Assembly: GCF_021134715.1 (NCBI RefSeq)
Contig: NC_060024.1
Location: forward strand, 7,006,001-7,070,000
From: Daphnia pulex
Taxonomy: Eukaryota > Arthropoda > Branchiopoda > Diplostraca > Daphniidae
Direction: 5' to 3'
Length of the DNA stretch: 64,000 nucleotides
Positions 1 through 64,000 of this stretch are shown here, one piece after another; positions within the stretch are counted from its first letter, which is position 1; each line of letters opens with the position of its first letter. The notes beneath the pieces are model-generated. The model ran no database searches and was not told where the DNA came from. It saw only the letters and a list, made by a program, of their open reading frames with translations. The translations under genes and the position numbers were made by a program.

Positions 1-31
1 CATCTGCTTATTATTATCAAGGTATACGTAC

Positions 32-3000
32 TTGAACATTGACGTCACATCCGTATTTGAGAAGCATTTGAACACAACTGGGAAATTGCTTGTTGACGGC
101 CACATGCAACGGAGTACATCGGCCACGGTTTGTACTGTCAATAACAGCGCCTTTTTTTATGAGCAATTCCATAACCTCGGGCTGATTGCTGTCAGGAAAT
201 CATTTGGCAAAGGAGAAATCAATGTTTTAGTCGTTTGGCTACACGAAAATGAAATGATCCGATTACCCAAAAGCAGCATAATGTAATGCTGTATCACCGT
301 CATCGTCAGCAATCTCCATCGATGCCATCTTGGACAGTAGCAATCCAACGAGTTCAGTGTGGCCCTGGTGAGACGCAACCTGAAGGCAAGTCTTCCCACT
401 GCTTTTGGCATCGGCTTTATCAGGATGCTGTAGCAAGAGCTGTTCGAAAATATTAAATTGGCCTTGAGCGGCCGCTCTTACAAGCCGATCAGCCACGGTG
501 CCTTCGCTAAACGTCCCTGGTTGTTGTGACGGCTGCGAGAGAGGGGACAACTGCAACGGCTGCTTAGGGCCACTTACAAGCAGGTGAGAGAGCAACGAAG
601 CCAGCGGATCTGTAACGTTGAGTTGAAGAAGAAGAACAAGAAAACAAAAAAATAAATGGTATGTAAAAGGAAAGTAGTGGTGATTGGAAAGACCAACTTA
701 TATGTTCCTGTCGAATGCTTGCAGCCATGGTGTTGTGCAGTTCGGTCGCCGAACCGGGTAAAGGAGTGAGACACAAAGGATTCAGTGTCCACGTCTGCCC
801 ATCAACTGTAACTCTTAGATCACCGTCGTCATATACTTTGGTCACCTTTCCGATTTTCCCCAGAGCCTGGAAAGATTTCATTTGTTTCAATAAATCAGAC
901 GCTAGTTTTCTTTTTCAAATTCTATTTTTAGAAGTGACTGCCATTTCCCCTCCTACCAGACATTTACAGCTAACCGGCGAACGCTTTCATGTTTCGATTC
1001 GGTTTCCCAACAACTTGAAACAAATTCAATCAACTACAAGTAGAAGGGAGAAAAGGCGACGTCACTACAATTGATGTCCGAAGTCTATCAAAGTACACTT
1101 ACCGACCGCATTACATCCACCCACTCTCCATGGCCTCGCTGCAGTAGTTTCACATGAGCTATGTCATCCGTCAACCTTACTGCATCGCCAACGGAAAAAG
1201 CAGATAAACGATAAATGGCTCGCGGATGGAAAGTCCAACGTTGATTGCTGCCATCGAATTGAACTCGAATATCTCCTCGTTCAGTGACACGATGAACCGT
1301 TCCGACGTGTCCTATACACTGTTGGCATCAAAGAGTTATTGCCAATTTGCCATCCAACTGCTTGAGACAATCATTCATTTTCCAAAAGGTGAATTCAACT
1401 TACCTCTGCCATGCGCGGGTTCCATCCTCCGTGACCTTCTTGCATTTCTCGAAGTCGATCGGCGTCAACGGTGACTTTGACTTTGTCACCTACGCTGAAC
1501 GCAGGGACACCACCAGGTGAGCCAGGACCCCGCGGAGTTCTACTCGCGGAATCGCTGGATAACCCCAAAACTGGAAGGGCTTCCCGATAGTAAAATCCAC
1601 CAACTGCAGCATGGACCAACTTGAGATCCACTTTACCCTTGTGTCCGAGACGATAAACATTCGTTGAGCCGGAGGAAGCCCAAGCTACGTTGGCAACACT
1701 GCGACCAGATTCATTATCCCAACCGCGAACATCGACGACTCTTCCAATTTTCCCTTCCCCGCCATCCTAGGTTAACAAACAACATGTGTTTCATGAACAA
1801 TGGCAGCAAAAAGCCAAATGATCATAGTTCATTACTGGCAAAAAGGCATTACGAATGCATTCAATCAATGAATTATTACAAGATCTGCTTTGATTGAATT
1901 GATAATAGCCTACACATTGACAAATATTTTTACCTGATTTCCCCAATCCCAATCAGGACCTCGGACGACTTTGGCCCCTACGAATATACCTTTGACCTGA
2001 ACTTTAGACATATTTTGTCGTTTTTCCAATGCAACACTGGAAGTTCAAAAATTTTGATAATGCAAAGAATGAACGAATCCAGAACTCAAATTACCCAAAA
2101 GAAGATGAATTTTCGTAGCGTGAGAATGGGTGAGCCAGATCATGTTTATCTTCCATAAAACAAGATGTGCACAAGTCAAAATCTTTGCACAATTGGCACT
2201 TCCATCTCATTCCTGAGATTCCTTGGCACTTGCATCCATCACATACAATGTTTTGAAACTTCACACCAACAGTGGCATTATCACATACCTAAATTCCAAT
2301 AGATTTTATGATTGAAAATAAACAAATTTCAGATAATAAATGAATAGTTGGTTTAACCTACCCTTAAGTCATAAGCTCCTTGATAACCAACACGATAATT
2401 TGTCCTAGCTCCAGCATCCCACTGAACAACTACTGTTTTATCAGGACTTGATGGGCTTCCAAGTTTACCAATTTCTACAACAGTTCCAATATTTCCATCA
2501 CCACCATCTTGATTGCCCTGTACAAATATATGAAAATTTACATTTTGATTTTGATCAATTATTATTTAGGTTTACAAAAAAGCGTTGTTTTACAATACAC
2601 GGAAGATAAAAATAGGTCTAACACGTTTGATTTCAAAATTAATCAATGTATAAGAAAATAATGTCAATTTTAGTACACAAATTCCAGTCGAAGGCCTTGA
2701 ATCCGAAATCGATACCAATAATAACGGATCTTTTCAAATTGAAACTTATCTAGTTGACAAACCCAAATTAAAATTATTTTACTATAGTTGAAACAGATAT
2801 ACAGAAACAGAGTTTCTACTTCTATTGTCTAAAAATGAATTTTCAATATTCTCCCCAAACCATTGAACCTTATTGTGTAGGTATATTGTACTTAAACAAT
2901 TTACTTAACATTGTTCAACCAAAAGATCTTTTAAAATAATTTTGAACTATGGGCATAAATAAAAATTGCTTAAATTCAAGATTTTAACAGATAAATGGTG

Positions 3001-3246
3001 TGTCGGAAATCTTGAAAAGTGGGTATACAACTCTATTACCACAGTCAGGCTTCAACTGCTGGTTGTATACAATAAAGTCTCTTATTGTTCACTTACTGAA
3101 TATACTACTATCATGTTTATTATCATTGTGGTTTAATAAAGGGGCTGGAGAAAGAGTTAATGCCTAATGTAAACATTTAACTTGTGTTGTTATTGACTTA
3201 CCCATTTCCAATCTGGGCCTCGAACCACTCTAAGTCCAACATCCAT
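32..3246 (-). CDS. mib2: Mind bomb 2 E3 ubiquitin ligase (partial, 9 exons seen)
   Basis: MIB2-type RING E3 ligase; the family ubiquitinates Notch ligands and muscle proteins. Exons inferred from GT-AG sites and continuous frame: 3246-3202, 2517-2362, 2288-2095, 2036-1934, 1766-1404, 1318-1103, 866-698, 609-267, 188-32. Domain order: first MIB/HERC2 domain (starts MDVGLRVVRGPDWKWG, DGG motif), ZZ zinc finger (CDGC, CQLC, CTSC cysteine pairs), second MIB/HERC2 (VVRGPDWDWGNQDGG), REP repeats (REMQEGHGGWNPRMAE; VGTVHRVTERGD; GKIGKVTKVYDDGDLRV), then ankyrin repeats (DGDTALHYAAFG; TPLHVAVN). This order matches MIB2 rather than MIB1. The remaining ankyrins and the RING fingers lie beyond the left edge. 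The exon 7 donor (A|GTTGG, about 697/698) is the least certain junction. The first exon's ATG sits where MIB2 proteins begin. Confidence 0.93.
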
Positions 3247-4367
3247 TTCTTACCAAATACTCAGACTGTGAAATGAATTTTGACTTAATGATGCAAGGTT
3301 ACGACTGTTTTCTAACCCATTTCCGACTGTGCATAACTGAACTTTCAGAATTCTTTTGATAGAATGTTCATAACAATAGAACAATTTGGAGCATTCAAAT
3401 GTTACGAAAAACACACTAACAAAACAGAAAATTCCGAAACAGTATAAGCTCAAACTGTAACTTCTTATTAAAAAAGAACATGAAGAACCTTAGCATAAAA
3501 TACTGGTACATTTAACTAAGCCAATTAATAATCATATAGAAAAACCAAACAATGAAATCCTGAAACGATGAAATTTTGTATACCCCTAGTTCTAATAATG
3601 AAACTATCAACTCGGCCAATCGGGCGAGTCAAGCCTAGAATCCGCAATCCGGATTCCTCGAATTCGACCGATTTTCCACTTGACGGTTTTCAAGCAGAAT
3701 CCCCAAGTTCAGACGTTTGGTGTGATGTAGAGACATCTTGTGTGAAGATTTGTTATCGACCATGGGGGTAATTTATGGTTACTTGGCACTTGGCAGTGAC
3801 ATTCACTAATAATAAACGGTTTAGCCTATACGGAAAAAGCGTAATATTTATAATTTATATGACTAAACAGCTTTTCTTGTGGAATATTTAGAATGAAATT
3901 GACAATTTCGTGATTAATCCGCGATTCTTGCTTATAATCAGTCGGACATTTATACATACGAAATTGAGTTAACACATTTTGTTGGGATTGCTGCAGAGAT
4001 TTAATTTCTTTGCATTCAGAAAAATAATTAAGAGCTTGAAATTAATTGAAAAAATTTTAATGTGAAAAAGAATGTCTAATAGGCCTAGGATTAGGATTTT
4101 AGGAATCGTCGAACGAGTTCATTCGCAGCCGGCCATGGATCGAAGTTCTAATAACCATCACAGGTGTCGCTGAAGTTGGTACAGAAAAGCCATTCTCAGT
4201 CAGGGGCGTTAGTGGGACAGAAATCTTTTTTAGAAAGAGAGAGACACGCTGCTATATCTAGTAGGCTATGCCCAGAATGACGTCAAAAAGCGTCCATACT
4301 GCTAAATGTTAGACGTTAGAGGCTCCTCCATTGTACTGTCAAACTTTCAATCCTAATCGAAATCAAA
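3247..4367. promoter_or_regulatory. Shared upstream region of mib2 and synaptobrevin
   Basis: About 1.1 kb separates the mib2 start codon (minus) from the synaptobrevin first exon (plus), so the genes are divergent and any promoters for both should lie here. I see AT-rich sequence with no credible coding exon, TATA box pair or repeat. A direct control element was not recognised. Confidence 0.45.
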
Positions 4368-6313
4368 ATGTAAGAAAGAGTTATAATTATTTTGTACTTC
4401 TCATTTCAGACTGAACAGCTTCTGTTTCTTTTTCCGTTTTGAGATAATTGTAACTTTATTCTAAAGCCTACATCATAAATCGAGTGCTATCGGTGTCGAT
4501 GGGCGGGTTCTGTCAGAAAATGTCCACAATTGGGACATTGACAAACTAACCACGACTATTTTAGTTATTCTAGATTCTAAATTGTCCAGCTATTGAATCT
4601 TAATTACTGAAAATTTTGTAGCTGTAAAATGTCTTGTTTAATTGCATTAAAGGTCTGCTGCACCTGGATCAGAAGTTGGAGCTGATGGTCAAGCTCCAGT
4701 TGTTGGTGGAGCAAGGAATCCTCAACAAATGGCTGCCCAAAAAAGACTCCAACAAACTCAAGCACAAGTGGATGAGGTCATTATCTAAATACTTTGTTTT
4801 AAAAAACCTATTGATGATGTTTTTTATGGATAGGTTGTTGGAATCATGCGAGTCAATGTTGAGAAAGTGTTGGAGAGAGACCAAAAACTTTCAGAGCTAG
4901 ATGACAGAGCAGGTAACATAGGTGTTTAACATCAGTGATAGCAATTTTAACTTAAAATTGTTGCAGATTGTTTGTGTGCATTTTAAATTTAATATAATTA
5001 GTATTAGTGCTGAACAGATCTGGTATCTATTTTTGTGGTGTCTTCTATACATTGATTGATCTGCTTGTGTTGTCTATGTTTAAAATTAAGTATTTTATAA
5101 ATATAATATAGTTTTATCAATTTTACATTTCTATTAGATGCTTTGCAACAAGGAGCTTCACAGTTTGAACAACAAGCTGGAAAATTGAAAAGGAAGTTTT
5201 GGTGGAAGAATTTGAAGGTAAGAATAAACTTGAAATAATATTGAAGGAAATAGCATAATCAAATATTAAAATGGAATATAATGGAATAAATTGTGAGTAA
5301 TCCTAGATTTTGTGTGAGATTGATAAAACTAACATTAAATTAAAAATAAATTAGCTATGGAAATGTGTAATACTGTTCTTTCTCTTTAGATGATGATTGT
5401 AATGGGTGTAATTGGACTGATAATCCTAATCATCATAATAGGTATGTATTAGTTTGAATTTAAAATTAGTGTTGAAAACAGTTTTGGTGTTATGGGAAAA
5501 ATTTCATAGAAAATTTGTATTAAAATTGAAAGCGGTGATCTAATTAATTTACTTCCAACATTCTTTTGGCTGCTGATGGACTCTTGTCATTTATAACATT
5601 TCTTTGTCTTTAGTCAACTTCATGTAAAACTCATTGAGACACTTATATGGATCATTCCTTTTACTTTCCTTAAAAGTTCCACCTTAGTTAAAGTGAAAGC
5701 TGACAAAGTTATATCAATCTACTATGTTCTTGCTTTTCAAGACATTTAATTAAGTAGAATTTGAAGACTAGATAACTAGACTAGATGCCTCCATTATTGT
5801 CATTTTTTCAACCTTTAATAAATAAGGGTATGTTGGCTAGACAAGTTTTTAAATGGTTGTCAAGTTTTTAGATGTGCATCCGTAGAACTATCAAATATCT
5901 GGTTTTGTTGGATGAGTGATGTGTTTATTGTAGTAGTCGTTGCGACATTGACCGTCAACGTATTACAACAGATTCTCATTACGCTAGCGTAATCTGAATG
6001 TACTAGTTCATTTTGTGTTTGTTGATTGCTGACTAATTTGTTTTCTTTACCTTGATTCTCCCCTCGTGTATTGTCATACTAAACTATTACTCAGTTGTTT
6101 CAAAATTGAAGGACTGTTCGATTTTCAATGAATTTGGGGTTTTTAGTTCCTAAGTATTTCAGTTTAGCGTGTTTATTTTGTAATTTTATGTTTTTTCACC
6201 TTTTTTTACTTTTTTCGATTTACTTGTTTTTAATTTTGTTTTCCAATTTAGTTTGGGCCACTGCCGGTTCTAGTAATAACAGCATCACAGACTCGACGAC
6301 AAATTCACCTTAA
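4368..6313 (+). CDS. Syb: Synaptobrevin / VAMP (v-SNARE)
   Basis: R-SNARE of secretory and synaptic vesicles; pairs with syntaxin and SNAP-25 in membrane fusion. Coding exons: 4368-4369 (AT of the start codon only), 4653-4776, 4834-4912, 5138-5217, 5390-5441, then a last exon. The start is split: exon 1 ends in AT before GTAAGA and exon 2 supplies G, giving a protein beginning [14 protein letters not shown] Gly/Pro-rich N-terminus is followed by the R-SNARE motif ([58 protein letters not shown]) containing the conserved zero-layer Arg, then a C-terminal anchor ([17 protein letters not shown]). The exon at 6252-6313 gives the tail [20 protein letters not shown], which resembles insect Syb-type tails. 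Two other in-phase last exons exist (separate entry). The donor after exon 2 (GTCATT) is weak. Confidence 0.93.
5614..5992 (+). other. Syb: Two alternative last exons of synaptobrevin
   Basis: Exon 5 ends with one base of a codon. Three downstream acceptors restore the frame. At 5614-5627 the tail is only V-N-F-M before TAA. At 5934-5992 the tail is [19 protein letters not shown] before TAA, extending the membrane segment; a tandem TAGTAG acceptor there could add or drop one Val. The third, 6252-6313, gives a polar lumenal tail. Vertebrate VAMP1 is known to use alternative C-terminal exons, so isoform choice is plausible. Only transcripts can show which are used. Confidence 0.55.
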
Positions 6314-6928
6314 GCAATTTGGCGACGTTTCTTGTTTTGAGTTTGCGCATTCATCATCCTTCTGTTGATGAGCTTTACTTTTTCCTGTTGTCAGTTTCGT
6401 GGTACTAGTCCACACGGGTTTGCGTTGGGAAACAGTAATATACATGAATTATATGTACGTCATGTTGTATAACCTTTCTGCCAAGAGTTGCGTTTTCCAT
6501 CAACATCAGAAGTTCAAGATCCTAGGCAGGAAGTTTCCGTGCGGAAACAACGAACTATTCTTGTCTTCTTTCAGCAACGTTTAACCCTTCGCCGTTGGAT
6601 ATGTTTTATTGCTTACCTATGTTACTTATCTAATGTTACATGTAATCTGATAGCTTGGACTTTCACCGTTTCTATTGTATTATATGTAATCCATCAGCTC
6701 CTTGACATTGAGTCTAATTCTTGTCCCCTGTTATTGCACTTGATTTAAGGGAAGTTTGCATTTGCACCAGGTTAATTTACTATCTTCTTCAATGGTAGAA
6801 TTTTTTTGAAACCAGCATTCTTTAATTGTCTGTGAGTGTATAGATTAATATCCCAATTTTTTTATCATTACACATGTCGTTTATGTGTTTATTCAATTCT
6901 TTAAATTTTTACAACGAACCTACGAAAT
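6314..6928. other. 3' UTR / convergent intergenic region
   Basis: Lies between the last synaptobrevin stop and the mRpS10 stop on the other strand, so the two genes converge. AT-rich with no recognised domain; it probably holds both 3' UTRs. Confidence 0.5.
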
Positions 6929-7615
6929 TTATTTCAAAGTTACTGATGGAACGTGATCAGTCAATTGCGCTGGCAAATCCATAAATGATTTCTACAGAAA
7001 AATGAAATGGTAAAAAAAATAATAATAAATATCAAGATAACGTTAATACCTTTGAAACCTTGAGAGAAACACCTTCTGGAACATTTCGTTGGATATACTC
7101 CAAAAAAGTTTTCAGAGTTGATTCTGTTAGTCTTTCATAAATCATGTGACGAAAATATGTTCGAACTTCATATTGAACTCTATGTTTTTTGTAAATATGG
7201 ACTGACTTCAGAAGAGTCAGTCTATGGTGATGTGGTTTTTGAGGAGCCCAACTTTAAATGAGAAAAATTAGCATAGAAAAGAAAATGAACAACACAGAAG
7301 AGAAAACTAGAAAATCATAGTTTTACCATTTGCCTATTGTTATTCCCAATTGCTTTGCAGCATAAGTGGCAAACCATTCATAGCTTAGCAGCACTGCTGG
7401 TTCCCCACTGCGTATCTCAACCTCTACACTTCCATATAGAATATCTTTTTTCTCACTGTGATTCTAACAAAAATGTGTTAATTTATAGCAACATACATAG
7501 TTAAAATAATATTCACCTCAAGGTTTACACTATTTGAAGTGCTATATAATCTTGTTGGAATTAAGTTATTTCTTACAAGATGTACTTTGTTATTGTTGAT
7601 AAAAGTACGTTGCAT
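6929..7615 (-). CDS. mRpS10: Mitochondrial small ribosomal subunit protein uS10m
   Basis: Component of the mitochondrial 28S small subunit. Exons by frame and GT-AG sites: 7615-7517, 7463-7327, 7251-7050, 6991-6929. The N-terminus ([18 protein letters not shown], with Arg and no acidic residues) looks like a mitochondrial targeting peptide. The S10 fold follows: [18 protein letters not shown], then [56 protein letters not shown] and [18 protein letters not shown]. The [14 protein letters not shown] and [11 protein letters not shown] segments are typical of metazoan MRPS10. An intron acceptor just upstream of the start (about 7653) suggests a spliced 5' UTR. Alternative start: further upstream in the same exon there is no other in-frame ATG that I see. 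Confidence 0.92.
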
Positions 7616-7771
7616 TCCATTTTCCCCAAGAATATTTGAGTATGATTTATTTATAACCTGGAATAAAATTTGTAAGGATGAAACCGAAAAGCAGGTTTTA
7701 AAAAGTTCGAATGGGATTTTTTACGCGCAGATAATGAGACATAATGGCTAGCTCCGAAGTTACACTTGTTC

Positions 7772-8672
7772 CTGAAAATCAGTGCTTCCACTTTTTGTTT
7801 CTGAGATACGCCGGGACGTTGCCAGAAAACCCTAATCTAGGTTTTTTTTTAAAGTAAAAAACCCCCAAAAAAACCCTGCTTTTTAAAATGAAAAAACCCC
7901 GAAAAACAATAGAATTTTGTTTAAAAACCCTGTAAAATTTTATATTTACATCCTTTGATCATTTCGGATTCGGAAGTTGATTCGTTAAATGGTAGCGACA
8001 AAAGACACCGTCCTTGCCAAAAATAAAAAATTCTGATTTTGTAAAAAAATTGGATGAAACTCCCATTTTTTTTTACAGAATTAGTTATTCTATCAATTTC
8101 GCTGAAAAAAATGATAAAATTTTTGTAAAAAGGAAAGGTAATTCTCTGCCCGTCTTTGCCTTGAACCTTCACCTTCTTTCATGGGCAATAACCGCTCTTC
8201 CAACTAGGCTACCATTTCTTAATTTCTTGGGATAAACACAGCTAAAAAACGAGCCCAGAGTGGCTAGCAGAGTCAAACGAATAGGACCGAAAATTCTATT
8301 CGAATGGGGTTTTGCGCTATTGCACCGTCAGGCCGCTAGGGGCGCTCTGACGGCTGACGGTTGGGGGGTACCCCTCTCTAGTCTCTACATCTGACGGCTG
8401 GGTGTACGGACACGGACCCTATCCCCCCTTTCCTGGAACCTTTACAGACTCCAGTGCGGTACCTAGCGGTTGGCATAGGCATAGCAAAATTATAAACTTC
8501 TACGTCAAGCAGCGCTGAAGCGACCGTTTTTTAAAAAAACTTGAAAATTTTGGAAAACCTGAAAAAAAACCCTGGATTTATAGAAAACCCTGTAAAGTCT
8601 TTAAACCCCTAAATGGGTCGAAAAACCCTAAAACAGGGTAAAAACCCTGAAAGTGGAAGCACTGCTGAAAAT
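7772..8672. mobile_element. hAT-type non-autonomous element with 8-bp TSD
   Basis: The element occupies 7780-8664. Ends are inverted (CAGTGCTTCCACTTT at the left, its complement AAAGTGGAAGCACTG at the right), matching the CAGTG start of many hAT elements. Identical 8-bp flanks CTGAAAAT lie at 7772-7779 and 8665-8672, as expected for hAT. It has no transposase ORF; many AAACCCTG-type short motifs fill both ends. A copy of the GTCAGG/GGCGC repeat sits inside at about 8308-8400. Confidence 0.85.
8308..8400. repeat. GTCAGG/GGCGC palindromic repeat, copy 1
   Basis: Contains GGTTTTGCGCTATTGCACC followed by CCGTCAGGCCGCTAGGGGCG and a CTGACGGCTGACGG end, so the CCGTCAG and CTGACGG ends can pair around a GGCGC core. 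The same block recurs several times at 10285-10670. It lies inside the hAT-type element, so it was carried by or inserted into it. Confidence 0.7.
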
Positions 8673-8713
8673 TCCCAAACCAAAATTTTATAGGCCTAGC
8701 TGACGGACGGAGA

Positions 8714-9350
8714 ACAGCAGACAGTGCTGCCACTTCTGAAATAGCAAAGTCGTGCAGGGTTGCCTAAAAAGTCCCGAAAATCCGTTTTTTTTAAAAATCC
8801 TGCACTTTATCTTGCACGATTTTCTTCAAGATCCCGCAAAATCTTGCAAAAAAAATAACCCGCATAAATCCGACACGATCCGACATAATTTCCTAGTTAT
8901 CCTAGTATATTTGAAGTCTTTTCTTGTCAGACAGATGACAGTAAAACATTATTTTGATACTGTTGACCGACAGTTAAAAGCTAACGACGGGAGACGGTGA
9001 TGAAAGTTTTAAATTAAAATCTCGAGTTTCCAACGCTACCATTAGTTAATGGTGGCACTGGCTTTGACTTTTAAGGCGTTTAACCATCCTTTCTGGAACT
9101 TCGATGGATGCGCTTGAAGCTTGTTGGTTGACCAGACAACAGCGCCACAGTGGTCTCAATTGTTGTCTACTGCAAATTTCAATTGATTAATACAATTATC
9201 ACCAGATATTCAAAAAATCCCCAAAAATTACCAGAAATCCGACAAAAAATTCGAAAATCCTGCAAAATCTTGCGTGCCAATGTCATGCAAGCACTTCGAA
9301 AATCCTGCAAAAACGGACAAATCCGACATAGTAGCAGCACTGACAGCAGA
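8714..9350. mobile_element. Second hAT-type non-autonomous element with 8-bp TSD
   Basis: The element occupies 8722-9342. Left end CAGTGCTGCCACTTC; right end GTAGCAGCACTG is the near-complement. The 8-bp flanks ACAGCAGA at 8714-8721 and 9343-9350 are identical. Subterminal regions carry many AATCCTGCAAAA/TCTTGC motifs on both sides, a common transposase-binding arrangement in hAT elements. No transposase ORF. Confidence 0.87.
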
Positions 9351-9424
9351 ACATATATTGGGAACATGGAGCCCTAACAACAATGTTGCGCGATTTAAAA
9401 AATCGAATATTCATTCGTGCAAGC

Positions 9425-9555
9425 AGAGCAGAGCCATAGATGCCTGGTCGGTTCACGGCTGTGTTGGCTTCCCTATCCCGGTTTCAGGGTAAACGTAAGC
9501 CGATTTGGAAACTGGAATGAGCGCCTCTAGTGAGTGTGTCAGCTACTACGTGAAG
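9425..9555. repeat. Dispersed repeat, copy 1 (pair with 50523)
   Basis: A stretch reading CCTGGTCGGTTCACGGCTGT, then CTTCCCTATCCCGGTTTCAG, GTAAGCCGATTTGGAAACTG and a GTGAGTGTGTCAGCTACTAC end recurs almost unchanged at 50535-50655. No coding potential. Two copies 41 kb apart indicate a dispersed family, not a tandem array. Confidence 0.75.
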
Positions 9556-9897
9556 CCAGCCAATCAGGAAGGTTCTATGAAAAACTCATTGGCCAATCAC
9601 AGCTTACTTTTCTACAAGAAGTGAACAATAATAAAAAGGTAGAAGTATCCAACTGTCAAACCTCTAAGTCTTATCTAAGTGTCCTATCTTTCTAAGTGTC
9701 CTCACATTCTTACATTTTATTGTTTGGTTGTGTAAAAAAAATTATGTAATGACATGGTACGTTTTATTCTTAGTTACTTTGAATTTTATTCTCTTTCGTA
9801 TTACTAGTGTAGTTACAAATGGGTATGTATTTACACGAATCATTTCCTTGCATACAATGTTTCATAAATACAGAGGTACCTATGCAAGTTTTGCCAA

Positions 9898-9923
9898 TTT
9901 TTTTTTTTTTTTTTTTTTTTTTT
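9898..9923. repeat. Poly(T) tract
   Basis: A run of about 26 T. On the minus strand it reads poly(A) directly after the 10238-9924 reading frame, so it could be the A-tail of a retroposed sequence or a simple slippage tract. Confidence 0.7.
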
Positions 9924-10260
9924 ACATTTGCTGAATCGATCGTTGAAATCCTTTATCAATTGCGTTATATCTTCAATCGTTGTGAAATGGTTTGACAAAG
10001 CAGTAGTGCTTGATGGAATGTTCTTTCCGTTGACATAATACATTACTTCTTGTTTGTTTTGAAACCATACACTTTTTACATTAAAATTTCCATTTGGTAG
10101 TTGATCCATCGAAATGCAAAAAATCATTTGTTTGCTTTGATCAAAAGACCACATCCAATTCTTTAGTACTTTTGATAAATATACTAGTGACTGAAAAGTA
10201 AAAAAATTAGACTCGAAATTAGTAGAACTTGCTTCCATAGAAGGTGATGTAACTGTCGTA
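9924..10260 (-). pseudogene. Unrecognised protein fragment ending at poly(A)
   Basis: An open frame of about 105 residues beginning MEASSTNFESNFFTFQSL; the frame is also open upstream (IDLTENLAVVIEDTTVT) until repeat sequence starts near 10285. It has a plausible residue mix (NWMWSFDQSKQMIFCISMDQ; EDITQLIKDFNDRFSK) and ends in a lysine run made by the poly(A) tract. I do not recognise a family. The repeat block cutting its 5' side and the A-tract at its 3' side suggest a retroposed or interrupted gene piece; a last exon of a longer gene is the alternative. Confidence 0.35.
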
Positions 10261-10284
10261 TCTTCAATGACAACAGCAAGATTT

Positions 10285-10870
10285 TCGGTCAGGTCTATTG
10301 CACCGTCGGGCTGACGGTGCTCGAATGAGGTTTTGCGCTATTGCACCGTCAGGCTGACGGAGCTTGAATGAGGTTTTGCACTATTGCACCGTCAGGCCGC
10401 TAGGGGCGCTCTGACGGCTGACGGCTGGGGTACCCTCCCTCTTTCTGACGGCTGGAGCGAAGCTACCCCCTTCCTGACGGCTGGAGCAACCCTCCCCCTT
10501 TCTGACGGCTGGGTGTACCTCCTTTCCAGGCCGCTAGGGGCGCTGTGACGACTGACGGTTGGGCCTCTCTACACAGTCTACAGTTGGCGCTTACCCTCCC
10601 CCTTTCTGACGGCTGGGTGTACGTGTACCAACCGTCAGGCCGCTAGGGGCGCTGTGACGGCTGACTGTAACCACCATGCACCATTCATAATGTGTAATTT
10701 TAAATATTTTCATATTCCTTGTTTTGCATGCTGTATATAAATGTTTTTTGGCTTGCTTTAATGTTCAAATACAAAGTGTTTTGTAATTTATTACTTCATT
10801 CAATTAATAATAAAAATACTGAGTCAGTTATTCATACTGTTACGCCGCTAGGGGCGCTTGATATTAAAAG
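10285..10870. repeat. Cluster of GTCAGG/GGCGC palindromic repeats
   Basis: At least five partial or full units related to the one at 8308-8400, with the shared block ATTGCACCGTCAGG, GCCGCTAGGGGCGCT and variants of CTGACGGCTGACGG, separated by short CCCTCCCCCTTTCTGACGGC spacers. A lone GCCGCTAGGGGCGCTTGAT lies at about 10845. Unit boundaries vary, so this looks like repeated insertion or local rearrangement rather than clean tandem duplication. Confidence 0.75.
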
Positions 10871-11296
10871 TTACCGCGACATTATGAAAACGAGCTAATG
10901 AATTCATCCCGCGGCTATCTCGTGAATTACTCAATGAAAATAGGCTTACTGTTTAGACTTAATTAATCTTTCGCGCCAGATTGACATGACACTGCACTGC
11001 TGACTGACCACCAAATTTCACCTCCAAGTTTGAATTTGAATTTTCTTTGAATTTTACTTTTCATCGTTTGACTTTTCCTTTACTTTAAGTTTGTGTATTA
11101 CCAGTTTAAGTTGGATTACCAGTTTTACTTTTAGTTTTTGTTTAAGTTGTAAGTTTTTGTAGTTATTGTTCTTTCTTTTGTTTGTTTCTTACTTTGTTTG
11201 TTTTTTACTTTGTATTAAGTTTGTGTTAGCTCTAAGTTTCTCTTCTTGTTCTTGTTTTACTACTTATAATTAGTCTTAGTTTGTTAAGTTCCTGTT

Positions 11297-11968
11297 TTGA
11301 CAATGTCTTTGTTAGACAGTTTAGTTGTTGGTAAGAATTTTGACAGTTACGATGATGTATTGGAATTTGCTGACGCTCTTGCAAAAGAGAATAATTTCCC
11401 TTTAAAAATTAATGACACTGTAAGTATTGAAGCTTACAACGCTAAAGTTAAGAATCAGTTAGACCCTAAGTGGAAATTTAAGTTTGTGTTTATCACGTGT
11501 TCCCACTATGGGCGACACAAAACAAGAGCAACTGGTTTGAGGCCAAATCAATGTGTGTACGCCGCCAATTGCAAGTTTGGATTTCGCGCTGTATGCATCC
11601 CTGTTCTTGGCAAATTTCAAATTGCACCGGAGAAGTTTTGTAAGGCACACGCCAACCATGCCATATCCGAGAACCACATCAAGCTTTATCGCCGAAAAGA
11701 GTGATTTTAATTATTACCGATAATACCAATAAAGACTAATCTATTACTCTTTATTTCAGAAATCTTTGAAAAACCCAGAGCTCCATAAGTTTGTTATGTC
11801 CGCTTTGTCGGTGGGGGGAAATCCCACTTTGACAAGGAAGGAAATTCATAATAAATGGGGACACTTCATGAAGAGCAAAGACATCCAGAACATGAAGCAA
11901 GCAATGTCAGGCTTGTGTCATAAAACTAAAATTGACGATTGGAGAGGGGGGTCTAAAAAACATGAATA
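11297..11968 (+). pseudogene. FAR1/ZSWIM-type zinc-binding domain fragment
   Basis: First frame (11297-11703) starts MTMSLLDSLVVGKNFDSYDD and contains YDDVLEFADALAKENNFPL, then FVFITCSHYGRHK, NQCVYAANCKFGFRAVC and FCKAHANHAISENHIKLY. The spacing of C, C, C and H around the CxxxxCxFGFRAVC block resembles the WRKY-GCM1-like N-terminal domain found in FAR1/ZSWIM3-type proteins and Mutator-like transposases. A second open stretch after an acceptor-like TTTCAG at 11759 reads KSLKNPELHKFVMSALSVGG up to a stop at 11967-11969, but no donor restores the frame cleanly. No MULE DDE core follows. I infer a domesticated or decaying transposon N-terminus. Confidence 0.45.
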
Positions 11969-11969
11969 A

Positions 11970-12730
11970 CTTACAGAAAAATCGGTCCCGCCTTCAAAAA
12001 ACAAATATAAACTTGAAGTAGAAGAAACAATGAATTAAAGGATTCTAAGATTGTATTTTTAGGTCGTTTATGTTACATATGGGAGAGATTTTAAAACTTT
12101 TCGTTTCCCCATAAGCTTCATGTTAAAACGCACAAAGAAATTTTCGACGGCTCACCGATTTTTCAATAGATTTTAATTTTTTTTAAATACTACATTACAT
12201 TGAAATTAAACAAAAATTGGAACTTAAGTTAATCTTGCAATTTTCTTTAACTCCGTATTTTTAAAATAATTTTTTAAAAATAAAGACACCATTTAGCAAA
12301 AAGTTAATTTTTAAACACATTTTAAAATATGATCCCTTAATTTTTTCTTTCTCGGGTTTTACACAGAGTAAGAAAATACTGAGTTTCCCCGTGTGGTGTG
12401 ACGAAGCCTTATGGAAAATTCCAACGGGGTAGTTTCACCATAGTCTCTATCACTCTGCTTATAGGAGTGATGCAATCAAACATACTATGAATGATATTGT
12501 AATTAACCACAGGTTATAATAAGTTAAAACAAACTTTATAATGTAGGAAATTAGTTTTTTTTAACAAAGCTCATTTATTGGTTTTCATAAAAAACTAGAA
12601 ATATTTCCACAATAAATCAAATGAAAATTTGATTTTTCATCCTATCGTTTTTTATAAATTTAAATATCTTCCTTACCAAATTTCTCGGGAGCTTTGAACT
12701 GCAGATTCTCCTAAAATGATCTTTTTTATA
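11970..12730. other. Unassigned AT-rich stretch
   Basis: No open frame with recognisable content. Contains poly(A/T) runs and AAAATTTGATTTTTCATC-like short palindromes. May be the decayed remainder of the element carrying the FAR1-like fragment. Confidence 0.4.
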
Positions 12731-12795
12731 TGAGAAAATCGAAATTAACACGTAGTTTCAAATTTGATGCTTTTTTTGTCAGATTGACTGTACTA
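12731..12795 (+). repeat. Inverted-repeat arm (partner 27336-27398)
   Basis: AAAATCGAAATTAACACGTA followed by GTTTCA and GTCAGATTGACTGTACTA matches the reverse complement of 27336-27398 apart from a few differences in the middle. The two arms bracket the whole BEL/piggyBac block. Directly next to each is a 22-bp direct repeat starting TATGGAGAGGTGGTT (12797 and 27262). Confidence 0.75.
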
Positions 12796-12819
12796 GTATG
12801 GAGAGGTGGTTACCAATGC

Positions 12820-13089
12820 AACTTGATCTCGGTCGTCTGGGTGAACCCTACCGACTTTCATGGGTACGACGGTTAGGCGGTAGTGTCACGGATCAGGTCC
12901 GTGGGAATAAAAAGCGGTGTATTGATGACGGGAGCGGCTCCTTTTATTATAATTCACTCTCGTTTACAGTTCAGAGAAGGGCAAAATCAAAAACTTGTCT
13001 AGCGTTCGGTGTCTTCTTCTTGCCTATCACGCTCTCTCTCCCCTCTTTTTCTACTCCCTTCTCCTCAGCGTTGCCAGCGCCACTAAAAA
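12820..13089 (-). repeat. Candidate 3' LTR of the BEL/Pao element
   Basis: Follows the pol C-terminus on the minus strand and carries an AATAAAAGG signal, as expected of an LTR, and is bounded by CA before TTGGTAACC. I could not find a matching 5' LTR near 25.5-27.3 kb by eye, so the call is weak. Confidence 0.35.
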
Positions 13090-16000
13090 TCAATCCATAT
13101 GGCGCTGGTGCGCCGCAGTCCGGCGGCCGGTGACGATGTAATTCTGCTGGCCAGCTGCAATAGAACAGAGTTTAACAACAGGACGGGTTACTATAGAGCG
13201 AGGGGTTTTGACAGTGACTCTCCGAACTACTCCATCACTACTGGGATGAACGATAGTGACCGTCCCTGTAAGCCGTTCCCCACGCTTAGCATTCTCGTCC
13301 ATAATAAGAACTTGGTCACCAATTTGAAGAGGACGGGCAGACTGATCCCATTTTTCTCTCCCTATTAGACTCGGGACATATTCCTGCATCCAGCGACGCC
13401 AACATTGATTGAGAATGAACTGAGATTGCTTCCATCTTCTTCTTCTCAGACCGTCGAACGCGGTACGCGGTGGGGATGGGCGCCACCGAGTATAAAGTGG
13501 TTTGGCGTCAAAGGCTCAGGCTTTGCTGGGTCGGTGTGTACATGAGTGAGAGGCTGACTGTTTAACATTGATGCAACTTCCGCAAATACCATACGAAGCA
13601 CCTCGTCAGGGACAGATCTAGAGTGGAGAATAGCGCGCATTGCGGCCTTCCTTGACCCGATAATTCGTTTCTACACACTACCAAAGTGGTATCCAGAAGA
13701 TGATGACTTGTGCCAGTCGATGCCTCGGTTGATGACCTCTTCCGTGACTCGTGCAGAATTTAAATTCGCAATTCCTTGCGCGAGCTCCTTCTTTCCGGCC
13801 ATCAGATTAGTCCCATTATCGGAGTAGATCACCTTCGGGATTAAACGGCGGAGGGCCATAATAAACGAGTCGGCATCCATAGTGTCGATAACTTCTAGGT
13901 GAATGGCGCGGGAGGAAAGACACGTGATCAGGAGGCCGTACCTCTTACTCGATCGCCTACCAATCACGACACTCAATGGGCCAAAGCAGTCTAAGCCAAC
14001 ATTAGTAAAAACACGAATAAACGCCTCGAGATGCTCTTTTGGGAGGTTCGCCATACTATGGCGAACCTCTCAAAAGAGCGGTCCCAAAAGGTTTCGGCAA
14101 AGAACGTTGAATTTTGAAAGGCTCGCACCTTGCGAAGGTGCGTTGGATCGCCCTGTGTCCCTTGGGGAGATAGAGTTGTTCACGAACGACACTAAGAGTG
14201 TGCTCAACACCCGCCTGATGAATTTTTAGATGACGATCATTGATGATGAGCTTGGTCAGCGGGTGATCAGTGGCAATAATTATTGGGTGTCGAGTGCGTG
14301 CCGGAAGCTCAGCATGTTCCTATCGTCCATCAACTTTGAGTAAACCGTTGTTCTCGCAAATGTATGGCCCGACACGCCGTAAAGTCGAGTCGCGGGGAAT
14401 CACTGTGCCTTTAAGGAGTGCCTTGCGCTCTCGCAGAAACGATTCTTCTTGGGAAACAATCACACACATGCGGAAGGCCTGATCAAGGTGGTCGGCAGTC
14501 AGATTTGGGTGTGTTGGTGAGCCGGGCCAGATCAACTGGGCGACATCACGTTTCAACTCGTTCAGCTGCGTTGCACGAGAGATGAGGTTGGAGAAAGTGG
14601 GCGCCAACGGATGGGAATAAAATGTTGTCAGGTGTAGCTGTTCAATGTTGATGATTGGTTCTATTTGGTCGTTTTCTGGCGTCGTAGTATGGGATATGAA
14701 TGGTGCTGGAACGTATTCAGGATCCATTAGAAAAGACGGTTCACCTACAGTTTGGTCCAAAATTTTTTGGTGGAGAAGCGCGAGTGCAATCGTCGGCCGG
14801 GTTATCTTCACTACGTACGAAGTACCAGTGATTTAATGCAGAATGGGAAAGAATTTCGTCACGCCTTTTACACACGAACGACGGACGATTGGGCTGGTCA
14901 GAACGCAGCTGATGCAATACAATCTGTGAATCGGTGTAATAGTCAACAGCGTAGATAAGAATCCGGAGCTCCTGTCTTATCAGAAGTGACAAGCGGACCG
15001 CTAGCACCGCCGCTTCCAACTCGAAACGCAGCACGTCATTGGTTTAAGAGATGCGATCCGGCCCTTAGCCATCACGAAACTGAGATTAACTGATCCATTA
15101 CACTCGGCCCGCAAATATGCCACCGCTCCAAACGCTACCGAAGACGCGTCCGCAAATATGACAAGACGAAAGATTGACGCTTTCAACGGAAAATTCGACT
15201 GGGCGAAAACAGCGGTTTACATAGGGAAAGGACGTATTCTCCAAGCTAGCGACCCAAGTCTTCCACTTTGCCAGTATATCAACGAGCAAAGGTTTATTTC
15301 AGCACCGCGACGAAGGTTGGTCGAACACTTGCGATTGTTGAAATAACAATTTTGTGGCTGTAATGACTGGGAGACTAATACCTAATTGGTCGAAAATGAG
15401 CGATATGGCCGATAAAAGTTCTCTCTTGGTTGCAACATTCGGCATTGAACGGACTCGGATGCCATAGGTGTCAGTTGCCAAGTCCCATTTCATGCCAAGC
15501 TGGTATTCGACAGGAAGAGCACTAAGATAAATGTCTAGTACTTGGGGTGACCTGTCTTGCAGGGGCATCGTTTCTAGTACTCGGTGGGATAATGAGGCAA
15601 GTGCTGTCAGCCGAAATCCCCCTGCTTCGAGGGTCTTAGTGACTGCTTTGGCGAAATCGACCGTTTCGCTTTCTGTTTCGAATGAATTAACCAAATTATC
15701 AGAGTAGAAGTTATCCCGAATTTTTGCGTCCACTTGTGGAAAGGCATTATTGTTCTTGGCGGCATTATGAATGGTTTGGACTACGGCAGAAGACGAACAA
15801 ACAGCGCCAAAAATCAGCGTCGTGAATTGAAAAGTCCGTACGGGTTCGCTGCTACCAAAGGGTCGAAAGACGAAGCGCTGCAAAGATAGATCCTGCTTCT
15901 CAACTCCTATACGGTGGTAGAATGCTTCAATGTCTGCGGAGACCGCGAAACGATACTGCAGGGCACGAAGGAGGACACCTTCTAGGCTAGGAATAGAAGG

Positions 16001-16700
16001 TGGGCCTCGCAATAGAAGGTCGTTGTAACATAGACCATGGAAGCGGGCAGCGACGTCAAATACCACTCTAATCTTGTCCGGCTTGTTGTGATTCACGACG
16101 AAGGCGGTAAGTACCAAACCTTGCCGGCAGGTTCGCTGATCTCTGAACTTTTCACGTGAACGGCTGTTCCTGACGCGATCAACTTCTCTCTAGGCGCTCC
16201 GGTATTTTATTGCAATGTCGCACATATCAGGTTGCATGACGTTGTGTTCGATAATGTAAAACCGAGATAGGGCCTGATTATTCGGAATCATCGTGAAATT
16301 AAGACGAAGGGAGAGCGCAATCTGAAAGCCGCAACCAACGAAGGTTATCGAACGGTGATGGATGCCTACCATCTGAAGGTCTTCGTCTTCTTGAGCTTTG
16401 GTTGAATTAGGTTTGAGCACTATGCCGAACGTTTCAAGAGAGCGGAATTGGTCAACCACACTAGAAAGCGATGGTAAAAGGCACGCGGACTGAAGGTTGA
16501 CGCTTTTATTGTTGCTGGGTCCCACAACGAGTCTTTGAGGGATATTTCCGGCCACGGCCCAGCCGAAACGCGTTCGATGCGCTGCAGGCCCATCTTCGCC
16601 CTCCATGGGCCCAATTATATGGGTCGCTTGATGGGTTGTCGATAAATCCATGCCGATTAATAATTCGACTTGATCGGAATCGATTGGGGGTAGCTCTTAA
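13090..16700 (-). pseudogene. BEL/Pao retrotransposon pol (RT-RNase H-integrase), broken
   Basis: Read downwards: pre-RT segment (16651-16190, MDLSTTHQATHIIGPMEGED, RTRFGWAVAGNIP), reverse transcriptase (16117-15299, DKIRVVFDVAARFHG, LNDLLLRGP-like YNDLLLRGPPSIPSLEGVLL, FQFTTLIFGAVCSSS), a Pao-type region (QLGISLPVITATKLLFQ), RNase H pieces (15289-14741, ending RSEDNPADDCTRA), a zinc-binding/integrase part (14054-13671, VGLDCFGPLSV, VIYSDNGTN) and the Pao-specific C-terminal domain (13389-13090, RPLQIGDQVLIMDENAKRG). At least five stops or frame changes separate these pieces. The RT active-site motif reads YSDN where an xxDD pair is expected, so it would be dead. The 5' end is cut at the TTAA of the inserted piggyBac element; gag-protease continues at 23447-25539. 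Confidence 0.9.
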
Positions 16701-17365
16701 CCCTTTTTCGACTGACGGGACGTTTCTTTTTCGACGGCTTTCAGTAGGGTCTGGTGGGACCTCGCCCACAGACACGAGAGATTTCAAATCGGCTAAATTC
16801 ATTCCTATCAAAGCTGATATCTCGAAATCCATCCTACAGAATTGAATTGCCTTACAACGAAAAATTAATTGACCTACCGTCTTTCAATGATAAAAAGGAG
16901 GAGAAATTAAAACGAGTATTTCTCGTGTTTTACCGAGTTTTCGGTGACGGGACATTTCTGGCCCGTCAGGCGGCTCTGATCGAGGTCTACACGAGAACCT
17001 TCGATCTGGACTGTCGGGACATATAAGTCTCCGCCAGATATGTCCCTCCAGGCGGCTGCAATTTTATCAAAAGCCCGGCCAGATTTGAACCACCAGGTGG
17101 TTGGGCACTTTTTCAAGTATTGATCAGTGGTGAGCTCCTAGTGTAACGTGCACTGGGATGATCTGAAATTCGGTTCATTTCGATAGTAGGATCATTTCAG
17201 GAGTCAGAATTAGTGATGCCGCGCTCAGTAGATATTTGATAAAAGGGAACCAACCACCCTGGTTAGAGATGTCAGAAATTGTGAGGTTTTATTTGTGTTC
17301 CTCATTAAAAAAAAACAAAGAAGTAGAGCTGACCAGCCAGGCAGGCGCGGTCGAAAGAAATGGGA

Positions 17366-17580
17366 TCGAGCGATGGTTGGATAGATATCGAAGGGAAGGC
17401 GAAAGAAGCGAAGAGTTAGCGCGAAATTTCTTTAGTAGCTTTGACGCCAAAACTTTGGTATCGACGGGGAGCTTTGGGAAATGGAACGAAGACGCAGAAT
17501 GGGAAGTTGTCCGATTCGGCGTTAGTTGTAGTTTCATTTCCATCGTAGCTGAACTCCTTTCCGACCATCAATTGGTTTTA
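17366..17580. repeat. Diverged single unit of the 300-bp repeat
   Basis: GGATAGATATCGAAGGGAAG, GCGAAATTTCTTTAGTAGCT and GGGAGCTTTGGGAAATGGAA occur in the same order as in the tandem array at 19058-20168, but with more differences. It lies about 1.5 kb upstream in the same transposon. Confidence 0.8.
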
Positions 17581-18529
17581 TTTTGATTCCGCACGGGCAT
17601 ATATGAGTTCGAGAGCATGGCGGGTGAAAGAAATGAATTCGAAGTTGTGTTTGGATGGGAAGCTCTGTTGGAATTGGTCAAAAACGAAGAATCAGAAGTG
17701 TCCGATTCAAAGTTACTAGTTTCATTCCTTGTGGCCAGAGCTCCTTAACCTACCCGCCGCTTCAAATGAATTCAGTTTCGATTCCGTTGCGTCGCTTCTC
17801 GGTCTTATAGTACCCACCTGTCTACGGCCGGAAGATATAAATCCGAACCGAAAGATTATGAGAGAGACGAGGGTATCGACCCGCGAAAGCAATTTTACCC
17901 TAGGAAGTCTCGAAAGTCGGTTGCTTAATCAGGAAGTGAATACCTGATGGTGATGGTATTATTAATTCTTCCTTGATTACCGATGGAACAGCAAAGCGAA
18001 AGATTGGAGACGAAAAGAGGAGAGTTCATCCCCAATTCGAATCTTAGTAGTTTTCATCTTTCGTGTTCTACTCACCGGTCCAAGATCGTGGAATTCCACT
18101 TCTGTACACAGTTCGCGTAATGGTTTTAAATGATGGATATGGTCGAAGCGGTCGGTGAATGGTTCGAATCAGAGACGAAAGCGTTTTGGCAGATAACTCC
18201 TAACACGTTTATTTGGGCTGGTCCCCGTGCCCATTGCAGTACCGGGCGAATGCGCCAGGCGCCGAGTCTTGAAAAATCGAACCTTGCCAAGTCCCGACGA
18301 CGGGGTAGTGACGTCGTTGCCGGGACTTGGATGAATGCGAGCTTGTGGAAGACAAAATAATAGACGAACGGTGCAATTCATCCTGCTGAACTTTTTGTTC
18401 GAATACTGATGAAACTTAAAAACCTAGTAATCTTTCCAATACAAGAGTAACTCCGATTCATTTGCCCGATTGCCGGGTTTTGGGCCGCCTAGAAATGATC
18501 CTGATTCAACCAGAAATCTTTCCGGATTT

Positions 18530-18740
18530 ATAGTGCCCGTTGGGTGGTCAGCAATGCCTCTTGTCTTGTCTTTTCTGTGCGTTGATCACAAATGTGCGGC
18601 AATCTGCGGCAGATGTGAAAAGCGCTGGATAAGATGAGAAACAAACCCCGTATGTGCATGCATGTCCCAGCATGAGGAGACCGTCGAACCAAATAAAATT
18701 GGATCCTTTTGGCCAATATAGAAGCCTTGAATAAACATGG
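18530..18740. repeat. Diverged repeat pair inside the piggyBac element
   Basis: The stretch CCTCTTGTCTTG, GTGCGTTGAT, AAAGCGCTGGATAAGA, GTGCATGCAT and GAGACCGTCG recurs in the same order at 20238-20390. With the 300-bp units this shows that a larger block (300-bp unit plus this segment) was duplicated before local amplification. Confidence 0.65.
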
Positions 18741-19057
18741 CAATAAAAAATAAAGTCCTAAGAGTTTTTTGGAAGTGGCGTAGAGACGAATGTCTCGTGA
18801 ATTGGCTCCTAATTTAACCTAGAGCCGGGTGCAAATTCGATTAAGCCAGAGCAGACTGGCCGGTTAGAGATGTCAGAAATTCAAAGTTCAGATATGTCAG
18901 AAATATATTGGACAACACGGATGAAAGAAAAATGAAGGGGTGGTTGTAATGAATTCCCCTGGGAATTAGCGAAAACAGAACGGGAAGTGTCAGTTCTAAA
19001 TAGTTTTTTTCCAGGCGGTATTTTTATTCCGTTCCGGTCCGTGTAATCGAATGAAAT

Positions 19058-20168
19058 GAATTTGAAGCCGGTGGTTGGATAGATATCGAAGGGAAGGCGA
19101 AAGAGGCGAAAAGGAAAGCGCGAAATTTCTTTAGTAGCTTCGACGCAAAAATTTTGGTATCGACGGGGAGCTTTGGGAAATGGAACGAAGACGCAGAATG
19201 GGAAGTTGTCCGGTTCGGCGTTAGTTGTAGTTTCATTTCCACCGTAGCTGAGCTCCTTTCCGCCCGACGCTCCTTATTTATTTTATTCCTATCTGGGTGC
19301 CGCGCGACTTAAGTGTCCGCGATGCCTCAAATACAAATAAAAAAAGGGTTCAAGTGAATTTGAAGCCGGTGGTTGGATAGATATCGAAGGGAAGGCGAAA
19401 GAGGCGAAAAGGAAAGCGCGAAATTTCTTTAGTAGCTTCGACGCAAAAACTTTGGTATCGACGGGGAGCTTTGGGAAATGGAACGAAGACGCAGAATGGG
19501 AAGTTGTCCGGTTCGGCGTTAGTTGTAGTTTCATTTCCATCGTAGCTGAGCTCCTTTCCGCCCGACGCTCCTTATTTATTTTTATTCCTATCTGGGTGCC
19601 GCGCGACTTAAGTGTCCGCGATTCCTCAAATACAAATAAAAAAAAGGGTTCAAGTGAATTTGAAGCCGGTGGTTGGATAGATATCGAAGGGAAGGCGAAA
19701 GAGGCGAAAAGGAAAGCGCGAAATTTCTTTAGTAGCTTTGACGCAAAAACTTTGGTATCGATGGGGAGCTTTGGGAAATGGAACGAAGACACAGAATGGG
19801 AAGTTGTCCGGTTCGGCGTTAGTTGTAGTTTCATTTCCATCGTAGCTGAGCTCCTTTCCGCCCGACGCTCCTTATTTATTTTTATTCCTATCTGGGTGCC
19901 GCGCGACTTAAATGTCCGCGATTCCTCAAATACAAATAAAAAAAAAGGGTTCAAGTGAATTTGAAGCCGGTGGTTGGATAGATATCGAAGGGAAGGCGAA
20001 AGAGGCGAAAAGGAAAGCGCGAAATTTCTTTAGTAGCTTCGACGCAAAAACTTTGGTATCGATGGGGAGCTTTGGGAAATGGAACGAAGACGCAGAATGG
20101 GAAGTTGTCCGGTTCGGCGTTAGTTGTAGTTTCATTTCCATCGTAGCTGAGCTCCTTTCCGTCCAACG
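19058..20168. repeat. Four tandem units of about 300 bp
   Basis: Units begin AATTTGAAGCCGGTGGTTGG at about 19058, 19358, 19658 and 19959, giving periods of 300-301 bases with very few differences. The last unit diverges after CTCCTTTCCG. Because 300 is a multiple of three, long open frames run through several units on both strands; the same peptides repeat and have no family match, so I treat them as non-coding. Confidence 0.9.
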
Positions 20169-20483
20169 GTTCTTTTGAATTGATCTTGAAGTCTTCGAGG
20201 CGCTATTAGTGCCCGTGTAATTAAATTTTACACAAAGCCTCTTGTACTTTCTTATCCGTGCGTTGATTACTGCTGTCTCGTGAGGAAACTCCGAAAGGCG
20301 GTGAAAGGCGCTGGATAAGAATCAGCCCCGGTAACTCCTGCATGTGCATGCTTTTCCCCTGCATGATAAAATAAGACCGTCGTATAAGGCTTAGGACGTA
20401 AGGCAATTCGTTATCCTTTTGCCGAATTCACAAAGACTAATCGTGCCTTTTTTTTCGATTCTGTATTTTCAGATTGATTAAAA

Positions 20484-22865
20484 ATGGCGAAAAATAAAAA
20501 AAAGAGAGACCCAAGATATACTAAGTCGAGAGCCGTGAAAAATTCAGCCAAGAATGCCGCCGCCGCAGCTGTATTAAAAAGGAGGCAGCTGAAAGAAGAA
20601 AGAGAACGTTTAGCTGGAGATCAAGAGCCGGTAATCAATTTTGATACTGTACCGGAGGCTCAAGATCAGGAGGAGGAGGCGGTTGCCGTCGAGGAGCCGG
20701 TCGAGGAGCCGGTCGAGGAGCCGGTTGAGAAGCCGGATGAGGAGCCTGGTCAGGAGTTGGTTGCTTCGCAGCGGCCGGAACTTGATCAGGATCCGGAAAT
20801 AGAGGATGAACAATCTGCCTCATAGGATGATGAACAAAAAGCTGGGACAGAAGAAGAGGAGCCGGTGGTAGAGCCATTAACCCCGAAAGACGTTACAGTT
20901 CAACTTGAACGATTGGAACTATCACCGGCGACGCTTCAAAGACTCAAAAGAGTTCAAAAAGCGAAAAAAAAGAAAGGAACGTGAAGACAGTTCAAAGAGT
21001 GGCTCCTCCCCACCAAAACGAACCAGAAGTCAGACCCGAAGACCAACTAGTGCAGGGTCTTCTTCTGAAACGGCCGATCCCGATGGTGAAGTAACACGGC
21101 ACTACACAGGGAAAAAGGTCGGTCTCACGAACGCGACTTTGAGGTGTCGTGGGCCTCGCGTTCTTACAGCGCATCCGTTCCGGCTGGCCAAAAAAACGAA
21201 CTCAGATTCGGCCAAGCTGAACATGCAAAAGAAGGCCGATGCCAAAAAAGTCGCCCAACATAAAGCCGTCAACCGGAATTGGAAAGAATGCAAAGTCTGG
21301 GGCGACGTTGGGAGACAATCACGGGCTGATGATGATTCACCGAGGCCTCAGTTCCAGGAAAGGGCAATTCAGTTTGCACCCCTAGAAGAACCAGGCCCCG
21401 TGTTGAGTCAATTCAGTCGTTTTTCGAGTCCCCTCGGAGTTTTCAAGACGATGCTTGGTGGTGAGGACACTTTGTACCTTCTTCGGGAGGCAACAAATGA
21501 CTACATCGCTGAATTCTGGAATTCAAGGAAGACGCCACCGTCTCGAAAAGTGGGTGGCAAGCCTGAAGGCAGGTTAATCGGCCCGCGGTTGCATGCTGGA
21601 GGTTTTGTCACAGACCACGAACTTATAGCCTTCTTTGGCATACAGTTCTTGATCGGATATCACCGTCTGCCCGAGCTGTCGATGTTCTGGGAGCAGCAAC
21701 CAGACACTGGTCTCGGGCTCGGAATAATTCAACAGGCCACGACTCGCGAGCGATTCAAATTCATTTCTAAACACATAGCTTGCGCAAGCCCAATCAACCA
21801 ACCCATCATGACGAAGAATGAGTCGAACCTGCGGCCGGACGAATTTGCAGCCAAGTTCGGTGGTGAGCCCGGAACATGCCGAAAGGGAATCTTCGTATGG
21901 AGAGACACTAAGGCGTTTCGGGTCGCTTCCAACTATCACGGCTCAGATATTGTCAAGGTCAGGAGAAAGCAGCGTGATGGTTCGTTCCGATCCAAGTCTT
22001 GTCCAAAGGCTATTGACGATTACGTCAATAACATGGGCGGTGTAGACACGGCGAACCAGCTGCGTTCTTACTACGAGAGAGACCGTAAAGCCAAAAAATG
22101 GTGGCACCGTCTCTTATACTCTCTCTTGGAGACATGTCTGGTGAACAGCTGGATATGCTTCAATGATATGGTGAGATCACAGATGGCGGAAATTAAAACT
22201 TTAAACACACAATAATTTCCGTTTTTTTCTTGACTTAGGTCGAGGAAAATTATCTGGAGGCTTACGAAGTTCAGATGCCATTTCTCGAGTTCAAACGGAA
22301 CGTCACGATGGGTCTTTTGTCCCACGCCCTGAACGAAAATAAAACCAAAGCTGGTCGAGCCGGGCGAATGATGCCAACCATACACCCTTCCGCTGAACCA
22401 GGAGCAAAGCGGCGAAAAAGTCGACTGAGTGTAAGGGACGACATTCGGTTAACTTGTGTGGGCAACCATCTACCCATCTTTGGGGAGGCGAGAGGCAGGT
22501 GCGAGTGGTGCCAGGCAACGACACCCAAAAAATTGGAATCAAGACCATTCTCAAAGTGCAAACAATGTAATGTGTTTTTGTGCCTCGGGAAGAAGAGGAA
22601 TTGCTTTGTCGATTTTCACGATGATAATTACACATCTGAGGATGCTCCGCTGGACGAGGTGGAAGCTGTCTATTCCGCTTCGGAGGAATCAGACGGCCAA
22701 GCTTCTGACCATGAGCCAACCAACAAGGAGTGTTCTTCTTCATCCGCTGATTCCGACGAGCCAGAATATTCTAACCGACGTGAAGGCTATATGATTGACG
22801 ATTATGATGATTTCCAAGACCGTGATGGATTTGTAATTGATGAATATGATGAATTTCAGCAATAA
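20484..22865 (+). pseudogene. piggyBac-type transposase, catalytic core deleted
   Basis: First part 20484-20825 starts MAKNKKKRDPRYTKSRAVKN (basic, then acidic with VEEPVEEPVEEP repeats), stops at TAG, and after a frame change at an A-run near 20970 continues as KRKKRKEREDSSKSGS through 22170. A 68-base intron (22171-22238) joins it to VEENYLEAYEVQMPFLEFKR and a C-terminal Cys-rich zinc-binding domain (CEWCQATTP, CKQCNVFLC) and acidic tail ending at 22865. piggyBac family features: PLGVFKTMLGG, LIAFFGIQFLIGYHRLP, YVNNMGGVDTANQLRSYY, KKWWHRLLYSLLETC. The segment between PIMTKNES and GTCRKGIFVWRD is far too short: the part of the family holding the first two catalytic Asp residues is missing, although the third (GGVD) remains. 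Confidence 0.87.
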
Positions 22866-23442
22866 ATTTGTGTTTTGTTCGTACGTCAGTGTGCATTTTT
22901 ACTCTAAAGTGCGGCTACTTGCCAGAGTGGTGACCGACGAAGGATCTGACTGACTTTTCTAATTAGAGATCCTATTCCTTTTCATAAGGAGCCGTCGACT
23001 GGAAAGACCCCTGGTCGATGGTAAAGACCTCAACGTCAGGCGGGGCGCCTTTCATTCTGCCAGGTGAATGAGAGTCAAGCCCGCCTGACGGGACACAAGA
23101 GGCACATTAAACGGCAAAAGTCTCTCGGGACAAATATGACGAAAAAAACTCGAGCCGTCTGTCGGGACAAAAATTTGAACAAGTGGTAGTTGCATGCAAC
23201 TGTCGGGACAAATATTTTGTCCCGCTAGACGGCTCGAGTCGAAAAAAGTGTCTCTTTTTAGAGACCATGTCCGCCTGAAGGGACATTCCTGTCGGGACAA
23301 CGGTGGCCGAAACGCGGTTAGGCCGGAAAAAATCGGATATTCCGAATTTTTTTTTAATGAGTGGTCTTAGGACCACTCAATGATATTTCGATCGAGCATT
23401 CAATCGAATCCGACCATCGGTTTTGTGGCGGTTGATAAAGGG
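22866..23442. other. Right subterminal region of the piggyBac element
   Basis: Non-coding. Contains several alternating CTGTCGGGACA, CGCCTGACGGGACA and AGCCGTCTGTCGGGACA motifs and their complements, mirrored by similar motifs at 16712-17050. Likely transposase-binding repeats. Confidence 0.55.
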
Positions 23443-23446
23443 TTAA

Positions 23447-25539
23447 CCGGCCAAGTGGGACCAGCGATGCTTAATTTCGGGCCAGTTAATTTTTTGATAG
23501 GACAAATTAATTTCCGGACTACTAATGCGTTCGTAGTTTCTGTCGTGTGCGTGCCGTCGATCGATTTGAACTTAAAACACCTTTTTGGATTCGATCAGCA
23601 CTGAGCTACTGAAGGAACCGAATTGAACTGACATGGAAGGCCCTTGAAGGTGAAGTAGATTAGCTAACGAGCGCGTGATAAGGGTGGCCTCACTACCTGA
23701 GTCGAGGACTGCGGATGTTATGCAAGACAAACCATTGGCTTCTTTCACGACTCGAACTATCGCCAGGAGAAAAGGGCGAATACTCTGTTGTGGTGCAGGC
23801 ACCATAAGAATGATGGTCTGGTTACCTTGGTTAGCTTGAGAAGGTGGAAATCGGCGCTCGGCCCCATGGAGCAGGGTATGATGTGGTCCGTTGCATTCGG
23901 TGCAGTTGGCGTTCTGTCTCCGACATTTGCTGCTATAGTGTCCTCGGATAAGACATTTGAAACAGTGGTTGTTCACTGCGCATAGGGTCGCAAGAGCGTT
24001 GACGAGCATTCGGATGAATACATTACAAAGCTCTAGTCTATGCTTCGCTTTTTCTTTGCAAGCTGGACATTCAATGTCGGTAGATGTTAGGAGTGACTGG
24101 TTAAGAATTGAAGGATTGCGACCACCATAATTGCTGCTGCCTGGTGACTGGTTATTTGATTGGCGATTGGCGTTGTATTGAGTCGCCGGAGTCTTAAAAC
24201 CGCTGTTATTGGTGTTTGAAGCTGACAGCTTGATTCCGCGCAATTCCTCTGCACCCACGACTGTGTTGATCCATTGGTCGAAATATTGAAGGGTTGGCAA
24301 TCTATTCAGTCCATACGCCAGTTTGCCCCAATCCGACAGTAAATGGATGGGCAACTTGACACACAACGACGTCACGACTGATGTAAACATAACGATGTGC
24401 TCCTGGTTGACGCTTAATACAGCATCACGAACTGCAACAGTCATGTTGAAAAGTCCATTGAAGTCGTTGTGCTTGAAAAGAGGCAACTGTTGAAGGTGCT
24501 GGTTGTGCGCTTGAATGATGAGACCAGGGCTACCATATTTACTCTCGAGGACAGCCCATGCTGATTGAAATGATTTAATACTGGTGGAGATGTGGGCGAC
24601 ACGCTTCTGAATTTCGTCTTTCAGGTTATCTTGTAGGGCCAACAATTTCAAAGAATCGGGCATATTCGTGTCTTGAAGAGTTGCGTTAATGCCGTGAGCG
24701 AATTTGGTCCAACCACGAGGGTCGCCGTCAAACTTAGCAACAACAAGTTTCGGCCAATTGCGAGACGAAGCAAGTTGAGGCTGCCCAGTGTAAACCACCG
24801 GCTCTTGAGGTGGAGGCAGTGTAGTGTTCACCTGGCAGACGGGAGTCGAAGCGATCTGCGGGACTTGGTAGAACATAGGACTATCGTTCAGCTGTGATTT
24901 CTGGTGGATATGCCGGATATCGAGTAGCATATCTTCTTGCTCATGTGCGTATTTAAGTTCCAAGTCCTTCATTTCACGTTCCTTCTGCAACTGCTTCTGA
25001 CGAAGTTTAAATTCCAGATCAAATTTTAGCTTTTTTGCTGCAGCTGGGTCGGACTCAGGTTTGTTTGATGTTGGGCTGCCTCGATCATTGGTTTGACCAT
25101 TGCTAGAATTCGCGTCGACATTTTGATTATCGTGATTTTCAACGAGGGGCGTTGGCAACAACTTTGGATTGTGCTGGTGATTTTCTTGCCAGTTAATCTG
25201 ATTCGGGACGGTGTTCTTGAGCGGCGCGTTTGGTACGTCTCTCGGCACATTTGGTGGAATTGGTTCGGTTCGATTTCTTGACGCATTGTCGTGGTTCGAT
25301 ACATTCAATGATCGACGACGTTCGGACCTATTCGCCATAACGACGGCGATCGTCCGTAAGCAGGTCAGCTGCTTATTGTTAATAGCTTGGAGGTAAAGTT
25401 TGGCTGTATGTTGTTCAGCCTCGCTGAGATCGGTGAGCTGGGCGTATCGTTGATGAATGCTAACTAGCCGAGAATGGACCTGGTTCAGTTTAGATGTAAA
25501 GGCTGCGAACTCTTGCTGGAAGGCATTTTTGTTCAACAT
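23447..25539 (-). pseudogene. BEL/Pao gag and aspartic protease
   Basis: One frame of 655 residues from 25539 to 23572 starting MLNKNAFQQEFAAFTSKLNQ. It contains a basic Gln-rich middle (LEFKLRQKQLQKEREMKDLE), the Pao gag domain (WPKLVVAKFDGDPRGWTKFA, LALQDNLKDEIQKRVAHIS, VLESKYGSPGLI), two zinc knuckles (CFKCLIRGHYSSKC; CTECNGPHHTLLH) and the start of a DUF1758-type protease with the active-site triad in VLDSGSEATLI. It stops after ESKKVF; further protease-like sequence continues in another frame towards 23447, where the TTAA of the piggyBac insertion interrupts it. Its continuation is the pol region at 16700-13090. Confidence 0.9.
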
Positions 25540-26342
25540 AGCCCTGGCTCAGTTGAGCAACGTGGTGTGAGTACGTTTCGCTGTAATTCAAAGTACAAAG
25601 AGGTTACGAGGGTCGTCTTCGTTCATATAGTCGTCCTCCATTGCTCTTTAAGGAGATCGACGGCGTTGATCCTCCAGTTGCTGTTCGAGTGCTCAACGGA
25701 ATTTATGGTGCCAGGTAATAGTTGACGGGTAAGGGATGATGAACTATCTCAGGGGTTCGATATGTGACTTGTCGAACATATAGACAAACCAAGAAATGGA
25801 TGCCTAGAAGAAAAACGATTATAATCGAGGTATTTTTTTTAAATTTAAACTGGGCGCAACTCTTGACAGAGTAATGCCCGAATGTATTGATAGGTGTTCA
25901 CGGGGAAATACATTATATACAAAGTAGACGTAGAGCAACAGCTCCGAGTAAAATTAACACGATATATGTACACGATAGTAAAAATGTTTCTTCGTTCCCG
26001 TGGCGCCACTCGCGGATGTTGTTGGAACCAGAGGTATATGGGAGGTATTAGAGGCAAGGATAAGGGCAAATAACGGGGAACATTGTGCTTGGCGAAAATA
26101 ATACACGAATAGAACAACACGAATAAGACAACACGAAAAGGGAAACTGGGCCTATTTACCCCACACTGGGCGGGCGCCACCTCCGCGAGCTCCGGATGGT
26201 TTTGATTGAGTCTGCCCGGCTTGGTTAAACCTTCAAGGCCGTCAGCCGACGGCCGCCGGTATAGCCTCAGACCATCGCGGAGAGCGGAGAGCGCAGTTGC
26301 AGTGGGCAAACTTAGACTTACTTAGGAGGGGAGATCAGAATA
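25540..26342 (-). other. Probable BEL 5' leader / LTR region
   Basis: Lies directly upstream of gag on the minus strand. Contains TGGCGCCAC-type sequence (about 26001), CAAGAGTTGCGCCCAG (about 25850) and no recognised coding sequence beyond short chance frames. No clear repeat of 12820-13089 was found, so the LTR limits are unknown. Confidence 0.3.
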
Positions 26343-27335
26343 TATACAATTTTGTAGAAATGGAGATACAGATTCTCATGCTCTGCTGCCCACGAGTGAG
26401 CAGAAGGAGAGAAAACATTATCCCAAGCTGCTCTGGGAGCTACTCGTTCCATTCTGGGATCCTAAGAAGGTCTTAGGGTCCAGAAAGACAGCCGAGGAAA
26501 CCAGCGAAAATATTTGATGTGCAGAAACAGGCCTATCAAAACAAGAGGAGAGAAGATCTCAATTTGTGCAGTGCGTGGTGCAACTCTAGGAGGAGCACCA
26601 GCGGAGACGTCTCGTTGATGATGAAAAGGCACATGGCTTCCCTTACGGCGCGACTTGCCGGGATCGACGAGAGAGTAGGCGGCGAACTGATACTGCAGCT
26701 ACTGCAGGCAGCAAGGAAAAGAGAACGGGGGAGCGACTTCAGCCAGTTCCCATCCTAATGGGAACAAATCCAGGCTTTAGTTGCCATCTTGAAAATGGGT
26801 AAAAAATATTTAAAATCTCCTTTCCCTTTTCAATATCTGACTCATCAAAATGACGTGAGAAAACATGAGACGATTTGTTCAAAAAGGGGATTGCATCTTT
26901 CTATTCCTCTACATTATTTTTGGGTACAACAAACAATGTAATTCCATTTTCTTTATCACTTGACTTTTCATGTGTAACACGGCACTGACAAACAATACAC
27001 TTATTTCTGGACATTTCAAAAATTTAGAGCATTTTTAAAAAGTTAAAAAACGTGAGCGAAATTATGAATCGGAAACCAGTTTAACGTGTAGATAAAAAAA
27101 TGGCGTCCGGAATACGAAAAATGAAAATTAACACAATTTCAGTAGATGGCCGCTGTTGGCGCTGAAAATTTGGTCCAATATATCAATACTTAAGCACATT
27201 TTCCCACTTTCGATTCGCGATATTGGCTGCAAATTTAGGAAAAGTTCTCCATGCCCATGGTATGGAGAGGTGGTTCCCAATGACCCAAATGACAGTGTTG
27301 AATTTCCCGTAAGGGGTCGTCCGCTCATTTTACTA
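26343..27335. other. Unassigned stretch with a short plus-strand frame
   Basis: An 80-codon frame (26519-26758) reads MQKQAYQNKRREDLNLCSAW and later LTARLAGIDERVGGELILQL, LLQAARKRERG; it is helix-prone and could be the end of a decayed host or transposon gene, but I recognise no family. The rest is AT-rich. A 22-bp direct repeat of 12797 lies at 27262-27283. Confidence 0.3.
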
Positions 27336-27398
27336 AAATAGTACAGTCAATCTGACCAAAAATCTGAAACTACGTGTTAATTTCGATTTTCGTGGTGG
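27336..27398 (-). repeat. Inverted-repeat arm (partner 12731-12795)
   Basis: Reverse complement of the 12731-12795 arm: TAGTACAGTCAATCTGAC, then CTGAAACTACGTGTTAATTT and CGATTTT. The arms face each other across about 14.5 kb of BEL/piggyBac DNA, consistent with the BEL element having landed inside an older inverted-repeat element. Confidence 0.75.
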
Positions 27399-27689
27399 AA
27401 AAAGAAGAGAGAGTAGGCAGAGAGAAAGAATGAGACTAAACAGCAACTTGATGAATAGAAAAGAGAGGCCGACTATTCGGGACTTGCGCCATCTTTCAAT
27501 CGTTCCTCTCACTGAGAAGTAATGTATGCTCCAACACAACCTTGCACAGACACAAGTAACACTACCAATATGATTTACGAACTTGATTCTATAACGACTA
27601 TATATTACCATTCCAGATTCCAACTCGATCAGTGGCCTTAACTGAAACACGAACAATCTGATATCGAACTCCATACAAAGAAATTATTT
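27399..27689. other. Stretch before the LINE
   Basis: Purine-rich GAAGAGAGAGTAGGCAGAGA and AT-rich sequence with no convincing frame. It may contain the 5' truncation point of the LINE that follows. Confidence 0.3.
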
Positions 27690-30480
<2,791 letters not shown>

Positions 30481-30567
30481 TGGAATGTTTTTATTCGCTT
30501 TATTCTATCAACCAAGCGTCTGCGTTGGAACGATGGCTTGTGACGCCGAAGGCGTCACGACATCTGT

Positions 30568-30965
30568 CGTGGCAATAAAGAGAAAATTGTCCATTGCCAC
30601 GATACGCCTATACTTCCTCTCTGATCTCTAATATCGTGGCAATAACACGAATTTTTCTATTGCCACGAAATGCGTTTTCGTACTAAGTTCCACAGAAGAT
30701 GTTTAGGAAAACTACTAACTAGGGTAAAACTACATGTGCATAATTCCCGCATCATTTTTCTTGTCAATTATACCGTGAAACTAAACCTTTGATGTAATCT
30801 TCAAATAAAAAATTTCGTTTAAATTCGACATTCATGCGTGAATGTCGAATTTAAAAAAAAAATTTCGTGGCAATAGACAAATTTCGTGTTATTGCCAGGA
30901 AATGAGGGACTAGAGAGGAAGTATAGGCGTATCGTGGCGTGTCGCAGCAATAGACAATTTTCGAC
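30568..30965. repeat. Foldback (inverted-repeat) element
   Basis: Left arm 30568-30673 (AAAATTGTCCATTGCCACGA, TACGCCTATACTTCCTCTCT, CGTGGCAATAACACGAA) pairs with right arm about 30868-30965 (AGAGAGGAAGTATAGGCGTA, TCGTGTTATTGCCAGG, GCAATAGACAATTTTC). A smaller palindrome (TTTAAATTCGACATTCATGC against GCGTGAATGTCGAATTTAAA) lies between them at about 30815-30855. No ORF. A MITE-like foldback. Confidence 0.82.
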
Positions 30966-32330
30966 CGTCAGTTTCGACCGTATTGCTTGATTTAACCAAA
31001 AATTATCAGAAATAAAAAAAAAACTTGTTCGGAAGGAAGAGTGTCAATTTTACCTTACCGAGATTATGATGAATTTAAGTATGATGGCACTTGTATGTTT
31101 GATTGCCACCCGCTTGTATTTCTGACTAAAATGTACAGAGGTATAATAACGATTAACGGCCCGGCAACCCACCAATATGTTAAGTTAACACAGGGAGGGA
31201 ATGGCACAAAGAGATGGGAACAATCAAGCGGGTGTGACAAGGGGCCTCCTATCGGGGGCTCCGAAGATCATACTCCTGTAGGAGAGCCGGAATTCTGGCC
31301 GTGCGGCCGGATCTCGTTGTCGGCTGTTGGGGAAGAGTTTCGTTCCCAATAAAAATTTTCAATTACCTTACAGTTATTTTGCAATATTTTGATGTTGACT
31401 GGCTTACAAAATGTATCGTTTACTTTGAATTCTTTCTGATTTTTCCTAATGCCGACGAAAAAGCAAGATTTTTCTGAGAACTTTGGGACTTTGAAAAAAA
31501 AAGAAAAAAAAAACTGCGTGTCTCAACACACCCGCTGTGGCTCTGTAACTAAGGGCCAGCCAGAACCAGAGTCATCAAACCTATGGTTACTGCAGCCATA
31601 TGACGGGGAATTCTCTCATAGACGATGACTTTTTAAGGGAGTAAAAGAAAGTACGAAAAGAAGGGGGCCCATACTTTCCTCTTCTCCCTATTCTTCCTTG
31701 GGCGGATTTAAATTTGACGTATTTTCATTAAAATACTCACAACAATTAGTACTATTATAAAGCTTAATCCCTTAACTATCGATTAAAATTATTCCCGAGA
31801 TCCTAGTGCAAACTGTTCACTAACAATTAATGGTTTCGCGAGACACAATTTTTCCCCAATTAAATTCCGCAAGAGTACGTTCGCAAATGGTGTCCGCCAG
31901 TTTAGGCACTTTTTTTCGGCCCAGCAGTATTGTCGAGTTCGGCGCCCTAAATAAATACACATTCCTCCCATATTAATTAAAGCGTCAGTTTCAGCACTAA
32001 CTTTATCCCTTTTCGGCATCATTACAAAGACTCTGAGATCCTTATGCAACGTAAGCTAAGTAAGGGAAGCAATCGTTAGCCTTATGAAACTTGGATTGTT
32101 GGCTCATTGATCGGACATCCCCGGAACGGGAAAATTAAAAATGACAGCTAGCCAAAAATAGTGGCGTTTGGAAATATTATCAAATTTTATATTCGGTTGT
32201 CCATTGACAAATGGACTTATATGTCCTCGATTGTTTGGCTAAGGTTGGCGTGTATTTCGAACAGAAAATAAGCAAACACTAGAATTAGATTTAAAGGCGA
32301 ATATGTTTGGATAATTGCGACTGAATTGAT
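30966..32330. other. Unassigned stretch
   Basis: Holds a 103-codon plus frame (31041-31352, DYDEFKYDGTCMFDCHPLVF) with no recognised family, likely chance or remnant. Otherwise AT-rich. The part at 31885-32010 is a dispersed repeat (separate entry). Confidence 0.35.
31885..32010 (-). repeat. Dispersed repeat, copy paired with 49555-49670
   Basis: GGCACTTTTTTTCGGCCCAG, TGTCGAGTTCGGCGCC and GTCAGTTTCAGCACT are the reverse complement of the block at 49555-49670 (GTGCTGAAACTG, GGTGCCGAACTCGACGGAAC, CTGGGCCGAAAAAAAGTGCC). Non-coding. Confidence 0.72.
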
Positions 32331-32450
32331 GTCAACGGTCATACTACATAGAACTCACCCGGTCTCGTCAGCTCCTGGAAGTTAAGCTATGTCGGGTCCC
32401 GTTAGTACTTAGATGGGTGATCGCTTAAGAATACGGGATGCTGTTGGCAT
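32331..32450 (+). rRNA. 5S rRNA (single dispersed, possibly diverged copy)
   Basis: 120 bases from GTCAACGGTCATACTACATA to GATGCTGTTGGCAT. The 5' and 3' ends pair (helix I, GUCAACGG with CUGUUGGC). Internal pol III promoter parts are present: A-box AAGTTAAGCTATGTCGGG, intermediate element near AGATGGGTGATCG, C-box CGCTTAAGAATAC, and the conserved GTTAGTACTTAGATGGG block. A T-run follows at about 32465. It differs from common arthropod 5S in the loop regions (CTCCTGGAAGTTAAGC), so it may be a functional variant, a pseudogene or the head of a 5S-derived SINE. Confidence 0.8.
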
Positions 32451-33046
32451 GGAATTATTTCATTTTTGTCAATCTAATTGTATTGAAGTGCTTCCCGAGA
32501 TGAGTGATACTACATGGACTACAATGTATTCTTTTGGCATTAGTTGAAAATGGAAGGAACGTATGTTTTACTGGGTATTGCCTACTAGACGTCCTCCAAC
32601 CTCTTTGTTGCTGAAAGCTATTGGAAACGCCGTGAGGCTTGTACGTTGGCGGTATCTTCGGGCAGCCTCAGGAATACCTATACAAGATCCTAAGAAAAAA
32701 GACAGCAATCGAAATATTTCTGTTTTTTAAGGCTTTTATTATGTTAAGCAATTTTAATTTCTTTTATTATTGCAGGCTTTATCACTTTAGTCGCCGCTTT
32801 CTGTTTTTTTGTTGGTTTTTTCGTGGTTTACTCGTGGACGTTTTTTTTTATTTTATACTTTGTTGCTTTATACTTTCAATAATATTTTTTACATTTAAAA
32901 AATTTAAAATTACGATAAATTTGTAAAAACAATTCAGTCCAAGGGTGAAGGAAGGTCCTGCTTAAACTGAACGCCAATCTTACGTCTAGTTTAAGAAGAA
33001 TTAAAAAAGGTCGAGCCGACCTCATAACCTTCCTGTAATTCAAACG
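32451..33046. other. Unassigned stretch between 5S and the LTR element
   Basis: AT-rich; a 95-codon frame at 32639-32926 is Phe/Leu-rich by composition and looks like chance. No feature recognised. Confidence 0.35.
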
Positions 33047-33050
33047 TTGG

Positions 33051-33332
33051 TGTAATGTTAATTCACAACGTATGGCAAAGCCATTGACAATTTCTCACAC
33101 TTGTTGATGCGTTTACCATACGCATCTTCTTAATTGCACAGGCATGGCTACTATCAGACAAGCCATCGCCCGTCGCCCCGTTTATAAACCGAACATTCGA
33201 TCTATTTGGGGTCTCGCTTGTACGGTCACTTGCTTGTTGCTTGTAATCGTGTTACAATTGTGTTGGTTGTTCCGACTCTCAATATACCTGTAACCGCACC
33301 TCTCGTATTGACTCCTTTGACTCATCATCACA
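33051..33332 (+). repeat. 5' LTR
   Basis: 282 bases starting TGTAATGTTAATTCACAAC and ending CATCATCACA, near-identical to 48593-48878 apart from scattered substitutions and a 4-base length difference near AATTGC. A TATAAAC sequence (about 33182) could serve as the promoter core. The stretch right after it, TTGGTGAACGTGCC (from 33335), is the probable tRNA primer-binding site. Confidence 0.93.
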
Positions 33333-33530
33333 AATTGGTGAACGTGCCAGTTTTGGACTTCAAGACCTGCCGCGAGTCAACGAGAAGGAACATCGCCCAC
33401 AGCTGCCACACCGCCTAGGACCAGACGACCAGACAACCCACAACGAGATCATCTACATCGAGGAAGGAAACAGCAATTTTCTCAAAACTGTAAGTGAATG
33501 ACGAATCCTCAAACAAAAATTAGCGACACT

Positions 33531-34825
33531 AGCGGCGGATCGTGGGGATGGTGCTGCACTTCTCCTTTTGGATCTTAGCGCTGCGTTCGACACCATCGAT
33601 CATACCATCTTGATGCAGAGACTTTCATCTCACTGTGGAGTATCGGGAGTTGCCCTGGATTGGTTTTTCTCCTATCTTGACGGCCGTTCTCAGTCTGTTG
33701 TTGTGAATGCTCTGCCATCTGACAGCGTCACTCTAACTTCGGGGGTCCCACAGGGCTCTGTACTTGGCCCGCTTCTTTACCTCGCCTACGCGAATCCTCT
33801 TTCGTCGGTGCTAGAAGGTACCAATCTTAACAACGGTGGCCTAAACGTTCTGAAGATGGGTCAGTTCTCTGATGACACTCAGCTCCGGATTGGTTTTCGA
33901 CTCCGTCCCGCTCCATCTCAACAGCTATCGGCCCTAAGCATGATGGCAAGTTGTGCAGCGCGCTCGGAAACTTGGTTTACTGCAAATCGGGTGAAGCTTA
34001 ACGTGTGTAAGAGCGAACTTCTCTACACATCGACTCCGAACCGATCCAAGCTGATTGAAAATCTACCTCTTCAAGTTGGAGATGACTTGGTTCAACCTTC
34101 TCTAGTGGTGAAAAATCTTGGAGTGATCTTCGACAGCAATTTGACCATGATCCCGCATATCAACAGCGTGTGCAAGTCAGCATTTTTTCACATTCGCACA
34201 TTGGGAAAAATCAGGAAATACCTGTCACCACATGCGGCGAAAACCTTGGTTCAAGCTATGGTTCTATCCCGACTGGACTACGCCAACTCGCTGTTTGCTG
34301 GTCTTCCAAAGGAACAGATCCTGAGACTGTAGAGAGTCCAAAACGCTGCTGCCAGATTGATTGTCGGAGCGAGGAGGTTTGATCCTGTTTCCAACCATCT
34401 CAAAACCCTGCGTTGGCTGCCAGTCAACGAGCGCATCAGCTTTAAGTGTTTGGTTTTGGCCTTTAAGTGTCTGCATGGATATGCCCCTCCATATTTGTCA
34501 TCCCTGATTTAGCGTTACAACCCACCACGGACCCTCAGATCGTCGTTTTCTAGTGATCTAGCTGTCCCACCAGGAAAACCTGGGCTCTATGGCTCGCGCA
34601 CATTCTCAAGAATGGGTCCGAGGCTGTGGAACGACCTGCCGGATAACATCAAGAAAATGACGGAGCTGAAGAATTTTAAAACTCTGTTGAAATCCTATTT
34701 GTTCAGTAAATGTTATAAATGACCCAAATTGTACATATTTTCTTGAGTGACTCTACCTAAAGCGTCATTTGATCATGTAGTTGTAAAGTGCGCTATAGAA
34801 ATTGAATAAAATAAAAATAAATAAA
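33531..34825 (+). mobile_element. 5'-truncated CR1/L2-like LINE inserted in the leader
   Basis: Reverse transcriptase C-terminal part: LLLLDLSAAFDTIDHTILM, GVPQGSVLGPLLYLAYANPL, then FSDDTQLRIGF (active-site Asp pair, normally FADD, reads FSDD), and the thumb region HINSVCKSAFFHIRTLGKIR, VLSRLDYANSLFAGLP. The frame stops at 34330-34332 but LINE-like sequence continues (PRLWNDLP-type stretch near 34618) to a tail of GAATAAAATAAAAATAAATA. The 6-bp flanks GACACT at 33525-33530 and 34826-34831 look like its target duplication. It is inserted into the leader/5' gag of the LTR element. Confidence 0.87.
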
Positions 34826-34831
34826 GACACT

Positions 34832-37354
34832 TCGTTTACAGCTATAATGAGTCTTTCATTGATGAGATAGACATTGAAGAAGACGCGCACGTAAATTCCT
34901 TAGCTGATAGTGTACTGAAAGTTAGAAACAATTTTTTACCCATTGGTCAAATTTAATAAGTCTTTGTAAAAGTAATATAGATGAAACCTCAGATAAACGC
35001 TTAACACGAAGTAGTTATATTGCAAAAAGAAAGGAAGTCACAGGTCAAGTTTATCATTTTTTGAAACAGTATACATTTGAATTGCATAAGAAGGAGTTTC
35101 AAAGTTCAGTTTATCTTACCGGTGAGGCTAAAGAAAAAGTAGGAACATATTTCGTAGAATTAAAAGCAGACCCCAATAAATTTAACCCTTTTTGCTACAA
35201 AATGTTAGAGAGGCTCATAATCGAGAAGTAGATTTTTGGAATAAAGCATTTAAAATATTTAAGAGGGAACTTCTTTTCAAACAATTAGCACTAGATGAGT
35301 ATGCAAAGAATCTTTAACAAGACGTAGCGAACGAAACCAAAAAGACTGAAAAAGAAGTAGATAAAGTAAGAAGGGAATTTTCGAAGAGAGTAGCCGATTC
35401 TTACCTAGAGAACATCCGTTTAACAGCAGAAGTAGAAACATTAACCCGAAAAAATTTTAAACAAGCAACTTTAATAGCAGATTTTAATAATAGACCAAAA
35501 GAAAGTCAGACAAGCGATGAGAGTAAAACATTTTTGACAAAATACGAGACAGCTAAAACCGATCTAGAAAAAGCTAAGAGGGAAATCATAGGACAGAACG
35601 ACTGCATAAATGATTTAAGGGATTCCCTATCAAAATTAAAGGAAGACACTGAAGATAAAATAAAACAACTAAACCATAGCTACAATTTATTAGACGACGC
35701 ACACGAAGCTTTGAAGAACGCAAGTAAATTAACAGAAGACGACGTAACAACACTTACAAATAAAAACCAAGAACTATCTCAGAAGCTAGACACATTGCAA
35801 ATTAAAGCCAACTCCAAAGAAGCAAGCATAAAACTTTTGAAGACAACCAAACGAGACTTGTCCAATAAAATCTCTGACCTCCAACAAGAACTTAAAGCTA
35901 AAGATTTATACATTCAAAAACATTCGAAATCAACTCTAGTATCAGATACGCAATTCCATTCAAAGCCCACCCAAACAACTAATATTATAACCATGATATT
36001 AGGCAATGGAAACGAAGATGAACCAATAAATAAAAGTCATTTGCGTGAATTATATTCACAGGACGAACGGAAATCTATCCCCATTTTCAAAGGCAAAAGA
36101 GGAGAGCAGTTAGTTAATAATTGGTTAAAAGATGCGGAAAGAGTCGCACAAAGCGCAGGGTGGGAGAAGAAAGATAAAATGAAATACTTTTGAGATAGAC
36201 TAAGAGGAGATTCTGCGGATTGGCACAGTGATTATATGGAGAGAGCACAAGATGAGGAAGATTACGATGCATGGGAAAAAGCTTTAATAAAAAGATTTCT
36301 TACAGAAACAGAGCTAGAAAATTTAAGGAAACAATTAAACGAGCTTCGGCAGACCCCCGATCAAAGCACACACACTTTCGTTATTAGAATTAATCAGTTA
36401 TATGACATCATCCATGGAAAAGAAATTACATTAGGTGACAAAGCGACGAACAAAGCTAAGGCATTAGCAATATCTCTGAGTCAAATGAGAGGTGAAGTTA
36501 AACAAAAATTCTTTTAAAGGGTCTCTTGCCTAAAATATGGAAAGTAGTTTGGAGCCGCATGGACGTTGATAGTGCTTACGAAGACGTATGCGAAATCGCC
36601 TACGCCGCAGAAACTTTAGTTAATAGAATGGAACAGAATGAAGATATGAGTTTAAAGGCCACTATAGCAGGTATCTCTGCACACGATAACGAGCAACATA
36701 TAGAGATCTTACGGAAGAAAACAAAGATTGTTCATTTAGAGAAACAGTTAGCCGGTCTAACTATCGGAAAAAATGCTCCACAGGAAAACAACGAGATTGA
36801 TTTTCCCTCAATAGCAGTTGCCGACGCCTTTAACAGACGCAGATCACCTTCCAGCGATCGTAGACGGTCCAATTCGGAAAATCGGATCCGTTTTCAGCAC
36901 CCCCCAAGACGCCAACACAGCGCGGATAGAAATATTCCTCGATCTCGGTACGAATAATCAACACCGTAGATCACGTAGTTCTAGTGGTAACAGATATAAT
37001 GATACACTAGATAACCGTCCGAGAAGAGAGCCAACTTCACCACCACAAAATTATTCAAACAGTTCACAAGGACAATTTCAGCGTCCCCAAAATTTTAATC
37101 CTATGTTTAATCCTCGTCGTAGATTTCAGAATTTCAGTGAATTTCCCCAGCATTTTCGAAACCAAACGTTTCGTGCCCATCAGGTACCGCGCCAGAATAA
37201 CTTCGTTACCTCAGGTCCCCCTGGAGCTAGGCCACAGCATAACGCTTGGTATAACCTAGCCCAAGGATTTAGAAATAAGAGACATATAGAGTGTTATGCT
37301 TGTGGAAAGCGAGGCCACTACGCGCGAGAATGTCGCAGCGTGCCCCCGCCCTAG
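34832..37354 (+). pseudogene. gag of the LTR element, broken
   Basis: Pieces: 34855-34955 (SFIDEIDIEEDAHVN), a coiled-coil segment at 35534-36193 (YETAKTDLEKAKREIIGQ; LTNKNQELSQKLDTLQIKAN) ending in the capsid-like start SIPIFKGKRGEQLVNNWLKD, then 36194-36517 (DWHSDYMERAQDEEDYDAWE, EKALIKRFLTETELENLRKQ), typical of the retrotransposon gag domain, then 36526-36957 and, after a frame change near 36900, an Arg/Ser- and Asn/Gln-rich stretch with one zinc knuckle (CYACGKRGHYAREC, C-x2-C-x4-H-x4-C). Stops at 36193 and 36517 and one frameshift disable it. The long coiled coil before capsid is unusual. Confidence 0.85.
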
Positions 37355-37980
37355 TCACCGGAACAGCAGTAGGCTTATCGAGTAACAGTGTTGTAAATAT
37401 AAATATAACCGTAATATGTAGCGTAACGCAGTTAATGCGTATACCAGTGAGTTTTTCTGGTCTAAGGACACAAGGTTTAGTAGATACAGGTGCCTCAGCT
37501 AGTTTCCTTGCACATCGACTACTTATAAATGTACCCTATGGAAAAGTTAAAGAAATAAATACCGCCAACAATAGCACACAGCTTTTTAGAACAGTATCAG
37601 GAGAGTTAGTCAAACCACGAGAATGCTACGAGCTCAATATTAAACTAGCTCGTAGACACTCGTTTAAACATCCATTTTGTGTAATTTCAGAGTTAGAAGA
37701 AAAATGCATTTTAGGTTACGATTTTTTAGCAGCTAACGAAATAATAATAAACCCTAGCGAACGATCGATTAACTATAAACAAGACAATGAGTTAAAGAAA
37801 CTAATAATACCTCCATTACAGATCAACTCAATTAGCATAGTTGATCCACCCCAATTTAATTTAGAAGGCATACCAAAAACACACAAGGAAAATTTAAAGA
37901 ACCTTTTAATTTAAAATTTTTCGCTTTTTACTGAGAATTTAAATGAGCTAGGAAAAGCAAAATCAGTCAAGCACTTTATA
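37355..37980 (+). pseudogene. Retropepsin and start of reverse transcriptase
   Basis: Overlaps the end of gag in a different frame. Aspartic protease with the active site LVDTGASASFLAHRL and a flap/second motif ending CILGYDFLAANEIIIN. After NLEGIPKTHKENLKNLL a stop occurs at 37914, and pol-like sequence (NELGKAKSVKHFIRTT) runs into the 8-bp repeat CGTACGAC where another element has inserted. The rest of reverse transcriptase, including the catalytic YxDD region, is absent. Confidence 0.8.
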
Positions 37981-38254
37981 CGTACGACAGCTTTAATTTT
38001 CAATTTTTAATTTTTAAAAAGTGTTAAGGTTGGCGGCATGGCCTTAGGATATGGCAGACAAAGGATTCCTCCCCGCCATACCCTAAGGCCATGCCGCGGG
38101 TAGGGACAGGCCATGCGATAAATTTTTAGGGTGATCCAATATTTATGAACGGTTAATTTAAATACAGAACCTTAACACTTTTTAAAAATTAAAAATCAGA
38201 AAGATGAAGAATATTTCTTTATCTTTCTGCAAAAAAAAATAAACCTCGTACGAC
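37981..38254. mobile_element. Small palindromic element with 8-bp TSD
   Basis: 258 bases (37989-38246) flanked by CGTACGAC at 37981-37988 and 38247-38254. Ends are weakly inverted (AGCTTTAATTTT; complement of the right end AGGTTTATTTTT). Inside, TTTAAAAAGTGTTAAGG pairs with CCTTAACACTTTTTAAA, and GGCGGCATGGCCTTAGG pairs with CCTAAGGCCATGCCGC, so nearly the whole element can fold into one hairpin. It carries no gene. Confidence 0.75.
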
Positions 38255-38329
38255 CAATCTAAGTATTTTTTAAAAAATCCAGCACGAGACACCGTTAGGC
38301 CTATCTCGCGCGGGTTAAAACGCCTGTTT

Positions 38330-39362
38330 TGGACCGGGGTGATCCAATACCTGTGGTGGGTACTGTATACGGAAGAAGTTTTAAAGTATACACAGATCAC
38401 AAACCATTAGAATCATTAATGAAGAAAAAAGATCCACATGGCAGATTAGCTCGTTGGTCGTATGAAATGCAATCATACACATATGATAGTCCTACATCGT
38501 CCTGGCCAGAAAAATCAAAATAAAGATGCATTAAGTAGGACTCCATTACCATCAATAGGATCGATAATATTAGTAAAAGAAGAGAAGGTACAAAACGATA
38601 TAATATTAGCACAGAAAAATGATAATTTTTGTAAAGAAATAATACGGAGACTAGAAGAAAACAATAAGAAAGATTATAATGAATTCTGTTTCAATAATGA
38701 AGGTATTTTAATAACAAATGAAGGAAAAATAGTTGTGCCTAAAGAGAAAATTAATGAAATTTTAGAATTGAATCACGATCATATTTTAGCAGGGCATTTA
38801 GGAATAGCAAAGACGCTAGCGCGAGTAAAACGCCAATTCGTTTTGCCCGGACTAGGCAAAGACGTTCCTGAATATGTAAACAATTGTATTGCATGTGCAA
38901 AACGCAAAGCCTATGGGTCGACTAAAGCCCCACTTAAGCCATTGCCTTTAGTAGCAAACATTTGGGAACAAGTCGCGATGGACATAGTAGGGCCAGTTAC
39001 GGAAAGTAGTAAAGAAAACAAATACATTTCAGTTTTGTCTGATTACGCAAGTAGATATGTAATGACCATACCAATGAAAGACCAGAAAGCTCATACGATA
39101 GCAAAACATTTAGTGAAAAAAGTCTATACAAAATTCGGTCCTCCAGCACGAGTATTGACAGATAAAGGAACTCATTTTCTTTCAAAACTCATTTCAAAGT
39201 TATGCATTCTTTTTAAAATTAAGCAAATTAAAACTACAAGTTACCACCCGCAGACGGATGTACTAGTGGAAAGATTCAACAGGACTCTGTGCGATATGCT
39301 CGCATGTTATGTGAACGATGAACCAGAGTCATGGGATAAATATCTCGACTTTGCAACTTTCG
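38330..39362 (+). pseudogene. RNase H end and integrase of the LTR element
   Basis: RNase H tail YGRSFKVYTDHKPLESLM, DPHGRLARWSYEMQSYTY, then a frame shift near 38500 into HRPGQKNQNKDALSRTPLPS. Integrase: zinc motif H-x-H..C-x2-C (LNHDHILAGHLG, CIACAKRKAYG), catalytic Asp in VAMDIVGPV and VLTDKGTHFLS, and Glu in VLVERFNRTL. The frame runs 38462-39763, but after WDKYLDFATFA the usual integrase C-terminal part is missing and the sequence becomes hydrophobic and env-like, without a stop between. I infer a deletion joining integrase to env. Confidence 0.86.
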
Positions 39363-41154
39363 CTGCATGCTACTTGTCGATTGTCTTTACGCCTATTTTG
39401 ACGCTTAATATTCAAATTTGCGACTGCTCGAAACCAGTCACGAGAGGTCTGCTTGACCTTACAGACCCAGATTATTGTTTCAAAAATCACACTGATAAAG
39501 AGGACGAACAGAAAGTTATGAGCAAATTAGTAACCTATTATGTGGCTACTAAAATACAAACAGACCTGCGAGTAGAAGGACTCGTATGTTCGCAATGGAT
39601 AGAAACGAAAAAGATCACAGGATCATTTTGGGTAGGATCATATGACACGGAGCATTTTCACACGACGAAAGAAGTCAGTCCCCAAGAATGCTGGGAAATG
39701 AAATCGCTATTAAACTGCGCAGGGAATAAGAATATATTTAACGGCAAAACATATAGTTAGAAACAAAAACCAGTAGGTGAAGGAAAATGGATGTCAATAA
39801 AAGAATATTCTGTAGTGAATTGTTTAGCCCAAGACATTGAGATTAGACAAGAGTCCACTGATGGACCACTTCTATCACCACGCATAACGTATCGTTGAAA
39901 AACAAACACCTTATCGTTAACCACAATACTATTGTGTGGCGCATACCAAATGTTCCTACAGACGAGGTATAATGTCAAGAAAAGCAACAATTTAAAGGAA
40001 CAGGTAAAATATCTCTCATTAAAATAGACAGAAACCCAAGATTAAAACAGATAAAAACAGGTAAAATATTAGATACCGAAAAACAAGTTGAAATTTTATT
40101 CGGTCCCGAAAAAGTCAACCTTTGCGCCGGTATGTCGAATTCTTACAAAATAATTGGCATACCGGATACCCACATAGGTTTTGAAGACGAGATCGAAAAA
40201 TTCTTCTTAACAAACCCAACGTCAAAAACTCGACACACAAAACAGCTTCAACGAATTAACAACGAAAATAGCCACGTGTTTGCATGGGGACACCTTAATC
40301 CCCTTGCATCATTTCCACCCATCGAGTTCGACGAGAAATATGAAGACAAGAATTACGTGGTAACAACTTCTGACATCGAAAATCATCTGTTCCTGATGCC
40401 ACGGGTTCCAATCAACAAAACTACATGGAGCGAGTTAGGAATTTGGCCGAAAACGCAGCAGCTCTTCGAATTTTCCACGGACTTTTCAATTCGTTTTAGA
40501 ACAAATGGAACCAGTTACTGTCTAACAGTAAACAACCCAAACCACCTGCTCTTCAAAGATTGTTCGATTCCCCACTCGACTTGGATCTATGATGACTACC
40601 GAATGTACATCATGGAAACGCAATCGAAAGGATGCCTTACAGCAGTCAAGAACAACCCAGGTAGCACACAGAGCTGTTACAGACTCCTGTAACCGATCTG
40701 TTTCACATACTTGTGAAACAGATCCGTATCAGGCTTGTTACATCTCTATTTTACAGGAAATTTGTCTGGAATTGCTCTGTTTTACAGGATTTGGTAAAAG
40801 TTTGTTTCACAGATCAGGAACAGATCTGTTATTTTTCTGTAATACATACCCAGCTAGCATGTCTTTATTGGTAAAATATTTTTTTCCGACAATATTCTTC
40901 GATCGATGACCCACATATTGGTATAATATTATATTATTACTTTGTTGCGACAAGGTGGCTGTTAAATTTTTTTGTTATTTTCCCAATAAATGACTATTAT
41001 CAAAGATGAATAAATTAATATAATTTTTTTTTATTTTCCCAATAACGGATCATTAAATAAGGAATACATCGTTTTCTATGAAAAAGCTGTAGTCTTTTAC
41101 ATTTACCACATGTTCAAAATCCTAAATGATTGGATAGCTGCTGCCTTTTAAGAC

Positions 41155-41218
41155 AAGAGTGGGTTTGAACCATCGTCCTTTGTGTCACCAAACCAACACT
41201 ATAACCACTCATCAGAAA
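41155..41218 (-). other. tRNA-like sequence with pol III boxes (a)
   Basis: On the minus strand GAGTGGTTATAGTGTTGG (A-box-like) precedes GATGGTTCAAACCCACTC, whose GGTTCAAACCC fits a B box. The spacing is that of a tRNA. Acceptor stem pairing is poor, so not a functional tRNA. Confidence 0.65.
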
Positions 41219-41814
41219 CGGTGATGATAATAATGTCCCGATGTGACCACATGTATAGTGCATACTTACACATTGTCATGGTTATAGCCCAGCGTGAGCA
41301 TAATCGATTTAATTTACATCAGTGTAGGAATTTATGATTATTGAAACTATTTGTTTCATAAGTCATTTGTTTGCTGAAACTGCTGAACGTTTAAGATAAA
41401 TTATATCACGTTAGCGTGAAGGTAGAGTTTTAAATTCGAAGTACGTAAGTTAGTTGTTCGAGACTTGTGCAAGATTTGGATTTTAAGACAATTGGATTGT
41501 TCAGTTAGGCAATTGTATGCAGAACTAACGAATTGAATACGATATAAAACATTTAGGATTTTGAACGCATGTTAAATGTAAAAGACTATAGCTTTTTCAT
41601 AAAAAAAGGATTTATTATTTTTTTAATGGTCCGTTATTGGGAAAATAACAAAAAGGTAATATTGATTGATTCATCTTTCATAATAGTCATTCATTTGGAA
41701 AAGAACAAAACAATTTAACAGCCACCTTGACGCAGCAAAGTAATAATCTAATATTATACCAATATGTGGGTTATCGACCGAAGAATATTCTCGGAAAACA
41801 ATATTTTACCATTA

Positions 41815-41955
41815 CGGGACTAGACTTATCCCTTTTTTGGCCGTAGGGACATCCTTGGCGAGATCCTCTGCATCTGTCTATTGCCTGTCGGGACAAACCC
41901 CTATAGGGAATCCCCTCTTAACCCATGTTTACTTGGCTTCTAGAAGTTAAAAACT
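41815..41955 (-). repeat. Solo LINE 3' tail (copy of 30340-30480)
   Basis: The reverse complement matches the 3' end of the LINE at 27690-30480: GGATTCCCTATAGGG, TTTGTCCCGA, AGGCAATAGA, GATGTCCCTACGGCC. Only the tail is present, as in extreme 5' truncation, or as a SINE using a LINE tail. It interrupts the right arm of TIR element 2. Confidence 0.82.
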
Positions 41956-41992
41956 TGTATTGCCTCAAGTTGAAAAACATTTGTAATACCGC

Positions 41993-42060
41993 TGTTGGTG
42001 TAGTGGTTATAGCATTGGATTGGTGACTTAAGGTGTGATGGTTCAAACCCACTCAAGACC
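41993..42060 (+). other. tRNA-like sequence with pol III boxes (b)
   Basis: GGTGTAGTGGTTATAGCATT (A-box-like) and GATGGTTCAAACCCACTC (B box) at tRNA spacing, followed by AAGACC. Same design as copy (a) on the opposite arm, so the two may be an inverted pair belonging to TIR element 2. Confidence 0.65.
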
Positions 42061-42549
42061 AAAAATAAGAACTTGTCTAATAACAAGTTGAAGATGATTA
42101 AATATACCATGCTGGACTATATAACCATAAACACAACAATCAGATTTCCGTCAAAATTTTAAAAGTAGTAAAACTGTTATTTCACCAATAAAAGTAAAAT
42201 AAGTAAAACAAGTTGAAAAAATATTGTGAGCCAACAAATTTGGGTGCAAAAATATATTGGAAAAATATTTAAAAAAATTATTTTACCAACATCTTAATTG
42301 TAGGAATATAATATTTTAGCAATATTTGGGAAATATACTCTGCTAGCTGGGTAAATCTGGTTTTAACTGTACTACAGACCTGTTACAGATCTGTTTTTTA
42401 CTTGAGAAAATTGTTTCTGATTTAGCTCTGTTTCCCATGTTTGTCACTTGTCTGTTTTTACTCTGTAGAAAGACATTCTGTTTTTCTTCTGTATTACAGG
42501 TATGTCACATGCATGTTTTTACTCTGTATTACCGAGTACAATATGTTTC

Positions 42550-42875
42550 TGTTCTGTGTCTGTACTCCAGGTCTGGTACGGGTCTGTATTTTCCTTGTAA
42601 GACATAAGTCAGTAATCATCTGTTCTGAGTCTGTACCCCAGGTATGGTACAGGTCTGTATTTTCTATGTAAAACTGAGTTCAATGATTATCTGTTCTGTG
42701 TGTGTACCCCAGGTATGGTACAGGTCTGTATTTTCTATGTAAAACTTAGTTCAGTGATTATCTGTTCTGTGTTTGTGCCCCAGGTATGTACGGAACTGTA
42801 TTTCCCTTGTAACACCTATAAGTCAGTAATCATCTTATCTGTGTCTGTATCCCTATTATGGTACATGTTTGGATT
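42550..42875. repeat. Four tandem units of about 80 bp in TIR element 1
   Basis: Units carry ATCTGTTCTGTGTNTGTACC, CCAGGTATGGTACAGGTCTG, TATTTTCTATGTAAAACTGA and GTTCAGTGATT. The first and last units are more diverged. They give short Val/Cys/Tyr-rich chance frames only. Confidence 0.8.
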
Positions 42876-43225
42876 CCCAATGGAAAACTGAATTAAACGT
42901 TTTCTTATATGTGTAATATCACTGCAATACCATGCAGTAAGAAGTTACACTCTAATAGTCCATGCAGGGCTAATGGCCATGAGTTTAGTTCAGAAGGCCT
43001 AATTTATCCACCGGACGGAGAAGTATCACCTAAATAGGTATAATAAAGACTTGTAATTGGTGTGGGGCCAATCTTGGTCTTGTTACTATCGGAAGAGACC
43101 AGTGGTAGTCATATGTAGCAATGAGTTTCGTGAGAGAGACATGTCAGACTGTTTGTTGAATGTACAAGTGTAAAACTGTGAAATATAGATCATTATGAAA
43201 TATATCTATACATAAATATCGAATT

Positions 43226-43287
43226 ATGGTGTAGTGAATAGCGTACTGGTTTGTAAACTCAGAGATTGATGGTGCGATACCAGAGAG
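43226..43287 (+). other. tRNA-like sequence with pol III boxes (c)
   Basis: TATGGTGTAGTGAATAGCGT (A-box-like) and GATGGTGCGATACCAG (one difference from a B box) at tRNA spacing, in the right part of TIR element 1. Weaker than the other three. Confidence 0.5.
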
Positions 43288-45481
43288 AGGCAATTATTTT
43301 TTTTCTTGAAAATCTGTTTTTGGTCTGTAAATGGTGATCCCGTTTTACGGATCTGTCACAGACCTGCATGACAGTCTGTAAAAGTGTTTCACTCCAAACA
43401 ATTTACAGACTCTCAAAAACAGATCTGTAACAGACCTGAAACAAGTCTGTGTACTACCTGGGCAGGTGTCACTTGAACCTTGTGAAATGGAGCCCCACTC
43501 AATCAAGCAGATGTGGAGATTTGATCAACGTAATACGAACTACAACCTACGTCAAGCATATCCAAACATCACGTAAAAGAATGGGAATTCGTCCACGAAG
43601 AATTCAGAAGCAACCCTGCAGAAAACCTATTAAATATAGACCATATATTTAATTGGGGACAACTTATGAACAAAAACAAAAATGGAAAAACGCCGATGTG
43701 TATGAACAATATACACGGAATAATAAACATCTCTATGGAGCCATGTCAATCACCAGGAGACCCGATGCAGTTTCCAGATCAGCTATTTGAATACGACATC
43801 GACTATACCATCAGGAAGTTCGATACCAATCATTGCTTAAGAATAAACGAAAAGAACACAGTTCTCGAGCAATGCAACCCGGAAAGCATGAGATGGGCCA
43901 ACGAGATAACTGGACAATTAATGGATGTGAACTCAATCAAATGCATTGAAATTCACAAAGGAAAGTTAAGATTAGGATTATGCAACGACGACCAGAAACC
44001 CAGACATCAGAAATGGAAATTCGAAGCATACAGCCCTAATCTAATAAATTCCGAAGAGCATCGCAGCTTAATACCTTCTAGGATTCTCGAGTGGCATAAA
44101 AACTTTTCCATTCATGATATGCCATTCCCAACGATACCGCCAATCTTCCAGAAACGAAATAACATGAGCCTCATTGAAGATAAAACGATACCAGAGACAA
44201 CGCCAGTTCCAGACACAACAACAGAGACCAACAAAGAAGAAACAACGCCAGTTCCAGATACAACAACAGAGACCAACAAAGAAGAGTACCCTGAAATATT
44301 GGAGATAAAAGCCGTAGAAACACCGATCATAAATGAAACTAAAGTTGCAGCAGCGTCACATATCAAACAACAAAATCTAGGGAATAATCAACAGTAAAAT
44401 ATAACAAAAGTTTTCGCAGGCGAAATAGCAAGGCCTCACGCAGGAATCAATAATAATTCAAGCAACCCGCCAACGATGAACCCAACAAGACCTATAAAGA
44501 TCCTCCAGTAACTGCACCGACAAAACCTGCAACAAAATTGACATCAACAATAACAACCACCACAACGACCACAACAACAACGACATCGAAAACAACGTCA
44601 ACTTCAAAACCAATACCCTTAACCGAACCGACAAAACCACCCGTAATTCCCACGTAATTCTACACAAAGCAACACTCCACCCCAAACAAAAACCACAAGT
44701 CCCAACCAAAAAGTTACAAAACAACCCTTACCCTTACCTCATCCCACCAGAACCATCATACCTTACCAAAACGATTCCAAAACTATCCCTATACCAACAA
44801 AAGCTACATTACCTTACCTGAACGACTCAACTGACAAAAGCAAAAACACCACACAAAATAAACCAACAACAGCAAACAAAGAAGAAATCAGCGAGATCAT
44901 CAAGTCCATCATCCAATCCTTCCACGAGCAATATAAGCAGAACATCGAGATTCAACACGAAAATGAGCTGGCAAGAGAGATACGACAAATATACTGCCAG
45001 GTGTCTGTATTAAGAAGATTGCAAGCCATGACACTGTCTCAAACAAATGGAATTCTAGCCGCAGCAGCATTGGAACTACCAATTTGTTCACGACTTCAAG
45101 GACTCGGATTATCTCTACTTCTACAGGAATGCGAGAAGAAACAGGTTACAGTCGGAGCAATAGAAACGAAATGTTGATTCCAGCCATAGACGGTTTACAA
45201 AAATAACAACTATACAATTTGAACAGATGGATGGTTAATCCACCCATTTTCCAATTGTTTTTGGAAAACAAACCTTGTCAATCTAAACGGAAAAACATTT
45301 CACTGGGAACACAATACAACCCACACCGATTGGACAGTGCAAACGCCGAATATACACACACCAAATTTAAATCTTGTATCGCAGTTTGAAGAGCTATCCC
45401 TTAACGATTTTAACTACTCTTTAAAAGGACATCCAGCTCATTCAGTAACAAACTTAGAAAGACTCAACGTTTTAAACGAAT

Positions 45482-46244
45482 TACCCTAGTGGCACTTTTC
45501 CTCCCTTGGACGTCCATGGCACGTCTGTACATCCCAGCCATATCTACATCCAAATTGAAAATTTCTGATGGAGACAAGACAGCCATAGGATGTCTAGCAA
45601 TGATAGCCTAAAGATGTTCTTTTTTTGTCCTTGTTACCTCCAGGAGACATCCGTTAGGTCATCGTTTTTATTATTATTTTTTAATTATTATTTTATTTTA
45701 TTTTATTTTTTTTATTTTTATTTTTTTTATTTTTTTTCCCTCATCACCGAACATCATTATCAACGCCCAGCGTGTCACAGCGAGTCTCGTTAACACACAG
45801 AGGTCGCAAACACTAAGCAACCTATAGGTTTTCATATAATAAATATATATCAGTCTATGGTCTAGTGGTTAAAGTACTCGACTGGTAATCTTAAGGACGA
45901 TGGTTCAAACCCAGAGTCAGTCAAAAGTATTTCATCAAAAATAAAATTAGATACGTATGATGAAAGACTATGGTGATGATGTGAGTACATCTCTAATAGT
46001 GTACCATGTGTATAAGCATATGTGTACATGAAAATCTTTAATCTTTGCGTGATTATCGTAATATGATATCCATAGGACATCCTATGGATGACCACAGGAT
46101 GCACTTTAGATAAGCCACAGATAACCTCGAGACTTGGCATGGAACGGTAATTAAGATGTCCAAAACACATCCAAAGTACATCATTTGGGCTCAAAACTAA
46201 GACCATGGGTGAATATCCACAGGCCATCGTGTGCCACTAGGGTA
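45482..46244. mobile_element. TIR element 3 (CCCTAGTGGCAC ends) inside env
   Basis: The element occupies 45484-46242, flanked by TA (45482-45483; 46243-46244). Ends CCCTAGTGGCAC and complement GTGCCACTAGGG. It interrupts the env frame between LNVLNELP and the membrane-anchor segment. No transposase; contains a T-rich tract (45665-45740), repeated GACATCC/GGATGTC motifs and a tRNA-like sequence at 45853-45919. Confidence 0.87.
45853..45919 (+). other. tRNA-like sequence with pol III boxes (d)
   Basis: CTATGGTCTAGTGGTTAAAG (A box), CGACTGGTAATCTTAAGG (anticodon-arm region) and GATGGTTCAAACCCAGAG (B box). The best preserved of the four; still no clean acceptor stem or CCA context. Confidence 0.65.
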
Positions 46245-46481
46245 ATAGGTAGGATAGAGGAAACGCATGACAATTCGCTAGCTGGAATGATAATGTCAGA
46301 GAAACAGGATACGAAAATTGGAGACATGTCTTCTTGGACAGATTACCTAAAAATTATCGTCTTTACTACAATAGGATTTATAATGTTTATCCTAATTACG
46401 TATATTTTTGCACGAGTCAACCCTATACCAGCCATGATTGATTCGTTTCAACAACGCCGAAATCGCCGTACAGCAGTATAA

Positions 46482-46767
46482 ATACCAATAGAGCAGAGAC
46501 ATCACATGGCATATGCCACAAACCATCCAGTTATAATGCCAGGAAATATGTATCCATACGTTATGCCACCAATTGCGCCTGTCGAATCAAAAAGTCGAGC
46601 AAATAGTTTCCTTAATCAAATTCATCTGTAACTGCTGACAATTGACAACATACTTATCACCGCATGGAGTAGAGTAGAAATGCTTTGAAAACTATATACA
46701 AAAATATATTGAAAAAAAAACACCTTCTAATATCCAAAACACCATATCATCATAGACAAGAAAAAAA
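46482..46767. other. Spacer between env and the ankyrin ORF
   Basis: Short frames only. The polyA-rich sequence just before 46768 could be leader of the ankyrin ORF. Confidence 0.35.
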
Positions 46768-48198
46768 ATGAACCAAGAGGATTTGGCAACGACCCCATCT
46801 GAACGTCAACGGATTTGGACCTTTAGCACTACCCGCATGAGTAGGAGAAATGCTTTCCCTCCCAACCGGAAACATGGAATATAAAAAATCACCCCGAAGA
46901 TTCACGAATTAGTTTTGATGGACAGCACACCGAGTATAAGTATTGGCTAACGCGACACCCAGAGGACATTGAGAACACCTATCGACAAAAAACACCTCTT
47001 CTGGTAGCTATCAAACATAATTCGTATAAATGTTTCAAGATTCTCCTAGAACACGATGATGCAGACGTCGAAAAAAGTAACTCGAAGAATGAAACGGCGC
47101 TAGTGACCGCGGTACGATTACACCGAATTAACATGATCGAAGACTTGATCTACAAGGGCGCCACAATCTACAGCGGAGATCGATTGGCTAGAACCATCAC
47201 AGAAATACTCATCTCACGGGATGACGTAAATAGTATACGGTTCTTCCATATTTACAAGAAAAACCTGTTAGAACACGATCTGGTTAATCAGGAATTTCCT
47301 TTGACTTTGGCAATAAGCCATCAAGCTAGGAATTGTATCGATTACATCCTCAGCAAAAACCCAAAAGTCGAGTCATTTCTAATCAACAGAAAATACAGCT
47401 GCCCCATTTCAGTGGCTATAAGGAGAAACGACATCGACACCATAAGGGCTCTAGTAGAGCTAGACAGATTTCAGCACATTGTCAACACAAAAGTGCATAA
47501 ATCTCTCTCTTATATCCATTTAGCAGAGGAAAAAAACCGACATGAAATTGCCGACATTCTACTATACAACGGAGCACAAGTAAATCTACAGAACAATAAC
47601 GGAAACACGCCCGCGGATTTCGTAAACGATATAGCTACGTTAAGGGTATTTATTTCTCACGGAGCCCGCCTGGAACTTGGAAATCGGAACCACGAAACTC
47701 CAATCATGGCTGCGAAAAAAGATGGCGGTAATGCCGTCTACCATTATTTACGCTTCTACAATCATGAAAATAGGAAAAAGATCTATAATACACTCGACAC
47801 TAGATTTTATTACAATAATTCTGACAGAGTCGAGAAAGTGATCGCAGCCATGAACATAATGTCGGACGAGACCTCCCAAAAAGGAAACTACGATGATATG
47901 CCAGACTTAGAAGAAGGACCACCAATTAAGCACATCCCTATTCCGCCACGAAAGGTCAACGAGAATATCTACCCTGCAAGAACCGAAAAATCACGCCTAG
48001 ACGACGGTGCACCAAGTCTCAAATTACGGCATTTTAGGCAAAGCGAAATTGAAACTACCCCCACCACCTGGATACCGACGGGACTATTCTTTTATAACAA
48101 GGGATTCAGACAGCGACATCGAGAAAAACATTATTGCCGACAACAAAATAACGCCTTCCGAGGATGAAGATGGTGTTCATCTTAATGAATTACAATAA
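46768..48198 (+). pseudogene. Ankyrin-repeat ORF of the LTR element
   Basis: The main open frame is 46845-48167 (352+ residues). Ankyrin-type repeats are visible as TPLLVAIKHNSYKCFKILLE, ETALVTAVRLHRINMIEDLI, PLTLAISHQARNCIDYILS, ISVAIRRNDIDTIRALVEL, HEIADILLYNGAQVN, and GNTPADFVNDIATLRVFISH with ETPIMAAKKDGG. A likely ATG at 46768 (MNQEDLATTPSERQ) is in another frame, so a shift near 46870 is needed to reach the repeats; splicing to an upstream exon is another possibility. Near 48060 a second shift leads into DYSFITRDSDSDIEKNIIAD and an acidic end at 48198. No membrane segment. It sits between env and the 3' LTR, where a retroelement accessory gene would be. Function unknown; ankyrins bind proteins. 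Confidence 0.75.
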
Positions 48199-48259
48199 AG
48201 AAATAAAAAAAATAGAGAAAAACATAATAATCACCAGTAGCATTGACCATTTGGCTTTA

Positions 48260-48480
48260 TGCAGATTTTGCCATTCTTGTCTGTTTAGTGATTATTGCTA
48301 TTCTTGCCTGTTTAGTGATTTTGCCATTCTTGTCTGTTTAGTGATTTTTGCCATTCTTGCCTGTTTAGTGATTTCGCCATTCTTTTCTGTTTAGTGATTT
48401 TTGCCATTCTTGCCTGTTTAGTGATTTTTGCCATTCTTGCCTGTTTAGTGATTTAGACCATTCTTGCCTGTTCAGCGATC
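48260..48480 (+). repeat. Minisatellite of about 29 bp upstream of the 3' LTR
   Basis: About seven to eight units of GATTTTTGCCATTCTTGCCT followed by GTTTAGT, with small length differences. Lies after the ankyrin ORF and before the polypurine tract. Confidence 0.87.
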
Positions 48481-48579
48481 TTATATGTAGTAATGTTGTT
48501 CTTTTAATCTTACATGTAGTGATGTTGTGCTTTGCCAATGTTTAAAGATCACGCCCCTTCCCAGTTTGGAACATCTCCA

Positions 48580-48592
48580 AGCGGGGGAGGAG
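48580..48592 (+). promoter_or_regulatory. Polypurine tract
   Basis: AGCGGGGGAGGAG immediately precedes the 3' LTR start TGTAATG, the position of the plus-strand primer. Confidence 0.75.
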
Positions 48593-48878
48593 TGTAATGT
48601 TTATTCACAACATATCGCAAAGCCATTGACAAGTTCTCACACTTGTTGATGCGTTTACCATACGCATCTTCTCAATTGCTTTAACAGGCATGGCTACCAT
48701 CAGACAAGCCATCGCCCGTCACCCCGTATATAAACCGAACATTCGATTCATTTGGGGTCTCGCTTGTACGGTCACTTGCTTGTTGCTTGTAATCGTGTTA
48801 CAGTTGTCTTGGTTGTTCCGACTCTCAATACACCTTTAACCGCATCTCTCGTATTGACTTCTTTGACTCATCATCACA
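48593..48878 (+). repeat. 3' LTR
   Basis: 286 bases, TGTAATGTTTATTCACAAC to CATCATCACA, near-identical to the 5' LTR. TTGG follows (TSD). Confidence 0.93.
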
Positions 48879-48882
48879 TTGG

Positions 48883-49330
48883 TATGATGTTGCTCTAAAA
48901 AAGAGAAAAGAAGAGAGTCCATTTTTAGTCAGTCGTATTTGGGCTCTTCGAAAAACTTGTCCGGAGAACTACCTTGGCTGACTTGGAGCGCGTCTTTGTG
49001 TGATCCTTTTCTTATTGTTGAACCTAACCGTTTTGTGTTGTGTTAAATCTTTGACTAGTTCTTTCCCCTTTGGTCCCGTGGGTGACAAGGTGCGGCGTGT
49101 GAGCGTTCACCCGCGGGACTGGTACTGGGAGTTTGGCTTATTTAACTAATTAAGCAACCTTCAAGCCTCAGCACTGTTGGTGACCAAATCATCTTGTATG
49201 AGTAAGAAGACCGCCAAGCAGGGCCATCGTTCCGGTGTTCTCTGTATTCCCATTGCCCTCTTCTGCCAAGTTTTTATAAAATTCATAAAAAATATATTTC
49301 ACGCAAAATGAACGTTTTTACAAACAAATT
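48883..49330. other. Possible remnant of another LTR element
   Basis: Sequence ending CTTCAAGCCTCAGCACTG is followed by TTGGTGACCAAATCATCTTG, like an LTR end plus primer-binding site, and then ATGAGTAAGAAGACCGCCAA, a possible gag start. No second LTR or gag domain is seen, so this is weak. Confidence 0.25.
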
Positions 49331-50520
49331 AAGCAATTCTAAAACCAACTTGAAATAAGCAATTCTTTGGCTTTAATCGCCAGTACTTAAAAATAAATAT
49401 TTCCAAGTTAAAGCAAACAAAGAAAATCAAATCGTGAAAGTAAAATGGCCATGCCGCTGACCAGTCAATTTTAAAATATTGTACTAATTTTAAAATGTGA
49501 GAATACTTGCTGCATGAAAACTGAACAAACATTATGAGGCCAAAGCAAGCTGTCAATATGGCAGCGGTGCCGAAACAGACAAATACAGTGCTGAAACTGA
49601 AAAAAGTGGTGCCGAACTCGACGGAACTGCTGGGCCGAAAAAAAGTGCCGAAACTGGTGGGAACCTCGCAAACAGGAGAGGGTACGCGTCAGTCACTTTC
49701 TCTATGGAACCCCTTTCCATATAAATGGTTCTACCATGCCATGACTGTTGTCAGTGTAGTGGCCTTCATTCATAAGGAAAAGGGGGTCACACAATTTTTT
49801 TTTTAAATCCACCTGAACTTTAAAGTAAAATTAAGAAATAATTCACGGCACACGGAGAAGGGCTATAGAAAATTATGATGTTGACAGATCCAGCAGAGGC
49901 TTCTCTACACCCTGGCCTTGCCCTTACTCCCAAGTCGACTTTGTCCCTGATGTCACGAGCAGAACTCTCTCTTGTAGCTGTACGGGTACTGACACAGTCG
50001 TTAATACACCCAAGTAAAGAACCTAACAGATGTAAAGTCGAAAAATTATTGCATATACCCGAAAATACGTGTGTGTGAACTGTGAAGCACGTAAAGTCGT
50101 AAACAGTAGGGAAACGTGAAAATGTCGATCACCTTCCACTGGCGGACGACCTGACCCCTACCGGCAAGCAGGAACATCGATTCAGACGATTCTTCTCTGG
50201 CTTATGGAATTGAGTGTCGTCAGGGGTTCGTTAAGTGACAAAGCGAAAAAGCACGGCGTTATGCCCAATAAGCATTGTCGAATGTCATGTGACCATCCCT
50301 TTTCACCAATGAGGGGTTATAAGGCGCGCGCAAAATCGTGCTACCTTTCACGTCAGTGCCTTGAATGCCTGCGATGAAAGGGGAAGAAAGGGTTATTTTT
50401 TCAAATTAAAAAAAATTAAAAAAATGGCAACTCCACCTCCCATGTGTGATGAAGGTGCCATACACTGCCGTAGGCCTACTCTAACAAAGGAGAATGAAAG
50501 TCTTTCCCACTTTTTTGTTA
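49331..50520. other. Unassigned stretch with one dispersed repeat
   Basis: 49555-49670 repeats 31885-32010 in inverted orientation, and contains short GTGCCGAAACTG units. The remainder (49671-50520) has no recognised gene; short frames there look like chance. Confidence 0.5.
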
Positions 50521-50522
50521 GT

Positions 50523-50775
50523 CTTACACCAGAGCTATAGACTCCTGGTCGCTTCACGGCTGTGTTGGCTTCCCTATCCCGGTTTCAGGGTAAAAGTAAG
50601 CCGATTTGGAAACTTTAAAAAGCGCCTCTAGTGAGTGTGTCAGCTACTACGCTCAGCTACTTTTGTGAGCCTAGATGGCTCTTTTTAACGTTTCCACTTC
50701 ACTATTCTGACAGGCTCCGCCCTAAAATCTCTTAAAATCGGCTTACTTTTACCCTTATAGAGTAGTCCATGGACA
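50523..50775. repeat. Dispersed repeat, copy 2 (pair with 9425), with inverted ends
   Basis: 50535-50655 matches 9442-9553. In this copy AGGGTAAAAGTAAGCCGATT (50587) is mirrored by AATCGGCTTACTTTTACCCT (about 50736), so it can fold. It is followed by ATAGAGTAGTCCATGG (50759), a 16-mer found again at 54685. Confidence 0.72.
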
Positions 50776-50821
50776 ACGACTTGGTAACTAGAACTAGAAC
50801 TTAAGTTGGTCGCTAGGGAAT

Positions 50822-53800
50822 GGAAGCCCAAAACCGCCACTTTTTCAATATAATAATGATTTTCAAAATATCATTACATAAAACAGAAAAGAATATATAA
50901 AAAACAAATTCAATATAAAACTGAAAAAAGTATTATATAAAAACCAAAAAGAGTGTAATATAAAAAACAAAAAGTTGATATAAAAAGCAAAAAAAGTCAA
51001 TATAAAACCCAAAAAAAAGTCAATATATATAAAAAATATTCAATATATATAAAAAAAATTCAATATAAAAACTGAAAATGTATTATATTAAAACCAAAAA
51101 GAATATAATATAAAAAAACAAAAAGTTGATATAAAAAGCAAAAAAAAGTCAATATAAAACCCAAAAAAAGTTCAATATATAATCCAAAAAAGGTCTATAT
51201 AAAAACAGCAGCCACCTAGCGATCAAAAGAATCACTTCATGCCACATCTCCACCCCCTTAATAACCAGTTTGAATCCAGTAGTACAAACGGGGATTCTTG
51301 CGCGATAAACGCGTATTTGAGCATTTATTTAATCACATAATTAAAAACGAGCAATCGCTTAACTAACGCTACTTAATGCGCGTCGCTCTAAATTATTATT
51401 TTTTAAAATGTAATTCGAAGTAAAACGACTGTGGCTGACTGCGGCGACTGGTCAGACGAGTAACGCGAGCCCGTCCGTTTTTTCCAGCGGTTATCGCTGG
51501 TCCGTTTGCTATTTTAGCACTGCCGCCCGTCGACTGTTTTCGGTGGCTCATTATAAGCGAAAAATAATCCATTCAAATGTTTTGCGCTAAGCGCGCGTTG
51601 CGCTAGCGATTGGTTTGCAATAAACTTGCGCGCGATGCGCTATATTTAGCGCAATTCATTGCATCTCATTTTTACGAAACGCGCAAGCGCTTCGTTAATT
51701 AAAGTAAATGGTTCCGGAAAAGAAAACCATTGCGCGACTGGACGAGTAGCGCGTGCCCGTCCATTATTTCAGCGCTTATCACGAGTCAGTTTACTTGTCG
51801 TAGCGCTTATCGTCGCCCGTCCGCTGTTTAATAAGGCGACTCGCTGTGCACGGGTTATGCGCGTTTTGTAAATAATACGCATCTTGCGCGCGACACGCTA
51901 AATTTTGAGCATTTTATTTAATCTTTAATTAAAAAACGCACAAGCGCTTAAATAATTTGAGCGCTTATTTCTGGTTCTTCAAGCTGTGTTAGCGCTATCG
52001 CCCGTCCGCTGTTTTCAGCGGCTCATTATGCGAAAAATAATTAAAACACATTTTCATTCTAGATCTAGCGCTAAATAAACGCGCATGGCGCTAGTGATCT
52101 ATTTGCGATTTACTTGCGCGCGATGCGCTAAATTATTTAGCGCAATTCATTCAATCGTAGCATTTTATGAAACGCGTAAGCGTTTCGTTAATTTAACTAA
52201 ATGGTTCAGGAAAAGAAAACCATTGCGTGACTGGCTTCATTATTTCAGCGCTTATCACGAGTAAATTCGCTTGTCGTAGCGCTTATCGTCGTCCGTCCGC
52301 TGTTTAAGGCGGCTCGCTGCGCAAAACAATGTCAAAGTTCTAGCGCTGCGAAATCATAAACTCGCTTATGATAAACTTAAGATTAACTTGCGCTCAATGC
52401 GCTAAATAGTCGGATTAAGTTCATCACATAAATTACGAAGCGCGCATATAATTTGCTAAAATAAATATTTAGCGATAGATCTAGCGCAAAATATATTGAC
52501 TTCATTATTTTTCGCGCTAAATATTTATTTTTGCTAGTTATTTGCGTTTGTAAATTATTTAATGAATTTAAATGCGCTTAATTTGACGCATTGCCTGCAA
52601 GTAAATCTTTAGTTAATTATTAGCGCAATGGGCGCTTAAGAAAGAAAGCGCTACATCTAGCGCGAACTATTTAAAATGTTTGGCCCAGCGAGCCGTGTAA
52701 AACTTTGGACGGACGACGATTAGCGCTAATAAGGTAGCGAACGGACTCGCGACAAACGCTAATATGATGTACGGGCGCACGCTTCTCGTCCCGTCTCGTC
52801 CATTTGCGGTAATCGTTTACCCTTTCGCAACATTTTATTAAAATTAACGAAACGCTTGCGCGTTTCCTAAATAATGCAATGAAATAAATTGCCCTAAATA
52901 TAGCGAATCACGCGCAAGTTTATCGCAAACACATAGCTAGTCCCACGATCGCTTCGATAGCGCTAGATCTAGCGCGAAACATTTCAATTAATTATTTTTC
53001 ACGCAATGATCCGCCGAAAACAGCGGAAGGAGCAGCGGAAATAGCGGACGGGCTCGCATTACTCGTCTAACCAGTCAGCGCAGTGGTTTCCCTTTGCATT
53101 CAATACAAACAAATAATTTAGAGCCATTCGCATTAAGTAGCGTTATTTAAGCGCTTTCGCTTTTTTAAATATAGGATTAAATAATACGCTCAAATTGAGC
53201 ACATATCGCGCAATAAGCGTTAAACATTTATTTTATCGCTTGCGTGTTTCGTAAGCTATAAACGGACTCGAGACAAGCGCTAAAATTATCAACGGGTGTG
53301 CGCAACTTGTCCAGTCGCCGCAATCGTTTTACCTGTCGCATTTATTACTTTTATTAACGAAGCGCTTGGGCGTTTCGTAAATAATACAATGAAATAAATT
53401 GCGCTAAATATATATTTAGCGCATCGCGCGCAAGTTTATCGCAAACCAATTGCTAGCGCAACGCGCGCTTATTGCAAATCATTTGAATGGCTTATTAGCT
53501 TATAATGAGCCGCCGAAAACAGCGAACGGGCGACAGCGCTAAAATAGCAAACGGACCAGCGATAAGCGCTTTTAAAAAATCGGACGGGCTCACGTTACTC
53601 GTCTGACCAGTCGCCGCAGTCAGCCGCAGTCGTTTTACTTCGCTTGACATTTAAAAAAATAAAAATTTAGAGCGACGCGCATTAGGTAGCGTTATTTAAG
53701 CGCTTGCTCGTTTTTTTATTTTGTGATTAAATGCCCGTTTGTACTACTGGATTCAAACTGGCTATAAAGGGGGTGGAGATGTGGCATGAAGTAATTATTT

Positions 53801-54054
53801 TGACCGCTAGGTGGCTGCCGTTTTTATATTGAACTTTTTTGGGATTATATATTGAACTTTTTGGGGGTTTTATATTGACTTTTTTTTGCTTTTTATATCA
53901 ACTTTTTGTTTTTTATATTACACTCTTCTTGGTTTTTATATAATACTTTTTTCAGTTTTATATTGAATTTGTTTTTTATATATTCTTTTCTGTTTTATAT
54001 AATGATATTTTGAAAATCATTATTATATTGAAAAAGTGGCGGTTTTGGGCTTCC
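50822..54054. repeat. 3.2 kb near-palindromic foldback element
   Basis: The left end GGAAGCCCAAAACCGCCACT mirrors the right end AGTGGCGGTTTTGGGCTTCC. Behind them lie A-rich arms with short tandem units (AATATAAAACCCAAAAAAAG, GTTGATATAAAAAGC) and their complements at 53820-54010. Further in, GTCCGTTTGCTATTTTAGC, CGACTGGTCAGACGAGTAAC and TTTGAATCCAGTAGTACAAA are mirrored at 53500-53770, so arms of well over 1 kb face each other; the centre is near 52.4-52.6 kb. GCGCTA/TAGCGC 6-mers saturate the inner part, and blocks such as CAGCGCTTATCACGAGT recur within one arm. No coding frame of note. No clear target duplication. Confidence 0.87.
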
Positions 54055-54105
54055 TTAGTGAAATTAACCCAACCCGACAGGCTTTAACACGGCGAGGGAA
54101 AGAGT

Positions 54106-54679
54106 CCCGTCCTTAGGGCTGTGGCCCGGGCGATGAAAACCCGGGCCACCGCCCGGGCTGAACGAAAAAAAACCCAACCCGACTCGACCCACCGAGGCAT
54201 TTTTTTTAACGGGGCGGGCGACGGGTTGAACCCCCGGGCCCGCGGGCCAACCCGAGCGGTGGCGCCATCTAGTAGTCAAATAGAGAAGCTCGTTATTCTC
54301 TATGCCTGCGGCCTCAAAATATTGCCGCCAAATGCTCTACGATAATTTCGTAGCATGAAAAGTAAGATAAGTGGTAGAAAAGGGCGTTCAGGGGTGTTCA
54401 GAAGACAGAATTGACGTGTCACTGTTGGAAGAAGAAGATAATTAAGAAATTTAGGGATTTTTTTTAAGTTTGTAAAAAAAAAGTGTGTTTGACCCGATTT
54501 TTTACCCGGGCCGTTACCCGACCGGTATAAATTTTTTGACCCATGGGTTGGCCCGGGCCAAACCCGGTCACTCAGTTGGCCCAACCCGCTACGACCCGCG
54601 GAAGAAGAAAAACCCGTCTAAAAAACCCATTAAAAAAAAACCCGCTAAAAACGTCCCGGGCCACAGCCCTACCCGTCCT
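54106..54679. mobile_element. hAT-type non-autonomous element, TSD CCCGTCCT
   Basis: The element occupies 54114-54671. Ends TAGGGCTGTGGCCCGGG and exact complement CCCGGGCCACAGCCCTA; 8-bp flanks CCCGTCCT at 54106-54113 and 54672-54679. Interior is rich in CCCGGGCC, ACCCGACC and AACCCG motifs; no transposase. Confidence 0.92.
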
Positions 54680-54683
54680 CTTA

Positions 54684-55114
54684 AATAGAGTAGTCCATGG
54701 CCTGGTTATAAACTGTATGTGGTTTTGCTGTTTCGACTTCACGATTGTTTTCAATTTTCTAGACAAGAACAGTAACTAGTCATTTCAGGTTAGATTTACT
54801 GGTGTCGATGCTTGATGGTGTCATGGGAAAGGAGCAGAATTAATTTTTGAATTAATTTTAATGACACAGTTTGAGTATTGACACACTTGAAAATTGAAGT
54901 AAAAATCTTCATTATTATTTAACATATTCATTACGGTTTCATATTTGTTTCATAACAGGTTTTAAGAAGAAGAATTCTGGAAGTGATTGATAATAACGTT
55001 ATCATTTCTGTGTTGTTCAGTTCAACGCAAACAAGGAAGAAAACTATAACAACTTATATCCTCATGCGATCCGCTGTTAGTGCAATTTTGTCATCTCCAG
55101 CTCCTGAGTCAAAT
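54684..55114 (+). promoter_or_regulatory. Upstream region of TRAPPC9
   Basis: Starts with a second copy of ATAGAGTAGTCCATGG and runs to the TRAPPC9 start. Acceptor-like TTGTTCAG at about 55019 suggests a spliced 5' UTR. Two further in-frame ATGs lie upstream (54983, 55061). Confidence 0.4.
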
Positions 55115-58100
55115 ATGTCTCACCCAGATTATAGACAAGTAAACAATTATGTTAAAAAATATGAAAATACATCTCATTTCCAATTTTAATTCCAGACAGC
55201 CCATGATCATGCTTCCTTATTAATTATGGTGAGGCATCTTGGGTCAAAGCTCAACACCAGAAACTTTTCTAGACTCTATGAACGAATATCAAGGCAAAAC
55301 AGTTTTAGGATTAAAGATAGCTCAGGAAGTGTGAGAAATATTTCAGCCCGCTATGTAAGATCCTATCCTATTGAAAACAACGAATGGGGAGATTTCCAGG
55401 TGAGTTATATTTTGGAACATAAATTTTCACAATTTTTATAGACCTTGGAATTTAGACCCATCGTAGAGTTCTTGGCCTTATTTGTGTTGGTGAATGCTCA
55501 AACACACAGGAAGTGAGTGAACTGAGCAAAATTCATGAATCTTTAAGATCAAAATTCAGTGGAACTTTGTATGATTCATGCTGCCTTTTTCTGGGGCTAC
55601 AACATGATGGTAAGTGATAGAATTTGGTTTTCAAATTATGTTATCTTGAGATAAGTTATAAAGGTTAAGTGTTTCCTATTTAATTTTGTTCTGTCTGTTG
55701 AAAGGTACACCTTATGTGTCGTCAGTTTCAGAAGCTTCTCCAAACGAGAAACAGCAGCTAGAGCTCTCCAAAGATCCTGAGCATTCAACCTTGCCAATGA
55801 AAAATCACAACACACAGATAGAAATACCTTCTTTAACTGATAAAGAAAGGGCAATTACTTGTGACATCAGTCACCAAGATAGTTTTAATGAAACATCAAC
55901 ATCTACAAACTATGATAACATCAGTAAAGTTGTATCTCATCCATCTCGTACTCTCTATTATCCTAGTCTTGACAAATGTGTCACTCTAGAAGCAGATTTA
56001 CAGGTACTATAACTTGAAGTGCTAAAGCTTTTGATTTCAGTTCATTCTAATTTAGTTTGTTGTGTCAGGATTTTGTTTCTTCCCTTTTTTGGGTATTGGA
56101 ATCGAAAAGGCTTGTATCGATCAGCAACATCGACAAGGAAAAGCAGCCGTTTTTGTGCGCACCATTCGAACGAAAGGATTTAATTGGTATTAAAAACATT
56201 TTTAGGATAACCCAGGTGACATATTGTGTTATCCCTCTCTCAGGAATGGATTTAGAATCTCGAACTCATCGAAAACGTTGTGTTGGTCGATGGAGAAAGC
56301 AAGTAGGAGATTTATCTCTTCAGGCAGGTTTGTTATCCGAAGCACTTGAACAGTATCAGGCGGCAGCGGATGTCCTTAGACCTGCGAATGATTGGTACTG
56401 AAAGAAATTTAATTTTCTACCAAGTTAGTAGATGATTCGTTTAATGTTCAATAGGCTTTGGCTGGCTGGATCTTTTGAAGGACTTTGCGCTGCATCGATC
56501 ATACTCTTATATCCTCATCTACGGAGGCCCGTCGCCATCCAGAGAAACGGGTCGTTAACGGGGGAAGGATTTAATAGTCGAATCAGGTATAAACAACATC
56601 GCATATGAGTGTATTTTAAATAATAAGGGAAATTCCCAAGCTAAGCAATTGTATTACGTAAGAAATGGTGGCAAAAAACCACAAAAAAATATTAAAATAA
56701 AAAACAAAACAAAAAACCTTTCCTTTGTTTACGTTTCGGCGTGATATACCTTGTACACATATTAATTTCCTTTGAGTTTGCTAAAATTCATCAATACGAT
56801 TTCCTTCAGGTCAAATTCTTCCGGAGTAGGAGTGCGTTCTCTTCCTCCTGATATTGATTCTAATCACCATTTTTTGAAGAATCGGTTGAAATTCAAACAT
56901 TCCCTTGGACCGGATGAAGTGATTGAAAAGTACCATGAAGCCGTTGTTCATTACTCCAAGTATCGCAATGCAGGAGTTATAGAAACAGAAGCGTCCATAA
57001 AAGCTGTCCATGTACTTATTGAACAGGTTCGATTTTTTTTTTTCTAGTTCTTTTCAAAAAGCTGACTTTTCTGTTTTGGCAGAGGAAATACCTTTCGGCT
57101 GCTGAATTTTTACAAAATGTTGTTTTTATCAACTTACACCTATCTGATGAAGAAAAGGTTTCAGAACTTTCATGTACCATAATTTATCGATTGAATTGCT
57201 TTAAAAATATCAGTTCACATTCTAGATTCAGAGATTTACTGCCCTTTCAGAACTCTACAGTCAATTAGGATTTAAACGGAAAAGCTCATTTTTCCGCCGC
57301 GTGTCCGCAATGCGTTGTGTTGCCCCAATGACAACAATTCAACCCAACTGGACACTTTGTTATCAGCTTCTTCTTGAGTCTATTGACGGATATAAACTCT
57401 CACTGGATCCTGCATTGCTATCTCATGGTTAACAAATTTTAATACATTTTCTTCATGTGAATATTATCCTTTTTAAATGCTAACAGAACACGCATGTGGG
57501 TGGCACGCGCTTCAAGTTCAAATTTTACAAGAACTTACCGGGACTGCAAGGCGATTAGGAAATGTTCCATTGGCCATTCGTCATGCTTCTTTGCTTGTTC
57601 ACTTGCTTTTGATCCAGCAGCAACAAGTTGGTGCTATTCCAATATTGTCAAGCCAAGAGCAAGCCGAAATGGCTAAGCAGCTTGATCAGCTAGCACAACG
57701 CTCAGAAATGCCATTGCATCCTGGGCCACTTGCTCTAGAAAATGGCACCATTATTCCACCGGTGTCCTTAACTCTTTTACCCAAAATTGTTCATTTCAAA
57801 CTGCAACCACCTGGAGCTGTATTGGCTGCTCAGAGGCTAATGCTCGAAGACGAAATCAACAATGGCCCCTTTTTGTTTACTCCTATTCAGTTTGGGTCTT
57901 TCAGAAAGCAACCAACAAGAAAAACTCTAGTTGAAATGGGTCTGTGATTTTATTATTTTTTAAATAAAAAATAATTTGCCAATAATTTTTTTCGAGTTTT
58001 AGATTTTCAATGGGTAGAAGGTGATCATTGCGAAGTATTAATACAAGTTATTAATCCTTCTTCTTATGAATTACGCATTACGAATATGCAATTGTTGACG

Positions 58101-60653
58101 GAGGATGTAGAGTTCGAGTCAGAATCCAGCTGTATCATTCTCCCTCCAGCTGTTGATCAAAAAACAACTCCCACAGTTATAACTTTGAGTGGTAATGTTG
58201 GTTTTTCTTCATCCTGCTATTGTCGTCTTTTCTTCGTGCTAAATAAACCTTTTTTTTTCAGGCATTCCACGCAGACCCGGACTTCTCAAAATTGTAGGCT
58301 ATTCAATGACTGTGCTTGGTTTGAGAAACCACTGCAAATTGAAAAGTGCTATGCCATTAATGGGCAGTGCTTTTTTTTCTATTCATGTGGTCCCTGCTTT
58401 ACCACGATTATCTGTTGAAATCGCATCGCCAAATCAGTAACTTTTTTACATACCGCTGCGCAATTATTTATTATTTCTAAACTAAATACTAATTGTTTCC
58501 ATAAATTTTTGTAGTACTTTAATGACCATATCTGAATCTCAATCTGTAGCAACGACTAGTTCAGTACAGTTGTATGCTGGCCAGAGTACGGAGTGTAATC
58601 TAACTTTGGTTAATACGAGCAGCGTATCGGTCGAATCTTTTGATTTGGAATTAGTTCATGGTAACAAGTTATCTTCCAGTCAAGTCTTCAGTGTAAGGTA
58701 AGCTTTGTAAAATATAACTTTCTTTTTCTTTTTTTTTAAGTTGTTTGAATACCTGCCCAATTATTTTATTCTTCATTTACGGTCTTCAGTGTAGATAATT
58801 TAAAGGCTCAGCTTCCATGGCAATCTGGTACAGCCGTAAGTGTCACTGTTTACGTCCAAGGCGCGAGTGATTTTATTTTACCAGCTATCACTGATTATCT
58901 CTCAAATCTTCATTCGGGGGATGACTCTAACAGTCTCCCAAGCTTATCAGGTATCATTCGTATTCATTATAGATAGCAAAAATAGGGTTGACTATCGTAT
59001 TTTATGTGATCTAGGTCCACCATCAATATTTTCGCGATTAAGTAATCATACCACAGTTACTTGTTCCCCAAGGAATAAAGCTAAGCGAGCTGAATCACTA
59101 GTATCAGTTCGTTCAGGAACATCTAGTGTCAGATCCGGAGGAAGTAGCAACCTTCGTATTATTGAATGTCAGGGCAACAACCATGTTGTTCCTCGCACCG
59201 TTGCAGTTCTACTTAAGCTTCAGTATTCTGGAGGACCTGGATATATTGCAGGATTTTGCCGATCAAATGGCGTCGGTTTAACGGTTGAAATTTTGCCATC
59301 AGTCATTATTACAAAGTGGGATGTGCTGCCTGCAGAAACTCCTTCGCACTGTTACCTAGTACTCGACATTCTGAACGCAACCCAACACGGTAACGCAATA
59401 TTCTTTTCTTTGCTAGGTATTAATATAGTTTAAACATTTCAAGAATAATAGATTGACTGCCCGCGATGAAAGTAAAACACATGCTATTATCATTCTGTCC
59501 GCCGTAGTTGGACGATAAGTAAATTTATTTGATCTTCGCTTTTATTTCAACGATACACACGCTGGTTGAAATTTCACCGCCGTTTCGATACACCATATTT
59601 AAAATAGTTTTTCTGGATGGCGTTGCATCGTCTCGGATGCACGAGTTTATTTTTTATAGCATCTGTGTAATAAATTCTTGGAATGCATATGAGAATGAGA
59701 GTAGTAATGATTTTTTTAAAACATTATTTCTCTCATCAGCTTAACATTAAGTAGCATAGATTAAAATTTAACGTTACAAATTCTTATACTTGCAGAAATG
59801 GAGCTACAGTATAGCAGTTGCAAACACATTGCCATAGAAGCGCTTGATACGTGTCGTATTCCAGTACCTGTTGAACGATGTCCATTGGTCAAGCTAACCC
59901 ATGTTTACACTGAAAAGGACCTGAGTCCAGAACAGCAACTTGAAAAGATTGCCAGGATTTGCAGCGAACATATTTCCTCCTTAGTTGAGCTAAAGTGGAG
60001 CTTATCTGGCGTCAATCAAACTTGTACTTCTATCAATGAAAACATTGAACAAAACTCGACTAAAGTAATAAAAGGCAAAGCTTCGTTGAGTGGCCTGCGC
60101 ATAGCTCCATCTATGCTGGATCTTCTACATATTCCTCCAATTCAGCTGGAGGTGGAACTAAACAATGAAATATGGTCAGCTGAAAGAACCGAATTTATAT
60201 GTGTAGTGGGAGATGTATTAAATGTAACAGTCGGTTTATTCAATGCATTAAGTAAATTTTTGGGTCCGCTGAATCTTCAAATATCGGTATATCAAGATCT
60301 GCAAAATGGCACGTTTCATCGGCGATTAGACACACGCCTGCTTACAATTGGATCAGATCATGCTGTGCTAGAAAAGGTATTTATTTTCCTTATATGCTCC
60401 TTTAGTATCAAAATGTCTTATCTGTTTCTGTTTTGCTTTCTTTAAAAAGATGGAGCCAAACAGTAACTACAAACATTGTTGTGGCATAATTTTTTTTACA
60501 CCGGGGACTTACAAGCTGGATGTTGTCTGCTCACTCAAAATTTCGACTCAAAATAGAGAATCGAAATCTAATCTTCCGTATGATTCAACTAATGAACAAC
60601 ATGTTTGGAAATTTGTCCCCTCGATCGAAATTATCGTGTCCGAACCATTATGA
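55115..60653 (+). CDS. TRAPPC9: TRAPP II subunit TRAPPC9 / Trs120 (brunelleschi)
   Basis: Subunit of the TRAPPII tethering complex, a Rab exchange factor at the Golgi. Coding exons: 55115-55138, 55196-55399, 55456-55609, 55705-56003, 56069-56186, 56244-56394, 56455-56586, 56810-57026, 57083-57157, 57226-57427, 57487-57939, 58003-58192, 58262-58436, 58515-58697, 58790-58950, 59015-59389, 59796-60376, 60450-60653. Every junction is GT-AG and in phase. Family signatures: start [47 protein letters not shown] with [96 protein letters not shown] and [15 protein letters not shown]. The protein starts at 55115 by homology, although two upstream in-frame ATGs exist. Exon 4 carries a Ser/Thr-rich insert ([16 protein letters not shown]) that looks lineage-specific. 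Confidence 0.95.
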
Positions 60654-61414
60654 TTCGAAAAATGATACAGGCAAATTTTACATGTAGTTTTTCATGTCTC
60701 ATTTCATTAGTTGGCTTGTCCGAAATACAAAAAAATTTAAACCATTTACTGCTTCTAGAATAATAAAGGCTCTTTCCTAGCCCATAATAAATATTTTTTT
60801 TAAATGCACCCTTATTACCTGTGCTAAATATTCTGTCACGCTGCGACTAATGCGCGTTTTGGTTACTTTTTATGATTTGTTTCGCATGATGTTAATAAAT
60901 GGATATACGCATGCTTGATGTGAAATAAATTGCCAATACAAATTTTGTCTCGATATTTCGAGGAACAGAAGACAAAGAGGTACGTATTACGTTTTAATCT
61001 AATTCACTTGCAGCTATTTTATGCAAAAAAAAATACATTTCTTAAATGAAATGTGAAATTTCACAAAAAAGTGAAACTTTGACTGCGTCTGATTTGTTCA
61101 AAACGGCAGATTCTAACGTCTGGCGACCTGACGTTAGAATCAGTGTATTTTTTTTTAAATTACGATTGAAAAATTTTTTCTCTTAAACAGTTTGTGATTT
61201 TCCCCAAATCACGCCGACTTCGGGAGTGAATAACTCTCGAACCCGGCCGGTCTGAATCGTCAGACGCGCCATCTCGCGGTTCTCCCACCCTCCTAAACCA
61301 AAGTTGATAGTCAAACCTTCTCTTAAAAGGTTTGTGTCTACTTTGACACGGGCTCCCTGACTATTGTACTTCGTAGTCTGTGGTTCTAATAGTATTTTTC
61401 AGTTAAAACTAAAA
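60654..61414. other. TRAPPC9-COPS4 intergenic region
   Basis: About 760 bases with AATAAA signals at about 60760 and 60786, likely the TRAPPC9 3' end, and the COPS4 promoter. Contains the hairpin at 61109-61141. No coding sequence recognised. Confidence 0.5.
61109..61141. repeat. 12-bp perfect hairpin
   Basis: GATTCTAACGTC, 9-base loop, GACGTTAGAATC. Lies about 270 bases upstream of the COPS4 start; could be a regulatory palindrome or a MITE relic. Confidence 0.6.
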
Positions 61415-63046
61415 ATGTACAACTATAAACAGCAATTGGCTGCACTTGTGAATTCCGGTAAAAAAAATTTCATATGATTAACAATTATATATATGTATGT
61501 GTGCATGTGTGTGTAAATATATAGGTGTGTAATTTTCACGAATTTTCTCCTAGGTGGATTCCATAAGGATCAGGCGGAAAAGTTTCGCTTAATCTTAGAA
61601 AGTATATTGAACCAAGATGATAGTGAAGGACTCGTTGAGGGCTTAAAGGCTTTAATTGAAACAATTGTTCATGAGAATGTTTCACTTGTTATTAGTCGCC
61701 AGATTTTGTCTGAAATAAGTTGTCATGTTCCAAAGTTGACAGATGACATGGGAAAATCTGTGTGCAGTTTTGCTCTAGGGAAAATCCAGCCACGAGTGAT
61801 ATCTTTTGAAGAGCAAGTAGCATCCATTCGTCAGCATTTGGCAGATATCTTTGAAAGAGAGCAATGTTGGAAGGAAGCTGCTAATGTCTTAGTTGGAATA
61901 CCCTTGGAAACTGGGCAAAAGTAAATTTTTCAATTAGTATTTACTTGTGTAAATGATAATTTCACTGTCAAGTCAAACATTGTAGACAGTACTCCTTGGA
62001 CTACAAACTGGAGACTTACTTGAAAATAGCACGCCTCTACTTAGAAGATGATGACCCAGTGCAAGCTGAATCATTTATCAATCGGGCTTCTCTGCTACAG
62101 GTATAAGCAATTTAAAAATCAGTTTCTTTATGTTAACTGTATTATAACTTTTCTGTGGGTTTTAGAGAACACTATTAATTCAGCTGTATTAACTGTAACA
62201 AATAATATGCTTAAAGATTGTTATTTATTTAAATAGGCCGAGTCAAAAAATGAACAGCTACAGGTTTATTATAAAGTTTGCTATGCTCGAGTATTGGATT
62301 ATCGTCGTAAATTCATTGAAGCAGCCCAGCGCTACAATGAGCTCTCTTACCGAAGCATAATCCATGACGATGAACGAATGACGGCTTTAAGAAATGCATT
62401 AATATGTACAATATTAGCATCGGCGGGACAACAGAGAAGCAGAATGCTTGCAACTTTGTTTAAGGATGAGCGTTGTCAACAGTTGCAAGCGTACTGCATT
62501 CTGGAGAAAATGTATCTCGATCGTATTATAAGGCGAAAAGAACTTGTTCAGCTCGATTCACTCCTGCAACCTCATCAGAAGGCTAAGACAGCGGATGGTA
62601 ATTATATCATCTGATTCATTGAAAACTGTCACTTTATTATTATTTTAAGGTTCTTCAATTCTCGAGCGTGCTGTTACAGAACATAACCTTTTGGCTGCGA
62701 GTAAACTGTACAACAACATTACTTTCATGGAACTGGGAGCTTTGTTAGAAGTGGATCCTCTTCGAGCTGAGAAAATTGCATCACAAATGATAACTGAAGG
62801 TCGAATGAACGGTTCAATTGATCAGATAGATTCGATCGTGCACTTCGAAAGTAAGTTGATATTTATTGTCTACAGTACAGTAATGTAAATATGTAATGTT
62901 GATTAATTTTAGGTCGTGATGTCTTACCGGCCTGGGATCGTTCAATTCAGTCACTGTGTTATCAAGTGAATAATATTATAGAGAAGATTGCTAGTGTAGC
63001 ACCTGACTGGATGGCCAAAGCAATGGATGAACAAATGGTACATTGA
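61415..63046 (+). CDS. COPS4: COP9 signalosome subunit 4
   Basis: PCI-domain subunit of the COP9 signalosome, which removes NEDD8 from cullin-RING ligases. Exons 61415-61457, 61554-61920, 61986-62100, 62237-62597, 62650-62850, 62913-63046; all junctions GT-AG and in phase. N-terminal helical repeats ([37 protein letters not shown]), then [74 protein letters not shown], and the PCI winged helix ([56 protein letters not shown]). Length and order match CSN4 throughout. Its stop is 31 bases from the stop of the convergent gene. Confidence 0.95.
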
Positions 63047-63077
63047 TATTGTGTAGTATGAAAAAGAAATACAATTT

Positions 63078-64000
63078 TTACATGGGAATTATTTTAATAT
63101 TCAAAGCGTTTGTTCTATGAACCATTGATGTGACATCAGTGTAAAAAAGCGTCCATAATCTACGTTCTAGTACGTTCAGATGATCAGTTTTGAAAACGAC
63201 CTGTTTAGTTTTGAATTTTCTGTTCAAGGGTTTCAACTGACTTTGAACGTCTCGTCTTACAACATTCAAAGTATCAATTCTTTCATCAAGAAATTGTAGA
63301 TTAGAAGGTTTCTGCGTCTTAGACGTTAGCGGAAACCCGAAGAGCAATTCTTCCAACTTAAAAACCAGCTGCTCTCTATGAATACACAAATAAATGTAAA
63401 TAACCAAACGTAAGACAAAGATGACAAAATCCTTACAGGCATTTTTGTTGATTTATGACAATTCTACTCAGTTGCCCTAAATTTGACTTGGCTTCTTCTA
63501 AATGATTTTTCAAAATAACAGCCAAGTTAATTAGTTCTGAGTAGTCCCAAGGGTCTTGCCTGCATTCCTGTTTGTATTGGAGACCCAATATAGTTTTCAT
63601 TGAGCATGATGCTTCATCATGTCTAGGAATTGTGTTTCTATTGTGAAGGCTTTTTTCTAGATCAACAAACTGTTTCAATGAAACCTAAATATGAATGAAA
63701 CATTTAAAGCCTAAAATATAAGGACAAAAAAGGGATCCCAAAAAAGAACACACATGTGAAATATTACTTACAAGTCTTTCAACAAGTTGATGATCAGATT
63801 CAAGAAGATACTGAGAAATGTGTTTTAAGGTAGATAGCAATGTTTCTAATTGTCGGCCTTCAAACCTTACAGCAAGTAGTACTAACTGCTCTCTAGCCCA
63901 TTGTTGAACCAGCAGTGAAAGAAACTCTTTCTGCTTGGCAATAAAAAAATCTTGCCTCAATAGTTTTAAGCTACAGTCTCCGACGATTATAGAAGAACAG
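63078..64000 (-). CDS. Coiled-coil protein, possibly HAUS augmin subunit 3 (partial)
   Basis: C-terminal three exons seen: 64000-63772 (entering from the right edge), 63684-63437, 63375-63078. They encode helical, charged sequence: QKEFLSLLVQQWAREQLVLL, LETLLSTLKHISQYLLESDH, DYSELINLAVILKNHLEEAK, LQFLDERIDTLNVVRRDVQS, VLERRLWTLFYTDVTSMVHR. Splices restore frame. The late position, RxEQLVxLxxxxE pattern and convergence on COPS4 do not fix identity; HAUS3/Dgt3 is my best guess from the coiled-coil C-terminus. Other coiled-coil families are possible. Confidence 0.65.

What the first reader, a model, noticed from the sequence alone, without database searches (positions are those of the whole stretch)
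46768..48198. Ankyrin-repeat ORF carried between env and 3' LTR of a retroelement
Ankyrin genes are not a normal part of Gypsy or retroviral genomes. Here a frame of more than 350 residues with five or more ankyrin-type repeats and an acidic tail lies after env and before the minisatellite, polypurine tract and LTR, inside a TSD-flanked element. It looks like an accessory gene acquired by an envelope-bearing LTR element, perhaps acting on host proteins as poxvirus or Wolbachia ankyrins do (analogy only).
Basis: partly seen in the sequence, partly recalled or inferred. Interest (0 to 1): 0.88.

Follow-up and report, generated by a model that had tools for sequence, protein, structure and literature searches.

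The report
Ankyrin gene in Daphnia endogenous retroviruses
Retrovirus-like elements in a water flea genome carry, right after their envelope gene, a separate gene for an ankyrin-repeat protein that several old element families have kept, which suggests it does something useful for the element, probably by gripping a partner protein inside the cell.

Summary
The window (Daphnia pulex, inferred from a same-length public contig) holds a decayed 15.8-kb Ty3/Gypsy-type element: LTRs, 4-bp TSD, gag, pol and envelope fragments (envelope with ricin-B-type lectin domains), then an ankyrin (ANK) gene. It is not a one-off: 11 of 18 genome loci with this ANK type have envelope 101-166 bases upstream; the other 7 are fragments or rearranged. 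Three diverged families keep it (ANK 46-53% identical, synonymous sites near saturation, dN 0.41-0.50), so the protein is under purifying selection. In the RT tree, 14 of 15 rows of one clade (support 88/90) have an ANK frame after envelope; in the outer group the three of four rows examined do not. Young copies also carry two small genes, ORF5 and ORF6, lost in the window copy. The model is a nine-repeat solenoid with a disordered tail and no membrane segment: most likely an intracellular adaptor binding a host protein. Partner unknown; one ancient acquisition or about three captures is open. Closest known: planarian Burro elements (ankyrin motifs inside a polyprotein).

The parts
33051..33332 (+). 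5' LTR (approximate right end), preceded by TSD TTGG at 33047-33050
   Evidence: pair with 48593-48878, 92.5% identical
35318..37351 (+). gag remains: coiled-coil region, Retrotrans_gag, CCHC zinc knuckle, in several frames
   Evidence: Retrotrans_gag E 6.3e-8, zf-CCHC E 3.7e-6
37279..37911 (+). protease part of pol
   Evidence: Asp_protease_2 E 3.9e-5; RT region largely missing in this copy (searches list no RT match in the window)
38450..39757 (+). integrase part of pol, running into the start of the envelope frame
   Evidence: Integrase_H2C2 E 1.4e-19, rve E 9.3e-11; envelope start compared by eye with the C9 copy
39973..46478 (+). envelope gene remains in pieces (lectin domain 1 at 39973-40689, lectin domain 2 at 43534-44394, transmembrane end 46155-46478), interrupted by inserted repeats
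   Evidence: Ricin_B_lectin E 2.8e-7 and 6.7e-10; envelope matches 50496-52628 of the contig copy; sister copy frame 1244 aa
46769..48195 (+). ankyrin (ANK) gene, broken in this copy; core frame 46845-48164
48251..48482 (+). minisatellite of about 27-base units between ANK and 3' LTR
48580..48592 (+). purine-rich run before the 3' LTR (candidate polypurine tract)
   Evidence: sequence; same place in 4 sister copies
48593..48878 (+). 3' LTR, followed by TSD TTGG at 48879-48882

Best explanation
Shown: a dedicated ANK gene is a standing part of a lineage of envelope-bearing Ty3/Gypsy-type elements in Daphnia pulex, placed directly after envelope, and kept by purifying selection while changing about four times faster than reverse transcriptase. 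Inferred: it is an accessory gene in the sense of complex retroviruses. Its product is a soluble intracellular adaptor: about nine ankyrin repeats form a binding surface, and a disordered tail with a conserved basic stretch, proline-rich stretch and acidic end links the bound protein to something else. The fast change suggests that the target is a host protein (a defence, ubiquitin or traffic factor), which the element blocks or re-routes so that it can replicate or spread between cells. It is probably made from a short spliced message, as envelope probably is. Odds: accessory gene under selection 0.93; host-directed adaptor as its job about 0.5.
For: Same gene, same place: 11 of 18 loci of this ANK type have envelope 101-166 bases upstream on the same strand. 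Frames without stops: family 1 on C9, C2, C5 (479 aa), family 2 on C12 (562-aa frame), family 3 on C10 and C7 (499-aa frames). LTRs identical in 3 of the 4 young copies compared (C9 281/281, C5 and C8b 283/283; C2 differs in length by one), with 4-bp TSDs, so the gene moved with recently active elements. Between families dN: RT 0.11-0.13, envelope C part 0.14-0.22, ANK 0.41-0.50, ORF5 0.59-0.83, with synonymous differences near saturation; family-2 pair dS 0.58, dN 0.088, ratio 0.15. 14 of 15 rows of the RT clade have an ANK frame after envelope. Model: nine helix pairs over residues ~39-339 at mostly high confidence, tail 340-479 disordered; no 19-residue window above 1.6 in hydropathy, whereas envelope has two. 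Nearest folds are ordinary ankyrin solenoids and, among viral models, large DNA virus ankyrin proteins in the 50 rows shown. Envelope start has a good acceptor-like site (6 of 300 random windows as good) and a GTAAGT stands just before gag.
Against: No partner, no RNA, no protein evidence. Acceptor-like sites before ANK start codons are no better than random in family 1 (88/300) and family 3 (85/300) and only fair in family 2 (27/300); one g3 element has a good one (4/300). Within-family ratios are noisy and not all low: C9 against C8b 0.81 and C8c 0.54 (both include shifted stretches), family-3 pair 0.70 on ten changes. Envelope and ORF5 also change faster than RT, so speed alone does not prove a host target. 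Some close RT relatives show no ANK or envelope match nearby: C10:9077831 (83% RT; only an ORF5 piece, with another element's RT in between) and C2:11587528 (84%, partial). C5:3043k has a 321-aa frame without ankyrin repeats after envelope. RT clade support is 88/90, below the tool's strong mark.
Confidence: 0.7

Rival explanations
1. Assembly or virion protein: the ANK protein binds the element's own Gag, Env tail or the small ORF5/ORF6 proteins and helps assembly, budding or traffic, not host interference.
For: Gene neighbours move with it: ORF5 follows ANK in families 1, 2 and 3. PPxY motifs, a known budding motif class (recalled), occur in ANK or the neighbouring small proteins of several families but not in the two gag pieces tested.
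Against: The PPxY motifs are expected by chance in 5-15% of shuffles each and shift from protein to protein. ANK changes about twice as fast as the envelope part.
Confidence: 0.25
2. Rel/NF-kB interference: the protein mimics I-kappa-B (ankyrin repeats plus acidic tail), as polydnavirus ankyrin proteins are thought to do (recalled).
For: Layout of repeats followed by an acidic tail.
Against: No I-kappa-B entry among the 60 best solved chains shown for the profile, nor in the 50 fold matches shown; an acidic tail is common. A special case of the best explanation.
Confidence: 0.1
3. Several captures: elements of this lineage took up unrelated ankyrin genes about three times (g1; g3; g2 with g4) at the same spot, or replaced an older one.
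For: Blast bits between g1 and g3 or g2 (30-59) are no higher than to ordinary ankyrin proteins (28-86), while g2 and g4 do stand out to each other (98-124). Flanking parts of the proteins look unlike each other by eye.
Against: Same place and strand in 14 of 15 rows of one RT clade; a fast gene would lose similarity to this level anyway. This rival is about origin, not function.
Confidence: 0.4
4. One-off insertion of a host gene, or a passenger with no function.
For: The window copy is broken, and a public gene model of one copy is named as a host protein (P0002).
Against: Presence in several families with near-saturated synonymous change and limited protein change.
Confidence: 0.02

Closest known systems
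Burro giant Gypsy-like elements of planarians (PMC6431247, section 7 read; original Grohme et al. 2018 not seen)
   Same: Gypsy-like LTR element with envelope homology and ankyrin repeats, seen there as possibly meddling with host systems
   Different: In Burro the ankyrin motifs are part of a 4,873-aa polyprotein with other host-like domains; here ANK is a separate gene after envelope, in a 14-kb element, kept across a clade
Bdelloid rotifer LTR elements with captured ORF3s (PMC5408684, passages and abstract seen)
   Same: Retrovirus-like LTR elements with extra, exchangeable 3' genes, some shared between lineages
   Different: Captured genes there are env-like, GDSL esterase, DEDDy exonuclease, coiled-coil or transmembrane ORFs; the search for 'ankyrin' in that text found none. 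Here envelope is kept and ANK comes in addition
Gypsy families of Daphnia pulex (Rho et al. 2010, PMC2996953, passages seen)
   Same: Same species; 56 gypsy families, one large subgroup distant from known gypsy lineages
   Different: No occurrence of 'ankyrin', 'envelope' or 'accessory' in the main text; longest gypsy element there 12,862 bases, family 1 here 14.1 kb. Correspondence of families not tested
Poxvirus and giant-virus ankyrin proteins
   Same: Virus-encoded ankyrin solenoids of similar fold
   Different: No F-box or other extra Pfam domain found in the tail; DNA viruses; no closer relationship than the shared repeat
Accessory genes of complex retroviruses (lentiviruses, spumaviruses; recalled)
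   Same: Small extra genes 3' of env that change faster than pol
   Different: Unrelated proteins; Ty3/Gypsy-type element in a crustacean

Membership tests
Ty3/Gypsy-type LTR retroelement (metavirus) | Direct LTRs with short TSD | tested here: met
   Window 92.5% LTR pair, TSD TTGG; 4 sister copies with 4-bp TSDs
Ty3/Gypsy-type LTR retroelement (metavirus) | gag with CCHC and pol in order PR-RT-RNaseH-IN | tested here: met
   C9 copy, one 1191-aa frame with these domains in this order; the window copy lacks most of RT
Errantivirus-like endogenous retrovirus | envelope gene after pol with signal and transmembrane segment | tested here: met
   1244-aa frame, hydrophobic start at residue 4 and segment near 1149
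Errantivirus-like endogenous retrovirus | envelope related to known errantivirus or baculovirus fusion proteins | tested here: inconclusive
   Pfam finds only Ricin_B_lectin; protein relatives found are from Daphnia or unnamed; no fold of envelope was made
Errantivirus-like endogenous retrovirus | infectious particles | not testable with these tools
   sequence only
Ankyrin repeat protein | ankyrin repeats above curated score, solenoid fold | tested here: met
Poxvirus-type ANK/F-box adaptor | C-terminal F-box/PRANC domain | tested here: not met
   No such Pfam match at E up to 1 in the g1, g2 or g3 proteins scanned
I-kappa-B mimic (vankyrin-like) | closest similarity to I-kappa-B/Cactus and Rel binding | tested here: inconclusive
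   Not among the shown best chains or folds; binding not testable
Burro element | ankyrin motif inside a giant gag-env-pol polyprotein | tested here: not met
   ANK is a separate frame after envelope

The most novel reading that the evidence does not exclude
Daphnia carries a lineage of complex invertebrate retroviruses: gag-pol-env followed by a set of three fast-changing accessory genes (ANK, ORF5, ORF6) that are reshuffled between families, with the ankyrin gene taken up or replaced more than once at the same spot, as expected of a gene in an arms race with a host factor.
Probability: 0.4. Interest if true: 0.85.

Novelty: new variant of a known kind. Interest (0 to 1): 0.72.

Why it matters
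Accessory genes that disarm the host are a mark of complex vertebrate retroviruses; a Ty3/Gypsy lineage in a crustacean with its own conserved set would give an independent case, in a laboratory animal. It makes testable which host protein an LTR element targets, and why these elements keep envelope. It also warns that some ankyrin genes in Daphnia annotation are element genes (one public model is named 'alpha-latroinsectotoxin-Lt1a-like', P0002).

Tried and rejected
One-off host insertion: rejected by the genome search. Viral contig collection: one scan with the ANK protein, one stretch matched a pattern but none was a relative. Phage records: one weak Wolbachia phage match, 23.5% identity over 62%, taken as generic ankyrin similarity. 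SOCS-box idea for the basic/proline tail: a look by eye only; no Pfam support; dropped. PPxY budding motif: present but at chance-like rates; kept as a weak lead. Splice acceptors before ANK: not above random in families 1 and 3. Homology between the ANK groups g1, g3 and g2/g4: not decidable by pairwise scores. tRNA scan of the element: none. Papers: nine answered searches brought up no report of an ankyrin gene after envelope in a Gypsy-type element; only open-licence papers are held.

Full report
What is there. The window lies on contig C8 of a 133-Mb genome in 13 contigs. A public protein named Daphnia pulex sits on a contig of exactly the length of C8, 14,242,098 bases (P0002), so the host is taken to be D. 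pulex. The element runs from the 5' LTR at 33051 to the 3' LTR ending at 48878; the LTRs are 92.5% identical and the flanks share TTGG. Between them are gag, protease and integrase pieces, envelope pieces with ricin-B-type lectin matches, and an ANK frame. The ANK core frame is 46845-48164, 440 residues, Ank_2 E 9.3e-22. This copy is old and broken: RT is largely gone (no RT match in the window), envelope is cut up by inserts, the ANK start and tail are out of frame with its core, and two genes are missing before the 3' LTR.

Other copies. The 1431-base stretch finds the window and seven more places at 91-94% identity: four over the full query, one over 1-1188, two fragments. LTR pairs surround the full copies, 14.1 kb apart end to end on C9, C2, C5 and C8:766k, 13.5 kb on C8:5768k. 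Both LTRs were compared in four of these: identical on C9 (281/281), C5 and C8:766k (283/283 each), one base of length difference on C2; TSDs GAAG, CTAA, CAAC, TAAT. The C9 copy has open frames for gag (read in two pieces), pol (1191 aa), envelope (1244 aa), ANK (479 aa), ORF5 (189 aa from its ATG) and ORF6 (208 aa from its ATG).

Sister families. The ANK protein finds 41 matches in the genome. Eighteen loci match well (E 1e-10 or better, pieces of one copy merged by me); in 11 of them envelope lies 101-166 bases upstream on the same strand, including one relic full of stops on C9:4674k. The other seven are fragments or lie in rearranged clusters on C12 and C8. Family 2 (C12:2816k) is 54% and family 3 (C10:6766k, C7:4836k, C10:11516k) 45-47% identical in ANK by search score rows; envelope 68-70%, RT 80-84%. 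ORF5 follows ANK in families 1-3. Weaker matches, 42 bits or less, mix ANK frames of more distant elements (L059, L060, L061, L062) with ordinary ankyrin genes (L065, L066; named by eye only).

More distant relatives. I fetched stretches after envelope for further elements found by RT and envelope matches. ANK frames follow envelope in group g2 (L059, L060, broken in L064), g3 (L061, L062, L100; broken in L063 and L087) and g4 (L088, L101) (Pfam). A tree of 21 RT rows, chosen from the 111 RT matches for spread, has a clade of 15 rows (support 88/90); 14 of these have an ANK frame after envelope and one, C5:3043k, has instead a 321-aa frame with no Pfam match. Counting near-identical rows once, that is 7 of 8 lineages. 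In the outer group of four rows, the three whose downstream stretch I read have no ankyrin match there (L090-L092); the fourth was not read. Two close RT relatives show no ANK or envelope match: C10:9077831, where another element's RT lies in between and an ORF5 piece remains, and the partial C2:11587528.

Selection. By Nei-Gojobori counts between families 1, 2 and 3, dN is 0.11-0.13 for RT, 0.14-0.22 for the envelope C part, 0.41-0.50 for ANK and 0.59-0.83 for ORF5; synonymous differences per site are 0.59-0.87, at or near saturation. A family-2 pair gives dS 0.58, dN 0.088. Within families the counts are small or include shifted stretches and some ratios are high: 0.81, 0.54 and 0.70. Taken together the protein has been kept over long spans, but it changes fast. 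ANK core positions agree more (mean majority fraction 0.74) than the tail (0.51); the tail keeps single positions of a basic stretch and an acidic end.

The protein. AlphaFold with 18 sequences gives mean pLDDT 65.8 and pTM 0.57: residues 39-339 are well formed, nine helix pairs by my count, and 1-38 and 340-479 are disordered. Foldseek finds ordinary ankyrin solenoids in the PDB and, among viral models, poxvirus, giant virus, chlorella virus and a few other proteins in the 50 rows shown, many of them unnamed and no retroelement protein among the named ones. ANK, ORF5 and ORF6 have no membrane-like segment, envelope has two.

Expression. A GTAAGT stands a few bases before the gag start and a pyrimidine-rich acceptor directly before the envelope start in the C9 copy (6 of 300 random windows as good). 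Before ANK starts, acceptor-like sites are no better than random in families 1 and 3, fair in family 2, good in one g3 element. So splicing to ANK is a guess.

Who else has it. A search of 5.8 billion proteins gives 70 matches, of which P0001-P0018 are 39-99% identical, from D. pulex and unnamed environmental sources, some with over 50 member sequences. Envelope relatives include D. magna and D. sinensis. g3 relatives down to 37-50% identity exist in environmental sets. So the family is not confined to this assembly, but no other species was shown to have envelope followed by ANK.

Judgement. The accessory-gene reading is well supported; the host-directed adaptor job is my best guess at about even odds. 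Literature: ankyrin motifs inside the polyprotein of planarian Burro elements (PMC6431247, section 7) are the nearest precedent; bdelloid ORF3 capture (PMC5408684) is the nearest parallel for modular 3' genes; the Daphnia LTR survey (PMC2996953) has no word 'ankyrin' in its main text.

Noticed in passing
window 39973-40689 and 43534-44394; L013:4954-8685: The envelope carries two ricin-B-type lectin (beta-trefoil) matches in its outer part, an unusual make-up for a retroelement envelope (as far as recalled). Relatives occur in D. magna and D. sinensis.
   Followed up: partly
L014:546-1112, L014:1347-1970; L055; L101: ORF5 and ORF6 have no Pfam family. ORF6 relatives lie between pol and envelope in other elements (C8:718609, C8:7630685) but at the 3' end in family 1, and a GRGR-starting frame follows ANK in g4 elements, so these genes seem to be shuffled.
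   Followed up: partly
L014 ORF6, L043 ORF5, L059 ANK, L101 post-ANK frame: PPxY motifs occur in accessory proteins of several families and not in the two gag pieces tested; each is expected by chance in 5-15% of shuffles.
   Followed up: partly
G000:C8:5766000-5783100 (L006-L008): A cluster of ANK fragments on both sides of one element's LTRs and another GRGR-starting frame, looking like LTR-LTR exchange or nested insertions.
   Followed up: no
G000:C12:2571000-2824000: Rearranged cluster of family-2-like, g3-like and other element pieces, with duplicated ORF5 and ANK frames.
   Followed up: no
window 41996-42051, 43227-43282, 45858-45913: Three copies (66-75% identical) of a short repeat that looks derived from a tRNA gene, inside the envelope remains; ARAGORN calls no tRNA there.
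   Followed up: partly
window 34000-34329: A frame inside the gag region that reads like the end of a non-LTR retrotransposon reverse transcriptase (by eye), probably a later insertion.
   Followed up: no
window 50822-54054: Tandem and inverted repeats with units of about 490-550 bases just right of the element.
   Followed up: no
P0002: A public gene model of one ANK copy is named alpha-latroinsectotoxin-Lt1a-like; it matches the element gene at 98% and the name appears to rest on ankyrin repeats alone.
   Followed up: no
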